Shown: one piece after another, positions 1 to 64,000 of the stretch
Layout: each line of letters opens with the position of its first letter
How positions within the stretch are numbered: position 1 is the stretch's first letter
NCBI RefSeq assembly: GCF_018614955.1
Contig: NZ_JAGGNV010000035.1
Coordinates: 1 to 64,000, forward strand
Source of the DNA: Variovorax paradoxus
GTDB taxonomy: Bacteria > Pseudomonadota > Gammaproteobacteria > Burkholderiales > Burkholderiaceae_C
Direction: 5' to 3'
DNA length: 64,000 bases
Notes under the pieces: generated by a model
What the model saw: the letters and a program-made list of their open reading frames with translations, nothing else
Database searches by the model: none
Told to the model about the DNA's origin: nothing
Program-made: the position numbers and the translations under genes

Positions 1-19
1 TTGACCCAGGATGTCTCAT
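1..19 (-). CDS. Start of a leftward gene cut by the window edge
   Basis: Only six codons are visible (M-R-H-P-G-S), so no function can be given. The start is supported by GGAGGT six bases upstream of the ATG on the minus strand. The ATG overlaps the TGA of a 20-codon leader ORF as ATGA. It lies downstream of creA in the same direction and is probably the last visible member of that operon. Confidence 0.5.
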
Positions 20-78
20 TGAGTGACCTCCGCGCTGCGCGCTGCGGTATTCGCCTTGGGAACGGCCCGGCGGCTCAT
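16..78 (-). other. Leader ORF made of a repeat module, 20 codons
   Basis: A minus-strand ORF starts with ATGAG, like the gene it precedes (ATGAGA at 19). It runs through a GC-rich repeat and stops in a TGA that overlaps the next ATG. Its last residues (T-A-A-R-S-A-E-V-T-Q) resemble the end of the leader before the MmgE/PrpD gene at 16853 (T-A-V-R-S-T-E-V-S-E). The repeat also supplies the GGAGGT ribosome-binding site. Translational coupling is inferred from the layout. Confidence 0.5.
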
Positions 79-93
79 GCGAGGCGGCGGCTC

Positions 94-564
94 TTACTTG
101 AGCGGGATCGGCGTGCCGCGGTCGATCGCAACCGCGGTCACGCTGTTCTTGGGCGAACCGTCGATCAGCAGGTCGGAGTAGGTGAGATAGACCAGCGTGT
201 TGCGCGCCGGATCGACCATGCGCACCACGCGCAGCCGCTTGAACAGGATCGACAGCCGCTCGCTGTACACCTCTTCGCGCTTGGCCAAGGGCTGCGTCAC
301 GCGCACCGGACCGACCTGGCGGCAGGCGATGGAAGCCTCGGCCTTGTCCTCGGCCAGTCCGAAGGCGCCCGAGAGCCCGCCGGTCTTGGCGCGCGAGACA
401 TAGCAGGTCACGCCGCTCACCTTGGGGTCGTCGTAGGCCTCGACCACGATCTTGTGGTCCGGCCCGATCAGCTTGAAGGCGGTGTCGACTTCGCCGATCG
501 GTTCGGCCAGCGCGCTCGCGGCCAGCGCGGCGCAGCACGACAGCGCGAGAAAATATTGCTTCAT
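94..564 (-). CDS. creA: CreA family protein
   Basis: 156 residues, matching the CreA family of secreted or periplasmic proteins whose biochemical role is unknown. Residues 1-20 form a clear Sec signal peptide (K3, a hydrophobic run, cleavage likely after A-S-A-L-A near residue 20). The mature part carries the conserved family core around [13 protein letters not shown] and a late Y-L-T-Y-S-D segment. The start codon overlaps the stop of the NUDIX gene as ATGA, so the two are probably translationally coupled. Family assignment is firm; function is not known. Confidence 0.88.
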
Positions 565-1112
565 ACGATGTCGAGCGTGTGGACGCGGTCGAAGCTGCCG
601 CGCCGGCGGTCTTCGAAATAGTGTTCGAGCGCCGCGCGAACGGTGCGGAAGGCGATCTCCTCCCAGGGGATTTCTTCCTCGGTGAAGAGCCTGGCCTCGA
701 GGGTTTCGTGGCCCGGATCGAAGCGGTCGCTCAGGAGCCGCGCGCGATAGAAGAGATGCACCTGCCCCACGCGCACCACGCTCATCACCGCGAACAGGCC
801 CTCCATTTCGTACTCGGCGCCGGCTTCCTCGTCGGTCTCGCGCGCCGCGCCCTGCTCGGTGGTCTCGCCGAGTTCCATGAAGCCGGCCGGCAGCGTCCAC
901 TTGCCCCAGCGCGGCTCGATGTTGCGCTTGCACAGCAGCACGCGTTCGCCCAGCACGGGGATGGTGCCGACCACGTTCAGCGGGTTCTCGTAGTGGACCG
1001 TATGGCAGGCCGGACAGATGGCGCGCTCCTTTGTGTCGCCGTCGTCGGGCAGGCGGTAGACCACCGCGGTCCCGCAGTTCTTGCAGTGCTTGATGGGGAC
1101 GCGAAGGAGCAT
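561..1112 (-). CDS. NUDIX hydrolase with N-terminal zinc ribbon
   Basis: 183 residues. The N-terminus holds a C-x2-C...C-x2-C zinc ribbon (C10, C13, C33, C36), followed by a NUDIX fold with the box G-x5-E-x7-R-E-x2-E-E-x-G. This architecture is usual for NudC-like or ADP-ribose/NADH pyrophosphatase relatives that hydrolyse nucleoside diphosphate compounds; the exact substrate cannot be read. I chose the ATG at 1112 over one 33 bases upstream because the upstream codons lie in the repeat at 1131-1203. It is downstream of the fumarylpyruvate-type hydrolase and overlaps creA. Confidence 0.85.
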
Positions 1113-1130
1113 GGGCGGATCAGCCTGCGC

Positions 1131-1203
1131 GCCGGGCCGCCCCAAGGGCGGGCTGCGCCCCCTCGGGGGGCAGCGAATACACGAAGTGATGAGCGTGGGG
1201 GCT
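1131..1203. repeat. GC-rich palindromic intergenic repeat, copy 1
   Basis: Sits between the NUDIX start and the FAH-family stop. It contains the hairpin CCCCCTCGGGGGG and the block GCCGGGCCGCCCC-AAGG. The reverse complement aligns over its whole length with 2639-2715: both begin GCCCCC, carry a TCGTGT/GCGTGT-TTCGC segment, and end in TTGGGGCGGCCCGGC. It looks like a REP-type element. Confidence 0.65.
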
Positions 1204-1208
1204 CACGA

Positions 1209-1910
1209 TCAGACTACCTTGACGGTCAGGGTCGGCAGGCCGGTGATCTCGCCGATCATCGTGTCGCCGGCCACCACGGCAGCCACGCCTTCGGGCGTGC
1301 CGGTGAAGATCAGGTCGCCGGGCGCAAGCTCCCAGGCGGCCGACAGGTGCTCGATGGTCTCGCCGATGCTCCAGATCAGCTTGCTCACGTTGCTGCGCTG
1401 GCGGTCCTTGCCGCCGACCTGTACCGAGATCTCGGCCTTCTCGACATCGCCGGCCTGCGCCACCGGGACGATCGGGCCGATCGGTGCGCTCTGCTCGAAG
1501 CTCTTGCCGATGTCCCAGGGGCGGCCCTGCTTCTTCATCTCGCCCTGCAGGTCGCGGCGCGTCATGTCCAGGCCGACCGCGTAGCCGAAGATGTGCTTGT
1601 GTGCGTCGGCCGCCAGGATGTTCTTGCCGCCGATGCCGATGGCCGCCACGAGCTCGATCTCGTGATGCAGGTTCTTGGTGAGTGTGGGGTAGGCCATGGT
1701 GCCGGTCTCGCCGGCAGGGACCACCACCACGGCATCGGCCGGCTTCATGAAGAAGAAGGGCGGCTCGCGGCCGGTGAAGCCCATTTCCTTCGCATGCTCT
1801 TCGTAGTTGCGGCCCACGCAGTAGATGCGGTGCACGGGGAAGCGGGCGGCCTGGCCGACCACGGGAATGGAGGCCAGCGGCGGCGGCGTGAAAACGTATT
1901 CGGAAGCCAT
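1209..1910 (-). CDS. Fumarylacetoacetate hydrolase family protein (fumarylpyruvate hydrolase-like)
   Basis: 233 residues, the size of the short FAHD/NagK group that hydrolyses the C-C bond of fumarylpyruvate or acylpyruvates. The metal-binding carboxylates are present as H-H-E-I-E (E84, E86) and G-L-D (D115), with the conserved G-R-N-Y-x2-H-A segment at 33-40. It diverges across 81 bases from a maleylacetoacetate/maleylpyruvate isomerase, so both could act in the gentisate or homogentisate lower pathway. No gentisate dioxygenase is visible, so the pathway link is inferred. A general acylpyruvase is the alternative. Confidence 0.85.
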   Translation of the reverse strand: MASEYVFTPPPLASIPVVGQAARFPVHRIYCVGRNYEEHAKEMGFTGREPPFFFMKPADAVVVVPAGETGTMAYPTLTKNLHHEIELVAAIGIGGKNILAADAHKHIFGYAVGLDMTRRDLQGEMKKQGRPWDIGKSFEQSAPIGPIVPVAQAGDVEKAEISVQVGGKDRQRSNVSKLIWSIGETIEHLSAAWELAPGDLIFTGTPEGVAAVVAGDTMIGEITGLPTLTVKVV

Positions 1911-1991
1911 TGGAAAATCGTCCTTTTCAGCGAAAACGGCAGTGTGCCAGAGGGCTGGGCGTGCTGTCCGGCCGGGGCTATGCTTCACACC

Positions 1992-2633
1992 ATGATGAAG
2001 CTCCACAACTACTTCCGCTCCTCGGCTTCGTTCCGGGTGCGCATCGCGCTCAACCTCAAGGGCCTCGATTACGACTACATCCCGGTGCACATCGCGCGCG
2101 GCGAGCACAAGACCGGCCCGTTCTCCGCCATCTCGCCCGACATGCTGGTGCCGCTGCTCGAGGACGAGGGCGAGCGCTTCACGCAGTCGATGGCGATCAT
2201 CGAATACTTGGATGAAGTGCATCCCGAACCGGCGCTGCTGCCGCACGATGCGGTGGGCCGCGCGCGCGTGCGGGCGCTGGCGCAGTCGATCGCCTGCGAG
2301 ATCCATCCGCTCAACAACCTGCGCGTGCTCAAGTACCTGGTGCGCGAACTCAAGCTCGACGAGGCGGCCAAGAACGCGTGGTATCGCCACTGGGTGCGCG
2401 AAGGCATGCTGGCCTTCGAACGCCAGCTCGCGCAGCATCCCTCCAGCCTCTATTGCTGGGGCGACGCGCCCACCCTGGCCGACTGCTGCTTGGTGCCGCA
2501 GATCTTCAACGGCCAGCGCTTCGACTGCGACTTCAGCGGCCTGCCGCGCACCATGGCGGCCTTCGAGGCCTGCATGCAGCTCGATGCCTTCCAGCGCGCG
2601 CAGCCCTCGCGCTGTCCCGACGCAGAAGCATAG
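1992..2633 (+). CDS. maiA: Maleylacetoacetate (maleylpyruvate) isomerase, zeta-class GST
   Basis: 213 residues, the normal length of MaiA. The thioredoxin-fold N-terminus carries the zeta-class motif S-S-A-S-x-R-V-R-I-A-L (residues about 8-18) that places glutathione, followed by the all-helical C-terminal domain. The enzyme isomerises maleylacetoacetate or maleylpyruvate to the fumaryl form using glutathione. A second ATG lies one codon in. It is divergent from the fumarylpyruvate-type hydrolase, which would take the product. The pgeF start follows its stop within 3 bases. Confidence 0.88.
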   Translation: MMKLHNYFRSSASFRVRIALNLKGLDYDYIPVHIARGEHKTGPFSAISPDMLVPLLEDEGERFTQSMAIIEYLDEVHPEPALLPHDAVGRARVRALAQSIACEIHPLNNLRVLKYLVRELKLDEAAKNAWYRHWVREGMLAFERQLAQHPSSLYCWGDAPTLADCCLVPQIFNGQRFDCDFSGLPRTMAAFEACMQLDAFQRAQPSRCPDAEA

Positions 2634-2635
2634 AA

Positions 2636-3466
2636 ATGTCTGCCCCCCGGCTCGCCGCTGCGTGTGCTTCGCCACCCCCGGAGGGGGAGGCGCGGCCGCC
2701 TTGGGGCGGCCCGGCGGCGGCCGTCATCTCCGACTGGCGGGTCCCCGACTGGCCAGCGCCGGCCGGCGTGCATGCGCTGTGCACCACGCGCCGAGGCGGG
2801 GTGTCCAAAGGCAATTACCAGGGCCTGAACCTCGGCGACCATGTCGGCGACACGTCAGCCGATGTGGCCGCCAACCGGGCGCTTCTTCGCCAAGCCATCG
2901 GCGCGCGGCCCGTGTTTCTGCAGCAGGTGCATGGCATTCAGTTGCTGCCGCTCGATGCGTCCACGCCGGACGGCGAGGCCGCCGACGCCTGCACCACCAC
3001 GGCGAGCGGCGTGGCCTGCACGATCATGGTTGCCGATTGCCTGCCGGTGCTGTTCACCGACGAAGAAGGCCGGCGTGTCGCGGCCGCGCATGCGGGCTGG
3101 CGTGGGTTGGCGGCCGGCGTGCTCGAACAGACGGTGCAGAGTTTCGGCGCCGACGGCCGCCTCATGGCCTGGCTCGGACCCTGCATCGGGCCCGATGCCT
3201 TCGAGGTCGGCGACGAGGTGAAGGCGGCCTTCGAAGCCGGCGCCCCTGCAGCCACTCGATGCTTCAAGCCCGCTGTGCAAGCCGGCAAATGGCTGGCCGA
3301 CCTGGCCGGCCTGGCTCGCCAGCGCCTGCGCGCGGCCGGCGTGACGCAGCTTCACGGCAACGACAGCAGCGAAGCCTGGTGCACGGTGCACAATCCGTTA
3401 CTCTTTTTCTCGCACCGGCGGGACCGCGTCAGCGGGCGTTTCGCCGCCTGCATCTGGCGCGATTGA
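2636..3466 (+). CDS. pgeF: Multicopper polyphenol oxidase / purine nucleoside phosphorylase YfiH family
   Basis: 276 residues. The core is the YfiH/PgeF/LACC1 fold: T-T-R-x-G-G-V-S, Q-x-H-G near residue 100, A-D-C-L-P-V, A-H-A-G-W-R-G, and a late C-T-V-H metal-site cysteine region. Family members act on purine nucleosides or on muropeptide errors. Residues 2-29 do not belong to the family: they are encoded by a GC-rich palindromic repeat (2639-2715) read through in frame, giving a Pro/Ala/Gly-rich tail. The true start could lie after the repeat, but no ATG follows closely. It is 2 bases downstream of maiA and its last 69 bases overlap the convergent small membrane protein gene. Confidence 0.85.
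   Translation: MSAPRLAAACASPPPEGEARPPWGGPAAAVISDWRVPDWPAPAGVHALCTTRRGGVSKGNYQGLNLGDHVGDTSADVAANRALLRQAIGARPVFLQQVHGIQLLPLDASTPDGEAADACTTTASGVACTIMVADCLPVLFTDEEGRRVAAAHAGWRGLAAGVLEQTVQSFGADGRLMAWLGPCIGPDAFEVGDEVKAAFEAGAPAATRCFKPAVQAGKWLADLAGLARQRLRAAGVTQLHGNDSSEAWCTVHNPLLFFSHRRDRVSGRFAACIWRD
2639..2715. repeat. GC-rich palindromic repeat inside the pgeF 5' end, copy 2
   Basis: Aligns with the reverse complement of 1131-1203. Shared parts are the leading GCCCCC, the GTGT-TTCGC block, the CCCCC/GGGGG hairpin and the terminal TTGGGGCGGCCCGGC. Unlike copy 1 it is translated, as residues 2-27 of PgeF. Confidence 0.6.
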
Positions 3467-3694
3467 AGCGCTTGCGCCAGCCCGCATCGCGGCTTCGCGT
3501 TCGGCTGCTTCGCGTTCGCGCAGTGCCCGCCGCCGTGCCGGCGTGGTCATCAGGTAAACCACCAGTGCCACCGGCGCCAAGCCGTAGAGTAGAAAGGTGA
3601 AGACCGCGCCGAGCACCGTGCCGGTGGTGTTGGTGGCCTCTGCGACCGCCATCATCAGGGCGACATACAGCCAGGCGATGACGACGAGGTGCAT
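3398..3694 (-). CDS. Small two-helix membrane protein of unknown function
   Basis: 98 residues. Two hydrophobic segments (about 1-20 and 28-48) are followed by a basic, then Glu/Arg/Ala-rich cytoplasmic tail (R-R-R-A-L-R-E-R-E...). No recognised family. The 3' end overlaps the end of pgeF by 69 bases in the convergent direction. Coding is supported by the clean membrane-protein pattern; function unknown. Confidence 0.6.
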   Translation of the reverse strand: MHLVVIAWLYVALMMAVAEATNTTGTVLGAVFTFLLYGLAPVALVVYLMTTPARRRALREREAAEREAAMRAGASASIAPDAGGETPADAVPPVREKE

Positions 3695-3806
3695 AGATGA
3701 TGTTTTCAGGTAGGTATAGCGGCGCTTGCTGGTCGGGCCCCTGTGAATGCAGCATACTCAAAACCCGTTGCCATGAGGCGAGTCAGGCGAGGAACCAGGA
3801 GACGTC

Positions 3807-5531
3807 ATGAGACCAGAACAACAGGCCACGGCAGCCGATAGTTTCGCGCCCTTCCAGCAGGCGCTGACCCAAGGGTGGGAGAAGGCGCTCGAATCCTTCC
3901 AGTCGCTCGGCACCGGCGCGAATGCCGGCGCCCCTTGGGAGATGCCGAAGTTCTTGCTGTCCCCCGAGAAACTGCAGCAGCTGCAGCAGCAGTACGTCGA
4001 AGAGGCCACCGAGCTGTGGCGCCAGGACCTCGCGGCGCGCGCCGGCGGCGACAGGCGCTTTGCCGGCGAGGCCTGGGGCAGCAATCCGGTCTCGGCTTTT
4101 TCGGCGGCGGTCTACCTGCTCAACACGCGCACGCTGCTCGGCATGGCCGAGGCCGTCGAGGCCGACGAGAAAACCCGCTCCCGCCTTCGCTTCGCGGTCG
4201 AGCAATGGACGGCCGCCTCCGCGCCCAGCAACTACTTCGCATTCAATGCCGAGGCGCTGAAGAAGGCCCTCGACACGCAGGGCGAGAGCATCGCCCGCGG
4301 CATCCAGAACCTCCTGCACGATGTGCAGCAGGGCCACCTGAGCATGACCGACGAAAGCGCCTTCGAGGTCGGCCGCAACGTCGCGACCACCGAAGGCGCC
4401 GTGGTGTTCGAGAACGAGCTGTTCCAGCTGCTCGAATACAAGCCGCTGACGCCCAAGGTCTACGAGCGGCCGTTGCTGCTGGTACCGCCTTGCATCAACA
4501 AGTTCTACATCCTCGACCTGCAGCCCGAGAACTCGCTGATCCGCTATGCGGTGGAGCAGGGCCACCGCGTGTTCGTCGTGAGCTGGCGCAATCCCGATGC
4601 CTCGATGGCCAAGTACACCTGGGACCAGTACATCGAGGATGCCGCGATCAAGGCGATCCAAGTGACGCGCGAGATCACGGGCCAGGACAAGAAGGGCGGG
4701 CAGATCGACACGCTCGGCTTCTGCGTCGGCGGCACCATCCTCTCGACCGCGCTGGCCGTGCTGGCCGCGCGCGGCCAGCAGCCGGCCGCATCGGTGACGC
4801 TCCTGACTACCTTGCTGGACTTCGTCGACACCGGCGTGCTCGACATCTTCATCGACGAGGCCTTCGTCCAGTTCCGCGAGATGCAGATGGGCCAGGGCGG
4901 CCTGCTGGCAGGCGGCGAACTCGCATCGACCTTCAGCTTCCTCAGGCCCAACGACCTGGTGTGGAACTACGTGGTCGGCAACTACCTGAAGGGCGAAACA
5001 CCGCCGCCCTTCGACCTGCTCTACTGGAATAGCGACGCCACCAACCTGCCCGGACCGATGTACTGCTGGTACCTGCGCAACACCTACCACGAGAACAAGC
5101 TGGCCCGGCCCGGCGCGCTCACCGTGGCCGGCGAGAAGATCGACCTCGGCCGCATCGAGGCGCCGGTCTACATCTACGGTTCGCGTGAAGACCACATCGT
5201 GCCGATCGGCGGCGCCTACGCCTCGACGCAGGTGCTCGCGGGCAAGAAGCGCTTCGTGATGGGCGCCTCGGGCCACATCGCCGGCGTGATCAATCCGCCG
5301 GCCAAGAAGAAGCGCAGCCACTGGATCCGCACCGACGGCAAGCTGCCGAAGACCCAGGCCGAATGGCTGGCCGGCGCGACCGAGCATCCCGGCAGCTGGT
5401 GGACCGACTGGTCCCACTGGCTCAAGACCCATGCGGGCAAGCAGATTCCCGCCCCCAAGACCTACGGCAAGGGCAGCGCCTACAAGGCGATCGAGCCCGC
5501 GCCGGGCCGCTACGTCAAGGCGCGAGCCTGA
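3807..5531 (+). CDS. phaC: Class I poly(3-hydroxyalkanoate) synthase
   Basis: 574 residues, the usual class I length. PhaC polymerises (R)-3-hydroxyacyl-CoA into polyhydroxyalkanoate granules. The lipase-like box G-F-C-V-G-G holds the catalytic Cys306; the other triad members are D462 (in E-D-H-I-V-P) and H490 (in S-G-H-I-A-G). A good ribosome-binding site (AGGAG) precedes the ATG. phaA follows after 41 bases, so the two form an operon, while phaB is about 15.5 kb away at 21085. No phasin or PhaR gene lies alongside. Confidence 0.96.
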   Translation: MRPEQQATAADSFAPFQQALTQGWEKALESFQSLGTGANAGAPWEMPKFLLSPEKLQQLQQQYVEEATELWRQDLAARAGGDRRFAGEAWGSNPVSAFSAAVYLLNTRTLLGMAEAVEADEKTRSRLRFAVEQWTAASAPSNYFAFNAEALKKALDTQGESIARGIQNLLHDVQQGHLSMTDESAFEVGRNVATTEGAVVFENELFQLLEYKPLTPKVYERPLLLVPPCINKFYILDLQPENSLIRYAVEQGHRVFVVSWRNPDASMAKYTWDQYIEDAAIKAIQVTREITGQDKKGGQIDTLGFCVGGTILSTALAVLAARGQQPAASVTLLTTLLDFVDTGVLDIFIDEAFVQFREMQMGQGGLLAGGELASTFSFLRPNDLVWNYVVGNYLKGETPPPFDLLYWNSDATNLPGPMYCWYLRNTYHENKLARPGALTVAGEKIDLGRIEAPVYIYGSREDHIVPIGGAYASTQVLAGKKRFVMGASGHIAGVINPPAKKKRSHWIRTDGKLPKTQAEWLAGATEHPGSWWTDWSHWLKTHAGKQIPAPKTYGKGSAYKAIEPAPGRYVKARA

Positions 5532-5572
5532 CCTTTCATCCCTTTTTCAATCGAAGCCTCGGAGAGCACACC

Positions 5573-6751
5573 ATGGAAGACATCGTCATCGTTTCAGCCG
5601 CACGTACCGCTGTCGGCAAGTTCGGCGGATCGCTGGCCGGGATTCCGGCCACCGAGCTCGGCGCCATCGTCATCAAGGAAGTGCTGGCCCGCGCCAAGGT
5701 CGGCAGCGACCAGATCGGCGAAGTCATCATGGGCCAGGTGCTGGCGGCCGGTGCGGGCCAGAACCCGGCGCGCCAGGCGCTCCTGAAGAGCGGCATCACC
5801 AAGGAAACCCCGGCGCTCACCATCAACGCCGTCTGCGGCTCGGGCCTCAAGGCCGTGATGCTGGCCGCGCAGGCGGTGGCCACCGGCGACAGCGAGATCG
5901 TCGTCGCGGGCGGGCAGGAGAGCATGAGCCTCGCGCCCCACGTGTTGCCCAACTCGCGCAACGGCCAGCGCATGGGCGACTGGAAGCTGGTCGACACGAT
6001 GATCGTGGACGGCCTGTGGGACGTCTACAACCAGTACCACATGGGCATCACGGCCGAGAACGTGGCCAAGAAGTACGACATCAGCCGCGCCGCGCAGGAC
6101 GAGCTCGCGCTCGGCAGCCAGACCAAGGCCGCCGCGGCGCAGGACGCCGGCAAGTTCAAGGACGAGATCGTCGGCGTCAACATCCCGCAGAAGAAGGGCG
6201 ACCCGGTGGTCTTCAACCAGGACGAGTTCATCAACCGCAAGACCAGCGCCGAAGGCCTGGCCGGCCTGCGCCCGGCCTTCGACAAGGCCGGCGGCGTGAC
6301 CGCAGGCAATGCCTCGGGCCTGAACGACGGCGCCGCTGCCGTGCTGGTGATGACCGCCAAGAAGGCGGCAGCGCTGGGCCTGAAGCCGCTCGGCCGCATC
6401 GCCAGCTACGCGAGCACCGGCCTCGACCCGGCCTTCATGGGCATGGGCCCGGTGCCGGCCTCGCAGAAGGCGCTGCAGCGCGCCGGCTGGAAGCCGCAGG
6501 ACCTCGACCTGCTCGAGATCAACGAAGCCTTCGCCGCGCAGGCCTGCGCCGTCCACCGCGAGATGGGCTGGGATGTGAACAAGGTCAACGTGAACGGCGG
6601 CGCCATCGCCATCGGCCACCCGATCGGCGCCTCCGGCTGCCGCATCCTGGTGACGCTGCTTCACGAGATGGAGCGCCAGAACGCGAAGAAGGGCATCGCC
6701 TCGCTGTGCATCGGCGGCGGCATGGGGGTGGCGCTGACCATCGAGCGCTGA
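5573..6751 (+). CDS. phaA: Acetyl-CoA C-acetyltransferase (beta-ketothiolase)
   Basis: 392 residues, a standard biosynthetic thiolase. It condenses two acetyl-CoA to acetoacetyl-CoA, the first step of polyhydroxybutyrate synthesis. Catalytic residues are C88 (A-V-C-G-S-G), H349 (G-H-P-I-G-A-S-G) and C379 (L-C-I-G-G-G). GGAGAG lies about 8 bases before the ATG. It follows phaC directly and precedes the YbaK gene by 22 bases, which may be co-transcribed. Confidence 0.95.
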   Translation: MEDIVIVSAARTAVGKFGGSLAGIPATELGAIVIKEVLARAKVGSDQIGEVIMGQVLAAGAGQNPARQALLKSGITKETPALTINAVCGSGLKAVMLAAQAVATGDSEIVVAGGQESMSLAPHVLPNSRNGQRMGDWKLVDTMIVDGLWDVYNQYHMGITAENVAKKYDISRAAQDELALGSQTKAAAAQDAGKFKDEIVGVNIPQKKGDPVVFNQDEFINRKTSAEGLAGLRPAFDKAGGVTAGNASGLNDGAAAVLVMTAKKAAALGLKPLGRIASYASTGLDPAFMGMGPVPASQKALQRAGWKPQDLDLLEINEAFAAQACAVHREMGWDVNKVNVNGGAIAIGHPIGASGCRILVTLLHEMERQNAKKGIASLCIGGGMGVALTIER

Positions 6752-6773
6752 CGCTTTCGTCAAGGAGCATGCG

Positions 6774-7256
6774 ATGTCCATACCTTCGCATCTGTCCGAC
6801 TATCTCGACCAACGCGGCACACGGTACGAGATTTGCACGCATGGGCACAGCCGCAGCAGCGCGGAGACGGCCCGCAGCGCCCATGTTCCTGCGAGCCAAC
6901 TGGCCAAATCGGTCATCCTCGAGGACGAAACGGGCTGCGTGATGGCCGTCGTTCCCGCCGACAAGATGGTCATGCTGGGCGAGTTCTCCCGCATGCTCGG
7001 CCGCCACAGGCTGAGGCTGGCCGACGAAGCCCGCGTCGCGGCGCTGTTCGGGGACTGCGAACCCGGCGCGATACCGCCGATCGGCATGGCCTGGGGCATC
7101 GAGACCATCGTCGACGACGAACTCGAAAGCAGCGACGTCGTCTACATGGAAGGCGGCGATCACGAGCGGCTGCTGCGGATGTCGCGCGAGCAGTTTCACG
7201 AGCTGATGCGCGCTCAGCCGCACGGGAACTTCTGCAAGTCCCCGACGCAGCATTGA
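6774..7256 (+). CDS. YbaK/EbsC-type aminoacyl-tRNA deacylase domain protein
   Basis: 160 residues, one YbaK/prolyl-tRNA editing domain. Members hydrolyse mischarged aminoacyl-tRNA. Family features include the early H-G-H-S-R-S-S-A-E-T-A stretch (23-33), A-K-S-V-I-L, and a late G-I-E-T-I-V-D-D segment. AAGGAG stands about 6 bases before the ATG. It lacks any synthetase domain, so it is a free-standing editor. Substrate tRNA is not evident. Confidence 0.85.
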   Translation: MSIPSHLSDYLDQRGTRYEICTHGHSRSSAETARSAHVPASQLAKSVILEDETGCVMAVVPADKMVMLGEFSRMLGRHRLRLADEARVAALFGDCEPGAIPPIGMAWGIETIVDDELESSDVVYMEGGDHERLLRMSREQFHELMRAQPHGNFCKSPTQH

Positions 7257-7287
7257 GGGCGATGTCGGAAGCCGTCGTTGGCTGGCA

Positions 7288-8058
7288 ATGGTCACGGCGA
7301 CCTTCCGGTTCTACGAGGAGCTGAACGACTTTCTGGCGCGCGAGCGGCGCGGGCACGAGTTCTCCTGCACGTGTGCGCGGGCGGCGACCGCCAAACACAT
7401 GATCGAGGCGCTGGGTGTGCCGCACACCGAGGTCGAGCTGGTGCTGGTCAACGGCGAGTCGGTCGGATTCGGAGTGCTGCTGAACGATGGCGATCGGGTC
7501 GCCGTGTTCCCGAAGTTCGAAGCGCTCGATGTCACGCCGCTGCTGCGCGTTCGCGAGCATGCGCTGCGCGTCACGCGCTTCGTCGCCGATGCGCATCTGG
7601 GCGGGCTCGCTCACCTGCTGCGCATGACCGGGTTCGATACCCTGTACGACAACCATTTTCGCGACGAAGAGATCGAGCGCATCGCCATAGAGCAGGGGCG
7701 CATCGTGCTGACGCGGGATCGGGAGCTGCTCAAGCGCCGTGGGATCACGCACGGCTGCTATGTGCACGCCTTGCGATCGGCCGAGCAGTTGCGCGAGATC
7801 TTCGATCGCCTCGACCTGGCGCGCAGCGCGCAGCCGTTCACGCGATGTCTGAACTGCAACACGCCCTTGCACGGGATCGACAAGGCGCTGGTCGCAGCGA
7901 CGCTGCCGCCGGGGGTGCGCGAGCGCTATCAGCGTTTCAGCGCCTGCGATGGTTGCCGTCGCGTGTTCTGGGAGGGTTCGCACTGGCAGCGCATGCGCGT
8001 CATGGTGGATGCGTTGCGCCGCCCTTCGGGGCCAGTTCCGCCGTCAGAAAGTCGATGA
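7288..8058 (+). CDS. Mut7-C RNase domain protein with ubiquitin-like N-terminus
   Basis: 256 residues in three parts: a beta-grasp, MoaD/ThiS-like N-terminus (about 1-85), a Mut7-C PIN-like nuclease domain from about 92 (F-V-A-D-A-H-L-G-G-L-A, then D-N-H-F-R-D-E-E-I and V-L-T-R-D-R-E-L-L), and a C-terminal zinc ribbon (C-L-N-C...C-D-G-C). The acidic residues of the nuclease fold are intact, so RNase activity is likely; the RNA target is unknown. The last 59 bases overlap the convergent LysR gene. Confidence 0.82.
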   Translation: MVTATFRFYEELNDFLARERRGHEFSCTCARAATAKHMIEALGVPHTEVELVLVNGESVGFGVLLNDGDRVAVFPKFEALDVTPLLRVREHALRVTRFVADAHLGGLAHLLRMTGFDTLYDNHFRDEEIERIAIEQGRIVLTRDRELLKRRGITHGCYVHALRSAEQLREIFDRLDLARSAQPFTRCLNCNTPLHGIDKALVAATLPPGVRERYQRFSACDGCRRVFWEGSHWQRMRVMVDALRRPSGPVPPSESR

Positions 8059-8935
8059 AGGCCCGCACGCGCAGCGGCGTGTGGCGGCGATCGGGGTAGA
8101 TCAGCGAGAAGGGGCGGGAGCGGCCGCCGGCTTCGGGCAGCAACTGCAGCAGATGCCCTTGATTCAAGTCGCCCTCCACGATGTAGCGGTAGGTCTGCAA
8201 GAGCCCGGCGCCATGGCGCGCCAGCGTCACCATGCCCATGTAGTCGTCGGCGCAGCTGTAGCTGACGGGCGTCTCGAGCTCGATGTTCTGTCCGTCGTGC
8301 CTGAAGAGCCAGGGCACCGGCTGCCCGGTGCTGGGCAACACGAACTGGATGCACTCGTGCGCCGCCAGCGCCTCAAGCGAATCCGGCCTGCCTGCTCGAG
8401 CAAGGTAGGAGGGCGCGGCCACCAGCACCAGCTCGGCATCTTCGAGCTTGCGCGCGACGAGGCCGGAGTCCGGCGGCGCACGTCCCCGAATCGCGAGGTC
8501 GAAGCCTTCGCCGATGAAGTCGATATTGCGGTTGCTCAAGTGCAGCTCGATCCGCACCTTCGGAAAGCGCGCCCGAAAACGCGGCAGCAGCGGCAGCACG
8601 CGGTAGTGGCCATAGGGCGAGGCGACGCTGAGGCGCAGCACCCCGGCCGGGGCCTGCTGCTCGCCGGTGAGCTGGCTCTCGGCATCGCGCATCAGGCTCA
8701 GCGCCTGGCGGCACTGCTCGTAGTAGGCGCGGCCCCCGTCGGTCAGGTGAATCCGGCGGGTGGTGCGCACGAACAGGCGCACCCCCACGCGCGTCTCCAG
8801 CCGCGCGACCGAGCGGCTCACCGCAGCCGGGCTCAGGCCGGCTGCCAGCGCTGCGGCGGTGAAGCTCTCCAGCTCGGCGGCAAGGCAGAACAGCTCCAGG
8901 CTGCCGAGCATCAGATCGTCGAATCGGCGGCTCAT
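8000..8935 (-). CDS. LysR-type transcriptional regulator
   Basis: 311 residues: winged helix-turn-helix at about 12-70 (L-E-L-F-C-L-A-A-E-L-E-S-F-T-A-A-A, then S-R-S-V-A-R-L-E) and a periplasmic-binding-like effector domain from about 95. It is divergent from the short-chain dehydrogenase/tautomerase pair, the usual place for its target. A 6-base inverted repeat (8957-8981) between them is a candidate operator. Effector unknown. Confidence 0.92.
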   Translation of the reverse strand: MSRRFDDLMLGSLELFCLAAELESFTAAALAAGLSPAAVSRSVARLETRVGVRLFVRTTRRIHLTDGGRAYYEQCRQALSLMRDAESQLTGEQQAPAGVLRLSVASPYGHYRVLPLLPRFRARFPKVRIELHLSNRNIDFIGEGFDLAIRGRAPPDSGLVARKLEDAELVLVAAPSYLARAGRPDSLEALAAHECIQFVLPSTGQPVPWLFRHDGQNIELETPVSYSCADDYMGMVTLARHGAGLLQTYRYIVEGDLNQGHLLQLLPEAGGRSRPFSLIYPDRRHTPLRVRAFIDFLTAELAPKGGATHPP

Positions 8936-8956
8936 ATTTGTTCCATGAGGTAATTT

Positions 8957-8981
8957 ATGAAGTGACAGTCTATGTCTTCAT
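8957..8981. promoter_or_regulatory. Candidate LysR operator (ATGAAG-N13-CTTCAT)
   Basis: A perfect 6-base inverted repeat ATGAAG...CTTCAT with a 13-base spacer lies 22 bases before the LysR start and 88 bases before the dehydrogenase start. Size and place fit a LysR binding site. Binding is not shown. Confidence 0.4.
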
Positions 8982-9068
8982 TTGCTCCGGACGCATCAAT
9001 ACCATCACGACATGCCCTCAAACCCGGCGCCACCTTCAAGCAGTCGACGCCATCACCGGAGATACGAA

Positions 9069-9809
9069 ATGAACCAACGCTTGCCTCGAACGGTCGTCGT
9101 CACAGGTGCCTCCAGCGGCATCGGCCTTGCCATCGCGCAGGGTTTCCTGCGCCGCGGCGACAAGGTGGTCGGAAACGCGCGCACGCTCGAACGCCTGCAG
9201 GCCACCGGCCTCGCGCAGGACTTTCCAGACCAGTTCCTCGCGGTCGCCGGGGACGTCGCCGATCCGGCGACCGCCAAGCGGATCGTTGCCGAAGCGGTCG
9301 CGCGTTTCGGCCATGTGGACGTCCTGGTCAACAACGCCGGCATCTTCAACGCGAAGGCTTTCGCCGAGTACACGGCCGCGGATGTCGATGCGCTGGTCGG
9401 CACCAACCTCAAGGGCTTCTTCTACGTCTCGCAGGAAGCGGTCCGCCACATGACGCCGCGCAAGCAGGGCCACATCGTCAACATCACGGCCAGCATCGCC
9501 TTGCAGCCGAATGCCAGCGTGCCCGCGCTGCTGCCGATCCTGGTCAAGGGCGGTCTCAACGATGCGACCCGGGCGCTGGCGCTCGAACTCGCGCCGCACA
9601 ACATCCAGGTGAATGCCGTGGCGCCCGGGATCATCGACACGCCGCTCTACACGCCGGACATGCACGCCTTCCTGAACACGCTGCAGCCGGCAGGCCGGAT
9701 CGGCGCGCCGTCGGACATCGTCGATGCGGTGCTGTACCTGAGCGATGCATCCTTCACGACCGGCGTCGTCCTGCCGGTGGATGGCGGCATGAGCACCGGC
9801 AAGTGGTGA
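9069..9809 (+). CDS. Short-chain dehydrogenase/reductase lacking the catalytic Tyr
   Basis: 246 residues with an intact cofactor site (T-G-A-S-S-G-I-G, 12-19) and N-N-A-G (88-91). In the active site the Y-x3-K motif reads P-I-L-V-K: Lys160 is kept but the Tyr position (156) is Pro, and the usual Ser is Ala141, next to Ser142. The rest of the fold, including the A-P-G-I-I-D-T-P segment, is standard. It may use another acid, have another chemistry, or only bind NAD(P). GGAG lies 9 bases before the ATG. The tautomerase gene follows after 13 bases. Confidence 0.88.
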   Translation: MNQRLPRTVVVTGASSGIGLAIAQGFLRRGDKVVGNARTLERLQATGLAQDFPDQFLAVAGDVADPATAKRIVAEAVARFGHVDVLVNNAGIFNAKAFAEYTAADVDALVGTNLKGFFYVSQEAVRHMTPRKQGHIVNITASIALQPNASVPALLPILVKGGLNDATRALALELAPHNIQVNAVAPGIIDTPLYTPDMHAFLNTLQPAGRIGAPSDIVDAVLYLSDASFTTGVVLPVDGGMSTGKW

Positions 9810-9822
9810 AGCGAGTCCAGCC

Positions 9823-10044
9823 ATGCCCTACGTCAACATCCAAGTGACTCGCGAAGGCGTGACCGCCGAGCAGAAAGAGCAGCTCATCGCGGGCACCACC
9901 GACCTGCTGTGGCAGGTGCTGAAGAAGCCGCCGGAACTGACCTTCGTGGTGATCGACGAGATCGATACCGACAACTGGGGTCATGGGGGGCGATCCGTGA
10001 CTGCGCTGCGCCGCGAAGCCCAGCCGAAGCCACCGGGCAGCTGA
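9823..10044 (+). CDS. 4-oxalocrotonate tautomerase family protein
   Basis: 73 residues, a short tautomerase with the catalytic Pro directly after the start Met (M-P-Y-V-N-I-Q-V-T). The C-terminal part has the V-V-I-D-E-I segment and W-G-x-G-G of the family. These enzymes move double bonds in 2-oxo or enol acids using Pro1 as base. It is in one operon with the unusual dehydrogenase and is probably controlled by the divergent LysR. Substrate unknown. Confidence 0.88.
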   Translation: MPYVNIQVTREGVTAEQKEQLIAGTTDLLWQVLKKPPELTFVVIDEIDTDNWGHGGRSVTALRREAQPKPPGS

Positions 10045-10114
10045 TCGATGCGGAGAGCCCGACTTGACCTCGGAGGTCATTGTCGGGCCGCGCACCGCGC
10101 GCGAGAGTGGGGCC

Positions 10115-11530
10115 ATGACATCCGCTCTTCCCATCTCTCGCGCCGGCTGGCCCACGCTGCTGCTGCTCCTGTCGGGCACCTTCATGGTGGTGCTCGACTT
10201 CTTCATCGTGAACGTCGCGCTGCCTTCGATCCAGCATGACCTGAAGGCGACCGACAGCGCCCTGCAGCTGGTGGTCGCAGGCTACGGCCTCGCGAACGCG
10301 GCCGGGCTCATCACCGGCGGCCGGCTGGGCGATCTGTTCGGGCGCCGCCGCATGTTCATGCTGGGCCTGCTGCTGTTCACGCTCGCCTCGGCCGCCTGCG
10401 GCCTGGCGCAGGGCACGGCGACGCTCATCGCGGCGCGCATCGTGCAAGGCCTGGCCGGCGCCTTGCTGCAGCCGCAGGTGCTGGCGATGCTGGGGCTGGC
10501 CTTCACCGGCGAGGCGCGCGCCAAGGCCTTCGGCGCCTACGGCGTGGCGCTCGGCCTGGCGGCGGCGCTCGGCCAACTGGTGGGCGGGCTGCTGATCCAT
10601 GCCGACCTCGCGCAACTGGGCTGGCGCATGTGCTTCCTCATCAATGTGCCCATCGGCCTGGCCGGGCTGGTCTTCGGCCTGCGCTTCATTCCGCCTTTCG
10701 CGCCCGAGGCGCGCAGCCGGCTCGACATGCCCGGCGCGCTGTGGGTCGCACTGGCACTGGCTGCGGTGCTGTGGCCGCTGGTCGAAGGGCGGCAGCAGGG
10801 CTGGCCCTTGTGGAGCGTGCTGACGCTGATCGTCGCGCTGCCGCTCGTCGCGGGGCTCGCGCTGCACCAGCGCCGGCTGGAGAAGCGCGGCGGCCACCCG
10901 CTGATACCGCCGGCGCTGTTTCGCCTGCCGGCCTTCGTCGCCGGGCTCGGCGTGACGCTCGCGTTCTTTGCCGGCAATGCCTCGTTCTACTTCGTGCTCG
11001 CGCTCTACCTGCAGCAGATCCTCGGTCTCGGGGCGCTGGCTTCGGGGCTGGTCTTCACGGTGCTCGCGGTGGGCTTCTTCGCGACGGCGATGACGGCGAA
11101 GAAGCTGGCCGAGCGTCTCGGTTCGCAGTTGATCGCGATCGGCGCCTTGCTGCTGGCCGCGGGGCACGGGCTGATGATCGCGGTCGTGCTGGCGCATCCC
11201 GGCAGCGGGGCGGTGGCCTGGCTGCTGCCGGTGTTGTGCCTGCAGGGGGCGGGGCTCGGCATGATCATCGCGCCGCTGATGTCGGTGGTGCTGGCCAGCG
11301 TGCCCGCCGCCCATGCGGGCGTGGCGGCCGGCGTGGCGTCCACCGTGCAGCAGGTCGGCAACTCGCTCGGCGTGGCGCTGATCGGCATCCTGTTCTATGC
11401 GGGCTGGAGCGCGCCGCGGCTCGCCTTCGTCGCCTCGATGGTCTACCTGCTGCTGCTCGCGCTGGCGGTGGCGGCGCTGTTCCAGCGGCTGGTGCGCGCG
11501 CCTCAACCGGCGGCGTCCTGCGCCGCATAG
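10115..11530 (+). CDS. MFS transporter, DHA2 (EmrB/QacA-like) family
   Basis: 471 residues with about 14 hydrophobic helices, the layout of drug:H+ antiporter family 2. Motif A is seen as G-G-R-L-G-D-L-F-G-R-R-R near residue 70, and the first helix has F-F-I-V-N-V-A-L-P. It probably exports small toxic molecules across the inner membrane. I chose the ATG at 10115 (GAGAG just upstream) over the TTG at 10064. Its end overlaps the convergent LysR gene by 28 bases. No membrane-fusion partner lies beside it. Confidence 0.88.
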   Translation: MTSALPISRAGWPTLLLLLSGTFMVVLDFFIVNVALPSIQHDLKATDSALQLVVAGYGLANAAGLITGGRLGDLFGRRRMFMLGLLLFTLASAACGLAQGTATLIAARIVQGLAGALLQPQVLAMLGLAFTGEARAKAFGAYGVALGLAAALGQLVGGLLIHADLAQLGWRMCFLINVPIGLAGLVFGLRFIPPFAPEARSRLDMPGALWVALALAAVLWPLVEGRQQGWPLWSVLTLIVALPLVAGLALHQRRLEKRGGHPLIPPALFRLPAFVAGLGVTLAFFAGNASFYFVLALYLQQILGLGALASGLVFTVLAVGFFATAMTAKKLAERLGSQLIAIGALLLAAGHGLMIAVVLAHPGSGAVAWLLPVLCLQGAGLGMIIAPLMSVVLASVPAAHAGVAAGVASTVQQVGNSLGVALIGILFYAGWSAPRLAFVASMVYLLLLALAVAALFQRLVRAPQPAASCAA

Positions 11531-12411
11531 TGCGCGCACAGCGTGTCGACCAGGGCCTGCGCATAGGTCGGCAGGGTGGCGCGGTCGCGAACCAGCAGGT
11601 AGCGCTCGCGCACGCACCACGGATCGCTGAGCTCGATCAGCGCGAGCTGCATGCTCTCGAGGTTGCGGCGCGCCGCCGATTCGGGCACCACGCCGATGCC
11701 CACGCCGCTGCCGATCATGCGGCACATGGCATCGAAGCCGCCGAGCTGGATGCGCAGCTTCTGGCTCTTGCCCAGGCTTTCGGTGATCTGCGCCAGGAAG
11801 GCATGCAGGGTGCTGCCCTGCTGCATGCCGACCGCATCCTCGTCCAGCGTCTCGGCAAAGGCGATGCGGCGGCGGCGCGCGAAGCGGTGCTTGCGCGAAG
11901 TCACGAGCACCAGGCGGTCGGTGCTGAAGTGGATCGCCTCCAGGCCCAGCGTGTCGACGCTGCCGGCGACGATGCCGATGTCCGCGCGGCCGTCGAGCAC
12001 GCCGTGCGGGATCTGCGTGTTCGGTTTTTCCTGAAGGTCGATGTTGATCCGCGGGTGGCGGGCCAGGAAGCCCGGCAGGATCTCGGGCATGAAATCGGTG
12101 ACCGCCGTGGTGTTGGCGAACACCCGCAGATGGCCGCGCAGGCCACCGCCGTATTCGGCCAGTTCGGAGCGCAGCTGACCGGCCTGGTGCAGCACCAGCC
12201 GCGCGTGATGGAGAAAGGCCTCGCCCGGCGGCAGCAGCCGCACGCCGCGGGCCTCGCGCGACAGCAGCGACAGGCCGGCCTGCGTTTCCAGCGCCTTGAT
12301 GCGCGCGCTGGCTGCGGCCAGCGACAGGTGCTGGCGCTCGGCTGCGCGCGTGAGGCTGCCCAGCTCCGCGGCGGCGACGAAAAGGCGCAGATCCGTCAGG
12401 TCGAAATGCAT
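11503..12411 (-). CDS. LysR-type regulator, RipR-like, of the itaconate cluster
   Basis: 302 residues. HTH at about 5-65 (L-R-L-F-V-A-A-A-E-L-G-S-L-T-R-A-A) and an effector-binding domain after residue 90. It is divergent from the Bug-ich-acd-ict-mmgE-ccl operon. In Pseudomonas aeruginosa and Yersinia a LysR gene (RipR in the latter) holds the same place next to the itaconate genes, so the role is inferred from context. A 7-base inverted repeat (12428-12450) in the gap is a good operator candidate. Confidence 0.9.
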   Translation of the reverse strand: MHFDLTDLRLFVAAAELGSLTRAAERQHLSLAAASARIKALETQAGLSLLSREARGVRLLPPGEAFLHHARLVLHQAGQLRSELAEYGGGLRGHLRVFANTTAVTDFMPEILPGFLARHPRINIDLQEKPNTQIPHGVLDGRADIGIVAGSVDTLGLEAIHFSTDRLVLVTSRKHRFARRRRIAFAETLDEDAVGMQQGSTLHAFLAQITESLGKSQKLRIQLGGFDAMCRMIGSGVGIGVVPESAARRNLESMQLALIELSDPWCVRERYLLVRDRATLPTYAQALVDTLCAHYAAQDAAG

Positions 12412-12427
12412 GGGTGCATCTTAGCCC

Positions 12428-12450
12428 AGCCTTCGGAAATCCTGAAGGCT
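12428..12450. promoter_or_regulatory. Candidate LysR operator of the itaconate operon
   Basis: AGCCTTC-N9-GAAGGCT, a perfect 7-base inverted repeat, 17 bases before the LysR ATG and 95 bases before the first operon gene. The total length of 23 and the divergent location are typical of LysR recognition sites. Inferred. Confidence 0.45.
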
Positions 12451-12544
12451 CGGTCTCGAAATCGCAGATTGCGCGCGGGCATCGCTGTCGCCACCATGCG
12501 GTCAGGGGCGTGGTTTCAGGCGCCTATCGCAACGGAGACACAAG

Positions 12545-13522
12545 ATGAGCTTTCGCGCAATGGCGCTTCTTCTCGCGGCCATGGCCGCTCTGCTGCCGGC
12601 CGGCCACGCCGCAGCGCAAAGCGGCTACCCCTCGCGCCCGATCACGCTGGTCGTGCCGCAGGCGGCCGGCGGCACCAACGACATCGTCGGACGCCTGGTC
12701 GGCCAGAAGATCGCCGAGGTGATGGGCGCCAGCGTGGTGGTCGACAACCGGCCGGGTGCCGGCGGCAACATCGGCACGCAGCTGGTGGCCAAGGCATCGA
12801 AGGACGGCTACACGCTGCTGATGACCATCAGCAGCAGCCAGGCCATCAATCCTGCGCTCTACAAGAACCCGGGCTTCGATCCGGTCAAGGATTTCCGCCC
12901 CGTGGGATTGATCGGCGCCGTGCCCAACGTGCTGCTGGTCAACCCCTCGTTCCCGGCCAAGTCGCTCGGCGAGCTGCTTGCGCTCGCCAAGCGCAAGGAC
13001 GCGGCCTACCAGTACGCCTCGGCCGGCAACGGCACGCTCAACCACCTGCTCGGCGAGATGCTCAACAGCATGGCCGGCATCCAGCTGCAGCACGTGCCCT
13101 ACAAGGGCGTGGCGCCCGCCATCAACGACGTGCTCGGCGGCCAGCTGCCGATCGTGTTCGCGAGCCTGCCCTCGGCGCTGCCGCACATCAAGGCCGGCAA
13201 GCTGCGCGCGCTGGCGGTGAGCGGGGACAAGCGCTCGCCCGCGCTGCCCGAGGTGCCCGCCATCGCCGAATCGGTGCCCGGCTACAACGGCACGCTGTGG
13301 ATCGGCCTGTTCGCCCCGGCCGGCGTGCCGCAGGATGTGCTCGCCAAGCTGCAGGACGCGACGCAGAAGGCCATGGCCGCGCGCGACCTGCGCGAGAAGC
13401 TCGACCAGCAGGGCGTCGAGATCGCGGCGCCGACCTCGCCGGAGCAGTTCGCCAAGCTGCTGCAGGACGACATCGCCAAGTGGGCGCGCATCGTCAAGGC
13501 CTCCGGTGCCGCCGTGGATTGA
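12545..13522 (+). CDS. Bug/TctC-type periplasmic substrate-binding protein
   Basis: 325 residues. Sec signal peptide (1-25, ending G-H-A-A-A-Q), then the Bug fold with Y-P-x-R-P-I-T-L-V-V-P near residue 30, D-N-R-P-G-A-G-G-N-I-G, and V-P-Y-K-G near residue 180. These proteins bind carboxylates for TctAB-type transporters or act as sensors. No tctA or tctB is near. Its place as first gene of the itaconate operon suggests a C5-dicarboxylate ligand, by inference. Confidence 0.92.
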   Translation: MSFRAMALLLAAMAALLPAGHAAAQSGYPSRPITLVVPQAAGGTNDIVGRLVGQKIAEVMGASVVVDNRPGAGGNIGTQLVAKASKDGYTLLMTISSSQAINPALYKNPGFDPVKDFRPVGLIGAVPNVLLVNPSFPAKSLGELLALAKRKDAAYQYASAGNGTLNHLLGEMLNSMAGIQLQHVPYKGVAPAINDVLGGQLPIVFASLPSALPHIKAGKLRALAVSGDKRSPALPEVPAIAESVPGYNGTLWIGLFAPAGVPQDVLAKLQDATQKAMAARDLREKLDQQGVEIAAPTSPEQFAKLLQDDIAKWARIVKASGAAVD

Positions 13523-13526
13523 ACAC

Positions 13527-14417
13527 ATGACCCTCTCTCAACACCCTTCAGTGATCGAGGGCGACGCGCTCGCCCGCCTGCAGGCCTGGCAGGGCCGCAG
13601 CGAGACCCTGGCCGACGAGGTCACGGCCGCGCCGGTGCGCGCACTGGCGGCCACGCTGGACCGCGACGATCCCGCCCCGGGGCAGGGCACACGGCTGCCC
13701 GAACTCTGGCACTGGCTCTACTTCCTGCCGCATCACCGGCAGTCCGAGATTGGTCCCGACGGCCATGCCAAGCGCGGCGGCTTCCTGCCGCCGGTGCCGC
13801 TGCCGCGCCGCATGTGGGCCGGCGGTCGATTGACCTGGGAAGCAGGCAATCCGCTCGTGGTCGGCGATGCGGTCGAGCGCAGGTCGACCATCGCTTCGGT
13901 CTCGCACAAGGCAGGCCGCAGCGGCGAACTGGTGTTCGTGCTGGTGCGCCACGAGGTGCGCAATGGGCGCGGCCTCGCGCTGACCGAGGAGCACGACATC
14001 GTCTACCGCGCCACGCCAGCGCCCGGCGAAGCTGCGCCGCCGCCGACGCCGGCACCGAAGGACGCAGCCTTCAGCCGCGAAATCCTGCCCGACGACGTGC
14101 TGCTGTTCCGCTATTCGGCGCTCACCTTCAACGGCCACCGCATCCACTACGACCGGCGCTACGTGACCGAGGTCGAGGGCTACCCGGGCCTGATCGTGCA
14201 TGGCCCCCTGATCGCGACGTTGCTGGTCGACCTGCTGCGGCGCGAGAAGCCCGAGGCCACGTTGTCGAAGTTCGAGTTCCGTGCGGTCCGACCCACCTTC
14301 GACACCGCTTCCTTCCGCGTGCATGGCCGCCCCGAAGCCGACGGCAAGAGCTTCCGCCTGTGGGCCGAAGACGCCGACGGCTGGCTCGCGATGCAAGCCA
14401 CCGCCACCCTCGCCTGA
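13527..14417 (+). CDS. ich: Itaconyl-CoA hydratase-like protein (MaoC/FAS1-type dehydratase)
   Basis: 296 residues with two hot-dog halves, the size of itaconyl-CoA/mesaconyl-C4-CoA hydratases. The hydratase motif is near residues 197-209 (S-A-L-T-F-N-G-H-R-I-H-Y-D), giving the catalytic D209 and H204/H207, followed by G-L-I-V-H-G-P. In the itaconate route the enzyme hydrates itaconyl-CoA to (S)-citramalyl-CoA. It begins 4 bases after the binding-protein stop. Identification rests on the motif plus the whole cluster; mesaconyl-CoA hydration is an alternative. Confidence 0.8.
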   Translation: MTLSQHPSVIEGDALARLQAWQGRSETLADEVTAAPVRALAATLDRDDPAPGQGTRLPELWHWLYFLPHHRQSEIGPDGHAKRGGFLPPVPLPRRMWAGGRLTWEAGNPLVVGDAVERRSTIASVSHKAGRSGELVFVLVRHEVRNGRGLALTEEHDIVYRATPAPGEAAPPPTPAPKDAAFSREILPDDVLLFRYSALTFNGHRIHYDRRYVTEVEGYPGLIVHGPLIATLLVDLLRREKPEATLSKFEFRAVRPTFDTASFRVHGRPEADGKSFRLWAEDADGWLAMQATATLA

Positions 14418-14424
14418 GATCCCC

Positions 14425-15594
14425 ATGAAAACCCAGATCCCCACCCCCGATGCGCACCAGGAGATGCGCGATGCCCTGCGCGCGCTCTGCGGCAGTTTCG
14501 ATTCCGCCTACTGGCAGAAGGTCGATCACGAGCGCGGCTACCCCGAGGCCTTCGTCAACGCGCTGACCGAAGCCGGCTGGCTCGCCGCGCTGATCCCCGC
14601 CGACTACGGCGGCTCCGGCCTGGGCCTGGCCGAGGCCTCGGTGATCATGGAAGAGATCAACTTCGCCGGCGGCAACGCGGGCTCCTGCCACGGCCAGATG
14701 TACAACATGGGCACGTTGCTGCGGCACGGCAGCGAGGCGCAGAAGCGCCAGTACCTGCCGAAGATCGCGACCGGCGAGCTGCGCCTGCAGACCATGGCGG
14801 TGACCGAGCCCACCACCGGCACCGACACCACGCAGCTCAAGACCACGGCGGTCAAGAAGGGCGACCGCTACGTGGTCAACGGCCAGAAGGTATGGATCTC
14901 GCGCATCCAGCATTCCGACCTGATGATCCTGCTGGCGCGCACCACGCCGCTGGCGGAGGTGAAGAAGAAGTCGGAAGGCATGTCGATCTTCATCGTCGAC
15001 CTGAAGCAGGCCATCGGGAAGGGCATGACCGTGCGGCCGATCCTCAACATGGTCAATCACGAGACCAACGAGGTGTTCTTCGACAACCTCGAGATCCCGG
15101 CGGAGAACCTGATCGGCGAGGAGGGCATAGGCTTCAAGTACATCCTCGACGGGCTCAACGCCGAGCGCACGCTGATCGCGGCCGAGTGCATCGGCGACGC
15201 CTGGTGGTTCATCGACCGCGCGCGCCGCTACGCGAGCGACCGGCAGGTGTTCGGCCGCGCGATCGGCCAGAACCAGGGCATCCAGTTCCCGATCGCCGAC
15301 AACTACATCGAGACCGAGGCAGCCAATCTCATGCGCTTCAAGGCCTGCGCGCTGTTCGACGCCGGCCAGCCCTGCGGCGCCGAGGCCAACATGGCCAAGT
15401 ACCTTGCGGCCAAGGCCTCGTGGGAGGCGGCCAACACCTGCCTGCAGACCCACGGCGGCTTCGGCTTCGCCTGCGAATACGACGTGGAGCGCAAGTTCCG
15501 CGAGACGCGGCTCTACCAGGTGGCGCCGATTTCGACCAACCTCATCTACTCCTATGTGGCCGAGCACCTGCTCGGGCTGCCGCGTTCCTTCTGA
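14425..15594 (+). CDS. Acyl-CoA dehydrogenase of the itaconate cluster
   Basis: 389 residues with the usual three-part ACAD fold (T-E-P-T-T-G-T-D near 127-134, R-x-F-G-R-A-I-G near 273-281, Q-T-H-G-G-F-G-F 341-348). The C-terminal position that holds the catalytic Glu in short-chain enzymes (Y-E-G-T) reads Y364-Q365-V-A. A Glu sits instead at E247 in N-A-E-R-T, where isovaleryl- and long-chain enzymes keep their base. A related gene lies in the P. aeruginosa itaconate locus and may allow methylsuccinyl-CoA entry; the substrate is inferred. Confidence 0.88.
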   Translation: MKTQIPTPDAHQEMRDALRALCGSFDSAYWQKVDHERGYPEAFVNALTEAGWLAALIPADYGGSGLGLAEASVIMEEINFAGGNAGSCHGQMYNMGTLLRHGSEAQKRQYLPKIATGELRLQTMAVTEPTTGTDTTQLKTTAVKKGDRYVVNGQKVWISRIQHSDLMILLARTTPLAEVKKKSEGMSIFIVDLKQAIGKGMTVRPILNMVNHETNEVFFDNLEIPAENLIGEEGIGFKYILDGLNAERTLIAAECIGDAWWFIDRARRYASDRQVFGRAIGQNQGIQFPIADNYIETEAANLMRFKACALFDAGQPCGAEANMAKYLAAKASWEAANTCLQTHGGFGFACEYDVERKFRETRLYQVAPISTNLIYSYVAEHLLGLPRSF

Positions 15595-15607
15595 TCGGAG
15601 ATCCGCC

Positions 15608-16789
15608 ATGACACGACCCCTGGACGGCATCACCGTCGTCTCGCTCGAACACGCGATCGCGGCACCTTTCTGCACCCGCCAGCTGGCTGATCTCGGTGCC
15701 CGCGTGATCAAGGTGGAGCGGCCCGGCGGCGGCGACTTCGCGCGCGCCTACGACCAGCGCGTGGCCGGCGAGGCTTCGCATTTCATCTGGGTCAACCGCT
15801 CGAAGGAAAGCCTCACGCTCGACCTCAAGCAGCCGGCGGCGCAGGCGGTGCTGCAGGAGCTCGTCGCCGGCGCCGACGTGCTGGTGCAGAACCTCGCGCC
15901 CGGCGCCGCCGCACGCATGGGGCTCGGCGCCGAGCTGCTGCAGGCGAAGCATCCGGCGCTGATCGTCTGCGACATCTCGGGCTACGGCGAGGACGGGCCC
16001 TACCGCGACAAGAAGGCCTACGACCTGCTGATCCAGAGCGAGGCGGGCTTCCTGTCGATCACCGGCACCGCCGATGCGCCCTGCAAGTCGGGCAACTCGA
16101 TCGCCGACATTGCGGCCGGCATGTATGCCTACACCGGCATCCTCGCGGCGCTGCTACAGCGGGGCAAGACCGGAAAAGGTTCGCACATCGACGTTTCGAT
16201 GCTGGAGTCGCTCGCCGAATGGATGGGCTACCCGATGTACTACGCCTACGACGGCGCGCCGCCGCCGCCGCGCAGCGCGGCCTCGCACGCCACGATCTAT
16301 CCCTACGGCCCCTTCGCCGCGGGCGATGGCGGCACCGTGATGCTGGGCCTGCAGAACGAGCGCGAATGGCGGGCCTTCTGCGAAGGCGTGCTGATGCAGG
16401 CCGGGCTTGCGACCGATCCGCGCTTCGACAGCAACGCCAAGCGCAATGCGAACCGCGAAGTCTTGCAAGCGCTGATCCTCGAAACCTTCGCCGCGCTCAG
16501 CACGGCGCAAGTGCTCGAGCGCCTCGACGCCGCGCAGATCGCCAATGCGCGCATGAACGACATGGCGGGACTCTGGCGGCACCCGCAGCTGCAGGCACGC
16601 GAGCGCTGGCGCGAGGTCGAGTCGCCGGCCGGCGCGATTCCTGCGCTGTTGCCGCCGGGCCGGCAGAGTGCATTCGACTACCGCATGGATGCGATTCCGG
16701 CGGTCGGCGAGCACACCGAATCCATCCTGCGTTCGCTGGGGCGCAGCGAAGCCGACATTGATGCACTGCGCGCCGCGGATGCCATCTGA
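15608..16789 (+). CDS. ict: CaiB/BaiF family CoA-transferase (itaconate CoA-transferase-like)
   Basis: 393 residues, class III CoA-transferase. The catalytic Asp that forms the aspartyl-CoA anhydride is D167 in G-N-S-I-A-D; the N-terminal R-V-I-K-V-E-R-P-G-G-G-D motif binds CoA. In the itaconate pathway it moves CoA (commonly from succinyl-CoA) to itaconate. It sits between the acyl-CoA dehydrogenase and the MmgE/PrpD gene. The substrate is inferred from the cluster. Confidence 0.82.
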   Translation: MTRPLDGITVVSLEHAIAAPFCTRQLADLGARVIKVERPGGGDFARAYDQRVAGEASHFIWVNRSKESLTLDLKQPAAQAVLQELVAGADVLVQNLAPGAAARMGLGAELLQAKHPALIVCDISGYGEDGPYRDKKAYDLLIQSEAGFLSITGTADAPCKSGNSIADIAAGMYAYTGILAALLQRGKTGKGSHIDVSMLESLAEWMGYPMYYAYDGAPPPPRSAASHATIYPYGPFAAGDGGTVMLGLQNEREWRAFCEGVLMQAGLATDPRFDSNAKRNANREVLQALILETFAALSTAQVLERLDAAQIANARMNDMAGLWRHPQLQARERWREVESPAGAIPALLPPGRQSAFDYRMDAIPAVGEHTESILRSLGRSEADIDALRAADAI

Positions 16790-16790
16790 C

Positions 16791-16856
16791 ATGAGCACCG
16801 CCCGGCCGCCCGAAGGGGCTCGCACCGCAGTGCGCAGCACGGAGGTTTCCGAATGA
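16791..16856 (+). other. Leader ORF made of a repeat module, 21 codons
   Basis: The ORF begins with ATGAGCACCG, the same ten bases that begin the next gene at 16853. It then passes through a GC-rich repeat (16801-16850) and stops in a TGA overlapping the true ATG. It starts one base after the ict stop. The repeat supplies GGAGGT six bases before 16853. The peptide ends R-T-A-V-R-S-T-E-V-S-E, much like the leader at 16-78. Confidence 0.5.
16801..16850 (+). repeat. GC-rich repeat with built-in ribosome-binding site
   Basis: Lies between the two copies of the MmgE/PrpD gene start. It shares GTGCGCAGCACG (16830-16841) exactly with 61120-61131, and CCGCAG-GCGCAGC-CGGAGGT with the minus strand of about 26-47. 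The left part, CCCGGCCGCCCGAAGGGG, resembles the block in the repeats at 1131 and 2639. Confidence 0.55.
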
Positions 16857-18208
16857 GCACCGAATCCCTCGCGCGTTTTGCCGCCGAACTGCGCTTCACC
16901 GACATTCCGGCACCCGTGATCCGCCGCACCGAGGACCTGCTGGTCGACTGGTTCGGCTCCGCGATCGCGGGGCATGGTGCGCGCCCGGTCGAGACCATCG
17001 CCGCCTTCGCGCGCGAGATGGGCCCCGCGGACGGCCGCAGCGAAGTGCTGGTGGGCCGCACGCGCAGCAGCCCGTACTTCGCCGCACTGGTCAATGCTGC
17101 GGCCTCGCACGTGGCCGAGCAGGACGACGTGCACAACGGCTCGGTGTTCCATCCGGCGACGGTGGTCTTTCCGGTCGCGCTGGCCTGGGCGCAGGCGCTG
17201 GGTGCCAGCGGCGAGCGGCTGCTGGCGGCCGCGGTCGCGGGCTACGAGGTCGGCATCCGCGTGGGCGAATTCCTCGGGCGTTCGCACTACAAGATCTTTC
17301 ACACCACCGGCACCGCCGGCACGCTCGCGGCGGCGGCCACGGCCGGCCATCTGCTCGGACTCGACGCCGCGCGCATGCAGCATGCCTTCGGCTCGGCCGG
17401 CACGCAGTCGGCCGGGCTCTGGGAGTTCCTGCGCACGGCCGCCGATTCGAAGCAGCTGCACACCGCGCATGCGGCCGCAGCCGGGCTGATGGCGGCGACG
17501 CTGGCGCGCGACGGCTTCACCGGCGCGCAGCAGATCCTCGAAGGCCCGCAGGGCATGGCGGCGGGAATGTCGCAGGATGCGGATCCAGCGCGGCTGGTCG
17601 ACGGGCTGGGCACGCGCTGGGCGCTGGCCGAGACCTCGTTCAAGTACCACGCCTCCTGCCGGCATACGCATCCGGCGGCCGATGCGCTGCTGGAAGTCAT
17701 GCGTGCGAACGATCTGCGCGCCGCCGACCTGGCGCGCGTCACGACGCATGTACACCAGGGCGCGATCGACGTGCTGGGACCGGTGGTCGATCCGGCCACG
17801 GTGCACCAGTCGAAGTTCTCGATGGGCACCGTGCTCGCGCTGGTGGCGCGCTTCGGGCAGGCCGGGCTGGCCGAGTTCGATGCGCATTTCCGCGATGCCG
17901 AAACCGTGGCGCTGCGCGATCGCGTGCAGATGGCGCTCGACCCCGAGGTGGACGGCGCCTACCCGAAGCGCTGGATCGGCAAGGTCACGGTGCACACGAC
18001 CGATGGCCGGGTGCTGCAGGGCCGCGTCGACGAACCCAAGGGCGATCCCGGCAACACGCTCTCCCGCGAGGAGATCACGGCCAAGGCGCTGCGGCTCGCG
18101 GCCCATAGCGGCGGCGCGAGCGAAGCGGAGATGCACGGTGCCATCGAGCGGCTCTGGAACGTGGCGCGCGCGCCCTCGGTCGGCATGCTGCTGGGAGCGT
18201 CTTCGTGA
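16853..18208 (+). CDS. MmgE/PrpD family protein
   Basis: 451 residues, the usual length of this family (2-methylcitrate dehydratase, iminodisuccinate epimerase, cis-aconitate decarboxylase). Family blocks seen are L-V-D-W-F-G-S-A near 31-38, V-A-E-Q-D-D-V-H-N-G-S near 88-98, and K-Y-H-A-S-C-R-H-T-H-P near 263-273. cis-Aconitate decarboxylase, which makes itaconate, belongs to this family, and a homologue sits in the P. aeruginosa itaconate locus; its role there is unsettled. GGAGGT lies six bases upstream, supplied by the repeat. The stop overlaps the next start as GTGA. Confidence 0.88.
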   Translation: MSTESLARFAAELRFTDIPAPVIRRTEDLLVDWFGSAIAGHGARPVETIAAFAREMGPADGRSEVLVGRTRSSPYFAALVNAAASHVAEQDDVHNGSVFHPATVVFPVALAWAQALGASGERLLAAAVAGYEVGIRVGEFLGRSHYKIFHTTGTAGTLAAAATAGHLLGLDAARMQHAFGSAGTQSAGLWEFLRTAADSKQLHTAHAAAAGLMAATLARDGFTGAQQILEGPQGMAAGMSQDADPARLVDGLGTRWALAETSFKYHASCRHTHPAADALLEVMRANDLRAADLARVTTHVHQGAIDVLGPVVDPATVHQSKFSMGTVLALVARFGQAGLAEFDAHFRDAETVALRDRVQMALDPEVDGAYPKRWIGKVTVHTTDGRVLQGRVDEPKGDPGNTLSREEITAKALRLAAHSGGASEAEMHGAIERLWNVARAPSVGMLLGASS

Positions 18209-19065
18209 ACGCTGCAACCCCGCTCGCATTGGCACGCACCTTCCTCTTCGTGCCGGCCGACCGGCCCGAGCGCCATGCGCGTGCGCTGGCCTCGGGCGCC
18301 GGGGCCGTGATCGTCGATCTCGAAGACGCGGTGGCGCCCGAGCACAAGGCGGCGGCGCGCGAGCGGCTCGCCGGCAGCCATGCGGCGCTGTCCGCGGCCG
18401 AGCGCGGCCGCCTGCTGGTGCGCGTCAATCCCTGCGGCACGGCGTGGCACGACGAAGACTGCGCGCTCGTGGCGCAGCTGTCCCGGCAGGGACTCGCCGG
18501 CGTGGTGCTGCCGAAGGCCGAGCGTGCCGAAGAGCTCGCCGCGCTGGCCGCGGCCGTCGGGCCGCAAGGCGTGCTCGTTCCCTTGATCGAATCGGCCGCC
18601 GGGCTCGCCGCGCTCGATGCGCTCGCGAACGCAGCGCAGGTGCTTCGGCTCGCCTTCGGCCATCTGGACTTCCAGGCCGATCTCGGTCTGGCCTGCGAGG
18701 CCGACGAGGCCGAACTGGTGCCGGTGCGCCTTGCGCTGGTGCTGGCCTCGCGCCGCGCCGGGCTCGCGGCGCCGATCGATGGCGTGTCGCCCGACTGGCG
18801 CGATCGGGAGCGGCTGCAGCTCGATGCGGCGCGCGCGCGGCGCGGCGGCTTCGGCGCCAAGCTCTGCATCCATCCCGAGCAGGTGGGGCCGGTGCATGCG
18901 GCCCTCGGCCCGAGCGCCGAGCAACTGGCCTGGGCGCAGCGCGTGAACGACGCCATGCACGCCGCCGGCGGCGGCGTGATCAGCCTCGACGGCCGCATGG
19001 TCGACGCGCCCGTGCTGCGGCTCGCGCAGCGGCTGCTCGCGCTGGAAGCGCAGGGCGCGGCCTGA
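18205..19065 (+). CDS. ccl: (S)-citramalyl-CoA lyase-like protein, HpcH/HpaI (CitE) family
   Basis: 286 residues, GTG start overlapping the MmgE/PrpD stop. A TIM-barrel CitE-type lyase: F-V-P-A-D-R-P-E-R (15-23), I-V-D-L-E-D-A-V (36-43), R73 in R-V-N, and Mg ligands E129 (L-I-E-S-A-A-G) and D155 (F-G-H-L-D). The expected reaction splits citramalyl-CoA into acetyl-CoA and pyruvate, the last itaconate step. A malyl-CoA or citryl-type lyase cannot be excluded from sequence alone. Confidence 0.83.
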   Translation: MNAATPLALARTFLFVPADRPERHARALASGAGAVIVDLEDAVAPEHKAAARERLAGSHAALSAAERGRLLVRVNPCGTAWHDEDCALVAQLSRQGLAGVVLPKAERAEELAALAAAVGPQGVLVPLIESAAGLAALDALANAAQVLRLAFGHLDFQADLGLACEADEAELVPVRLALVLASRRAGLAAPIDGVSPDWRDRERLQLDAARARRGGFGAKLCIHPEQVGPVHAALGPSAEQLAWAQRVNDAMHAAGGGVISLDGRMVDAPVLRLAQRLLALEAQGAA

Positions 19066-19101
19066 ATCCGGTTTTGGGATAGACATCAAGGAGACGACGA
19101 C

Positions 19102-20094
19102 ATGGAATTGAAATCGAGAGTTCTGCTTTGCGCATCGCTGGCCGCGGGCCTGCTCGGAATGCAATCGCCCGCTGCGGCCCAGGCCGCTTGGCCCGACAAG
19201 CCCATCACGATGGTGGTGCCCTACTCGGCCGGCGGTCCGACCGACGTGGTGGCCCGCATGCTGGCGATTCCGATGGGCAAGTCGCTGGGGCAGACGGTGG
19301 TGGTCGAGAACACAGTCGGCGCCGGCGGCACCATCGCGCCCGCGCGGGTCGCGAAGGCGAAGCCCGACGGCTACACCATCCTGATCCATCACATGGGCAT
19401 GGCCACCGCGCCGGCGCTCTACAAGAAGCTGCCCTACGACCCGCTCAAGGACTTCGAGTACATCGGCCAGGTGATGGACGTGCCGATGACGCTGCTGTCG
19501 CGCAAGGACTTCCCGGCCAACAACTTCAAGGAATTGCTCGCCTACGTGAAGGCGAACAAGGACAAGGTCTCGCTCGCCAACGCCGGCATCGGCGCGGTCT
19601 CGCAGCTGTGCGGCCTCTTGTTCGCGAGCCAGATCGGCGTCGACCTGACGACCGTGCCCTACAAGGGCGCCGGCCCGGCGCTCAACGACCTCATGGGCGG
19701 CCAGGTCGACCTGCTGTGCGACCAGACCACGCAGACGGCGCCGGTGATCAAGGACGGCAACCGCGTCAAGGTGTTCGGCGTGACCACGCCCAAGCGCCTG
19801 GCCAGCATGCCCGACATCCCGACGCTCGACGAGCAGGGACTCAAGGGCTTCGACGTGCGCGTGTGGCACGGCGTCTACGCGCCCAAGGGCACCCCGGCCG
19901 CCGTGACGGCGAAGCTCAACGTCGCCCTGCGCGCGGCCTTGCAGGACGATGTGGTCAAGCAGCGCCTGGCCGACCTGAGCTCGGAGATCGTGCCAATGGA
20001 CAAGGTCACGCCCGAGGCGCTGCGCAGCCACCTCGCGGCCGAGACCGCCAAGTGGGGCAAGGTGATCCGCGCCGCCGGCATTCAAGGGGAATGA
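19102..20094 (+). CDS. Bug/TctC-type periplasmic substrate-binding protein
   Basis: 330 residues. Signal peptide 1-27 (ending A-A-A-Q-A), then W-P-D-K-P-I-T-M-V-V-P and the family blocks V-P-Y-K-G-A-G and D-L-L-C-D-Q-T-T. GGAG lies about 10 bases before the ATG. It closes the itaconate operon, 36 bases after the lyase, and is the second such protein in it. No membrane components are near, so it may share a distant TctAB or serve as a sensor. Confidence 0.92.
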   Translation: MELKSRVLLCASLAAGLLGMQSPAAAQAAWPDKPITMVVPYSAGGPTDVVARMLAIPMGKSLGQTVVVENTVGAGGTIAPARVAKAKPDGYTILIHHMGMATAPALYKKLPYDPLKDFEYIGQVMDVPMTLLSRKDFPANNFKELLAYVKANKDKVSLANAGIGAVSQLCGLLFASQIGVDLTTVPYKGAGPALNDLMGGQVDLLCDQTTQTAPVIKDGNRVKVFGVTTPKRLASMPDIPTLDEQGLKGFDVRVWHGVYAPKGTPAAVTAKLNVALRAALQDDVVKQRLADLSSEIVPMDKVTPEALRSHLAAETAKWGKVIRAAGIQGE

Positions 20095-20106
20095 GAACCT
20101 TAGACC

Positions 20107-20934
20107 TCAATCGCCGAACTCGACGAACACGGGCTGGTGGTCGGATGCGCGCGTGGCCAGGTCGACCTCGATGCGGCGCACGCGCGACGCGAGGCCGTCG
20201 CTGACGAACACGAAGTCGTAGGTCACCGGATCGGGGCCGTACTTGCGGTCGAACAGCCGGAAGGTGGGCGCATGGGGGGCATCGCCATGCACCAGCGGCC
20301 AGGCGTCCTGCAGGCGCTCGCGCAGGGTCGCGTGCGCCGGATCGGATGCAGCCATGTTGAAGTCGCCGCAGAGGACGACTTCCTTCGTATGCAGCTTGGG
20401 CTGGAAGGGGCCCTCGTAGTCGGCCTTCGGCGCCGCCGCCGCCTGTTCGCAGGCCTCGGCGTGCAGGGCGACCAGCGCCTTGGCCTGCGCCGTGCGCTGC
20501 GTCGCCGAGTAGTACTCGAGATGCGTGGTCATCACGCGCAGGGGCCCCAGTTCGGGGCTGGTCAGCGTGAGCACCGTGCACATGCGCGGCATGCTGGTCA
20601 CGTCCGGATCGGCCGGCCAGGGCAGCGGGTGGTGCTGGACACGGGACACCGGCAGGCGGGTTGCAAGCACGTTGCCGAAACGCTGGCGCCGGCCCTCGCG
20701 GTCGAACTCCTCCACCGCGGCGCCGAAGAAGAGATGGAAGCCCGGCAGCAGCGCGCGCAGCTCGGCCGGCTGGTCGCCGGGGCCGCCAGGCATGGCGTCA
20801 TAGCCCGATGCGATCTCCTGCAGGCACAGGATGTCGAAGTCGGCCAGGCCGCGCGCGCCCTCGACGATGCGGCGGGTGCTCACGATGCCGTCGAGGCCGC
20901 AGCACCATTGGGTGTTCCAGGTCACGAGTTTCAT
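20107..20934 (-). CDS. Endonuclease/exonuclease/phosphatase family protein
   Basis: 275 residues of the EEP fold. Metal and catalytic residues are visible as T-W-N-T-Q-W (5-10), C-L-Q-E-I (37-41), T-H-L-E, C-G-D-F-N-M and a C-terminal S-D-H-Q-P-V. It has no signal peptide. The substrate may be DNA, a nucleotide or a phospholipid and cannot be read. The stop is 12 bases from the convergent binding-protein stop; it diverges from phaB. Confidence 0.85.
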   Translation of the reverse strand: MKLVTWNTQWCCGLDGIVSTRRIVEGARGLADFDILCLQEIASGYDAMPGGPGDQPAELRALLPGFHLFFGAAVEEFDREGRRQRFGNVLATRLPVSRVQHHPLPWPADPDVTSMPRMCTVLTLTSPELGPLRVMTTHLEYYSATQRTAQAKALVALHAEACEQAAAAPKADYEGPFQPKLHTKEVVLCGDFNMAASDPAHATLRERLQDAWPLVHGDAPHAPTFRLFDRKYGPDPVTYDFVFVSDGLASRVRRIEVDLATRASDHQPVFVEFGD

Positions 20935-21044
20935 GGGATGCCTTCCTTCTGCTCGAACGCGGTATATGGATGGCCTGTGACACCCCGTTGCATTGAGGGG
21001 TCAGTGTTTTCCTGAGCCGGTGGCCGCGTGAAACTTCGCTACAG

Positions 21045-21061
21045 TGAACAGCGCCTGTTCA
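21045..21061. promoter_or_regulatory. Palindrome TGAACA-N5-TGTTCA upstream of phaB
   Basis: A perfect 6-base inverted repeat 24 bases before the phaB start. It could be a repressor operator or a hairpin at the mRNA 5' end. It does not match the TTGCA-type PhaR sites known from Cupriavidus. Function inferred. Confidence 0.4.
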
Positions 21062-21084
21062 GGCTCGTCAACACAAGGATCATC

Positions 21085-21822
21085 ATGAGCAAAAGAGTCG
21101 CATACGTCACCGGGGGCATGGGAGGCATCGGAACAGCCATTTGCCAGCGCCTGCACAAGGATGGTTTCACGGTCATCGCCGGCTGCGGCCCCACGCGGGA
21201 CCACGCCAAGTGGCTGGCCGAGCAGAAAGCCGAGGGCTACGAGTTCCACGCCTCGGTCGGCAACGTCGGCGACTGGCAGTCGACGGTCGAGGCCTTCACC
21301 AAGGCCAAAGCCGAACACGGCAGCATCGACGTGCTGGTCAACAACGCCGGCATCACGCGGGACCGCATGTTCCTCAAGATGACGCCCGAGGACTGGAGCG
21401 CGGTGATCGAGACCAACCTCAACAGCATGTTCAACGTCACCAAGCAGGTGGTCGCGGACATGGTCGAAAAAGGCTGGGGCCGCATCATCAACATCAGCTC
21501 GGTCAACGGCGCCAAGGGCCAGGCCGGCCAGACCAACTACTCGGCGGCCAAGGCCGGCATGCACGGCTTCACGATGGCGCTGGCGCAGGAGCTGGCGGCC
21601 AAGGGCGTGACGGTGAACACCGTGAGCCCGGGCTACATCGGCACCGACATGGTCAAGGCGATCCGCCAGGAAGTGCTCGACAAGATCGTGGGTACGATTC
21701 CCGTCAAGCGGCTCGGCGAGCCCAGCGAGATCGCTTCCATCATCGCGTGGCTCGCGACCGACGAAGGCGGCTACTCGACGGGAGCCGACTTCTCGGTGAA
21801 CGGCGGCCTGCACATGCACTGA
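21085..21822 (+). CDS. phaB: Acetoacetyl-CoA reductase (NADPH)
   Basis: 245 residues, very close along its length to the Cupriavidus PhaB pattern (R-V-A-Y-V-T-G-G-M-G-G-I-G at the N-terminus, G-G-L-H-M at the end). Catalytic residues S139, Y152 and K156 are present. It reduces acetoacetyl-CoA to (R)-3-hydroxybutyryl-CoA for PhaC. AAGGA lies 6 bases before the ATG. It is a single-gene unit with its own terminator, apart from phaC-phaA. Confidence 0.96.
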   Translation: MSKRVAYVTGGMGGIGTAICQRLHKDGFTVIAGCGPTRDHAKWLAEQKAEGYEFHASVGNVGDWQSTVEAFTKAKAEHGSIDVLVNNAGITRDRMFLKMTPEDWSAVIETNLNSMFNVTKQVVADMVEKGWGRIINISSVNGAKGQAGQTNYSAAKAGMHGFTMALAQELAAKGVTVNTVSPGYIGTDMVKAIRQEVLDKIVGTIPVKRLGEPSEIASIIAWLATDEGGYSTGADFSVNGGLHMH

Positions 21823-21845
21823 GACGCCGCGTTTCAGCTTGCATC

Positions 21846-21870
21846 AAAGACCCGCCCCGGCGGGTCTTTT
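21846..21870 (+). terminator. Rho-independent terminator after phaB
   Basis: GACCCGCC-CCG-GCGGGTC followed by TTTT, 24 bases after the phaB stop. It separates phaB from the molybdenum hydroxylase operon. Confidence 0.85.
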
Positions 21871-21940
21871 GCTTTCCGGCGATCAAGGCTTGCGTTCGCG
21901 TCCTACTCCGCCGATGCTCACGGCACGACAAGGTCAGCCC

Positions 21941-22477
21941 ATGGATGCCAGTCTCACGTCACTGACGCCGGAGCGCACCGCCTGCGAGGTGCACACGGTC
22001 CGCTTCCACTTGAACGGCGTCGCGCGCACGGTGCGGCTCGAGGCCTGGACCACCCTGCTGGACTTGCTGCGCGAGCACTGCGGCCTGACCGGCGCCAAGA
22101 AGGGTTGCGACCACGGCCAGTGCGGCGCCTGCACGGTGCTGGTCGACGGGCGGCGGATCAACGCCTGTCTCGCGCTTGCGGTGATGCAGGAGGGCGCGAC
22201 GATACAGACCATCGAAGGGCTGGCGCACGGCGACCTTCTGCATCCGCTGCAGCAGGCCTTCGTCGATCACGACGCCTTTCAGTGCGGCTACTGCACGCCG
22301 GGTCAGATCTGCTCGGCGGTCGGCCTGCTGCGCGAGGGCCATGCGCAGAACGAAGACGACGTGCGCGAACAGATGAGCGGCAATCTCTGCCGTTGCGGCG
22401 CCTATCCGAACATCGTCAGGGCGGTGGTCGAAGTGCTGGGGCATCAGCAGACCGGTGCGTGGAAGGCCGTGCGATGA
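21941..22477 (+). CDS. Molybdenum hydroxylase, 2x[2Fe-2S] subunit
   Basis: 178 residues. Plant-type cluster C56, C61, C64, C76 (C-D-H-G-Q-C-G-A-C) and the second cluster C115, C118, C150, C152 (C-G-Y-C-T-P-G-Q, C-R-C-G-A-Y). It passes electrons from molybdopterin to FAD. There is no Tat signal, unlike E. coli PaoA, so a cytoplasmic enzyme is likely. AAGG lies near the ATG at 21941; an ATG 27 bases upstream is possible. The stop overlaps the next start as ATGA. Confidence 0.92.
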   Translation: MDASLTSLTPERTACEVHTVRFHLNGVARTVRLEAWTTLLDLLREHCGLTGAKKGCDHGQCGACTVLVDGRRINACLALAVMQEGATIQTIEGLAHGDLLHPLQQAFVDHDAFQCGYCTPGQICSAVGLLREGHAQNEDDVREQMSGNLCRCGAYPNIVRAVVEVLGHQQTGAWKAVR

Positions 22478-23469
22478 ATCCATTCGAATACCACCGCGCC
22501 ACCGATGCGGGCGATGCGCTGCGCTCCATTGGCGGCGTGGACGGCGCGCGCTTCATCGCCGGCGGCACCAACCTGCTCGACCTCATGAAGGAAGGCGTCG
22601 CCCGGCCTGCGCGGCTGGTCGACATCACGCACCTGCCGCTGCGCGAGGTGCGCGTCACCGAAAGCGGCGGCCTGCACGTCGGCGCGCTGGTGCGCAATGC
22701 CGACCTGGCCTGGCATCCGGAGGTGCAGCGTCGCTATCCCCTGCTGGCGGAGGCGCTGCTGGCCGGGGCTTCGCCGCAACTGCGCAACATGGCGACCGTC
22801 GGCGGCAACCTGCTGCAGCGCACGCGCTGCTACTACTTCTACGACATCGCCACGCCATGCAACAAGCGCGCGCCGGGCAGCGGCTGCCCGGCGATCGAAG
22901 GGCTGAATCGCATCCACGCGATCCTCGGCACGAGCGAGCAGTGCGTTGCCGTGCATCCTTCGGACATGTGCGTCGCGCTGGCGGCGCTCGAGGCGGTGGT
23001 TCACGTGCAGGGTCCGCAGGGCGAACGATCCATTGCCATGGCCGACTTCCATCGGTTGCCGGGCGATGCGCCGGAGCGCGACACCACGCTGGCTGCGGAC
23101 GAACTGGTCACCGCGGTCGAACTGCCGGCCGATCCCTTCGCTCGCCATTCCTGCTATCTCAAGCTGCGCGACCGGCGTTCCTACGCCTTCGCGCTGGTGT
23201 CCGCGGCCTGCGCGCTCGACATCGCGCAGGGGCGCATACGGTCAGCGCGCATCGCGCTCGGCGGCGTGGCCCACAAGCCCTGGCGCCGGCCCGAGGCCGA
23301 CGCGCTGTTGGCCGGCCAGGTGCCGGCTGTCGCTGCATTCGAGGCGGCGGCCGCCGTTCTGGTGGAGGGTGCGCGAGCGCTGGAGCACAACGGCTTCAAG
23401 ATCGAACTGGCGCGCCGGACCGTCGTGCGTGCGCTGATGCAGGCGGCCGGCATGGAGGCAGCTGCGTGA
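22474..23469 (+). CDS. Molybdenum hydroxylase, FAD subunit with [4Fe-4S] site
   Basis: 331 residues. The FAD-binding signature F-I-A-G-G-T-N-L-L-D-L (27-37) and T-V-G-G-N-L-L-Q-R (108-116) are present. An inserted segment carries C119, C129, C138 and C157, matching the four cysteines that hold the extra [4Fe-4S] cluster in PaoB/YagS-type subunits. Both neighbours overlap it by 4 bases, so the three subunits are made together. Confidence 0.9.
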   Translation: MNPFEYHRATDAGDALRSIGGVDGARFIAGGTNLLDLMKEGVARPARLVDITHLPLREVRVTESGGLHVGALVRNADLAWHPEVQRRYPLLAEALLAGASPQLRNMATVGGNLLQRTRCYYFYDIATPCNKRAPGSGCPAIEGLNRIHAILGTSEQCVAVHPSDMCVALAALEAVVHVQGPQGERSIAMADFHRLPGDAPERDTTLAADELVTAVELPADPFARHSCYLKLRDRRSYAFALVSAACALDIAQGRIRSARIALGGVAHKPWRRPEADALLAGQVPAVAAFEAAAAVLVEGARALEHNGFKIELARRTVVRALMQAAGMEAAA

Positions 23470-25712
23470 CGGCGCAACCCGGATTGCCCTTCGGGGCGCC
23501 GGTGGCGCGCGTCGACGCGCGGGCCAAGGTGACGGGTGCAGCCCGCTATGCCGCCGAGCATCCGGCCGAGGGCCTGCTCTACGGCGTGGTGGTGCCGAGC
23601 CCCATTGCGCGCGGCCGCATCCGTTCCATCGACAGCCGCGCGGCGCGCGCCGTGCCCGGCGTGGTGGAGGTTCTGACCCACGAGAACCGGCCGCCCATGG
23701 CCCGCTTCGATCTGCTGCACAAGGACATGGATGCGCCCGGCGGCTCGCCGTTCCGGCCGCTGCACGATGCGCAGATCCATTCCGATGCGCAGCCGGTGGC
23801 GCTGGTCGTGGCGGTGAGCTTCGAGGCCGCGCGCCATGCGGCCCGGCTGGTCGAGGTGCACTGCGCCGCCGAGCGGCCGCGCAGCGACATGCAGCGGCTG
23901 GCGATCGAGGCGCGCAAGCCGAGCCGGCTCAAGTTCGGCTACCAGGTCGCTCCCAAGGTGCGCGGCGAACCGGAGGACGCCTGGGACGAAGCGCCCGTCA
24001 AGATCGAGGCCCGCTACCGCTCGCCCGCCGAGTTCCACAACCCGATCGAAATGCATGCCAGCACGGCGATCTGGGAAGGCGAGGGACAGCTCACGATCTA
24101 TGACAAGACGCAGGGCGCGCAGAACAGCCGCGCCTACCTGGCGCGCGTGCTGAAGCTGCGCAAGCGCGATGTGCGCGTGCTGTGCCCCTTCGTCGGCGGG
24201 GCCTTCGGGTCGGGGCTGCGGCCCGGCTACCAGCTGGTGCTGGCCGCGATGGCGGCGCTGAAGCTCCGGCGCGCGGTGCGCGTGGTGCTCACGCGCCAGC
24301 AGATGTTCAGCTTCGGCCATCGGCCCGAGACCCTGCAGACGCTGAAGCTGGCCTGCGATACCGAAGGGCGGCTGCGCTCCGTGGTGCACGAGGCGGTGTC
24401 GGAGACTTCGCGCAAGGAAGACTATGTCGAGAACATCGTCACCTGGACCAGCATGCTCTACAACACGCCGAACCTGCGGCTGGCCCATCGAGTGGTCGAG
24501 CTCGACCGCTTCACGCCGACCGACATGCGCGCGCCCGGCGCGGCCCAGGGGGTCTATGCGCTCGAAAGCGCGATGGACGAATTGGCGCAGGCCGTGGGCC
24601 TGGACCCGCTGGTCCTGCGCCTGCGCAACTACACCGAGACCGAGCCCGGAAGCGGCAAGCCCTTCTCGAGCAAGGCCCTGCGCGAATGCTATGCGCGCGG
24701 CGCGGAGCGCTTCGGCTGGTCGAGGCGCGAGCCCGAGCCGCGCTCGATGCGCGACGGCCGCACGCTGATCGGCTGGGGCATGGCCACCGGCGTGTGGGAG
24801 GCGACGCAGATTCACGGCGCCGCACGCGCCGTGCTGCGGGTCGACGGCACGCTGGAAGTCGGCAGCGCCACCACCGACATCGGCACGGGCACCGGCACCG
24901 TCATGTCGCAGATCGCCGCGGCGACCCTGGGCCTGCCGCTTGCCAAGGTGGACTTCAAGCTCGGTGATTCGCGCCTGCCGATGGCGCCGGTGCAGGGCGG
25001 CTCCTTCACCGTGGCCACCATCGGCACGGCGGTGCAGGCCGCCTGCCTCAAGATCGCGGCCAAGCTGCTCCTGATGGCGCGTGCGCAAGGCGATACGCCG
25101 CTGCGCCAGCCGCGATTGAAGGATGTCGAATTCGTCAACGGCCTGGTGCGGCTGCGCGCGGATCCCTCGCGCTCCATCAGCCTGCGCGAGCTGATGCAGC
25201 GCGCCGGCGCGGCGCAGATCGAGGGCAAGAGCCTCGCGCTGCCCAAGCTCATGAAGCAGCGCAAGTACGCGCGCGCCACGCATTCGGCGGTGTTCGCCGA
25301 GGTGCGCGTGGACGAAGACTTGGGGCTAGTGCACGTCACGCGCGTCGTCAGCGCGGTCGCGGCCGGGCGCATCGTCAATCCGAGAACGGCCACCAGCCAG
25401 ATCGAGGGCGGCGTGGTCTGGGGCATCGGCATGGCGCTGCACGAGGAGGGCCTCATCGACCACCGCCTGGGCCGCGTGATGAACCGCAACCTGGCCGAAT
25501 ACCACCTGGCCGCCAATGCCGATGTCGGGGAGATCGAGGTGATCTTCGTCGACGAGCGCGACGAGGTCGTCAATCCGCTCGGCGTCAAAGGGGTAGGGGA
25601 GATCGGCATCGTGGGCGTGGCGGCCGCCGTGGGCAACGCGATCTTCCATGCGACGGGCCGCCGCGTGCACAGCCTGCCGATCACGCTCGACAAGGTGCTG
25701 GGCCTGGATTGA
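23466..25712 (+). CDS. Molybdenum hydroxylase, molybdopterin-binding subunit
   Basis: 748 residues, GTG start overlapping the FAD-subunit stop. It has the xanthine-oxidase-family large subunit layout: T-G-A-A-R-Y-A at about 20-26, G-G-A-F-G-S-G near 241-247, and the catalytic Glu712 in G-V-G-E. It is closest in plan to PaoC/YagR aldehyde oxidoreductases. Substrate unknown; an aldehyde or N-heterocycle is likely. No PaoD/XdhC-type maturation gene lies beside it. Confidence 0.9.
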   Translation: MTAQPGLPFGAPVARVDARAKVTGAARYAAEHPAEGLLYGVVVPSPIARGRIRSIDSRAARAVPGVVEVLTHENRPPMARFDLLHKDMDAPGGSPFRPLHDAQIHSDAQPVALVVAVSFEAARHAARLVEVHCAAERPRSDMQRLAIEARKPSRLKFGYQVAPKVRGEPEDAWDEAPVKIEARYRSPAEFHNPIEMHASTAIWEGEGQLTIYDKTQGAQNSRAYLARVLKLRKRDVRVLCPFVGGAFGSGLRPGYQLVLAAMAALKLRRAVRVVLTRQQMFSFGHRPETLQTLKLACDTEGRLRSVVHEAVSETSRKEDYVENIVTWTSMLYNTPNLRLAHRVVELDRFTPTDMRAPGAAQGVYALESAMDELAQAVGLDPLVLRLRNYTETEPGSGKPFSSKALRECYARGAERFGWSRREPEPRSMRDGRTLIGWGMATGVWEATQIHGAARAVLRVDGTLEVGSATTDIGTGTGTVMSQIAAATLGLPLAKVDFKLGDSRLPMAPVQGGSFTVATIGTAVQAACLKIAAKLLLMARAQGDTPLRQPRLKDVEFVNGLVRLRADPSRSISLRELMQRAGAAQIEGKSLALPKLMKQRKYARATHSAVFAEVRVDEDLGLVHVTRVVSAVAAGRIVNPRTATSQIEGGVVWGIGMALHEEGLIDHRLGRVMNRNLAEYHLAANADVGEIEVIFVDERDEVVNPLGVKGVGEIGIVGVAAAVGNAIFHATGRRVHSLPITLDKVLGLD

Positions 25713-25755
25713 CGGTGTCGGGGGTGCGTTGGCGTCGATCTTGCAGAATGCGGCG

Positions 25756-27447
25756 ATGCCCCACAGCGTCTCATTGATCAACACCGTTGCGGCCGGTCTC
25801 GGCCTGGCGCTCGTACTAGGCTTCCTGGCGGCGCGGCTTCGGCTGCCGGCGCTGGTGGGCTACCTGCTCGCGGGCGTGATCCTCGGCCCCTTCACGCCGG
25901 GCTTCGTGGCGGATGCGGAGATCGCCGCGCAGCTGGCCGAGATCGGCGTGATGCTGCTGATGTTCGGCGTCGGCCTGCATTTTTCGCTCGACGATCTGCT
26001 TGCGGTGCGCAAGATCGCATTGCCCGGCGCGATCGTGCAGATGGTCGTGGCCACGCTGCTCGGCGGCGCATTGGCCGCGTGGTGGGGCTGGAGCCTGGGT
26101 GGCGCACTGGTGTTCGGGCTCGCGCTGTCGGTGGCGAGCACGGTGGTGCTGCTGCGCGCGCTCGAAAGTCTGGGCATCCTCGATTCCTTCACCGGCCGCA
26201 TCGCGGTCGGCTGGCTGGTGGTGGAAGACCTGGCGATGGTGCTGGTTCTCGTGCTGCTGCCGCCGCTGGCGGGCGTGATGGGCGGCACGGCGGCGCACGC
26301 CGACGCGGCGCCGGTCTGGCAGACGCTGGGCCTTACGCTGCTGCAGGTGGGCGGCTTCGTGCTCCTGATGCTGGTGGTGGGCCGGCGCGTGTTCCCGTGG
26401 ATCCTGTGGCAGATCACGCGCACCGGCTCGCGCGAACTCTTCACGCTGTGCGTGGTGGCGGCCGCGGTCAGCATCGCTTTCGCATCGGCGGCGCTGTTCG
26501 GCGTGTCCTTCGCGCTTGGCGCCTTCTTTGCCGGCATGGTGATGCGCGAGTCCGAGTTCAGCCATCGGGCGGCCCAGGAATCGCTGCCGCTGCGCGACGC
26601 CTTCGCCGTGCTGTTCTTCGTCTCGGTCGGCATGCTGTTCAATCCGGCGGTGCTGATCGAACGTCCGCTGCAGGTGCTGGCCGTGGTGGGGGTGATCGTG
26701 CTGGGCAAGTCCGTGGCGGCCTGCGTCCTGGTGCTGCTGTTCCGTTATCCGCTGAGCACGGCGCTCACGGTGAGCGCGAGCCTGGCGCAGATCGGCGAGT
26801 TCTCGTTCATCCTGGCCGCGCTGGGCGTCTCGCTCGGACTGCTGCCGGCCGAGGGCCAGAGTCTGCTGCTGGCGGGCGCGCTGATTTCCATCGCCACCAA
26901 CCCGCTGTGGTTCAGCCTGATCGGGCCGCTGCAGAGATGGCTGCATGCGCGTTCCTCCTTCGCGCGCAGCCTGGCGCTGCGCGACGACCCGCTGGCCGAG
27001 CTGCCCGTGAGCACCGAGGCGAAGTACCTGTCGCGGCAGGTGGTGCTGGTCGGCTACGGCCGGGTGGGGCGGCGCATCGCCGCCGAGCTGGCGGCCCACG
27101 ACCTTCCCTTCGTGGTAGCGGAGCAGAACCGCGAGCTGGTGGAGAAGCTGCGCGCCGAGGGAATGGCGGCCGTCTGGGGCGATGCGGCCGACCCCGCGGT
27201 GCTGATCCAGGCGCATGTGGCGCGGGCCAGCGTGCTCGTGGTCGCCGTCGCCGATGCGATGAACGTGCGGCAGATGATCGAGACCGCACGCACGCTCAAT
27301 CCCGCGATCCAGACCGTGATCCGCAGCCACAACGAGGACGAGGCGCGCCTGCTCGCTCAGGAAGTGGAAACCACCGTGTTCCTGGGCGAGCACGAGCTTG
27401 CGCAATCGATGGCGCGCGCCGTGCTCAGCCGCGCCGCGCCGGCCTGA
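25756..27447 (+). CDS. Kef/YbaL-type monovalent cation:proton antiporter
   Basis: 563 residues. About 12 transmembrane helices of the CPA2 Na+/H+ exchanger domain (1-395) are followed by a TrkA-N nucleotide-binding domain beginning near residue 425 (G-Y-G-R-V-G-R-R, 433-440). The layout fits KefB/YbaL potassium efflux or RosB-like proteins. It starts 43 bases after the molybdenum operon and may be read with it, though no functional link is clear. Confidence 0.9.
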   Translation: MPHSVSLINTVAAGLGLALVLGFLAARLRLPALVGYLLAGVILGPFTPGFVADAEIAAQLAEIGVMLLMFGVGLHFSLDDLLAVRKIALPGAIVQMVVATLLGGALAAWWGWSLGGALVFGLALSVASTVVLLRALESLGILDSFTGRIAVGWLVVEDLAMVLVLVLLPPLAGVMGGTAAHADAAPVWQTLGLTLLQVGGFVLLMLVVGRRVFPWILWQITRTGSRELFTLCVVAAAVSIAFASAALFGVSFALGAFFAGMVMRESEFSHRAAQESLPLRDAFAVLFFVSVGMLFNPAVLIERPLQVLAVVGVIVLGKSVAACVLVLLFRYPLSTALTVSASLAQIGEFSFILAALGVSLGLLPAEGQSLLLAGALISIATNPLWFSLIGPLQRWLHARSSFARSLALRDDPLAELPVSTEAKYLSRQVVLVGYGRVGRRIAAELAAHDLPFVVAEQNRELVEKLRAEGMAAVWGDAADPAVLIQAHVARASVLVVAVADAMNVRQMIETARTLNPAIQTVIRSHNEDEARLLAQEVETTVFLGEHELAQSMARAVLSRAAPA

Positions 27448-27454
27448 GGGCCCC

Positions 27455-27859
27455 TCAGAGATCCTCGATCACCAGCCTGCAGTAGCGCTCGGCGATCGAA
27501 TAGGGCACCGTGCGCACCACCTCCATCAAGCGCTCGGCCGCGGCCCTGTTCTCGGTCTTGACCAGCAGACCCGTGTGGCCGTCGCGCGCGAGCTTGGTGT
27601 AGGCACGCACCGTGGCGCCGTCGGTGCCGGCCGAGGGCAGCGGATTGTCCGCATCCCTGACCGTGGGCGAGATCTGGGCCAGCAGGGTCTTGGGAGGGAT
27701 CAGGTAGACCTCGTCGCCGCTGAAGCCGTTGTCGATCAGCTGGTGCCCGACCCGGCTGGCGTCCTCGGCATTGGGAAACATCACCATGGAATGGCCGGTG
27801 GGATAGAAGGCCCCTCCGAAGGCGGCGACCATGTGGGGGTCGAGGGTGAAATGCTTCAT
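27455..27859 (-). CDS. Conserved protein of unknown function
   Basis: 134 residues, soluble, no signal peptide. It contains G-H-S-M-V-M-F-P-N-A-E-D-A and R-A-A-A-E-R-L-M-E-V-V, suggesting a small alpha/beta fold that binds or senses something, but no family is recognised. The ribosome-binding site AAGGAGGAGA before the ATG is very strong, so it should be well expressed. Its stop and the Kef gene stop lie in one small palindrome. Confidence 0.7.
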   Translation of the reverse strand: MKHFTLDPHMVAAFGGAFYPTGHSMVMFPNAEDASRVGHQLIDNGFSGDEVYLIPPKTLLAQISPTVRDADNPLPSAGTDGATVRAYTKLARDGHTGLLVKTENRAAAERLMEVVRTVPYSIAERYCRLVIEDL

Positions 27860-28103
27860 ATCTCCTCCTTGTCACGGCGGTGTTGTTGAAGGTGCATTCA
27901 GCTTATGCATGGCGGCACCCGGGCGCTGTAGGAAAAGCTTGGCAGGTGCAAATTACCCACATTCAGGCTATTGGGGGTATTCAAGACTTGCCAATCCAAT
28001 TACTGTTCGTCACATTTGAGACGAAACGTGATATTTTGGCTAGGAGTTGTAACGCGCGTTGAATAGGATCGACGAGTTCACTCGATGACCCTTGCCTAAA
28101 CTC

Positions 28104-28322
28104 ATGTCGCAATTGCGAAATATCGCGCTCACCGTACACGAACTCGAAGAGGGCGAGTTCTATTGGGTATTGATGGAGGGCACCGACTACGCCATGGAAG
28201 ATGCCCTTCCATACCTGCCCCTCGAGGCTGCGAGCGATCCGCAAACGACCTATGCCAATGCATTGGTGGCAGGGATCGCGGCGATAAGGAAATTGTTCGG
28301 CAAGGATGGGCCGCGCGCCTGA
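28104..28322 (+). CDS. Small conserved protein of unknown function
   Basis: 72 residues with an acidic, aromatic start (H-E-L-E-E-G-E-F-Y-W-V-L) and an Ala-rich C-terminal helix. No membrane segment or motif is recognised. A TTG 12 bases upstream is an alternative start. The 244 bases before it (27860-28103) are AT-richer than the surroundings and probably hold divergent promoters for this gene and the one at 27455. Confidence 0.55.
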   Translation: MSQLRNIALTVHELEEGEFYWVLMEGTDYAMEDALPYLPLEAASDPQTTYANALVAGIAAIRKLFGKDGPRA

Positions 28323-28350
28323 GGCGACGCAGCCAGACGCGGGGAAAAGC

Positions 28351-28923
28351 ATGCGGAAATTCGGAGCGGCGGTTGCCGCCGTCACTGTCGGTCTGGTGGT
28401 CGTCGGCTGGTTCAACCGTCCTGCGACCTCGACCGAATGGGCGGCATGGATCCAGACCCTGGGCGTGCTGGCAGCGATCCTGTGGGCGCTGCGGCTGCAA
28501 GCCCTCGCCTCGAAGCAGAGCCTGCGGCAGGCCGGGCAGGTGGCGGCAATCTTCGCGACCAATATGCACTGGGTCTTCAGGGAGCTGAACGACGCCTGCG
28601 GCAAGCGCAGCTGGCCCGACTACACGGTGCATCGCCGCATCCTCGACGAAATCCTGGCGCAGGGCCGCGAAGTGACGCTGCAATTGCTCGATGGGCGCTC
28701 GCTGGCCATGGTGAGCAGCTTGCGCGCGATCGCGGTGGAGGCGCTCGAGATGACCGCGCCGCACACCGAGAGCGGCAACTGGTCTCACCTGCAGCTCTAT
28801 TTCGACAAGCGCCTGCCCAGCATCGCGGCCTGGCTGTCGGCAACCGGTCATCCGCCCGAGAGCAGCGGGCCGACCGACTATGTGGGGCTTCGCACCTCCT
28901 TCGGGCAGCTCGGAGGCCGCTGA
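28351..28923 (+). CDS. Membrane-anchored protein of unknown function
   Basis: 190 residues. One hydrophobic segment at about 5-21 and a second around 31-46 (W-I-Q-T-L-G-V-L-A-A-I-L-W-A-L) anchor the N-terminus; the rest is soluble and helical. It follows the 72-residue gene after 28 bases and may be co-transcribed. No family recognised. Confidence 0.55.
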   Translation: MRKFGAAVAAVTVGLVVVGWFNRPATSTEWAAWIQTLGVLAAILWALRLQALASKQSLRQAGQVAAIFATNMHWVFRELNDACGKRSWPDYTVHRRILDEILAQGREVTLQLLDGRSLAMVSSLRAIAVEALEMTAPHTESGNWSHLQLYFDKRLPSIAAWLSATGHPPESSGPTDYVGLRTSFGQLGGR

Positions 28924-28945
28924 AGAAGAAAGAAGTGCCGTCCGT

Positions 28946-29203
28946 TCAGGACGTCACGTGCTCGCTCATCGAAGGCCACCACCGGCGCCACCACGGGCGC
29001 TTCGGTTCGGGCGCCGCGGCGGCGTTGGCCATCAGCTCGGCTGCCGTCGAAGCGCGCACGCGTTCGCGCAAAGCGGTCTCATAGGCGTGGGCGGGCGCTC
29101 GAGCGTTGCGATCTCCACGCAATGCCAGGCGCCGCCAGGCATGGGCGTGTTCAGCGAGCTCCGCATCGCTCAGGTCGTCGGGGTGGGGCAATTGCTGCGT
29201 CAT
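28946..29203 (-). CDS. Small conserved protein of unknown function
   Basis: 85 residues, highly charged and helical: P-H-P-D-D-L-S-D-A-E-L-A-E-H-A near the start and P-W-W-R-R-W-W-P near the end, a Trp/Arg patch that may touch membrane or nucleic acid. No domain recognised. It is convergent with the gene at 28351. Confidence 0.6.
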   Translation of the reverse strand: MTQQLPHPDDLSDAELAEHAHAWRRLALRGDRNARAPAHAYETALRERVRASTAAELMANAAAAPEPKRPWWRRWWPSMSEHVTS

Positions 29204-29282
29204 GCTGACGAGATTGTGCCGCGCTCCCGGACGCCCGGCATTCTTTCAGCGACGTCCAGTGGTCTCCGGCCAACGCCGCATG

Positions 29283-29305
29283 AAAAAACCGGGCTCATGG
29301 CCCGG
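29283..29305 (-). terminator. Rho-independent terminator after the DUF4148-type gene
   Basis: On the minus strand CCGGGCC-ATGA-GCCCGG is followed by six T. It lies 24 bases past the stop at 29329. Confidence 0.8.
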
Positions 29306-29328
29306 TCTGTCGTCTCGAGCGCAGCGGG

Positions 29329-29709
29329 TTACAGCGCGAGCTGGTCGATGCCGCGCGCCGCGGCGCGGGCTTCGGCGCGCACCGTGGCGCGGTCGACGGT
29401 GCTCGCGAGCACCGTCGCTGCGCCTTGCGCATAACCCTCTGCGTACGGGTTGGCGCTGTGGGCGGCAGCGACGGCTTCGGCACGCACGCCGGCGCGGTCG
29501 GTGGAGGCGGTCAGCGACGGAGCGACGCGCGACGAAACGCCTTCGGCATACGGGTTCTCGCTGCGTGCGGCAGCAACGGCTTCCGCCCTCACGTCGGCAC
29601 GGCTGTTGGCCGACACCAGCGAGTGCACGCCGTCATAGGTTTCGGCTTGGGCGCCGGCAGCGGCGAGAAGCGAGAGAGCGGCGGCAGCAATGATCTTCGA
29701 GGTCTTCAT
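29329..29709 (-). CDS. Secreted alanine-rich repeat protein (DUF4148-like)
   Basis: 126 residues. Sec signal peptide 1-23 (K-T-S-K, hydrophobic run, A-G-A-Q-A), then two and a half tandem units of about 33 residues, each with R-A-x-V-R-A-E-A-x-A-A-A and N-P-Y-A-E-G. Small periplasmic proteins of this plan are frequent in Burkholderiales and have no known role. AAGGAAAT precedes the ATG. A possible leader ORF of 31 codons (29711-29806) ends one base before this start. Confidence 0.7.
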   Translation of the reverse strand: MKTSKIIAAAALSLLAAAGAQAETYDGVHSLVSANSRADVRAEAVAAARSENPYAEGVSSRVAPSLTASTDRAGVRAEAVAAAHSANPYAEGYAQGAATVLASTVDRATVRAEARAAARGIDQLAL

Positions 29710-29978
29710 TTCAATTTCCTTCAATGGCTTGGATGATGATTTCGAACCGGTCTTGGGTGGGGCGCCGTCCCTTCGGGGCGGCCACCTCGCTCGGTGCCCT
29801 GTTCATCCAGAACAGTGAATGGCTGCTCTGTGGGATGAAGTTTGCGCCCGAAATCTAGGTAGAAACCCTGCAAAACGGAATTGCGGTGTTTTCGTTCCGG
29901 CAACAATCCGGGCACGGCACCCGGTCCGGATCGGGCAATTGGACCCAGAGAAGGCTGCGCGGAAGGACGAAGGAGGCC

Positions 29979-30182
29979 TCAGCGCTTGTCGGGTGACTGG
30001 CTCGTGGGGAGTTTGCGTCCGAGCAATCGGGTCAGCGCATCCAGCTCGCGGGCGAGCCGTCTCGCTTCTGCGCGCGCGCTTTCGTCACCCTGCTTCATAT
30101 GCAGCAGGTGTTGCTCGTAGGCGTCCGAGAGTTGCGTCCACCGCTCGAAGGATGTGTCGATGGGCGTCACCGAATCCTGCAT
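29979..30182 (-). CDS. Small charged protein of unknown function
   Basis: 67 residues, helical, with many Glu, Arg and Ala (A-R-A-E-A-R-R-L-A-R-E-L-D). I chose the ATG at 30182 because GGAGG lies five bases upstream; an ATG 12 bases further up is possible. The 269 bases downstream (29710-29978) contain only the promoter side of the DUF4148-type gene, a repeat-like GC hairpin near 29761-29783, and nothing else recognisable. Confidence 0.45.
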   Translation of the reverse strand: MQDSVTPIDTSFERWTQLSDAYEQHLLHMKQGDESARAEARRLARELDALTRLLGRKLPTSQSPDKR

Positions 30183-30455
30183 GGCTGCCTCCATTTCATG
30201 GCGCTCGGGCCATTTCGATGGTTATCTCCTGCTCCCCGAAAGACTACACAAAGCGCCGGACCCTTTCCATGGCAGGGGCGCGCCTTGCCCGCTGCATTCG
30301 GCACTACTTCATGCTTTTGCCGATTCGCGAACTCGTGAAATGGATCACGAAGAAAGTTAACCTGTAAGTACTACACGTAATTACAATTGGCTACATGGAC
30401 ATACGCTCCGAGACAAACCACGGTCGGTCTCCTCGCCGTGCCTGCCTGGCAGCAC

Positions 30456-30677
30456 ATGTCCTATAGCGTGCTCCAGCGCGTGGCCAAGGGCCCGCTGCCG
30501 ATGGTCTTCACTTCGGCGGAGGACATCGAGGCTCTGCGCATCCTGAAGGACGGCGGCTGGGTCAAAGTCTCGTTCTCGGCGCCGCCGGGACGGGCGGGGA
30601 CGGCCACCGTGACGGAACTGACCCCTCTGGGCCGTTTCGCGATGCAGTTCGTGCAACCCGACAAGGACAAGCCATGA
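30456..30677 (+). CDS. Small protein of unknown function
   Basis: 73 residues from the ATG at 30456; an in-frame GTG (30438) and TTG (30387) could extend it. It contains F-T-S-A-E-D-I-E-A-L-R-I-L-K-D-G-G-W-V-K-V, a compact alpha/beta pattern that resembles a small winged-helix end, without a firm match. Its stop overlaps the next start as ATGA, which supports it as a gene. The 273 bases before it hold no other clear gene. Confidence 0.5.
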   Translation: MSYSVLQRVAKGPLPMVFTSAEDIEALRILKDGGWVKVSFSAPPGRAGTATVTELTPLGRFAMQFVQPDKDKP

Positions 30678-31042
30678 GAGTCATTGTCTGCATACTGGCC
30701 AGCATCTCGGTCTTTGCCGCTTGCGTCGGCGGCTGGTGGTTCTATTGGCCGATCTGGCAGGTCCAATCACAGGTGAAAACCAAGCTGCCGGAAAGCCGTT
30801 TCGCCGTGTTCTCCGGCGTGACCTACAACAAGAATACGGGCACGGGCTGCGGCTACGTGCATGCCGACGATCGCAGCGGCCGCTTGTCCGGCCGGACGCA
30901 TTTCATCCTGCTGCCCGACGGCGACGTGAAGTTCGACCCCAAGGACCCGATTCGCGGGAACACGCTGGAGCAGCTCGAGAGCCTTCGCAAGCACGCCGAC
31001 TATCTGGCGCTGGTCTACGACCGTTGCGCGCCGCCGGCCTGA
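30674..31042 (+). CDS. Membrane-anchored periplasmic protein of unknown function
   Basis: 122 residues. An N-terminal signal or anchor (1-27, with W-W-F-Y-W-P) is followed by a small soluble domain containing S-G-V-T-Y-N-K-N-T-G-T-G-C-G-Y-V and a C-terminal Y-D-R-C; two cysteines may form a disulfide. Translationally coupled to the gene before it. No family recognised. Confidence 0.6.
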   Translation: MRVIVCILASISVFAACVGGWWFYWPIWQVQSQVKTKLPESRFAVFSGVTYNKNTGTGCGYVHADDRSGRLSGRTHFILLPDGDVKFDPKDPIRGNTLEQLESLRKHADYLALVYDRCAPPA

Positions 31043-31060
31043 GGTTTTGCGCTGCCCGCT

Positions 31061-31501
31061 TCAGGCGCCGCTTGCCGCGATCCTCGGTGCAGGCTTGGCC
31101 TGGTTGTCGACGCGCTTCGGCTCGACGAACTGGGACGCTTGGCGCAGCGCTTCGCGCAGCTGCTCGAGGCCGAAGGGCTTGCACAGCCAGACGGCGCGGT
31201 GCAGAGGGCCATCCGGCGCTTTGCTGCCGGTCGCAAAAATGATCGGCAGCTTGCAACGGGCCTGCAGCTTGCCGGCCAACTCCAAGCCGGACAAGGCCGG
31301 CAGGCCGATGTCGACCATCAGCACGTCGAAAGCACCTTCGAGGAAGCGGACGAGTGCGCCTTCGGCGCTGCTGACGCCGGTCGCCCAGTGGCCCAGCAGT
31401 TCCAGTGCTTCGAGCGCGGCGTCCAGCACATCGGGATCGTCTTCGACCACCAGCACCCGCAAGCTGCAAGCGTTCGACGGGCATGCTGTTGAGGGGGCCA
31501 T
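31061..31501 (-). CDS. Stand-alone response regulator receiver protein
   Basis: 146 residues, one receiver domain. Acid pocket E20, D21, D22; phosphorylated D64 (L-M-V-D-I-G-L-P); T91 and K108 (C-K-P-F-G) complete the switch. There is no DNA-binding or enzyme domain, and no histidine kinase in the window. GAAGAG precedes the ATG. It probably works in a phosphorelay or by protein contact; its partner is unknown. Confidence 0.85.
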   Translation of the reverse strand: MAPSTACPSNACSLRVLVVEDDPDVLDAALEALELLGHWATGVSSAEGALVRFLEGAFDVLMVDIGLPALSGLELAGKLQARCKLPIIFATGSKAPDGPLHRAVWLCKPFGLEQLREALRQASQFVEPKRVDNQAKPAPRIAASGA

Positions 31502-31588
31502 CTGCGATCTCTTCGGACGTGGGGATCGCGAGCATCGGCTTGCGCCGGCCGGTCGGCTGTAGGAACGAGCCGCGATCAATTGCCCGCT

Positions 31589-32683
31589 TCATCTATCTGC
31601 GGATACAGGGCGAAACACATGCGCGAGCTCGTAGGGCGGCGTGGACTCCAGCTGGTCGTAGCGGCATTCGCGCGGGGGCTTGTCGAAGCGCCAGCGCAGG
31701 AACACGGTGGCGTGACGGAAGCGGTCGCGCTGCAGATGGTCGTACTTGACTTCGCACACGCGCTCGATGCGCAGCGGCTCCCACGAGAGGTTCTTGCCCG
31801 CGCTCCAGCGGCTGCGCGCGCCGGGCATGCGCTGCGCATCATTCTGCCCCTCGGTTTGCTCCCATCCGACCCAGGGATGACCTTCGAGCGCGCGCTCGCG
31901 CAGCGGCTCGAGTTCGCGCGCGAGCGCTTTCCGCGTTGCCATGTCGAAGGACGAAGTCATGCCCACGTGGTGCAGAACGTCGCGCTCGTCGTAGAGGCCC
32001 AGCAGCAGCGAACCCACGGCGTCACGCCCGCTCTTGTGCCATCGAAAGCCTGCCACCACGCAGTCGGCGGTGCGTACGTGCTTCACTTTCAGCATGGCGC
32101 GCTTGCCTGGAAGGTAGGGCTGGTCGATCGGCTTGGCGATCACGCCGTCGAGCCCGGCACCTTCGAAATCCTGCAGCCATCGCAGCGCGAGGCTTCGGTC
32201 GATGGTCATGGGCGTCAGATGCAGCGGCGGCTCGGCTGTCGCCAGCAGCGCCTCGAGCAGCAGGCGGCGCTCGCCCTGCGGATGCGACATGAGCTCGCGC
32301 CCCTCGAGCGCCAGCAGATCGAAGGCGACGAAGGAGGCCGGCGTTTCGCTCGCCAGGCGCGCGATCCTCGATGCGGCGGGGTGGATGCGCTGCTGAAGCG
32401 CATCGAAGTCCAGCCCGCCCGGCGTGGCGATGACGATCTCGCCGTCGAGCACGCAGCCCGTGGGCAAGTGCTCGAGGAACACCTCGTGCAGATCGGGAAA
32501 GTAGCGGTCGAGGGACTTGCCGTCGCGGCTCTGGATCAGGACCTCGCGCGCACTTCGGAAGATGATCGCGCGGAACCCGTCCCACTTGGGTTCGAACAGG
32601 AAGTCGCCGCCGGCTGGCAGTTCTTCCGCCACCTTGGCGAGCACGGGCTCGATCGGGCACAGCAGCAGGTCGGTGGAAGCCAT
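31589..32683 (-). CDS. ATP-dependent DNA ligase (LigC-like)
   Basis: 364 residues. The adenylated lysine is K33 in E-P-K-W-D-G-F-R-A; the other nucleotidyltransferase motifs follow (L-D-G-E-I-V near 79, F-D-L-L-A-L near 120, D-G-V-I-A-K near 180, V-K-H near 201), then an OB-fold. It has no polymerase or nuclease part and no ku gene nearby, unlike LigD systems. Size and plan match the LigC group, linked to base excision repair in mycobacteria. It diverges from exonuclease III across 87 bases. Confidence 0.9.
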   Translation of the reverse strand: MASTDLLLCPIEPVLAKVAEELPAGGDFLFEPKWDGFRAIIFRSAREVLIQSRDGKSLDRYFPDLHEVFLEHLPTGCVLDGEIVIATPGGLDFDALQQRIHPAASRIARLASETPASFVAFDLLALEGRELMSHPQGERRLLLEALLATAEPPLHLTPMTIDRSLALRWLQDFEGAGLDGVIAKPIDQPYLPGKRAMLKVKHVRTADCVVAGFRWHKSGRDAVGSLLLGLYDERDVLHHVGMTSSFDMATRKALARELEPLRERALEGHPWVGWEQTEGQNDAQRMPGARSRWSAGKNLSWEPLRIERVCEVKYDHLQRDRFRHATVFLRWRFDKPPRECRYDQLESTPPYELAHVFRPVSADR

Positions 32684-32770
32684 GATCGAAGCACAGCATG
32701 TTCTCCGACGCCGCCGGTGACGGCTTGCACGTCATGATGCTGACATCATTCTTCCTCTGATGCATGCGCC

Positions 32771-33559
32771 ATGAAGATCGCGACCTTCAACGTCAACGGT
32801 GTCAACAGCCGGCTTGCGCGCCTGCTCGAATGGCTGGCCGAGTCGAAGCCGGACGTGGCCTGCTTGCAGGAGCTCAAGTCGCCCGACGAGAATTTTCCGG
32901 CGGCTGCGATTCGCGAAGTCGGCTACGGCGTTGTGTTCCATGGCCAGCGCTCGTGGAACGGCGTGGCCATCCTTGCGCGCGGTGCCGAGCCGCTTGAAAC
33001 CGGCCGCGGCCTGGACGGCAATTCCGAAGACAGCCAGAGCCGGTATCTCGAAGCGGTGGTCGGCGGCGTGGCCGTCGGCTGCCTTTACCTGCCCAACGGC
33101 AATCCGCAGCCAGGGCCGAAGTTCGACTACAAGCTCGAATGGTTCGGGAGGCTCGAAGCGCACGCGCGAAAGCTCTATGCGTGCGGGCTGCCCGTGGTGC
33201 TGGCGGGCGACTTCAACGTCGTGCCCACCGACGCCGACATCTACAACCCCGCTTCGTGGCGCGACGATGCGCTGCTGCAACCGGAGGCCCGCGCCGCCTT
33301 CGCGCGGCTCTTGAAGCAGGGCTGGACCGATGCGATCCGCGCGCGACATCCGAACGAGGCGATCTACACCTACTGGGACTACTGGCGCAACCGCTGGCCG
33401 CGCAACGCGGGCCTGCGCATCGACCACCTGCTGCTCAATGACGAGCTCGCGCCATTGCTGATCGATGCGAACGTGGATCGCGAGGTGCGCGGCCGTGCCG
33501 GGGCCAGCGATCACGCGCCGGCCTGGGTGGTGCTCGATCTGCCCTATGTGCCGAGCTGA
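32771..33559 (+). CDS. xth: Exodeoxyribonuclease III / AP endonuclease
   Basis: 262 residues of the Xth family. Key residues are N7 (F-N-V-N-G), E34 (Q-E-L-K), G-D-F-N-V and a terminal S-D-H-A-P. The enzyme cuts DNA at abasic sites and removes 3' blocks. It is divergent from the ATP-dependent ligase and 4 bases before a small membrane protein gene. Assignment is firm. Confidence 0.94.
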   Translation: MKIATFNVNGVNSRLARLLEWLAESKPDVACLQELKSPDENFPAAAIREVGYGVVFHGQRSWNGVAILARGAEPLETGRGLDGNSEDSQSRYLEAVVGGVAVGCLYLPNGNPQPGPKFDYKLEWFGRLEAHARKLYACGLPVVLAGDFNVVPTDADIYNPASWRDDALLQPEARAAFARLLKQGWTDAIRARHPNEAIYTYWDYWRNRWPRNAGLRIDHLLLNDELAPLLIDANVDREVRGRAGASDHAPAWVVLDLPYVPS

Positions 33560-33563
33560 TCCC

Positions 33564-34064
33564 ATGAAACTGCTCTCGCGTCTCTATTCGACGATCCATG
33601 CGTTCATGGCCCTGCTGTTCGCCTGCGCCGCGCTGGCGCTCATCGCCATCTCGACCCGCTCCGGCTGGCTCGCCATCCGCGGCGGCTTCGACCGGGCCGC
33701 GGCGGAGGCGATCATCGAGGCCGTCGGGCTGCTGGCGGCCGCGGTGGTCGCATTGCAGATCTCGCAGACCATCGCCGAGGAAGAAGTCATCCGCGACGCG
33801 CACATCAGCGCGCCGACGCGCGTGCGCCGCTTCCTGTCGCGCTTCATGGTGGTCATCGTGGTGGCGGTCGCGGTCGAAGGGCTCGTCGCCACCTTCAGGG
33901 CGCACGACGATCCGGCGCAGCTGCTCTATGCGGCGGGGGTGCTCGGCTCCATTGCCCTGTTGCTCGCCGGCTGGGGTGTGTTCATTCACCTCAACCGCTC
34001 TGCGGAGGAACTGGAACCCGAAGCGATGGCCGAGGCGAAGCAGGAGGACAGGAAGCTGAGGTGA
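33564..34064 (+). CDS. Membrane protein of unknown function
   Basis: 166 residues with about four hydrophobic segments (10-30, 48-65, 90-108, 118-138) and a charged C-terminal tail (E-E-L-E-P-E-A-M-A-E-A-K). Between them lie I-A-E-E-E-V-I-R-D-A-H. No family recognised. It is tightly linked to xth, but a DNA-repair role is not suggested by its sequence. Convergent with lhr. Confidence 0.65.
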   Translation: MKLLSRLYSTIHAFMALLFACAALALIAISTRSGWLAIRGGFDRAAAEAIIEAVGLLAAAVVALQISQTIAEEEVIRDAHISAPTRVRRFLSRFMVVIVVAVAVEGLVATFRAHDDPAQLLYAAGVLGSIALLLAGWGVFIHLNRSAEELEPEAMAEAKQEDRKLR

Positions 34065-34080
34065 GACCCAGGCGCGGGTT

Positions 34081-37000
34081 TCAGGCCGAGGCCGCAGTTG
34101 CCGCGCGCGCCGAGCGCAGTGCCGGCGACAGCGAAAGCTCGCGTCGCGCCGCGTTCTCTTCCGCCGCGCTCATGGGCACGAGGATCTCGATCTGGTCCGC
34201 GACGCTGGTCGCGATCGGAACGCCATCGCGGTACAGCACGCGTGAGCCCGCGACCCGCGGAATCCTGGTGCCCGGAACGACCGTGCCGAGCAGGTTGGCG
34301 GGATCCGAGGCCGACAGGCAGACCAGGCTGTCGTCGGGCGGCCGGCGCCGCATCTGGCGCATGAGCCCGATGGCCTCGGGCAGCGCGAACTGCTCACCGG
34401 ACAGGCCCGCGATGAAGCGGCCGCCGCGGATCTCGCCGCGCGCTTCGAGCCGGCGGTAGGTGCGCACCAGGTCGCGCCACGGCGGCAGCCAGGCGGCCTC
34501 GCGCTCGAGCACGCTCCAGCACACCACGCCATAGCGGCGCAGCAGCACACGCGCGACCTGTTCGATCGATTCGGGTGCGTGAGTGTGCGGCGTCTCTTCG
34601 GTCGTCGCCAAGCCCGGTTGCCGCGTCAGCAGCCAGCGGCCCGCATCCTCGATGCCGAACAGCGCGGCGCGGCGCCGGCGCTGCTGCTGCGCGTGCGTCG
34701 ATGAACGCCTCGAGGCCGGCACCAGCAGGGCACGCAGGCCGGCATAGCTGTCGCAGCGCACGCGGCCGCGCGCGACCAGTTCGCTCAACGCATCTTCCAG
34801 CTCGGTGCCGAGCAGGCGTGCGCCCTCGGCGATCTCGTCGAAGAAGGACGCGCCGGTGGCCGCCAGCCAGGCGGCCACGCGTTGCGCGCGCGAACCCAAT
34901 CCCGCGTCGTCGACCGGTGCCGGCGCGAGCCCGTTCCAGAGCGCCGCGCTGCGCCGCGGCAGCAGGAGGATCGGGGTGGCGCGCAGCGACTGGCCGGCAC
35001 CGCCCGCCACGCGGCCCTCGTTGGCGGACGGCCGCAGCCGCGTCCACAGCACACGCCCCGCCGTGCACAGGTCGTCGAGCCAGGCGCTGGCGTAGTCGTT
35101 GACGCGCGCCGGCAGCAGCTCGGCCTCCCACAGCGCGGCCGGCGCTTCGTAGCCTTCAAGCTGGGCCAGCACACCGGCCAGGGCTTCCGGGCCGCTGACA
35201 CGGGCGGCCGCACCGACGTGCTGCCATTCGAACAGGAAGCGCGCGAAGTCGCGCGGCTCGACCGGTTCGATCTCGCGCCGCAGGCGCTTGAGCGTGTAGC
35301 GGTGGATGCGTGCCAGCAGATGCCGCTCGCACCACTCGGGGCCGTCGGCTTGGGGCGTGAAGCGCCCTTGCAATACCTGGCCTTCGCTCTGCAAGCCCAG
35401 CAGCGCGGCTTCGACATCGGAGAGCGGCAGCCGCAGCTGCTGCGCCAGTTCGTTCGCCGAGACCGGGCCCAGCCCGGCCAGGCGCGATTGCAGCAGCTCG
35501 CGCAGCAGTTCGTCGCGGCTCCCGGAGGCCTGCGCATATTCGGCAGGTGCCTCGATGAGCGGCTGCATCGCGGCGCCGGGATACAGCGCCTGGGCCGGCG
35601 CGAGGCGCTCTGCCGCGACCCACAGGCCCGGCGACAGGCGCGTCGCGCGGCCTGCGCCGGCGAGCGCCTCGAGCCATGTCTTCCAGTTCGCGTCGCGGGC
35701 CAGGTCCTCGTCGTTGACGACGCCGAGCCCGCTCAGTGCTTCATGCATCTCGTCGGGGCTGCGAGGGCCGGGCCAGGCTTCCTGGCGCACGCTGTCGATG
35801 GCCTCCGGGTCGAGCCGGCCCATATCGTCCGCGCTCTCCGGATCGGTGTAGCGGCGGCTTTGCACGGCCTGGGTGCGGCGCTCTTCCAGCGGCGCATCGT
35901 CGAGGTAGGCGTAGGGCCGTGCGTTCAGGACTTCCGCGGCGAGCGGCGAGGGCGCGGGAAGATCGCGTGCGTCGACCGTCACTTCGCCCGCTTCGATGCG
36001 ACGCAGCAGGCGCAGCCAGCCCTCGGCATCCATGGCCTCGTGCAGGCAGTCGTCCAGGGTCTGCGCGACCAGCGGGTGGTCGGGGATCTCGCGCTCGCCC
36101 GCGAGGTTCTCGGCGCAGGCGACCTGGTCCGGGAACACGGACGCCAGCAGGTCTTCGGACTTCATGCGCTGCAGCTGCGGCGCCACCTTGCGGCCGCCGA
36201 TGAAGCGCGGCAGCGCGAGCGCGGTGGTCGCATTCCAGCGCCAGCGCACGCCGAAGAGCGGCGCGTCCAGCAGGGCCTGCACCAGCACGTCCAGCGCCGT
36301 GGCCGAGTGCAGGTAGCGGGCCACTTCCGGCAGCGGAAAGCTGTGGCTGGTGGACAGCGAGAGCACGATCGCGTCCTCGGTCGCCGCGGCCTGCAGCTCG
36401 AAGTTGAACTTGCGGCAGAAGCGCTTGCGCAGGGCCAGGCCCCACGCGCGGTTGAGACGGCTTCCATACGGCGAATGGATGACCAGCTGCATGCCGCCCG
36501 ATTCGTCGAAGAAGCGCTCGATCACGATCCGATCCTGCGTCGGCACCGCGCCCAGCGCGGCCACGGTGCGCGCGAGGTGGTCGACGATCTGGCGTGCGGC
36601 TTCCTCGTGCAGTCCCACGTCGCGCGCCAGCCGGCGCACCGCGGCCTCGGCGCCCTTCGCGGCGATCTGCTGTCCGATTTCGTCGCGCAGCCGCGAGACG
36701 CCGAAGGAGAGCTCATCGCTGCGCCCCGGCGCCTCGCCGAGCCAGAACGGGATATTGGGCGCCGCGCCATGTGCATCTTCCACGCGCACGCGGCCCGGCT
36801 CGATGCGCAGGATGCGGTAGCTGGTATTGCCGAGCTGGAACACGTCGCCGGCCAGGCTCTCGACCGCGAAATCCTCGTTCACGGTGCCGATCTTGTGGGC
36901 CTGCGGTTCGAGCACCACGCTGTAGTCGCCAGTCTCGGGAATGGTGCCGCCGGAGGTGAGGGCGGTCAGGCGCGCGCCCTTGCGTTCGCGCAGGCGGTGA

Positions 37001-38451
37001 TGGACCGCGTCGCGATGCACATAGCCGGCGCGCGGTCCGTTGCGGGTGGCGAAGCCCTCGGACAGCATGCGCACCACGGCGACGTAGTCTTCGCGCTTCA
37101 GCTGCGCATAGGGCCAGGCGCGGCGCAGCAACGCGAACAATTCATCCTCGTCCCATTCGCGGCTCGCGGTCTCGGCCACGATCTGCTGCGCCAGCACGTC
37201 GAGGGGCGCATGCAGCACGTGCAAGGCATCGAGCTCGCCGCGGCGGATGCAGTCGAGCAGGGCCGCACACTCGACCAGCTCGTCGCGCGACTGCGGAAAC
37301 AGGCGCGCCTTGGGCGTGCCGCCCACCGCGTGGCCCGAGCGCCCTGCGCGCTGCAGAAAGGTGGCGATCGATCGGGGCGAGCCCAGCTGGCACACCAGGT
37401 CGACATCGCCGATGTCCAGGCCCAGCTCCAGGGAGGCGGTCGCCACCAGCACCTTCAGCTCGCCGCGTTTGAGGCGCTGCTCCGCGTCGAGGCGCGCCTC
37501 CTTCGCGAGGCTGCCGTGATGGGCCGCCACCGCTTCCTTCCCGAGGCGCTCGCCCAGATGCCGCGCCGCACGTTCGGCCATGCGCCGGGTGTTGACGAAG
37601 ACCAGCGTCGTGCTGTGCAGGTGCACCAGCTCGGCGACGCGCGAATAGACCTGTTCCCACTGCTCGTTCGACATCACCGCGCCGAGCGGCACGGGCGGCA
37701 GCTCGAGCGCGAGATCGCGCTCCTTGGCGTAGCCGATATCGACGATCTCGCAATCCGCAACGCCATCGGTCACCGCACCGGCACCCACCAGGAAGCGCGC
37801 GACCTCGTCGATCGGCTTCTGCGTGGCGGACAAGCCGATGCGCGTCAGCGGCTTCTCGCAGAGCGATTGCAGCCTTTCGAGCGACAACGACAGATGGCTG
37901 CCGCGCTTGCTGGCCGCGATCGCATGGATCTCGTCGACGATCACGGTGTGCACGGTCGACAGCATCTTGCGGCCCGATGCCGAGCCCAGCAGCACGTAGA
38001 GCGACTCCGGCGTTGTGACCAGGATGTGCGGCGGCTTGCGCAGGTTCTGCTGGCGATCCCTGGGCGCCGTATCGCCGGTGCGCACGGCGCTGCGGATGTC
38101 GACGTCCGGCAGGCCCAGCGCGGTCAGCTCGGCGCGGATGCCCGCCAGCGGCGTTTCCAGGTTCAGGTGAATGTCGTTGGACAGCGCCTTCAGCGGCGAG
38201 ACGTAGACCACAGTGGTTTCATCGGCAAGCCCGTCGGGCTTCAAGCCCTGGCGCACCAGTCCATCCAGCGCGGCGAGGAAGGCCGTCAGGGTCTTGCCCG
38301 ATCCGGTCGGCGCGGCGACCAGCGTATGGCGGCCCGCACGGATCGCGGGCCACGCCGCCGCCTGCGCCTCGGTGGGCGCAGCGAAGCTGCGGCTGAACCA
38401 GCCGCTGACGGCGGGGTGGAAGGCGTTGAGGGACACGGGCAGACCGGACAT
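34081..38451 (-). CDS. lhr: Lhr-family ATP-dependent DNA helicase, full length
   Basis: 1456 residues, near the roughly 1500 of full Lhr. Walker A at 47-54 (A-P-T-G-S-G-K-T), DEIH box 173-176, S-A-T-Q motif III and Q-R-A-G-R-S-G-H motif VI define the superfamily 2 core; a winged-helix and Lhr-specific domain follow to about residue 870. The remaining 580 residues form the Lhr C-terminal domain with repeated winged helices, a region reported to have uracil-DNA glycosylase activity in E. coli. It runs towards the DNA ligase/exonuclease III pair. Confidence 0.93.
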
Positions 38452-38586
38452 CGTAGCGGCCGACGGGGCGGCCTGCCATTCCTGAGCAATTCGGGCCTTT
38501 GTCGCGAATGTCAAGTCAAAAAAACGGCTCCGCGGCGAAGCCATGCCGCTGACGCGCCGCAAGACTACTATTTGTTTTTGCGCACG

Positions 38587-41500
38587 ATGAACGACGACAT
38601 GAAACGCGACCCCGAGCCGGTTCCGGCAACGAGCTACCGGCTCGCCGACAACCGCAGCGCGCTTCAGGGACGCGTGTTCCTGACCGGCACGCAGGCGCTG
38701 GTGCGGCTCCTGCTCCTGCAGCGCAAATGGGACGAAGCGCACGGCCTGAAGACGGCCGGCTTCGTGAGCGGCTACCGCGGCTCGCCGCTCGCCGGCCTGG
38801 ACGTCGAGCTCTGGCGCGCAGAGGCCGATCTGAAGGCGCACGACATCCGCTTCCTGCCCGCCATCAACGAGGACCTGGCCGCCACGGCGCTGATGGGCAC
38901 CCAGCAGGTGGGTGCCGATGCAAAGCGCAGCTTCGACGGCGTCTTCGGCATGTGGTACGGCAAGGGCCCCGGACTCGACCGGGCCGGCGATGCGCTGCGC
39001 CACGGCAATGCAGCGGGCACGACGCGCCAGGGCGGCGTGCTGGTGGTGGTCGGCGACGATCATGCGGCCGTCTCGTCCTCGATCCCGAATGCGAGCGAGC
39101 TGTCGCTGATGGGATGGGGCATGCCGATCGTCCATCCAGCCTCGGTTGACGAGTACGACGCCTTCGGGCTGTGGGGCTGGGCCGCATCGCGGCACGCCGG
39201 CCTCTGGGTCGCGTTCAAGGCCATCTCGGAAACGGTGGAGAGCGGGCGCTCGATCGAGGTGGCGCCGCTGCCCGAGTTCAGCGCGCCCGACGAGTCGCCC
39301 GGCGCCGCCGAGGCGCGGGCCTACCGCAGCGACGACTTCCTGACGCCCGCCATCGAAGTGCGCCTGGCTGCGAGGCTGGAGGCGCTGAAGGCCTTCGCGC
39401 GGCTGAACTCGATCGATCGGCTGGTGGCGCCGGCGCCCGATGCGGCGGCTGGCATCGTGGTGGTCGGCAAGTCCTTCCATGACCTGATGGAAGTGCTGCA
39501 GCGCTCTCGCATCGACGAAGCCGAGTTGCAGCGCATCGGGCTGCGCATCTACAAGCCGGGCCTGTGCTTCCCGCTCGAATCGCAGCGTGCGCAGGACTTC
39601 TGCGCCGGCCTGCGCCACGTGCTGGTCATCGAGGAGAAGGCTTCGGTGGTCGAGCAGCAGCTCAAGGAACTGGTGTTCAACCAGGCGCAACGCCCCACGG
39701 TCTGCGGCAAGCACGATCTGGCCGGCCAGCCGCTTCTGACGTGGGTGGGGCAGCTGGGCCCGGCATCGATCGCCTCGGCCCTGCGCGCCTGGCTCGCATC
39801 GATCGAAGACCCTCTCGCCGAGCGCATCGACGCCGGCCTGTTCGCGAAGCCCGCCCTGCTGTCGAACGAGTCGGACGGCATGCGCCGGCTGCCTTACTTC
39901 TGCTCGGGCTGCCCGCACAGCTCGTCGACCAAGGTGCCGGAAGGAAGCAGGGCCCTTGCCGGCGTCGGGTGCCACTACATGGCGAGCTGGATGGACCGCA
40001 GCACCAGCGGCTTGACGCAGATGGGCGGCGAGGGCGCCGACTGGCTGGGCCATGCGCCCTTCACCGCGATGCCGCACATCTTCCAGAACATGGGCGAGGG
40101 CACGTATTTCCATTCGGGCTACCTGGCGCTGCGCCAGGCGGTCGCGAGCGGCGCGAACATCACCTACAAGATCCTGTTCAACGACGCGGTCGCGATGACC
40201 GGCGGCCAGCCGGTCGACGGCAGCATCTCCGTGCCGCAGATCTGCACCCAGGTGGCGAGCGAAGGTGCGAAGCGGGTCGTGGTGGTCACCGATGACCCCG
40301 AGGCCTATCGCGGCGTGCGGCTGGAAGAAGGCGTGCAGGTGCATCACAGGCGCGACATGGACGCGGTCCAGCGCGAGCTGCGCGAGATCGCCGGCGTCAC
40401 GGTGCTGGTCTACGACCAGACCTGCGCGGCAGAGAAGCGGCGCCGGCGCAAGAAGAAGACCTACCCCGATCCGGCCAAGCGCATGTTCATCAACGCCGCG
40501 GTGTGCGAAGGCTGCGGCGATTGCGGCGTGCAGTCCAACTGCTTCTCGGTCGCGCCGCTCGAAACCGAGTTCGGACGCAAGCGGCAGATCGAGCAGTCGA
40601 GCTGCAACAAGGACTATTCCTGCGCCGAAGGCTTCTGCCCGAGCTTCGTGACGGTGCTCGGCGGCGAGGTGCGCAAGAGCAGCACGGCCCTGTCGCCCGC
40701 GCCGGACCTGCATGCGCTCGCCGGGGCGCTGCCGCTGCCCGTGCTGCCGGAGGTCGACAGGCCTTTCGACATGCTGGTCGCCGGCGTCGGCGGCACGGGC
40801 GTGATCACCGTCGGCGCGCTGGTTACGATGGCGGCGCACCTGGAGGGCAAGGGCGCCTCCGTGCTGGACTTCACCGCGCTGGCGCAGAAGGGCGGCTCGG
40901 TCGTGAGCCATATCCGGATCGCCGGCCGGCCTTCGCTGCTGCATGCGGTGCGAGTGCAGCCGCAGCGCGCGCGCACGTTGATCGTGGCCGACATGGTGGT
41001 GGGGGCGCTGCCCGACGTGCTGGGCACGGTGAAGGAGGGCGGCACCCAGATCATCGTCAACTCCCACCTGCAGACCCTGGCCGAGTTCACGCGTTCGCCG
41101 GACTTGCCTTTCCGTCACGAAGCCCTGCTGCAGAAGTTCCGGGCGGCTGCCGGCGAAGCCCAGGTCCAGGCCCTCGATGCGCACGACGCTGCCAAGGCCC
41201 TGCTCGGCGATGCGATCGGCGCCAACATGCTGCTGCTCGGCTTTGCCTGGCAACGCGGCGGCGTGCCGATCGGGCTCGATGCGCTGATGCGGGCCGTCGA
41301 ACTTAACGGCGTCGCGGTCGAGGCCAACAAGAAGGCCTTTGCCGCCGGGCGCCTGGCGGCACACGATCCGGCCTGGAAGGCGAAGCTGTCGGGCCGCGAA
41401 GGGACCGTGGTGCAACTGATGCGGCCGCAAGGCCTGGAGAAGCTCATCGAGACCCGCGTGCGCTTTCTCGAGGACTACCAGAGCGCGTCGTATGCGAAGC

Positions 41501-42096
41501 GCTACCTGGATTTCGTGCGGCGGGTCGAGGCCGCCGAGCGCGCGGCCGCGCCCGAGGCCCGGAAGCTGCGCCTCACGGACGCCGTGGCCCGCAACCTCTT
41601 CAAGCTCATGGCCTACAAGGACGAGTACGAGGTGGCGCGCCTGTACACGCGACCGGAGTTCCTGGCCGATCTGCGCGCGCAGTTCGAAGGCGATTTCCAG
41701 CTTCAGTTCAATCTCGCGCCGACCTGGTTCGCGAAGCGGAATGCGCAGGGCGTGCCGACGAAGCGCGCCTACGGGCAATGGATGCTGGCGATGTTCAAGG
41801 GACTCGGCGCGCTGCGCCGGCTGCGCGGCACGCCTTTCGATCCCTTCGGCTACACGGCGGAACGCAGGCAGGAGCGGCAGCTGATCGCCGAGTACCGCCA
41901 ACTCGTGGAGCGCCTGCTCGAGGGCTTGAGCGCGGATCGGCTGGCGGACGCGGCACGCATTGCCGGCCTGGCGGAGAAGATCCGCGGCTACGGCCACATC
42001 AAGGACGAGAGCATCCGCAGCTACCGGAAGGACCTGGCTGCGGCGCTGGACGGTGCGCCGCATGGCCGTGCTGCGCCTGCCTTGAGGATCGCTTGA
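38587..42096 (+). CDS. Fused indolepyruvate ferredoxin oxidoreductase
   Basis: 1169 residues. The alpha (pyrimidine/TPP) parts come first, with G-Y-R-G-S-P-L near 58 and the TPP region G-C-H-Y-M-A...G-G-E-G around 460-485. A ferredoxin-type cysteine set starts at C640 (C-E-G-C-G-D-C-x5-C), and the gamma domain ([11 protein letters not shown]) begins near 735. It decarboxylates aryl 2-oxo acids to aryl-acyl-CoA, passing electrons to an unknown acceptor. An ATG 12 bases in is an alternative start. It diverges from lhr across 135 bases. Confidence 0.92.
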
Positions 42097-42242
42097 GCGA
42101 GAAAAATTCCGCAGCTGCGCGGCCGAACCGGCCGCCAGCATCGATGCCCGCGGTTTTTGCCGAATCCTTCACGCGGTGCTCGGGCCGTTTGCGCCGACAC
42201 TGCGACCCAGGTTCTCTGGGGGATTGCTGACTGCAATCATTC

Positions 42243-42268
42243 GGCCCGCTTCGTGCGGGCCTTTTTTT
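42243..42268 (+). terminator. Rho-independent terminator
   Basis: GGCCCGC-TTCGT-GCGGGCC followed by seven T. It lies 146 bases after the indolepyruvate oxidoreductase stop, which is far for its own terminator, so the gap 42097-42242 may hold a small transcript. Confidence 0.85.
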
Positions 42269-42273
42269 GCCTG

Positions 42274-42804
42274 TCAGCGTGGCCGACGGCCGTAGGCCAG
42301 CGTCTTGAAATCGTCGAAGCTCGGCAATGTCCAGTCGACGTCGTCACGGGAGAAGCGATAGTCGTCGAGCCACGCCGTCCAGCAGGCGAACTGCGGCGGC
42401 GAGGGCGCCACGACGGGGCGCTGTTTCTTTATCAGTTCGAGCGCCTCGAGCGGCGCATGGCCGCGGTGCACCAGCAGGCACAGCGCCAGCGTGGCCGAAC
42501 GGCCGATGCCGTATTCGCAATGGATGAGCACGCGCTGCCCCACGTCGAGGAACTCGTTCGCGAAGCGGATGCCGTGCTCGACGTCCGCCATCCGTACGCC
42601 GCACATGTCCTCGGTGGGCAGGTGCAGCAGCGCGATGCCGTGCCGGCGCAGCACGTGCGGATCGGGGATCGCTTCGCCGCGCAGGTCGATCACGGCCTGG
42701 ATGCGATGCTCGCGCGCGAGCTGCTCCGCGAAGTCGTAAGGGAAGCTGCCGCCGACGGCGAGCAGCTCGGTGATCCAGCTGAAGTTCGGTTGCCAGGGGT
42801 CCAT
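42274..42804 (-). CDS. Dual-specificity / tyrosine protein phosphatase-like protein
   Basis: 176 residues with the phosphatase loop H95-C96-E-Y-G-I-G-R102-S and a likely general acid D66 in L-P-T-E-D-M. This is the cysteine phosphatase fold of DSP/PTP type. No signal peptide. Substrate could be protein, phosphoinositide or RNA. Convergent with the indolepyruvate oxidoreductase. Single gene with no clear partner. Confidence 0.85.
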   Translation of the reverse strand: MDPWQPNFSWITELLAVGGSFPYDFAEQLAREHRIQAVIDLRGEAIPDPHVLRRHGIALLHLPTEDMCGVRMADVEHGIRFANEFLDVGQRVLIHCEYGIGRSATLALCLLVHRGHAPLEALELIKKQRPVVAPSPPQFACWTAWLDDYRFSRDDVDWTLPSFDDFKTLAYGRRPR

Positions 42805-42867
42805 GAAAGAAACCTAGCGCCTTCTGCCTGGCGTTTGCGTAGGCCGTTGTAGAAAGAGATCGCCTTG

Positions 42868-43779
42868 CTAGACCGACAGCGACCCCAGGCGCGCCACCAC
42901 CATGTCGTGCAGCGCCTGTGCAGCCGCGGACAGGCTGCCCTCGCGGCGCTGCACGAGGTAGATCCTGCGCGTGAGCTGGGGCATCGGAAGCGGCCGGGTC
43001 GCGATTGTCTCGCGCCGGAACTGGTAGAGCGTGAGCGTCGGGACGACGCTGATGCCGAGGCCGGCCTCGACCATGCCCATCACGGTGGCGAGCTGCTCGA
43101 CCTCGAGCACGGTGTTCATGGCCAGCGGATGCAGCGCCGCCTCGAGCGCCTGCCGCACGCTGCTGTTGCGCGTCATGTGAATGAAGGGCCAGGGCGCCAG
43201 CTTGCGCAGCGTGAGCCGCGGCTCGGAGGCCAGCGGGTGATCGGCTCGGCACACGAGGTGAAAGCGATCGGTGCACAGAACGCGCATGCGCAGCTCGGCC
43301 GCATCCGCGACGCGTGTGCCGCCCGAAGCCAGCGCGAAATCGGCCTGGCCGCCGCGCACCAGGTCGATACAGGCATCGGACAGCTGGTCGCTCAAGACCA
43401 GCTCGATGCCCGGCCAGGTTTGGTGGAACTCCGCGAACAGCGCCGGCAGCCAGCCGGCCGCGAGCGAGGGCAGCGCCGCGACATGTACGCGCCCCTTGCG
43501 CCGCTCCACGTGATCGCCTAGGTCGCCGAGCGCACGGCCCATGTCGGCGAGCAGGCGGCGCGCCGAGGGCTCGAACAGCCGGCCCTCGGGCGTGAGCTGA
43601 ACGCTGCGCGTGTTGCGGTCGAACAGGCGCGTGCCCACCGATTCCTCGAGCGCGCGGACCAGGGTGCTGAAGGCCGGCTGGGAGAGATGGCAGGCCTCTG
43701 CAGCCCGCGTGAAGTGGCGCAGATCGGCAAGCGCGAGAAAGGCGCGCAGCTGGCGGGCGGAAAGGTCTGGGGATACCAT
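42868..43779 (-). CDS. LysR-type transcriptional regulator
   Basis: 303 residues. HTH at about 8-66 (L-R-A-F-L-A-L-A-D-L-R-H-F-T-R-A-A, then F-S-T-L-V-R-A-L-E) and a binding domain after residue 90. It diverges from the AtuA operon across a 90-base gap rich in repeats (43783-43850), which probably holds its operator. Confidence 0.92.
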   Translation of the reverse strand: MVSPDLSARQLRAFLALADLRHFTRAAEACHLSQPAFSTLVRALEESVGTRLFDRNTRSVQLTPEGRLFEPSARRLLADMGRALGDLGDHVERRKGRVHVAALPSLAAGWLPALFAEFHQTWPGIELVLSDQLSDACIDLVRGGQADFALASGGTRVADAAELRMRVLCTDRFHLVCRADHPLASEPRLTLRKLAPWPFIHMTRNSSVRQALEAALHPLAMNTVLEVEQLATVMGMVEAGLGISVVPTLTLYQFRRETIATRPLPMPQLTRRIYLVQRREGSLSAAAQALHDMVVARLGSLSV

Positions 43780-43782
43780 TGA

Positions 43783-43850
43783 TTCGATTGGTGAATGAAT
43801 CCATCCAAACTTTCGATTGTACGGATGAGATCAAAAAATCTACATTCACC
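43783..43850. promoter_or_regulatory. Operator-like region of the AtuA operon
   Basis: Two direct copies of TTCGATTG (43783-43790 and 43812-43819, 29 bases apart) and an inverted pair GGTGAATG (43790-43797) / CATTCACC (43843-43850). It lies between the LysR gene and the AtuA gene. The signals suggest several binding sites; binding is not shown. Confidence 0.45.
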
Positions 43851-43869
43851 GCATTACGAGATCGGAGAC

Positions 43870-45249
43870 ATGAGCAACTTGCCCGCTTTCCCCTTGCTGG
43901 TCGGCTGTGCGGCCGGCTTTTCGGGCGACCGCACCGATGCCGCCGGACCGGTGGTGGACACGCTGATCGCGCGCCTGCAGCACGGCCCCGCGGAGCAGCG
44001 CGCTTTCCTGATCTTCGAAACCCTGGCCGAGCGAACGCTGGCGCTGGCGCAGCTGCGCCGGCGCGCCGATCCCGAAGCGGGTTACGAGCCGCTGCTCGAC
44101 GCGATGCTGCGCCCGGTGCTTGCGCGCTGCCTGGCGCACGGCATTCGCATCGTCAGCAACTTCGGTGCGGCGAACCCGCGTGCGGCCGCCCGCCATATCG
44201 CCCGCATGGCGCGCGAGCTCGGCACTCCCGCGCCGCGCATTGCGGTGGTGGAGGGCGACGACCTGTCGGCGCCCGCACAGCGCGCGCTGCTGCGCCAACA
44301 GCTGGGCGCGGAGATGGACCGCATGCGCCTGGTCAGCGCCAACGCCTACATCGGCGCCGAACCGATCGCCGCCGCGCTCGATGCCGGCGCGCAGATCGTG
44401 GTGTGCGGGCGCGTCGCCGACCCGTCGCTGACGGTGGGCCCGGCGATGTCGCACTTCGGCTGGCGTGCCGACGACTGGGACCGGCTTGCACGCGCCACCA
44501 TGGCCGGCCATCTGCTCGAATGCGGCGCCCAGGTCTGCGGCGGCTACTTCGCCGATCCTGGATACAAGGACGTGCCGGGCCTGGAGGCGATCGGCTTCCC
44601 CGTCGCCGAGATCGACGGCGAGGGCCGCTGCGTTATCGGCAAGGCCGATGCCACGGGCGGCCTGCTCAGCGAGGCGACGGTGAAGGAGCAACTGCTCTAC
44701 GAGGTGCACGACCCGGCCGCCTACCTGACGCCCGACGTGGTGGCCGACATCGGCGAAGCCGAGGTGAGCGCCGCCGGGCTCGACCGCGTCGCGCTGGACG
44801 GCGTGCGCGGCCATGCGCGGCCTGCCGACTACAAGGTCAACGTCTGCTACGAGGGCGGTTGGCTGGCCGAAGGCGAGATCTCCTACGCCGGCGCACGCGC
44901 CGAGGCGCGGGCGCGGCTGGCCGCCGACATCCTGCGCAAGCGGCTCGCGGGCCTCGCGCTGCGGGTCGACTTGATCGGCGCGATCAGCATCTTCGCGGAC
45001 GACGCCGGCTGCATGCTCGATGCGCTGCCCGAGAGCGGCGCGCGCGACGTGCGGCTGCGCGTGGCCGCCACGCACGAGGACCGCGGCGAAGCCGAGCGGC
45101 TCACGCGCGAGGTGATGGCGCTCTACACCTGCGGCCCGGCCGGAGGCGGCGGCGTGCGCACGGCGCTCACGCCGCGGCTCAACACGCGCTCGTGCCTGTT
45201 GCCGCGGGCGCTGGTGCCGGTGCGCTTCGAGATCGTGGAGGCGGCATGA
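43870..45249 (+). CDS. AtuA-family protein (DUF1446)
   Basis: 459 residues. The protein matches the acyclic terpene utilisation AtuA family: G-C-A-A-G-F-S-G-D-R near residues 12-21, F-E-T-L-A-E-R-T-L-A, N-F-G-A-A-N-P and I-V-V-C-G-R-V-A-D-P-S-L. Its biochemistry is unknown, although AtuA is needed for citronellol or geraniol growth in Pseudomonas. GGAG precedes the ATG. It is coupled by ATGA overlap to a small partner that is fused to it in some species. Confidence 0.85.
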   Translation: MSNLPAFPLLVGCAAGFSGDRTDAAGPVVDTLIARLQHGPAEQRAFLIFETLAERTLALAQLRRRADPEAGYEPLLDAMLRPVLARCLAHGIRIVSNFGAANPRAAARHIARMARELGTPAPRIAVVEGDDLSAPAQRALLRQQLGAEMDRMRLVSANAYIGAEPIAAALDAGAQIVVCGRVADPSLTVGPAMSHFGWRADDWDRLARATMAGHLLECGAQVCGGYFADPGYKDVPGLEAIGFPVAEIDGEGRCVIGKADATGGLLSEATVKEQLLYEVHDPAAYLTPDVVADIGEAEVSAAGLDRVALDGVRGHARPADYKVNVCYEGGWLAEGEISYAGARAEARARLAADILRKRLAGLALRVDLIGAISIFADDAGCMLDALPESGARDVRLRVAATHEDRGEAERLTREVMALYTCGPAGGGGVRTALTPRLNTRSCLLPRALVPVRFEIVEAA

Positions 45250-45611
45250 CGCAAGTGCACAAGGTCGCGCTCTTCCGCGCCGCCCACGGCCGCACCGGCG
45301 ACAAGGGCAACCGCTCCAACATAAGCGTGATCGCCTGGCATCCGGAGCTCTATCCCTTGCTGGTGGCACAGCTCACGCCCGAGGCCGTGGCCGCGCAGTT
45401 CGGCCACAGGCAACCGAGCCGCGTGCAGCGCTTTCTGCTGCCGAAGCTGCACGCGATGAACTTCGTGCTCGACGACGTGCTGGACGGCGGCGTCAACGAT
45501 GCGCTGAACCTCGATGCGCACGGCAAGGCGCTGTCCTTCCTGTTGCTGGACATGTCCGTCGAGGTGCCTGCCTCGCTCGCACATCGCCTGGTCGGCCCGC
45601 CTGGCACCTGA
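45246..45611 (+). CDS. AtuA-associated small protein (AtuA C-terminal domain type)
   Basis: 121 residues: F-R-A-A-H-G-R-T-G-D-K-G-N-R-S-N-I-S at 9-26 and A-M-N-F-V-L-D-D-V-L-D-G-G-V near 69-82. These are the hallmarks of the small ferredoxin-fold-like domain that accompanies AtuA, so the two proteins probably form a complex. Translationally coupled to AtuA. Function unknown. Confidence 0.82.
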   Translation: MTQVHKVALFRAAHGRTGDKGNRSNISVIAWHPELYPLLVAQLTPEAVAAQFGHRQPSRVQRFLLPKLHAMNFVLDDVLDGGVNDALNLDAHGKALSFLLLDMSVEVPASLAHRLVGPPGT

Positions 45612-45649
45612 CTTTCCCATTCGTTCATTCGTCCAGGAGACACAACATC

Positions 45650-46615
45650 ATGATTCGCTTTCGATCCCCGACGCTGGCCTTGGCCGCGCTGCTGGCCGCC
45701 GGCGTCGCAGCGGCGCAGACCTATCCCGACAAGCCCATCACCTTCGTCGTGCCTTTCGCCGCGGGCAGCGCGACCGACCAGATCGCGCGTGCGCTCGGCA
45801 ACGGGGTGACGGTTGAAACCAAGCAACCGGTAGTGATCGACAACAAGGCCGGCGCCAGCGGCTTCATCGCCTCGCAGCAGGTCGCGAAGGCGCCGGCCGA
45901 CGGCTACACGGTGCTGATCACCACCAACACCACGCATGCCGCCAACGAGCATCTGTTCAAGAAGCTGCCCTACGACCCGGTAAAGGACTTCAGCCCAGTC
46001 GCCGCTTTGGGCAAGGGCGGACAGATCATGGTGGTGAATCCGAACTCGCCGGCCAAGACGGTGGCCGAGTTCGTCGCGCTCGCGAAGAAGGAGCCCGGCA
46101 AGCTGAGTTTCGGCAGCGGCAGCTCCTCGAGCCGGATGGCGGGCGAGCTGCTGCAGCAGCTGGCCGGCATCAAGCTGCTGCACGTGCCCTACAAGAGCAA
46201 TCCGCTCGCGGTGACCGATCTCCTGGGCGGCCAGATCGACATGATGATCACCGACACCGCGACCGGCTTGCCGCAGGTCAAGGCCGGCAAGCTGCGCGCG
46301 CTCGGCGTTTCGGGCGCGCAGCGCTCGCCGCTGGCGCCGGAGGTTCCGACCATCGCCGAGGCCGGCGTCAAGGGCTACGAGATGGGCTACTGGTTCGCGG
46401 CCTACGCGCCCGCGAAGACCCCGCCGGCGGTGGTCAAGCGGCTCAACGAACTGCTGGTGAAGGCGGCGAAGAGCGAAGCTGCGAAGACCTCCTTCTACGA
46501 GCCGAGCGGCACCGAGGTGTTCACCACCTCGCCCGAGGAGCTGGCGAAGTTCCAGGCCGCCGAGTCGCAGAAATGGGGCCGCATCGTCAAGGCGGCGGGC
46601 ATCGAGGCCGAGTAA
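45650..46615 (+). CDS. Bug/TctC-type periplasmic substrate-binding protein
   Basis: 321 residues. Signal peptide 1-23 (A-G-V-A-A-A-Q), then Y-P-D-K-P-I-T-F-V-V-P, D-N-K-A-G-A-S-G, and V-P-Y-K-S-N-P. AGGAGA precedes the ATG. Third gene of the AtuA operon, so the ligand may be the compound that AtuA helps to degrade or its ester product. No transporter membrane genes beside it. Confidence 0.92.
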   Translation: MIRFRSPTLALAALLAAGVAAAQTYPDKPITFVVPFAAGSATDQIARALGNGVTVETKQPVVIDNKAGASGFIASQQVAKAPADGYTVLITTNTTHAANEHLFKKLPYDPVKDFSPVAALGKGGQIMVVNPNSPAKTVAEFVALAKKEPGKLSFGSGSSSSRMAGELLQQLAGIKLLHVPYKSNPLAVTDLLGGQIDMMITDTATGLPQVKAGKLRALGVSGAQRSPLAPEVPTIAEAGVKGYEMGYWFAAYAPAKTPPAVVKRLNELLVKAAKSEAAKTSFYEPSGTEVFTTSPEELAKFQAAESQKWGRIVKAAGIEAE

Positions 46616-46651
46616 GCATCGCTGTCCGAAGAGACAGCCGAGGAGACAAAA

Positions 46652-48811
46652 ATGCAGACTAGAAACGAGGGACGCTGCCGCGTCCTGTGCGCAGCCGTGC
46701 TTGCGGCACTGATGACACTGGCCTGCGGTGGCGGTGGCGGCGGCATCGTTGCGCCGCCGGCGTCCGCACCCGCGGCGCCGCAGATGAAGCTGACGATCAG
46801 CGCCACCACCGACATGCCGGGCAGCTTCGGCAGCGTCGGCAGCTACGAGCAGCTCACCGGCACGATCAGCGGCGAAGTCGATCCGAAGGCCCCGAAGAAT
46901 GCCGTGATCCAGGACCTGGATCTCGCGCCGGTCAATGCGCGCGGCATGGTCGAGTACAGCGCCGATTTCGTGATGCTCAAGCCCAAGGACATGAGCAAGG
47001 CCAGCGGCGTGCTGCGATACGACGCGCCGAACCGCGGCAACATCCTGACGATGCCGAATCTCACGGCCAATCCCAGCGATGCGGTGTTCTTCGAGCGCGG
47101 CTACGTGTGGATGTTCTCGGCCTGGCAAGGCGACGTTCCGAAGAGCTCGCCGCAGCGTTTGACGGTCACGGTCCCGGTCGCGAAGAACAAGGACGGTTCG
47201 TCGATCACGGGGCCCTACGCGACCGAGCTGCTGACCTCGGCAGCCGCGCCTTCGCTCAGCCTGCCCGGCGGCGTGTTCAACGGCACGATGATTCCGTATG
47301 CGCCCGCGAGCCTCGACAACACGCAAACCGGCTATCTGCTGACTCGCCGCGTGAACGAGACCGACCCGCGGATCGCGATCCCCGCCGCGGACTGGAAGTT
47401 CGCAAGCTGCAACGCCACCGACAACCCATTCCCCGGCCAGGCGGATCCCGCGCGCATCTGCCTGAAGGGCGGTTTCCAGCCGAACATGTTGTACGAGCTC
47501 CAGTACGTCGCGAAGGATCCCAAGGTGATGGGCGTCGGCCTCGCGGCGCTGCGCGACACGATCGCCTTTTTCAGGACCCAGCAGGCCGATTCGGCCGGCA
47601 CCCCGAATCCGATCGCCGGCAAGATCCTCCATGCGATCGGGCAGGGCACCTCGCAATCGGGCAATGCGATGAAGACCTTCCTGCACCTGGGCTTCAATCA
47701 GCGGCTGGACGGCGGACAGGTCTTCGAGGGCATCTACGCGCATGTCGCGGCGCGCCAGACCAACATCAACACGCGCTTCGCGGTGCCGGGCGGCGGCGGG
47801 GGCTTGCGCACCGACCACCGCGCCTTCGGCCAGACCGCGCCGAGGGGCCTGGCGGCCGACTATGCCGACGCGATCTCGGGCCGCACGGGCGGCGTGATGA
47901 AGCGCTGCACCGAGACCGCCACCTGTCCGAAATTCTTCCTCGGCCTCTCGGGCACGGAGTTCTGGCAGCTGCAAGGCTCGCCGGTGCTGACCGATGCCCT
48001 GGGTGCCTCGGACCTCGTCCAGCCGGCCAATGCGCGCATCTACTACTACGCGAGCACGCAGCACGGCAGCGGCACGGGAAGCCTGGCGACCGGGATCAAT
48101 TTCAGTCCGACGTCGGCGGTGTATCCGATCGGCTCGATGACGGACCACGCCGATACCTTCCGCGCCTTGTTCATCGACTTGGAGGATTGGATCGTCAAGA
48201 ACCTCGCGCCGCCCGACAGCCAGGTGCCGAAAGTCGCCGACGGCACGCTGGTGCGGCCCGACCAGCTGGTGTTCCCGACCATCGCGGGCACCACCTGGCC
48301 GCTCGCGGGCGGCGGCGCGCCGACGGTGATTCCGGCCTTCAACTACCTGGCGCGCTACAACGGCTTTCCGCTGCTCGACTACGGCCCGCAGTACAGGCCG
48401 CAGGACGAGTCCGGCATCCCGACGGTGGTACCGCCGTCGTACATGGGCAAGGACTACGCGATCCTGGTGCCGCAGGTCGACTCGGGCACCGGTCTTACCA
48501 AGGCCGGCATCCGTGGCGTCGACGTGCAGGCGCCGCTCGGCACCAGCCTCGAGTTCAACTATGTGGCCACGCCCGGCATCGTCGATCTGCTGAACCTGTC
48601 GGGCAGCTTCATCCCCTTCCACAAGACCGAGGCGGCGCGCATCGCGGCCGGCGACACGCGGCCATCGATCGAATCGCTGTACGGCAACCAGGCCGGTTTC
48701 GTGGCCGCGGTGACCGGCGCGGCCAACAGCCTGGTGGCCGAGCGCTTCCTGCTGCAGCGCGATGCGGACCGGAGAATCGCGCGGGCTCAGGGCACCGTGG
48801 TGCTGCCCTGA
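46652..48811 (+). CDS. Lipoprotein alpha/beta hydrolase domain protein (Abhydrolase_10 type)
   Basis: 719 residues. A lipoprotein signal ends in T-L-A-C25 followed by six Gly, so the protein is probably anchored in the outer or inner membrane facing the periplasm. The hydrolase motif G-T-S-Q-S-G-N (332-338) followed by F-L-H-L-G-F-N fits this family; S336 or S334 is the likely nucleophile. It is last in the AtuA/Bug operon (36 bases gap), suggesting that it releases the imported acid from an ester outside the membrane. Substrate not known. Confidence 0.82.
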   Translation: MQTRNEGRCRVLCAAVLAALMTLACGGGGGGIVAPPASAPAAPQMKLTISATTDMPGSFGSVGSYEQLTGTISGEVDPKAPKNAVIQDLDLAPVNARGMVEYSADFVMLKPKDMSKASGVLRYDAPNRGNILTMPNLTANPSDAVFFERGYVWMFSAWQGDVPKSSPQRLTVTVPVAKNKDGSSITGPYATELLTSAAAPSLSLPGGVFNGTMIPYAPASLDNTQTGYLLTRRVNETDPRIAIPAADWKFASCNATDNPFPGQADPARICLKGGFQPNMLYELQYVAKDPKVMGVGLAALRDTIAFFRTQQADSAGTPNPIAGKILHAIGQGTSQSGNAMKTFLHLGFNQRLDGGQVFEGIYAHVAARQTNINTRFAVPGGGGGLRTDHRAFGQTAPRGLAADYADAISGRTGGVMKRCTETATCPKFFLGLSGTEFWQLQGSPVLTDALGASDLVQPANARIYYYASTQHGSGTGSLATGINFSPTSAVYPIGSMTDHADTFRALFIDLEDWIVKNLAPPDSQVPKVADGTLVRPDQLVFPTIAGTTWPLAGGGAPTVIPAFNYLARYNGFPLLDYGPQYRPQDESGIPTVVPPSYMGKDYAILVPQVDSGTGLTKAGIRGVDVQAPLGTSLEFNYVATPGIVDLLNLSGSFIPFHKTEAARIAAGDTRPSIESLYGNQAGFVAAVTGAANSLVAERFLLQRDADRRIARAQGTVVLP

Positions 48812-48826
48812 GCGAGAAGAGCCGGA

Positions 48827-50182
48827 TCAGGCGGTCTCTGCGAGCGCGTCGCCCAGCGCATTGACCAGGCGGTCGATCTCGGCCTTCTCGGCGATGAAGG
48901 GCGGCGCGAGCTGGATGGTGTCGCCGCCGTAGCGCACGTAGAAGCCCTTCTTCCAGCAGTTCATCGCGATCTCGTAGGGCCGGCGTGCCGGTTCGCCCGG
49001 CAAGGCAGCGATCGTGAGGCCGGCGGCCAGGCCGAAGTTGCGGATGTCGGCCACGTGCTTGCTGCCCTTGAGGCTGTGCACGGCGTTCTCGAAATGCGGC
49101 GCCAGTGCCTTCGCGCGGCCGGGCATGTCTTCCTTCTGCAGCACGTCGAGCGCGGCGATGCCGGCCGCGCAGGCTACCGGATGCGCCGAGTAGGTGTAGC
49201 CGTGCGGAAACTCGAGCATGTAGTCGGGGCCGCCGGCGTCCATGAAGGTGTCGTAGATCTCCTTGCTCGCGATCACCGCGCCCAGCGGCTGCGCGCCGTT
49301 GGTGACCTGCTTGGCCACGTTCATGATGTCGGGCACCACGCCGAAGGCATCGGCGCCGGTGAGCGCGCCGCAGCGGCCGAAGCCGGTGATGACCTCGTCG
49401 AAGATCAAGAGGATGTTGTGGGCGGTGCAGATCTCGCGCAGCCGCTGCAGGTAGCCGCGCGGCGGGATCACCACGCCGGCCGAGCCCGCGAAGGGCTCGA
49501 CGATCACGGCCGCGATGTTCGATGCATCGTGCAGCGCGATCAGATCGAGCAGGCGTTCGGCCAGTTCGGCGCCGTGCTCGGGCATGCCGCGCGAGAAGGC
49601 GTTGGATGCGAGCTGCGTGTGCGGCAGGTGGGCCGCTTCCACGCCCTGGCCGAAGAGCTTGCGGTTGGCGCCGATGCCGCCGACCGAGATGCCGCCGAAG
49701 TTGACGCCGTGATAGCCCTTCTCGCGGCCGATCAGGCGCGTCTTGCCCGCGAGGCCCTTGGTGCGCCAGTAGGCGCGCGCCATCTTGAGCGAGGTGTCTG
49801 CGGCCTCGGAACCCGAGCCGGTGAAGAACACGTAGTCGAGCCCGGCGGGCGTCAGTTCCTTGAGCTTGTTGGCGAGCTCGAAGGACAGCGGGTGGCCGTG
49901 TTGGAAGGCCGGCGCGTAGTCGAGCTTGGCGATCTGGCGGCTCACGGCCTCGGTGATCTCGGGGCGGCCGTGGCCCAGGCCCGAGCACCACAGGCCCGAG
50001 AGGCCGTCGAAGATCTTGCGGCCGTCGCCATCGGTGAAATAGGCGCCCTTGGCCTCCACGATCATGCGCGGGTCGGCCTTGAAGTTGCGGTTGCCGGTAT
50101 AGGGCATCCAGTGCGCGTCGAGCCAGGCGGCGTCGGTGCGCGGGGCAGGGTTCGGTTCGAGGGCGGTCGATGCAGTGCTCAT
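48827..50182 (-). CDS. Class III aminotransferase (beta-alanine/omega-amino acid:pyruvate type)
   Basis: 451 residues, PLP fold type I. PLP lysine K291 in N-V-A-K-Q-V-T-N-G, D262 in F-D-E-V-I-T-G-F-G-R, and T-G-S-G-S-E-A-A-D near 121-129 for the phosphate. The N-terminus (H-W-M-P-Y-T-G-N-R-N-F) fits omega-amino acid:pyruvate aminotransferases. The ATG at 50182 was taken because the family start lies there. Convergent with the lipoprotein hydrolase; divergent from a LysR that may control it. Amine donor not certain. Confidence 0.9.
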   Translation of the reverse strand: MSTASTALEPNPAPRTDAAWLDAHWMPYTGNRNFKADPRMIVEAKGAYFTDGDGRKIFDGLSGLWCSGLGHGRPEITEAVSRQIAKLDYAPAFQHGHPLSFELANKLKELTPAGLDYVFFTGSGSEAADTSLKMARAYWRTKGLAGKTRLIGREKGYHGVNFGGISVGGIGANRKLFGQGVEAAHLPHTQLASNAFSRGMPEHGAELAERLLDLIALHDASNIAAVIVEPFAGSAGVVIPPRGYLQRLREICTAHNILLIFDEVITGFGRCGALTGADAFGVVPDIMNVAKQVTNGAQPLGAVIASKEIYDTFMDAGGPDYMLEFPHGYTYSAHPVACAAGIAALDVLQKEDMPGRAKALAPHFENAVHSLKGSKHVADIRNFGLAAGLTIAALPGEPARRPYEIAMNCWKKGFYVRYGGDTIQLAPPFIAEKAEIDRLVNALGDALAETA

Positions 50183-50273
50183 GGGCGTTTCCGAAGGTGA
50201 TGGGAATGCGTCGATTGTTCGCACCGCCTTCAGTGTGGAGAATGGCGCAATATCAATCTTCACTTGACGATCC

Positions 50274-51272
50274 ATGCAAGTAAAAGCGTTGCGCGAAAGC
50301 GCCGCCAGGAGCCGCGCCGTGCTCGGCCAGCTGAGCGACATGGACCTGCGCCTGCTGAAGGTGTTCAAGAGCGTGGTCGAGTGCGGCGGCATGGCGGCCG
50401 CCGAGCTGGAGCTCAACATCGGCACCTCCACCGTGAGCCGGCATGTGAAGGATCTCGAAACCCGGCTCGGCCTGGTGCTGTGCCGGCGCGGGCGGGCCGG
50501 CTTCTCGCTCACCGCCGAAGGGCAGCGCGTCTACGACGAGACGCTGCGCCTGCTCGCCTCGGTGGACGCCTTCCGCGGCAGCATCGACGACATCCACAAC
50601 CGCATGGGCGGGCAGCTCGAGGTGGCGCTGTTCGACAAGACGGCGAGCAATCCGCAGGCGCGCATCAGCGAAGCCATCGCGCGCTTCACGCAGCTCGCCC
50701 CCGAGGTGAACCTGAGCGTGCACGTGGGGTCGATCAGCGCCATCGAGCAGGGCGTGCTGGAGGGCAAGTTCCAGATCGGCATCATTCCGGCGCACCGCAC
50801 GTCGAAGAGCCTGGTCTACGCCGACCTGTTCGGCGAGACGATGGTGCTGTACTGCGGCGCGGGGCATCCGCTCTTCGACAGCAGCCACGCGAAGCTGAGC
50901 TGGGCGCGGCTGCGCGAGCATCACTTCGCCGGGCTCGGCTACCACTCGCCCAACATGCAGCTCAGCCATCGCGCGAAGCTCACGCGCAAGGCCACCGGCT
51001 TCGACCAGGAGGCGATCGCGACCCTGATCCTCTCCGGGCGCTTTCTCGGCTTCCTGCCGGACCACTATGCGCAGGCCTTCGAGCAGCGCGGCCTCATGAA
51101 GGCCGTGCTGCCGGCGCGCTTCAACTACGCCTGCCGCTTCGTCAGCGTGCTGCGTCGTTCGCCCAAGCCTTCGCGCGCGGTGCTGGCTTTTCAGGGCTGT
51201 CTTGCGGCAGCGCATGCGCGTCAGGCGAGCCGATCCACAGGCTTTCCGGACTTGAAGCCGATGAATCGCTAG
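50274..51272 (+). CDS. LysR-type transcriptional regulator
   Basis: 332 residues, with about 20 extra residues before the HTH (L-S-D-M-D-L-R-L-L-K-V-F at about 20-31, then T-S-T-V-S-R-H-V-K-D-L-E). Effector domain from about 110. Divergent from the aminotransferase across 91 bases, so that gene is the likely target. An internal ATG near residue 23 (50340) is a possible start. Confidence 0.9.
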   Translation: MQVKALRESAARSRAVLGQLSDMDLRLLKVFKSVVECGGMAAAELELNIGTSTVSRHVKDLETRLGLVLCRRGRAGFSLTAEGQRVYDETLRLLASVDAFRGSIDDIHNRMGGQLEVALFDKTASNPQARISEAIARFTQLAPEVNLSVHVGSISAIEQGVLEGKFQIGIIPAHRTSKSLVYADLFGETMVLYCGAGHPLFDSSHAKLSWARLREHHFAGLGYHSPNMQLSHRAKLTRKATGFDQEAIATLILSGRFLGFLPDHYAQAFEQRGLMKAVLPARFNYACRFVSVLRRSPKPSRAVLAFQGCLAAAHARQASRSTGFPDLKPMNR

Positions 51273-51365
51273 CCTGCGCCGACAGGCTCGCGCGCAATCC
51301 ACGTCTCCTTCCTACAGATTGCACGCGTACTCTGACGTAGCTTTAGGCTATAGGAGCAAGCCGTC

Positions 51366-51518
51366 ATGACCAATCCGAAACTGCCACCTGACGATCCCAT
51401 CCAGCTACCGGTCGAACCGGAATTTCCGACAAACGACGCGCCGGCGAATCCTCACACGGATGAAGGCGAGCCTGGCGCGGACGAGAACGGAGCAGGCTTC
51501 GTCAAGCCGAAACTCTGA
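51366..51518 (+). CDS. Small acidic proline-rich protein
   Basis: 50 residues, rich in Pro, Asp, Glu and Asn (L-P-P-D-D-P-I-Q-L-P-V-E-P-E-F-P), with no hydrophobic core, so probably unstructured. AGGAG lies about 10 bases upstream. A possible -35-like TTGCAC lies near 51322, but the spacing to a -10 is unclear. The 202 bases after it (51519-51720) show no firm gene. Confidence 0.45.
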   Translation: MTNPKLPPDDPIQLPVEPEFPTNDAPANPHTDEGEPGADENGAGFVKPKL

Positions 51519-51720
51519 CCGCCATCGATGCGCCGACCATCGGGCCCGCACCGGTACGACGATCCCGCGGTGGTCCTGCGGGTGACCGAAAAAGGCCGCG
51601 CGCCGATGAGCGCGGCGAGCGGCTGAGCCGGACAGACATGGCGGGTGCCCGCAGGGGCATGCGACCAGCCAGAGCGACCGCATCCGGTCCGCGAATGCGT
51701 GGAAAATCCACGCTCTCGCT

Positions 51721-52710
51721 ATGAAATCAACTACTTATCCGACGTGCCGTGTCAGCGTGGCGCCAATGATGGACTGGACCGACCGTCACTGCCGCTACTT
51801 CCACCGGCTGCTGACGCGCCGCGCCTTGCTCTACACCGAGATGGTGACCACAGGCGCGCTGGTGCATGGCGACGTGCCGCGCCATCTTCGTTTCAACGCC
51901 GAGGAACATCCGGTCGCGCTGCAGCTCGGCGGCAGCGAGCCTGCCGATCTCGCGCATTGCGCCAGGCTCGGCGAGGACTGGGGCTACGACGAGATCAACC
52001 TCAATTGCGGCTGCCCGAGCGAGCGCGTGCAGCGCGGCGCCTTCGGGGCCTGCCTGATGAACGAGCCGCAGCTGGTGGCTGACTGCGTGAAGGCCATGGT
52101 CGACGTGGTGAAGGTGCCGGTCACCGTCAAGCACCGCATCGGCATCGACAAGACCGAGAGCTACGAGTTCGTGCGCGATTTCGTCGGCGCGGTGAGCGAG
52201 GCGGGCTGCCGCACCTTCATCGTGCATGCGCGCAACGCCTGGCTCAAGGGTCTGTCGCCCAAGCAGAACCGCGAAGTGCCGCCGCTGCGCTACGAGCTCG
52301 TGCACCGGCTGAAGCATGACTTTCCCGAGCTCGTCTTCTCGATCAACGGCGGCTTCGACGACAACGCGCAGATGCACGCGCACTTGCGCCTGCTCGACGG
52401 CGTGATGATCGGGCGCGAGGCCTATCACAACCCGTGGTGGCTCAGCGAGTGGGACGCGGTCTTCTACAAGGAAACGCCTTCCACGCTCACGCGCGAAGAG
52501 GTCGAGCTCAAGATGTGCGACTACATGGCGCGCGAGGCAGCCGAGCACGGCACGCCATGGTCGAACATCGCGCGCCACATGCTGGGCCTGCGCAACGGTC
52601 TCGCTGGTGCGCGCCGCTGGCGGCAGGTGTGGAGCGACCACAAGCTCAAGGCGCTGGCGCCGCACGACGTGATTGCGCTCGCGCACGAGCCGGTGGCGCA
52701 GGCGGCCTGA
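51721..52710 (+). CDS. dusA: tRNA-dihydrouridine(20/20a) synthase
   Basis: 329 residues, standard DusA. It reduces uridine 20/20a in the tRNA D-loop with FMN. The FMN barrel starts V-A-P-M-M-D-W-T-D (13-21); the catalytic Cys is C98 in N-C-G-C-P-S; G-R-E-A-Y-H-N-P closes the phosphate site. Its stop touches the stop of the convergent dioxygenase gene, and both lie in a perfect 20-base palindrome. Confidence 0.95.
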   Translation: MKSTTYPTCRVSVAPMMDWTDRHCRYFHRLLTRRALLYTEMVTTGALVHGDVPRHLRFNAEEHPVALQLGGSEPADLAHCARLGEDWGYDEINLNCGCPSERVQRGAFGACLMNEPQLVADCVKAMVDVVKVPVTVKHRIGIDKTESYEFVRDFVGAVSEAGCRTFIVHARNAWLKGLSPKQNREVPPLRYELVHRLKHDFPELVFSINGGFDDNAQMHAHLRLLDGVMIGREAYHNPWWLSEWDAVFYKETPSTLTREEVELKMCDYMAREAAEHGTPWSNIARHMLGLRNGLAGARRWRQVWSDHKLKALAPHDVIALAHEPVAQAA

Positions 52711-52720
52711 TCAGGCCGCC
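52701..52720. promoter_or_regulatory. Perfect 20-base palindrome spanning two convergent stop codons
   Basis: GGCGGCCTGA joined to its exact reverse complement. The first half ends in the dusA stop and the second begins with the complement of the dioxygenase stop. It would form a strong hairpin in both mRNAs, without a T-run. It may protect 3' ends or block read-through. Confidence 0.5.
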
Positions 52721-53589
52721 ATCAGCCGTGCTTCGGGCACGTCCTCGATGGTGGTGCGGCGCAGCTCGCGGCGCTCGGCGATGTCGTAGCGCCGGCCGCG
52801 GTGCAGGGTGCTGCGGTTGTCCCACATCACGAGGTCGCCCACCTGCCACTGGTGGCGGTAGACGAACTCGCGCTGCGTCGCGTGCTCCAGCAGATCCGAC
52901 AGGTAGATGCGGCCCTCGGCGGTCGGCCAGCCGATGATCTCGCGCGCATGGACACCGACGAAGAGCAGCTTGCGGCCCGAGCCCGGATGGGTCTGCACCA
53001 GGGGCCACACGGCCGGCGGGATCGCCTTCTTCTGGTCGTCGGTGTAGGCCTCATCGCCCAGCAGGATGCGCGTGTGCAGCGCGTAGTGCTCGGCGCTCAA
53101 TCCCTCGACTTCAGCTCGCGTGCGCTCGGGCAAGGCATCGTAGGCCGCGCGCAGGTCGGCGAACTCGGTATTGCCGCCCCAGCTCGGCAGCACCAGCGCT
53201 TGCAGCATCGAATAGGCGGCGCGCGGGTTCTGGAACGAGCTGTCGCTGTGCCAGAGCTGGTTGGCGAAGTTCGACAGGTTCTTGGGCGAGTCGCGCCGCG
53301 CGACATTGCCCTGCGCGTCGACATTGGAGATGTCGATCAGGCGCTCGTCTTCCAGCCGCTCGGGGCGCTTGAAGACCTTCTTGAGCCCAAGGTCGAGCGG
53401 CCCGAAGGACTTGGCGAAATCGATCTGCTGCTGGCCGCTGAGCGGCTGGCCGCGCCAGACCAGCACGGCGTATTCGTTCATCGCGGCGTTGATCTGCCGC
53501 ACCTCGGTGTCGGACAGCGGCCGCGTGATGTCGATGCCGCTGGCTTCGGCGGCGAAGAGGGGATGAAGGGGCTTGAGTTGGAGCGGCAT
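52711..53589 (-). CDS. TauD/TfdA-family 2-oxoglutarate dioxygenase, TfdA-like
   Basis: 292 residues. Iron ligands H114, D116 (L-W-H-S-D-S-S-F) and H263 (T-L-H-R-G-R-R-Y-D), with R274 for 2-oxoglutarate. These sit one place from H113, D115, H262 and R273 of TfdA, and the end (R-R-E-L-R-R-T-T) also fits TfdA. It probably cleaves an ether, sulfonate or similar bond by hydroxylation. Directly follows a binding-protein gene (2 bases) under a divergent IclR. The true substrate is unknown; 2,4-D is only one possibility. Confidence 0.88.
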   Translation of the reverse strand: MPLQLKPLHPLFAAEASGIDITRPLSDTEVRQINAAMNEYAVLVWRGQPLSGQQQIDFAKSFGPLDLGLKKVFKRPERLEDERLIDISNVDAQGNVARRDSPKNLSNFANQLWHSDSSFQNPRAAYSMLQALVLPSWGGNTEFADLRAAYDALPERTRAEVEGLSAEHYALHTRILLGDEAYTDDQKKAIPPAVWPLVQTHPGSGRKLLFVGVHAREIIGWPTAEGRIYLSDLLEHATQREFVYRHQWQVGDLVMWDNRSTLHRGRRYDIAERRELRRTTIEDVPEARLMAA

Positions 53590-53591
53590 GG

Positions 53592-54581
53592 CTATTCGGA
53601 CTGGATGCCGGCCTCGCCGATCACGCGGGCCCAACGTTTCATTTCGGACTGCACGAAAGCATCGAATTGCTCGGGCTTGGAGGCGACGACCTCCATGCCC
53701 TGTTCCTCGATGCGCTTGCGCATTTCGGGATTGCGCAGCACCTTCTCGGTATCGGCCTGGATCTTCTGCACGACGGCGCGCGGCGTGGCGTGCGGCGCGA
53801 CAAAGCCGAGCAGCGCGTTCACATGGAAGCCCGGCAGGGTCTCGGCGACGGTCGGGTAGTCGAAGCCCTCGACGCGCTTCTCGCCCAGCGTCGCGATCAT
53901 CTTCATGCGGCCGGCCTTCACGTAGGGAAGGATCGAGAGGAAGGGATCGACCACGATGTCGATGCGCCCGCCCATGAGTTCGGTATGCGCCGGCGCGCTG
54001 CCTTTGAAGGGCGAGTGCAGCATGTCGAAGCCCGCTTCGCGTTTGAGCAGCTCGGCGCCCAGGTGCGTGGTGCTGCCGGCGCCCGGCGTGCCGTAGGTCA
54101 GCTTGCCCGGGTTCTTCTTGGCGTAGGCGATGAGTTCGGGCAGGGTGTTGAAGGGCGCATCGGGCCGCGCGACGATGGCCAGCTGCAGGTTCGCGATCTG
54201 CGTGATGCCGGAGAGATCCTTGACCGTGTCGTAAGGCAGCGATTTGCGCAGCGACGGATTGACCGCGAAAGACGAATTCACCATGCCGAAGGTCAGGCCA
54301 TCGGGCGTCGACTTGGCGACGAAGTCCGCGCCGATCGCGGTGCCCGCGCCGGGCTTGTAGTCGACGATCACCGGCTGGCCCCAGATCTCCTGCAGCTTCT
54401 GCGCGATCAGCCGGCCCACCGTGTCGGTCGGGCCGCCGGGCGCGAAGGGAATGATGATCTTGACCGGGCCTTTGGGAAACTCCTGGGCTGCCGCGGGTAG
54501 GCTGATGCCGAGGCCGGCAGCGATCAGGCCGCCGGCCATGAGCAGATGGCGGCGGCTGGGTAGGTGCGCTCGTGGTGTCAT
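53592..54581 (-). CDS. Bug/TctC-type binding protein with Tat-like signal
   Basis: 329 residues. The N-terminus has S-R-R-H-L-L-M (9-15), a twin-arginine motif, before a hydrophobic stretch ending A-A-A-Q near 33; the other three Bug proteins here have plain Sec signals. The mature part has F-P-K-G-P-V-K-I-I-I-P-F and the usual family blocks. First gene of the dioxygenase operon, divergent from IclR, so it probably binds the dioxygenase substrate. Confidence 0.9.
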   Translation of the reverse strand: MTPRAHLPSRRHLLMAGGLIAAGLGISLPAAAQEFPKGPVKIIIPFAPGGPTDTVGRLIAQKLQEIWGQPVIVDYKPGAGTAIGADFVAKSTPDGLTFGMVNSSFAVNPSLRKSLPYDTVKDLSGITQIANLQLAIVARPDAPFNTLPELIAYAKKNPGKLTYGTPGAGSTTHLGAELLKREAGFDMLHSPFKGSAPAHTELMGGRIDIVVDPFLSILPYVKAGRMKMIATLGEKRVEGFDYPTVAETLPGFHVNALLGFVAPHATPRAVVQKIQADTEKVLRNPEMRKRIEEQGMEVVASKPEQFDAFVQSEMKRWARVIGEAGIQSE

Positions 54582-54596
54582 GTCTCTTCATTTAAT

Positions 54597-54609
54597 GGAA
54601 CGGTGTTCC
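54597..54609. promoter_or_regulatory. Candidate IclR operator 1
   Basis: GGAAC-GGT-GTTCC, a perfect palindrome 16 bases before the binding-protein start. A related site lies 53 bases away (54650-54662), about five DNA turns, which suits a tetrameric IclR regulator. Confidence 0.45.
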
Positions 54610-54649
54610 GAAATAATATAGGCTCTGGCGACCGAGTCAATCAAAATAT

Positions 54650-54662
54650 GAAACATCGTTTT
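54650..54662. promoter_or_regulatory. Candidate IclR operator 2
   Basis: GAAAC-ATC-GTTTT has the same G-x-AAC-N3-GTT plan as operator 1, with weaker symmetry. It lies 17 bases before the IclR ATG and could serve autoregulation. Confidence 0.35.
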
Positions 54663-54678
54663 AGAAAATGTGAATCCC

Positions 54679-55464
54679 ATGACTGAATCCGGAGCTGGAT
54701 CCGAGGTGAGCGCCCTGGCGCGCGGCTTGGCCGTGTTGAAGGCGGTCGGTGAGGCGGCCGGGCCCTTGAGCAACCGTGAACTGGCCGACGCGACCGGCAT
54801 CCCCAAGCCGACCGTGTCGCGCCTGGCGGCGACCCTGGTGACCAGCGGCTACCTGCGGCAGGCGCCCGACACCGAGCGCTTCAGCCTCGGGCCGGCGCTC
54901 TTGGACATGAGCAATCGCTACCTGCGCCACTTCGACCTGCGCGGCGTGGCGCGGCCGCATCTCGCGGCGCTGGCCGAGTTCGCCGGCGCCAGCGTCCACA
55001 CGGGCGTGCGCGACGAGCTCGACATGTTGATCATCGATTCGCTGCGGCCGCGCACGGCGCTGATCACCTCGCGCATCGACGTAGGCTCGCGCATGACCAT
55101 CGCCACCTCGGCGGCCGGCCGGGCCTACCTGGCGGCGCTGCCCGCGGCCGAGCAGCGCGAACTGCTCGACCAGATCCGATTGGCCAGCGGCGAGAACTGG
55201 GCCGCGCTGGAGCCGCGCGTCATGGCGGGCCTGGAAGACCATGCGCGGCTCGGCTACTGCAGCTCCTTCGGCGAATGGCATCCGCACATCCACGCCCTGG
55301 GCTTCTCGCTGCGCGGGCCGCGCGGCGAGCGCTATGCGGTCAGCTGCGGAGGCCCGGCCTACCTGCTGCCGCGCGAAACGATGATTGCGCGCATCGCGCC
55401 GAAGCTGCTGGAGACGGTGCAGCAGATCAACGCAGACATCGGTACTGCAACGCCCGCGGATTGA
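54679..55464 (+). CDS. IclR-family transcriptional regulator
   Basis: 261 residues. Winged HTH at about 8-65 (A-L-A-R-G-L-A-V-L-K-A-V, P-K-P-T-V-S-R-L-A-A-T-L) and the IclR effector domain from 85 (D-E-L-D-M-L-I-I-D-S, A-A-G-R-A-Y-L-A). The ATG at 54679 was taken; a GTG nine bases earlier is possible. Divergent from the binding-protein/dioxygenase pair, its probable target. Confidence 0.9.
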   Translation: MTESGAGSEVSALARGLAVLKAVGEAAGPLSNRELADATGIPKPTVSRLAATLVTSGYLRQAPDTERFSLGPALLDMSNRYLRHFDLRGVARPHLAALAEFAGASVHTGVRDELDMLIIDSLRPRTALITSRIDVGSRMTIATSAAGRAYLAALPAAEQRELLDQIRLASGENWAALEPRVMAGLEDHARLGYCSSFGEWHPHIHALGFSLRGPRGERYAVSCGGPAYLLPRETMIARIAPKLLETVQQINADIGTATPAD

Positions 55465-55471
55465 TCGGGCT

Positions 55472-56119
55472 TCAGGTCGCCGCTTCGAGCCCGTTCTTGA
55501 AGTGCTGCTGCATGCGCGCCATCGCGCCGGCGGGATCACGCGCCTTGATCGCGGCCATGATCGCGCGGTGTTCCTTCAGCGATTCCGCGATGCGGCCCGA
55601 CTTCAACAGCGAGTTGTGCCGGTTGAGCTTCATCACCTTGCGCAGGTCGGCCACCATCTGGTCGCGCCATCGGTTGTCGGCGATGGCAAGCAGCCGCATG
55701 TGGAAGCGCTCGTTGATGGCGAAGAAGTGGGCGCGGTCCACCTTGCCGGGGGCGGCAGCGGCTTCGAGTTCGGCGTGCAGCGCTTCCAACTCGGCCAGCT
55801 GCGCCTCGGAAACGTGCTCAGCCACCACGCCGGCGGCATCGCTTTCGAGCAGGCTCAGCAGGTGATAGACGTCGGCCAGGTCTTTTTCGGACACCTCGGT
55901 CACATAGGCGCCGCGCCGCACCTTCATCGTGACCAGGCCCTCCGCCGCCAGCACCTTCAGCGCCTCGCGCAGCGGCGTGCGGCTGATGCCATATTCCTCC
56001 GCCAGCTTGAGCTCATCGATCCAGCTGCCGGGCTCGAGCTCGCGGTTGAAGATGCGCTGGCGCAGCAGCTCCGCCACCTCTTCATAGAGGGCGCGCGGGG
56101 TGAGGGTGAGGGCGGACAT
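55472..56119 (-). CDS. GntR-family regulator with FCD domain (FadR subfamily)
   Basis: 215 residues. GntR winged helix 10-75 (G-I-S-R-T-P-L-R-E-A-L-K-V-L-A) and an FCD helical bundle from 85 with metal-binding-type residues. It is divergent from the methylmalonyl-CoA mutase operon across 126 bases, so it probably responds to a propionyl-CoA-related metabolite. The ATG at 56119 was preferred to one 18 bases upstream. Confidence 0.9.
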   Translation of the reverse strand: MSALTLTPRALYEEVAELLRQRIFNRELEPGSWIDELKLAEEYGISRTPLREALKVLAAEGLVTMKVRRGAYVTEVSEKDLADVYHLLSLLESDAAGVVAEHVSEAQLAELEALHAELEAAAAPGKVDRAHFFAINERFHMRLLAIADNRWRDQMVADLRKVMKLNRHNSLLKSGRIAESLKEHRAIMAAIKARDPAGAMARMQQHFKNGLEAAT

Positions 56120-56128
56120 GCCCGGAAT

Positions 56129-56141
56129 GTACCGCAAGTAC
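56129..56141. promoter_or_regulatory. Candidate GntR operator
   Basis: GTAC-CGCAA-GTAC, a short inverted repeat just before the GntR start, in the gap shared with scpA. The FadR group often uses GT-N-AC type sites. Weak evidence; the gap also has an AT-rich stretch (56150-56163) that could be a -10 region. Confidence 0.3.
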
Positions 56142-56245
56142 GGACTCTGAATTAATAATTACAGATGGGTTAGACTCGCCTTGAACTGTCTCGCCCCTGC
56201 GCGGACACTCCCTCGACACTTGCACGACCTCGCAAAGCGGCGCCC

Positions 56246-58405
<2,160 letters not shown>

Positions 58406-58407
58406 GC

Positions 58408-59489
58408 ATGCCGGTTCGAACTCCGGTCACAGCCGAAGCACTGGTTGCAGCGGACGGCCCGCAGCAGCGCCGCGCCATCGCCAAGGCGATCACGCTGCTC
58501 GAATCCACGCGCCCGGATCACCGCACGCAGGCCGACGAGCTGCTCACGGCGCTGCTGCCGCACACCGGCAAATCGTTCCGGCTCGGCATCTCCGGCGTGC
58601 CGGGCGTCGGCAAGTCGACCTTCATCGAAACGCTGGGCCTCCATCTGATCGGGCAGGGCCATCGCGTCGCGGTGCTCACGATCGACCCTTCGTCCACGGT
58701 CTCGGGCGGCTCGATCCTCGGTGACAAGACGCGCATGGAGAAGCTGTCGGTCCATGAACGCGCCTACATCCGGCCCAGCCCCTCGAGCGGCACGCTGGGC
58801 GGAGTAGCCGAGAAGACGCGCGAGGCGATGCTGGTGTGCGAAGCCGCGGGCTACGACATCGTGATCGTCGAGACTGTGGGTGTCGGCCAGAGCGAAACCG
58901 CGGTCTCGGGCATGACCGACATGTTCGTGCTGCTGCAGCTGCCCAACGCTGGCGACGACTTGCAGGCGATCAAGAAGGGCGTGATGGAGCTGGCCGACCT
59001 GGTCGTCATCAACAAGGCGGACATCGACAAGGATGCGGCGACGCGCGCGCAGGCCCAGATCACTTCCGCGCTGCGGCTCTTCGGCCATCACGGCAATCCG
59101 GCGCACGCGCAGGTCATGCACGCGGCCCATGCGGTGCCCGGATCGCCCGAAGCGGAAGTGCGCTTTTGGCTGCCCAAGGTGATTCAGCTGAGCGCGCTGC
59201 TGGGCACCGGCATCGATGCCTTCTGGGCCGCGGTGCTGCAGTTCAAGGCGCTGCAGACCGCCAACGGCAAGCTTGCCACGCGCCGCGAAAAACAGGCGCT
59301 CGCGTGGATGTGGGAACGCATCGACGCGGAGCTCAAGCAGGCCTTCCGCCACCATCCGCAGGTGCGCGAGCTGCTGCCGGAAGCCCTTGCCCAGGTCGCG
59401 GCCGGCACGCTGCCGGCCTCGACTGCCGCACGCAATCTGCTCGCAGCCCAGGCGGGACGGGCGCAGTTCAACACTTCCGACGGGACGAC

Positions 59490-59493
<4 letters not shown>
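58408..59493 (+). CDS. meaB: Methylmalonyl-CoA mutase-associated GTPase
   Basis: 361 residues. P-loop 63-71 (G-V-P-G-V-G-K-S-T), then [27 protein letters not shown], and N-K-A-D for guanine. MeaB loads and protects the B12 cofactor of the mutase. It starts 2 bases after scpA and overlaps pccB as ATGA, so the supply is linked. Confidence 0.94.
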
Positions 59494-61022
<1,529 letters not shown>

Positions 61023-61040
61023 ACCTGGGAGACAAACAAC

Positions 61041-61158
61041 ATGTTCAAGAAGATCCTGATCGCCAACCGCGGAGAAAACAGCCGCGCAGCGGCTGTTTCG
61101 GCGAAGCCAAATTGCATGCGTGCGCAGCACGCGAAGGCGATTTCTCCGCGAGGTGACT

Positions 61159-61166
<8 letters not shown>
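61041..61166 (+). other. Leader ORF with a duplicated pccA start, 41 codons
   Basis: It starts with 35 bases that repeat the start of pccA with one change (ATGTTCAAGAAG against ATGTTTAAGAAG), encoding the same first 12 residues. It then passes through an 83-base palindromic element and ends in a TAA that overlaps the pccA ATG (61159). GGGAGA lies upstream, so it looks like a translated leader. It is probably what remains of a repeat insertion and may couple pccA to pccB. Confidence 0.6.
61068..61150. repeat. Palindromic element inserted at the pccA start
   Basis: Bounded by a perfect 10-base inverted repeat, CGCGGAGAAA (61068-61077) and TTTCTCCGCG (61141-61150). It has an internal hairpin AACAGCCGC-GCA-GCGGCTGTT, and GTGCGCAGCACG (61120-61131) shared exactly with the repeat at 16801-16850. 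Its right end leads into GAGGTGAC, which is the pccA ribosome-binding site. Confidence 0.65.
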
Positions 61167-63212
<2,046 letters not shown>

Positions 63213-63216
<4 letters not shown>

Positions 63217-64000
63217 TGGGTGCCAGCGATCTTTCGGCGGCGAAGGCCGTCACGCTTCATCGACCGGCCGCCAGGCTGGCGGTGCGCGGCCCGTGGTCGG
63301 TCGAGGCCGTGCAGGCCTTGCTCGACAAGCCCTTCAACGACCTTCTGTTCGAGGCGCAGACCGTGCATCGCGCGCACTTTCCCGAAGGCGATATCGAGCT
63401 GGCGACGCTGCTGTCGGTCAAGACCGGCGGCTGCCCGGAGAACTGCGGCTATTGCCCGCAATCGGCCGAGTTCGACACCGGCGTGAAGGCGCAGAAGCTG
63501 ATGGAGGTCGACGAGGTCGTGCGCGCTGCCCAGGCGGCCAAGGACGCCGGCGCCACGCGCTTTTGCATGGGCGCGGCCTGGCGCGCGCCCAAGGACCGCG
63601 ACGTCGAGAAGGTGGCGGTGCTGGTGGAAGCAGTCAAGGGCCTGGGCCTGCAGACCTGCGCCACGCTGGGCATGCTCGAGCCGCAGCATGCGAAGCAGCT
63701 CAAGGCCGCGGGCCTGGACTACTACAACCACAACCTCGACACCGCGCCCGAGTACTACGGCGACATCGTCGACACGCGCACCTACCAGGACCGGCTCGAC
63801 ACGCTGGCCCACGTGCGCGCCGCCGGCATCAGCGTGTGCTGCGGGGGCATCGTCGGCATGGGCGAGACGGCGGTGCATCGTGCGGGGCTGATCGCGCAGC
63901 TGGCCAACCTCGACCCCTACCCCGAATCGGTGCCGATCAACAGCCTGGTGCGCGTGCCTGGCACGCCGCTGGCCGATGCGGACCCCATCGACCCGTTGGA
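63213..64000 (+). CDS. bioB: Biotin synthase, 3' end outside the window
   Basis: 262 codons are visible. The radical SAM cysteines are C74, C78 and C81 ([11 protein letters not shown]), followed by Y-N-H-N-L-D-T near 171-177 and [10 protein letters not shown]. BioB inserts sulfur into dethiobiotin. The ATG overlaps the pccA stop as ATGA; a second ATG is the next codon. Placement behind the biotin carboxylase gene links cofactor supply to its user. Confidence 0.93.

Follow-up and report, generated by a model that had tools for sequence, protein, structure and literature searches.

Why should a metabolic gene begin twice? The window, by which we mean the whole stretch of 64,000 nucleotides of Variovorax paradoxus DNA analyzed here, contains genes for methylmalonyl-CoA mutase, pccB and pccA, and the first 35 bases of pccA occur in two copies spaced by 118 bases. 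The first copy, ATGTTCAAG...CGCGGAGA, and the second, ATGTTTAAG...CGCGGAGA, are identical at 34 of 35 positions, the sole mismatch being TTC/TTT (Table 1); a 35-base repeat at 97% identity is far above chance expectation. The preliminary description of the locus had reported this duplication, a presumed ribosome-binding site before each ATG (GGGAGA and GAGGTGA, respectively), an intervening element with perfect 10-base terminal inverted repeats and an internal hairpin, and a 41-codon reading frame opened by the first copy, all of which are found as claimed. It interpreted the whole as an insertion with target duplication that was later tuned as a translational-coupling leader.

Anatomy and RNA structure of the leader

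The inverted repeat (61068-61077 and 61141-61150) is perfect and bounds 83 bases; the internal hairpin, here SL1, is likewise perfect over 10 bp, and the leader TAA lies at +6 to +8 relative to the true pccA ATG. Absent from the preliminary description is a further complementarity (16 nt, 94%) between the end of the leader and codons 10-15 of the gene, that is, a 16-bp helix, P3, whose loop holds the pccA ribosome site and the true start codon; the unit also has three hairpins.

Table 1. Features of the leader and its surroundings in the window
Feature	Position	Strand	Basis
pccB stop codon	61020..61022	+	reading frame 58836-61022 ends there; Pfam Carboxyl_trans
GGGAGA, presumed Shine-Dalgarno of leader ORF	61027..61032	+	sequence; function inferred
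Leader ORF, 41 codons	61041..61166	+	TAA 61164-61166 overlaps pccA start region; kept in relatives
Copy 1 of pccA start (codons 1-11 plus GA)	61041..61075	+	repeat comparison
Hairpin SL1 (61076-61085 with 61089-61098)	61076..61098	+	fold, covariation
Hairpin MID (GGC-GAA-GCC)	61100..61108	+	fold, covariation; GGC/GCC, GAC/GTC, AGC/GCT forms in relatives
Unpaired linker AAATTGC, conserved	61109..61115	+	alignments
Hairpin SL2 (61118-61123 with 61127-61132)	61118..61132	+	fold; compensatory changes at 6/6 pairs
5' arm of long-range helix P3 (leader codons 32-37)	61135..61150	+	complementarity, folds, covariation
GAGGTGA, presumed Shine-Dalgarno of pccA	61150..61156	+	sequence; function inferred
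Copy 2, true pccA start, ATG 61159-61161	61159..61193	+	sequence, repeat comparison
3' arm of P3, within pccA (codons 10-15)	61186..61201	+	complementarity, folds, covariation
pccA, propionyl-CoA carboxylase biotin carboxylase subunit, 685 aa	61159..63216	+	reading frame, domain matches

The RNA fold of 61076-61215 has a z-score of -6.2, with none of 200 shuffles as low; SL1, MID and P3 appear together in single-strand folds, and SL2 in a longer stretch (z -6.2 and -4.9). Comparative evidence comes from a structure alignment of 61 sequences, that is, 69 picked at <84% identity less eight dropped because of gaps, truncation or tandem copies. In this alignment 90.6% of the cells of the four helices are paired, compared with 32-43% in slid controls, double changes occur at 20 of 30 pairs, and the covariation score was equalled by none of 500 shuffles, all of these controls taking no account of relatedness among the sequences. 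Double changes are present at every pair scored in SL1 (5/5), MID (3/3) and SL2 (6/6), and at 6 of the 15 main pairs of P3; no double change is seen at the other nine pairs of the P3 main helix, where two pairs are disrupted in 12 and 15 of the 61 sequences.

In P3, Watson-Crick pairing with the arm is kept by the third base of gene codon 11 in 147, of codon 12 in 153 and of codon 13 in 152 of 168 distinct units. Across these units, agreement of the arm with its own gene is 15.3 of 18 positions, as against 13.3 of 18 for the gene of another unit, the latter figure being the control for the positioning of the arm by best match, which favors agreement. Moreover, G-U exceeds A-C by 46 to 12 on the mRNA strand in MID, SL2 and P3 taken together, a wobble balance that fits the mRNA strand; in the poorly aligned SL1 it is reversed (2 versus 11). 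The terminal repeats of the preliminary description correspond to pairing of the arm with copy 1, which we rejected as the main helix since it is weaker than P3 (81.9% paired versus 78.5% in shuffles); as it still lies above all 500 shuffles, it may form as a minor or alternative pairing. A search of Rfam with 60500-61700 returned six matches, all below gathering score, and five relatives gave none. No terminator-like site, such as a transcription attenuator would have, was found on the + strand in 60900-61400.

The leader reading frame and its coding signatures

In 141 of 143 distinct units (the pattern-scan matches listed plus the Variovorax units) the leader stop overlaps or adjoins the main start, within -24 to +11 of the true ATG: it ends at +8 in 114, at +11 in 7 and between -24 and -1 in 20, with none before the gene in the remaining 2. 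The spacing of the copies is 1 modulo 3 in 123 of the 143. An uninterrupted leader frame through the body is likewise found in 123, an observation that by itself says little because the other two frames are open in 108 and 93. In two of the 143 the leader reads in frame into the gene. One of these (L074 = L135, step 117) is a base shorter, and an N-terminally extended enzyme would therefore be made; in the other, from Polaromonas sp. P2-4 (L122), the carboxylase frame ends after 67 codons in the assembly.

Codon usage was compared in a set of 54 units whose selection took no account of their amino acids. Codon 2 is TTT in copy 2 in 50 of the 54 and in copy 1 in 27, and it is TTT at this codon of copy 2 that creates the leader TAA or TGA. 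The contrast is cleanest at pccA, since TTT in copy 1 of mccA may serve the stop of the upstream gene (L065); at Variovorax pccA codon 2 is TTT in all 12 leader loci and TTC in 56 of 58 empty loci. Within the same locus, copy 1 and copy 2 differ with pS 0.49 and pN 0.018 (pN/pS 0.04; 54 units, codon 3 left out), and the amino acid at codon 3 agrees between the copies in 50 of 54. Comparison of species within two other genera gives copy 1 a pS of 0.69, with pN 0.051 and 0.117 (pN/pS 0.07 and 0.17), the second of these groups, of 12, taking in one accC locus. In the tail, pS and pN are equal and low at Variovorax mccA (0.108 and 0.116); the corresponding pS/pN values are 0.032/0.036 in one of the other genera and 0.172/0.098 in the other, and at Variovorax pccA 0.429/0.394 for step 118 and 0.043/0.072 for step 115. 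On these comparisons, the constraint on copy 1 looks like that on a peptide and the constraint on the tail, for the most part, like that on an RNA; repeated replacement of copy 1 by native starts could also produce its low pN. A PDB search with the leader peptide returned three chance-level matches only (E 1.7).

Distribution and history of the doubled start

A leader with a repeated start precedes three paralogous genes, accC, pccA and mccA. When 101 Variovorax genomes were searched at the DNA level with copy 1, body and copy 2, the unit was located at pccA and at another gene, which we take to be mccA (liuD), a biotin carboxylase gene following enoyl-CoA hydratase-like and membrane-protein-like reading frames. 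A covariance model of the body alone (R2, built from 44 sequences) gave 35 strong matches (E <= 6e-11) in 26 of the 101 genomes, the window's own included, and then, after a gap, five weak ones. All 35 coincide with doubled starts from the DNA search (31 distinct units inspected). Two of the weak matches, along with one BLAST match, are a diverged accC version, and the other three (G039:C7, G064:C45, G083:C1:5543730) lack a doubled start and were dismissed as unrelated. The accC version as query aligned at full length in 10 of the 101 genomes, of which three were inspected.

At the level of the order, 25 strong matches (E <= 1.3e-9) were found in 22 of 349 genomes, again including the window's own; each lies at a biotin carboxylase start, with copy 1 clear in 24 and decayed in one (L221), and two weak matches (L229, L233) were discarded for want of a doubled start. 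Among 369 genomes of the class, searched with stricter filters, the window's own alone matched at 1e-6. Named genomes were scanned with a pattern that requires amino acid conservation in both copies, and at least 119 loci with a doubled start were detected, among them the pccA locus of V. boronicumulans Xaverov 112 (L154); the 80 records named among the matches listed are mostly betaproteobacteria with a few Oceanospirillales, and the 119 matches listed comprise, by the sequence after the start, 40 accC, 24 following pccB, 26 mccA and 29 unsorted. Leader-like predicted proteins number 264 at E<=1e-3. Plasmid records matching the query number 88, none with one place covering 80% of it; in the ten among the matches listed, two query pieces fall on the same 55-59 bases, i.e., a single carboxylase start, and plasmid carriage of the unit was rejected on these matches.

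The preliminary description had proposed a search for genomes without the element at the exact site, and such genomes are plentiful: of 89 Variovorax pccA loci, 58 are plainly empty, 12 have the leader, and 19 have another, longer or unmeasured gap. On a tree of these 89 pccA genes from the 101 genomes (G099, in which no start was found, and 11 others were left out), it takes 11 changes to explain the 12 leader loci, a number no lower than that for shuffled labels (mean 11.5). The leader is dispensable, given that alleles with and without it are intermingled in closely related genomes, and the abundance of empty sites implies frequent gain, loss or exchange. Between the two copies 33 of 96 codons are different, and the nearest empty relative departs from copy 1 at 23 and from copy 2 at 29. 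Divergence between the copies thus usually equals or exceeds that from the nearest empty relative, and the duplication is for the most part not a recent event; most duplications being no younger than the split from the empty relative, the scatter of the leader should mainly reflect loss or allele transfer. The window is one of two exceptions among the 12 loci, with 0 of 8 codons differing between the copies. Across 166 distinct units, 34, the window among them, have copies with at most one synonymous difference and the remainder have diverged, so that some units are young or homogenized.

Codons 18-20 read ATT CAA ACG in four of the 12 leader pccA loci (G010, G027, G039, G061) and in three of these four cases the triplet of codons is absent from the nearest empty relative, which suggests allele transfer. 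In four genomes (L046, L066, L209, L226) the start occurs three times in tandem, with two consecutive leader units (step 118 or 121), an arrangement that fits recombination between repeats. In the genus g84 (L222, L330-L332) two synonymous start types are mixed between copies 1 and 2 across species, as if by conversion.

Two further ideas about the copies were abandoned. Hypervariability linked to the element is not borne out, as the 58 empty loci are equally high (pS 0.481 at codons 2-11). The notion of copy 2 as a foreign, element-borne start likewise fails, identity to empty relatives at codons 3-10 being 203/288 for copy 2 and 214/288 for copy 1. In the empty loci synonymous divergence peaks in the first 20 codons (0.48-0.49) and is 0.17-0.43 beyond.

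A probable coupled leader and its alternatives

From the observed anatomy, covariation, coding signatures and distribution we infer that the leader is translated, that ribosomes re-initiate after it and that P3 represses the pccA start; the resulting proposal, that translation of this structured leader opens P3 and passes ribosomes on to the start of the carboxylase gene, we regard as rather probable. A ribosome would initiate at the first ATG, make a peptide with the same first 11 residues as the enzyme, pass SL1, MID and SL2, unwind the 5' arm of P3, which lies within leader codons 32-37 and would be opened by their translation, terminate on the true start and re-initiate there. When the leader is not translated, P3 would close around the true start and the enzyme would be made poorly. 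Production of the enzyme thus probably depends in the main on prior translation of the leader, and, with the enzyme slaved in this way, whatever acts on the leader would set enzyme output, candidates being a protein, ligand or small RNA on the hairpins or linker, or a factor on the nascent N-terminus. The coupling part of the earlier reading is backed by the stop on the start, the frame-keeping indels and the conserved fold; as a counterpoint, the two Shine-Dalgarno sites could act independently. Ribosome bypassing from copy 1 to copy 2 was considered and rejected, because copy 2 has its own ATG and ribosome site and the leader frame is kept to its stop; two glycine codons also differ in several of the 12 loci.

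The insertion part of the earlier reading has fared less well. A small mobile element targeting biotin carboxylase starts, with a 35-base target duplication and tolerated since the start is recreated, structure and coupling being secondary, would account for the patchy presence with clean empty sites, the three paralogous loci in one genus, the tandem triples, and the excess of near-identical copies over the ~2-3 expected for random pairs. Nevertheless, we consider it unlikely: strong matches to the body are confined to biotin carboxylase starts (35/35 in the genus, 25/25 in the order), with none elsewhere in the 101 Variovorax and 349 order genomes, about half of the synonymous sites differ between copies on average, no transposase was seen adjoining the unit, and the P3 arm covaries with the local gene. 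The genome-wide count of element copies that had been proposed, carried out on the window's genome (G000), gave one copy, the next best match having E 0.08; a transposable element or MITE would have copies at unrelated sites. On this evidence a fresh transposon insertion with target duplication finds little support. Allelic transfer of the ATT CAA ACG type and the apparently mixed starts of one genus would equally suit a non-regulatory conserved cassette spread by homologous recombination between carboxylase genes, with P3 matched by template switching between inverted repeats. Such a cassette seems improbable in view of the excess of G-U over A-C outside SL1, the stop-making TTT codon, and a tail that diverges much less than synonymous sites do in mccA and pccA step 115 of Variovorax and in the two other genera, although not in pccA step 118.

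The three covarying hairpins, the conserved linker (AAAYYGC) and the equal conservation of the Variovorax mccA tail at all codon positions are what a ligand-binding riboswitch or protein-binding RNA with an incidental ORF would display; yet both frame and stop are maintained, the amino acids of copy 1 are conserved, and Rfam has no match at gathering score, and we regard this reading as quite improbable. A more specific version of peptide-based control, to which we attach little likelihood, is that the leader provides a decoy N-terminus at which a factor recognizing nascent biotin carboxylase, perhaps the enzyme itself or its partner subunit, would decide on re-initiation, which would amount to autoregulation across three paralogous carboxylases. 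About 30-35 residues fit inside the ribosome exit tunnel, so that at the stop the repeated residues would be just outside it. A possible model for the copied residues is the autoregulation of tubulin by TTC5, in which, in the accessible part of the source, the nascent polypeptide is the regulatory signal. In that system the signal is the N-terminus of tubulin. The TTC5 system differs in that, as far as the accessible text goes, it is eukaryotic and acts on the gene itself through mRNA decay, and we know of no TTC5-like factor for the carboxylase leader.

Coupled leader ORFs as such are already known. According to the accessible portion of its description, CsrA acts on the E. coli iraD leader via a short upstream ORF by translational coupling, and the likeness extends to a stop overlapping the main start and RNA structure over the main ribosome-binding site; unlike the carboxylase leader, the iraD ORF is not described in that portion as a copy of the gene's start or as shared by paralogues (PMC5574718). 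A 2013 survey, in the part available, includes a GeneTack cluster, 697472870 'Biotin carboxylase', with 128 genes from 44 genera and a +1 frame transition, in which stop and ATG lie within 10 nt in 75% and which is classed as translational coupling (PMC3711429, Table 2). This cluster may be the same leader as the one analyzed here; in that part of the survey it is a table row, in which the repeated start, RNA structure and distribution are not described. The bacterial uORF motifs (odc1, ilvB, fthC and the uORFC series) resemble the leader in that a conserved upstream ORF and a structured RNA occur together ahead of a metabolic gene, but none with an ORF repeating the gene's N-terminus was found in the accessible parts of the two reports, and 'biotin' and 'carboxylase' have 0 occurrences in their main texts (PMC8632094, PMC11109978). 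A paper on a Bordetella repeat has, in its accessible part, no bearing on carboxylases. In the open-access literature searched we found no description of the repeated start or leader structure, nor of the layout in which an upstream ORF copies the start of the protein encoded downstream. Biotin carboxylases serve fatty acid synthesis (accC) and the breakdown of propionate (pccA) and leucine (mccA), and if a shared RNA-plus-peptide leader acts on all three, biotin enzymes would be under common translational control. The natural presence and absence of the leader among close relatives supplies ready-made test pairs.

Several other arrangements occur in the pccB-pccA gap of Variovorax. One pccA locus without the leader (L030, genome G029) has GCGCGAGGTAACCAATGTTTAAG before the gene, which resembles the tail of a lost unit. 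Six genomes (L027, L028, L029, L032, L038, L039) have a different hairpin-rich repeat, with CGCACTTCGTGTCGC and CCCGGCAAAGCCGG, in this gap, and in G034 that repeat stands before a leader unit. In approximately 14 genomes (G001, G014, G060 and others; L051-L053, L280-L293) the gap is several hundred bases longer, the two longer gaps measured being 686 and 721 (G065 and G082).
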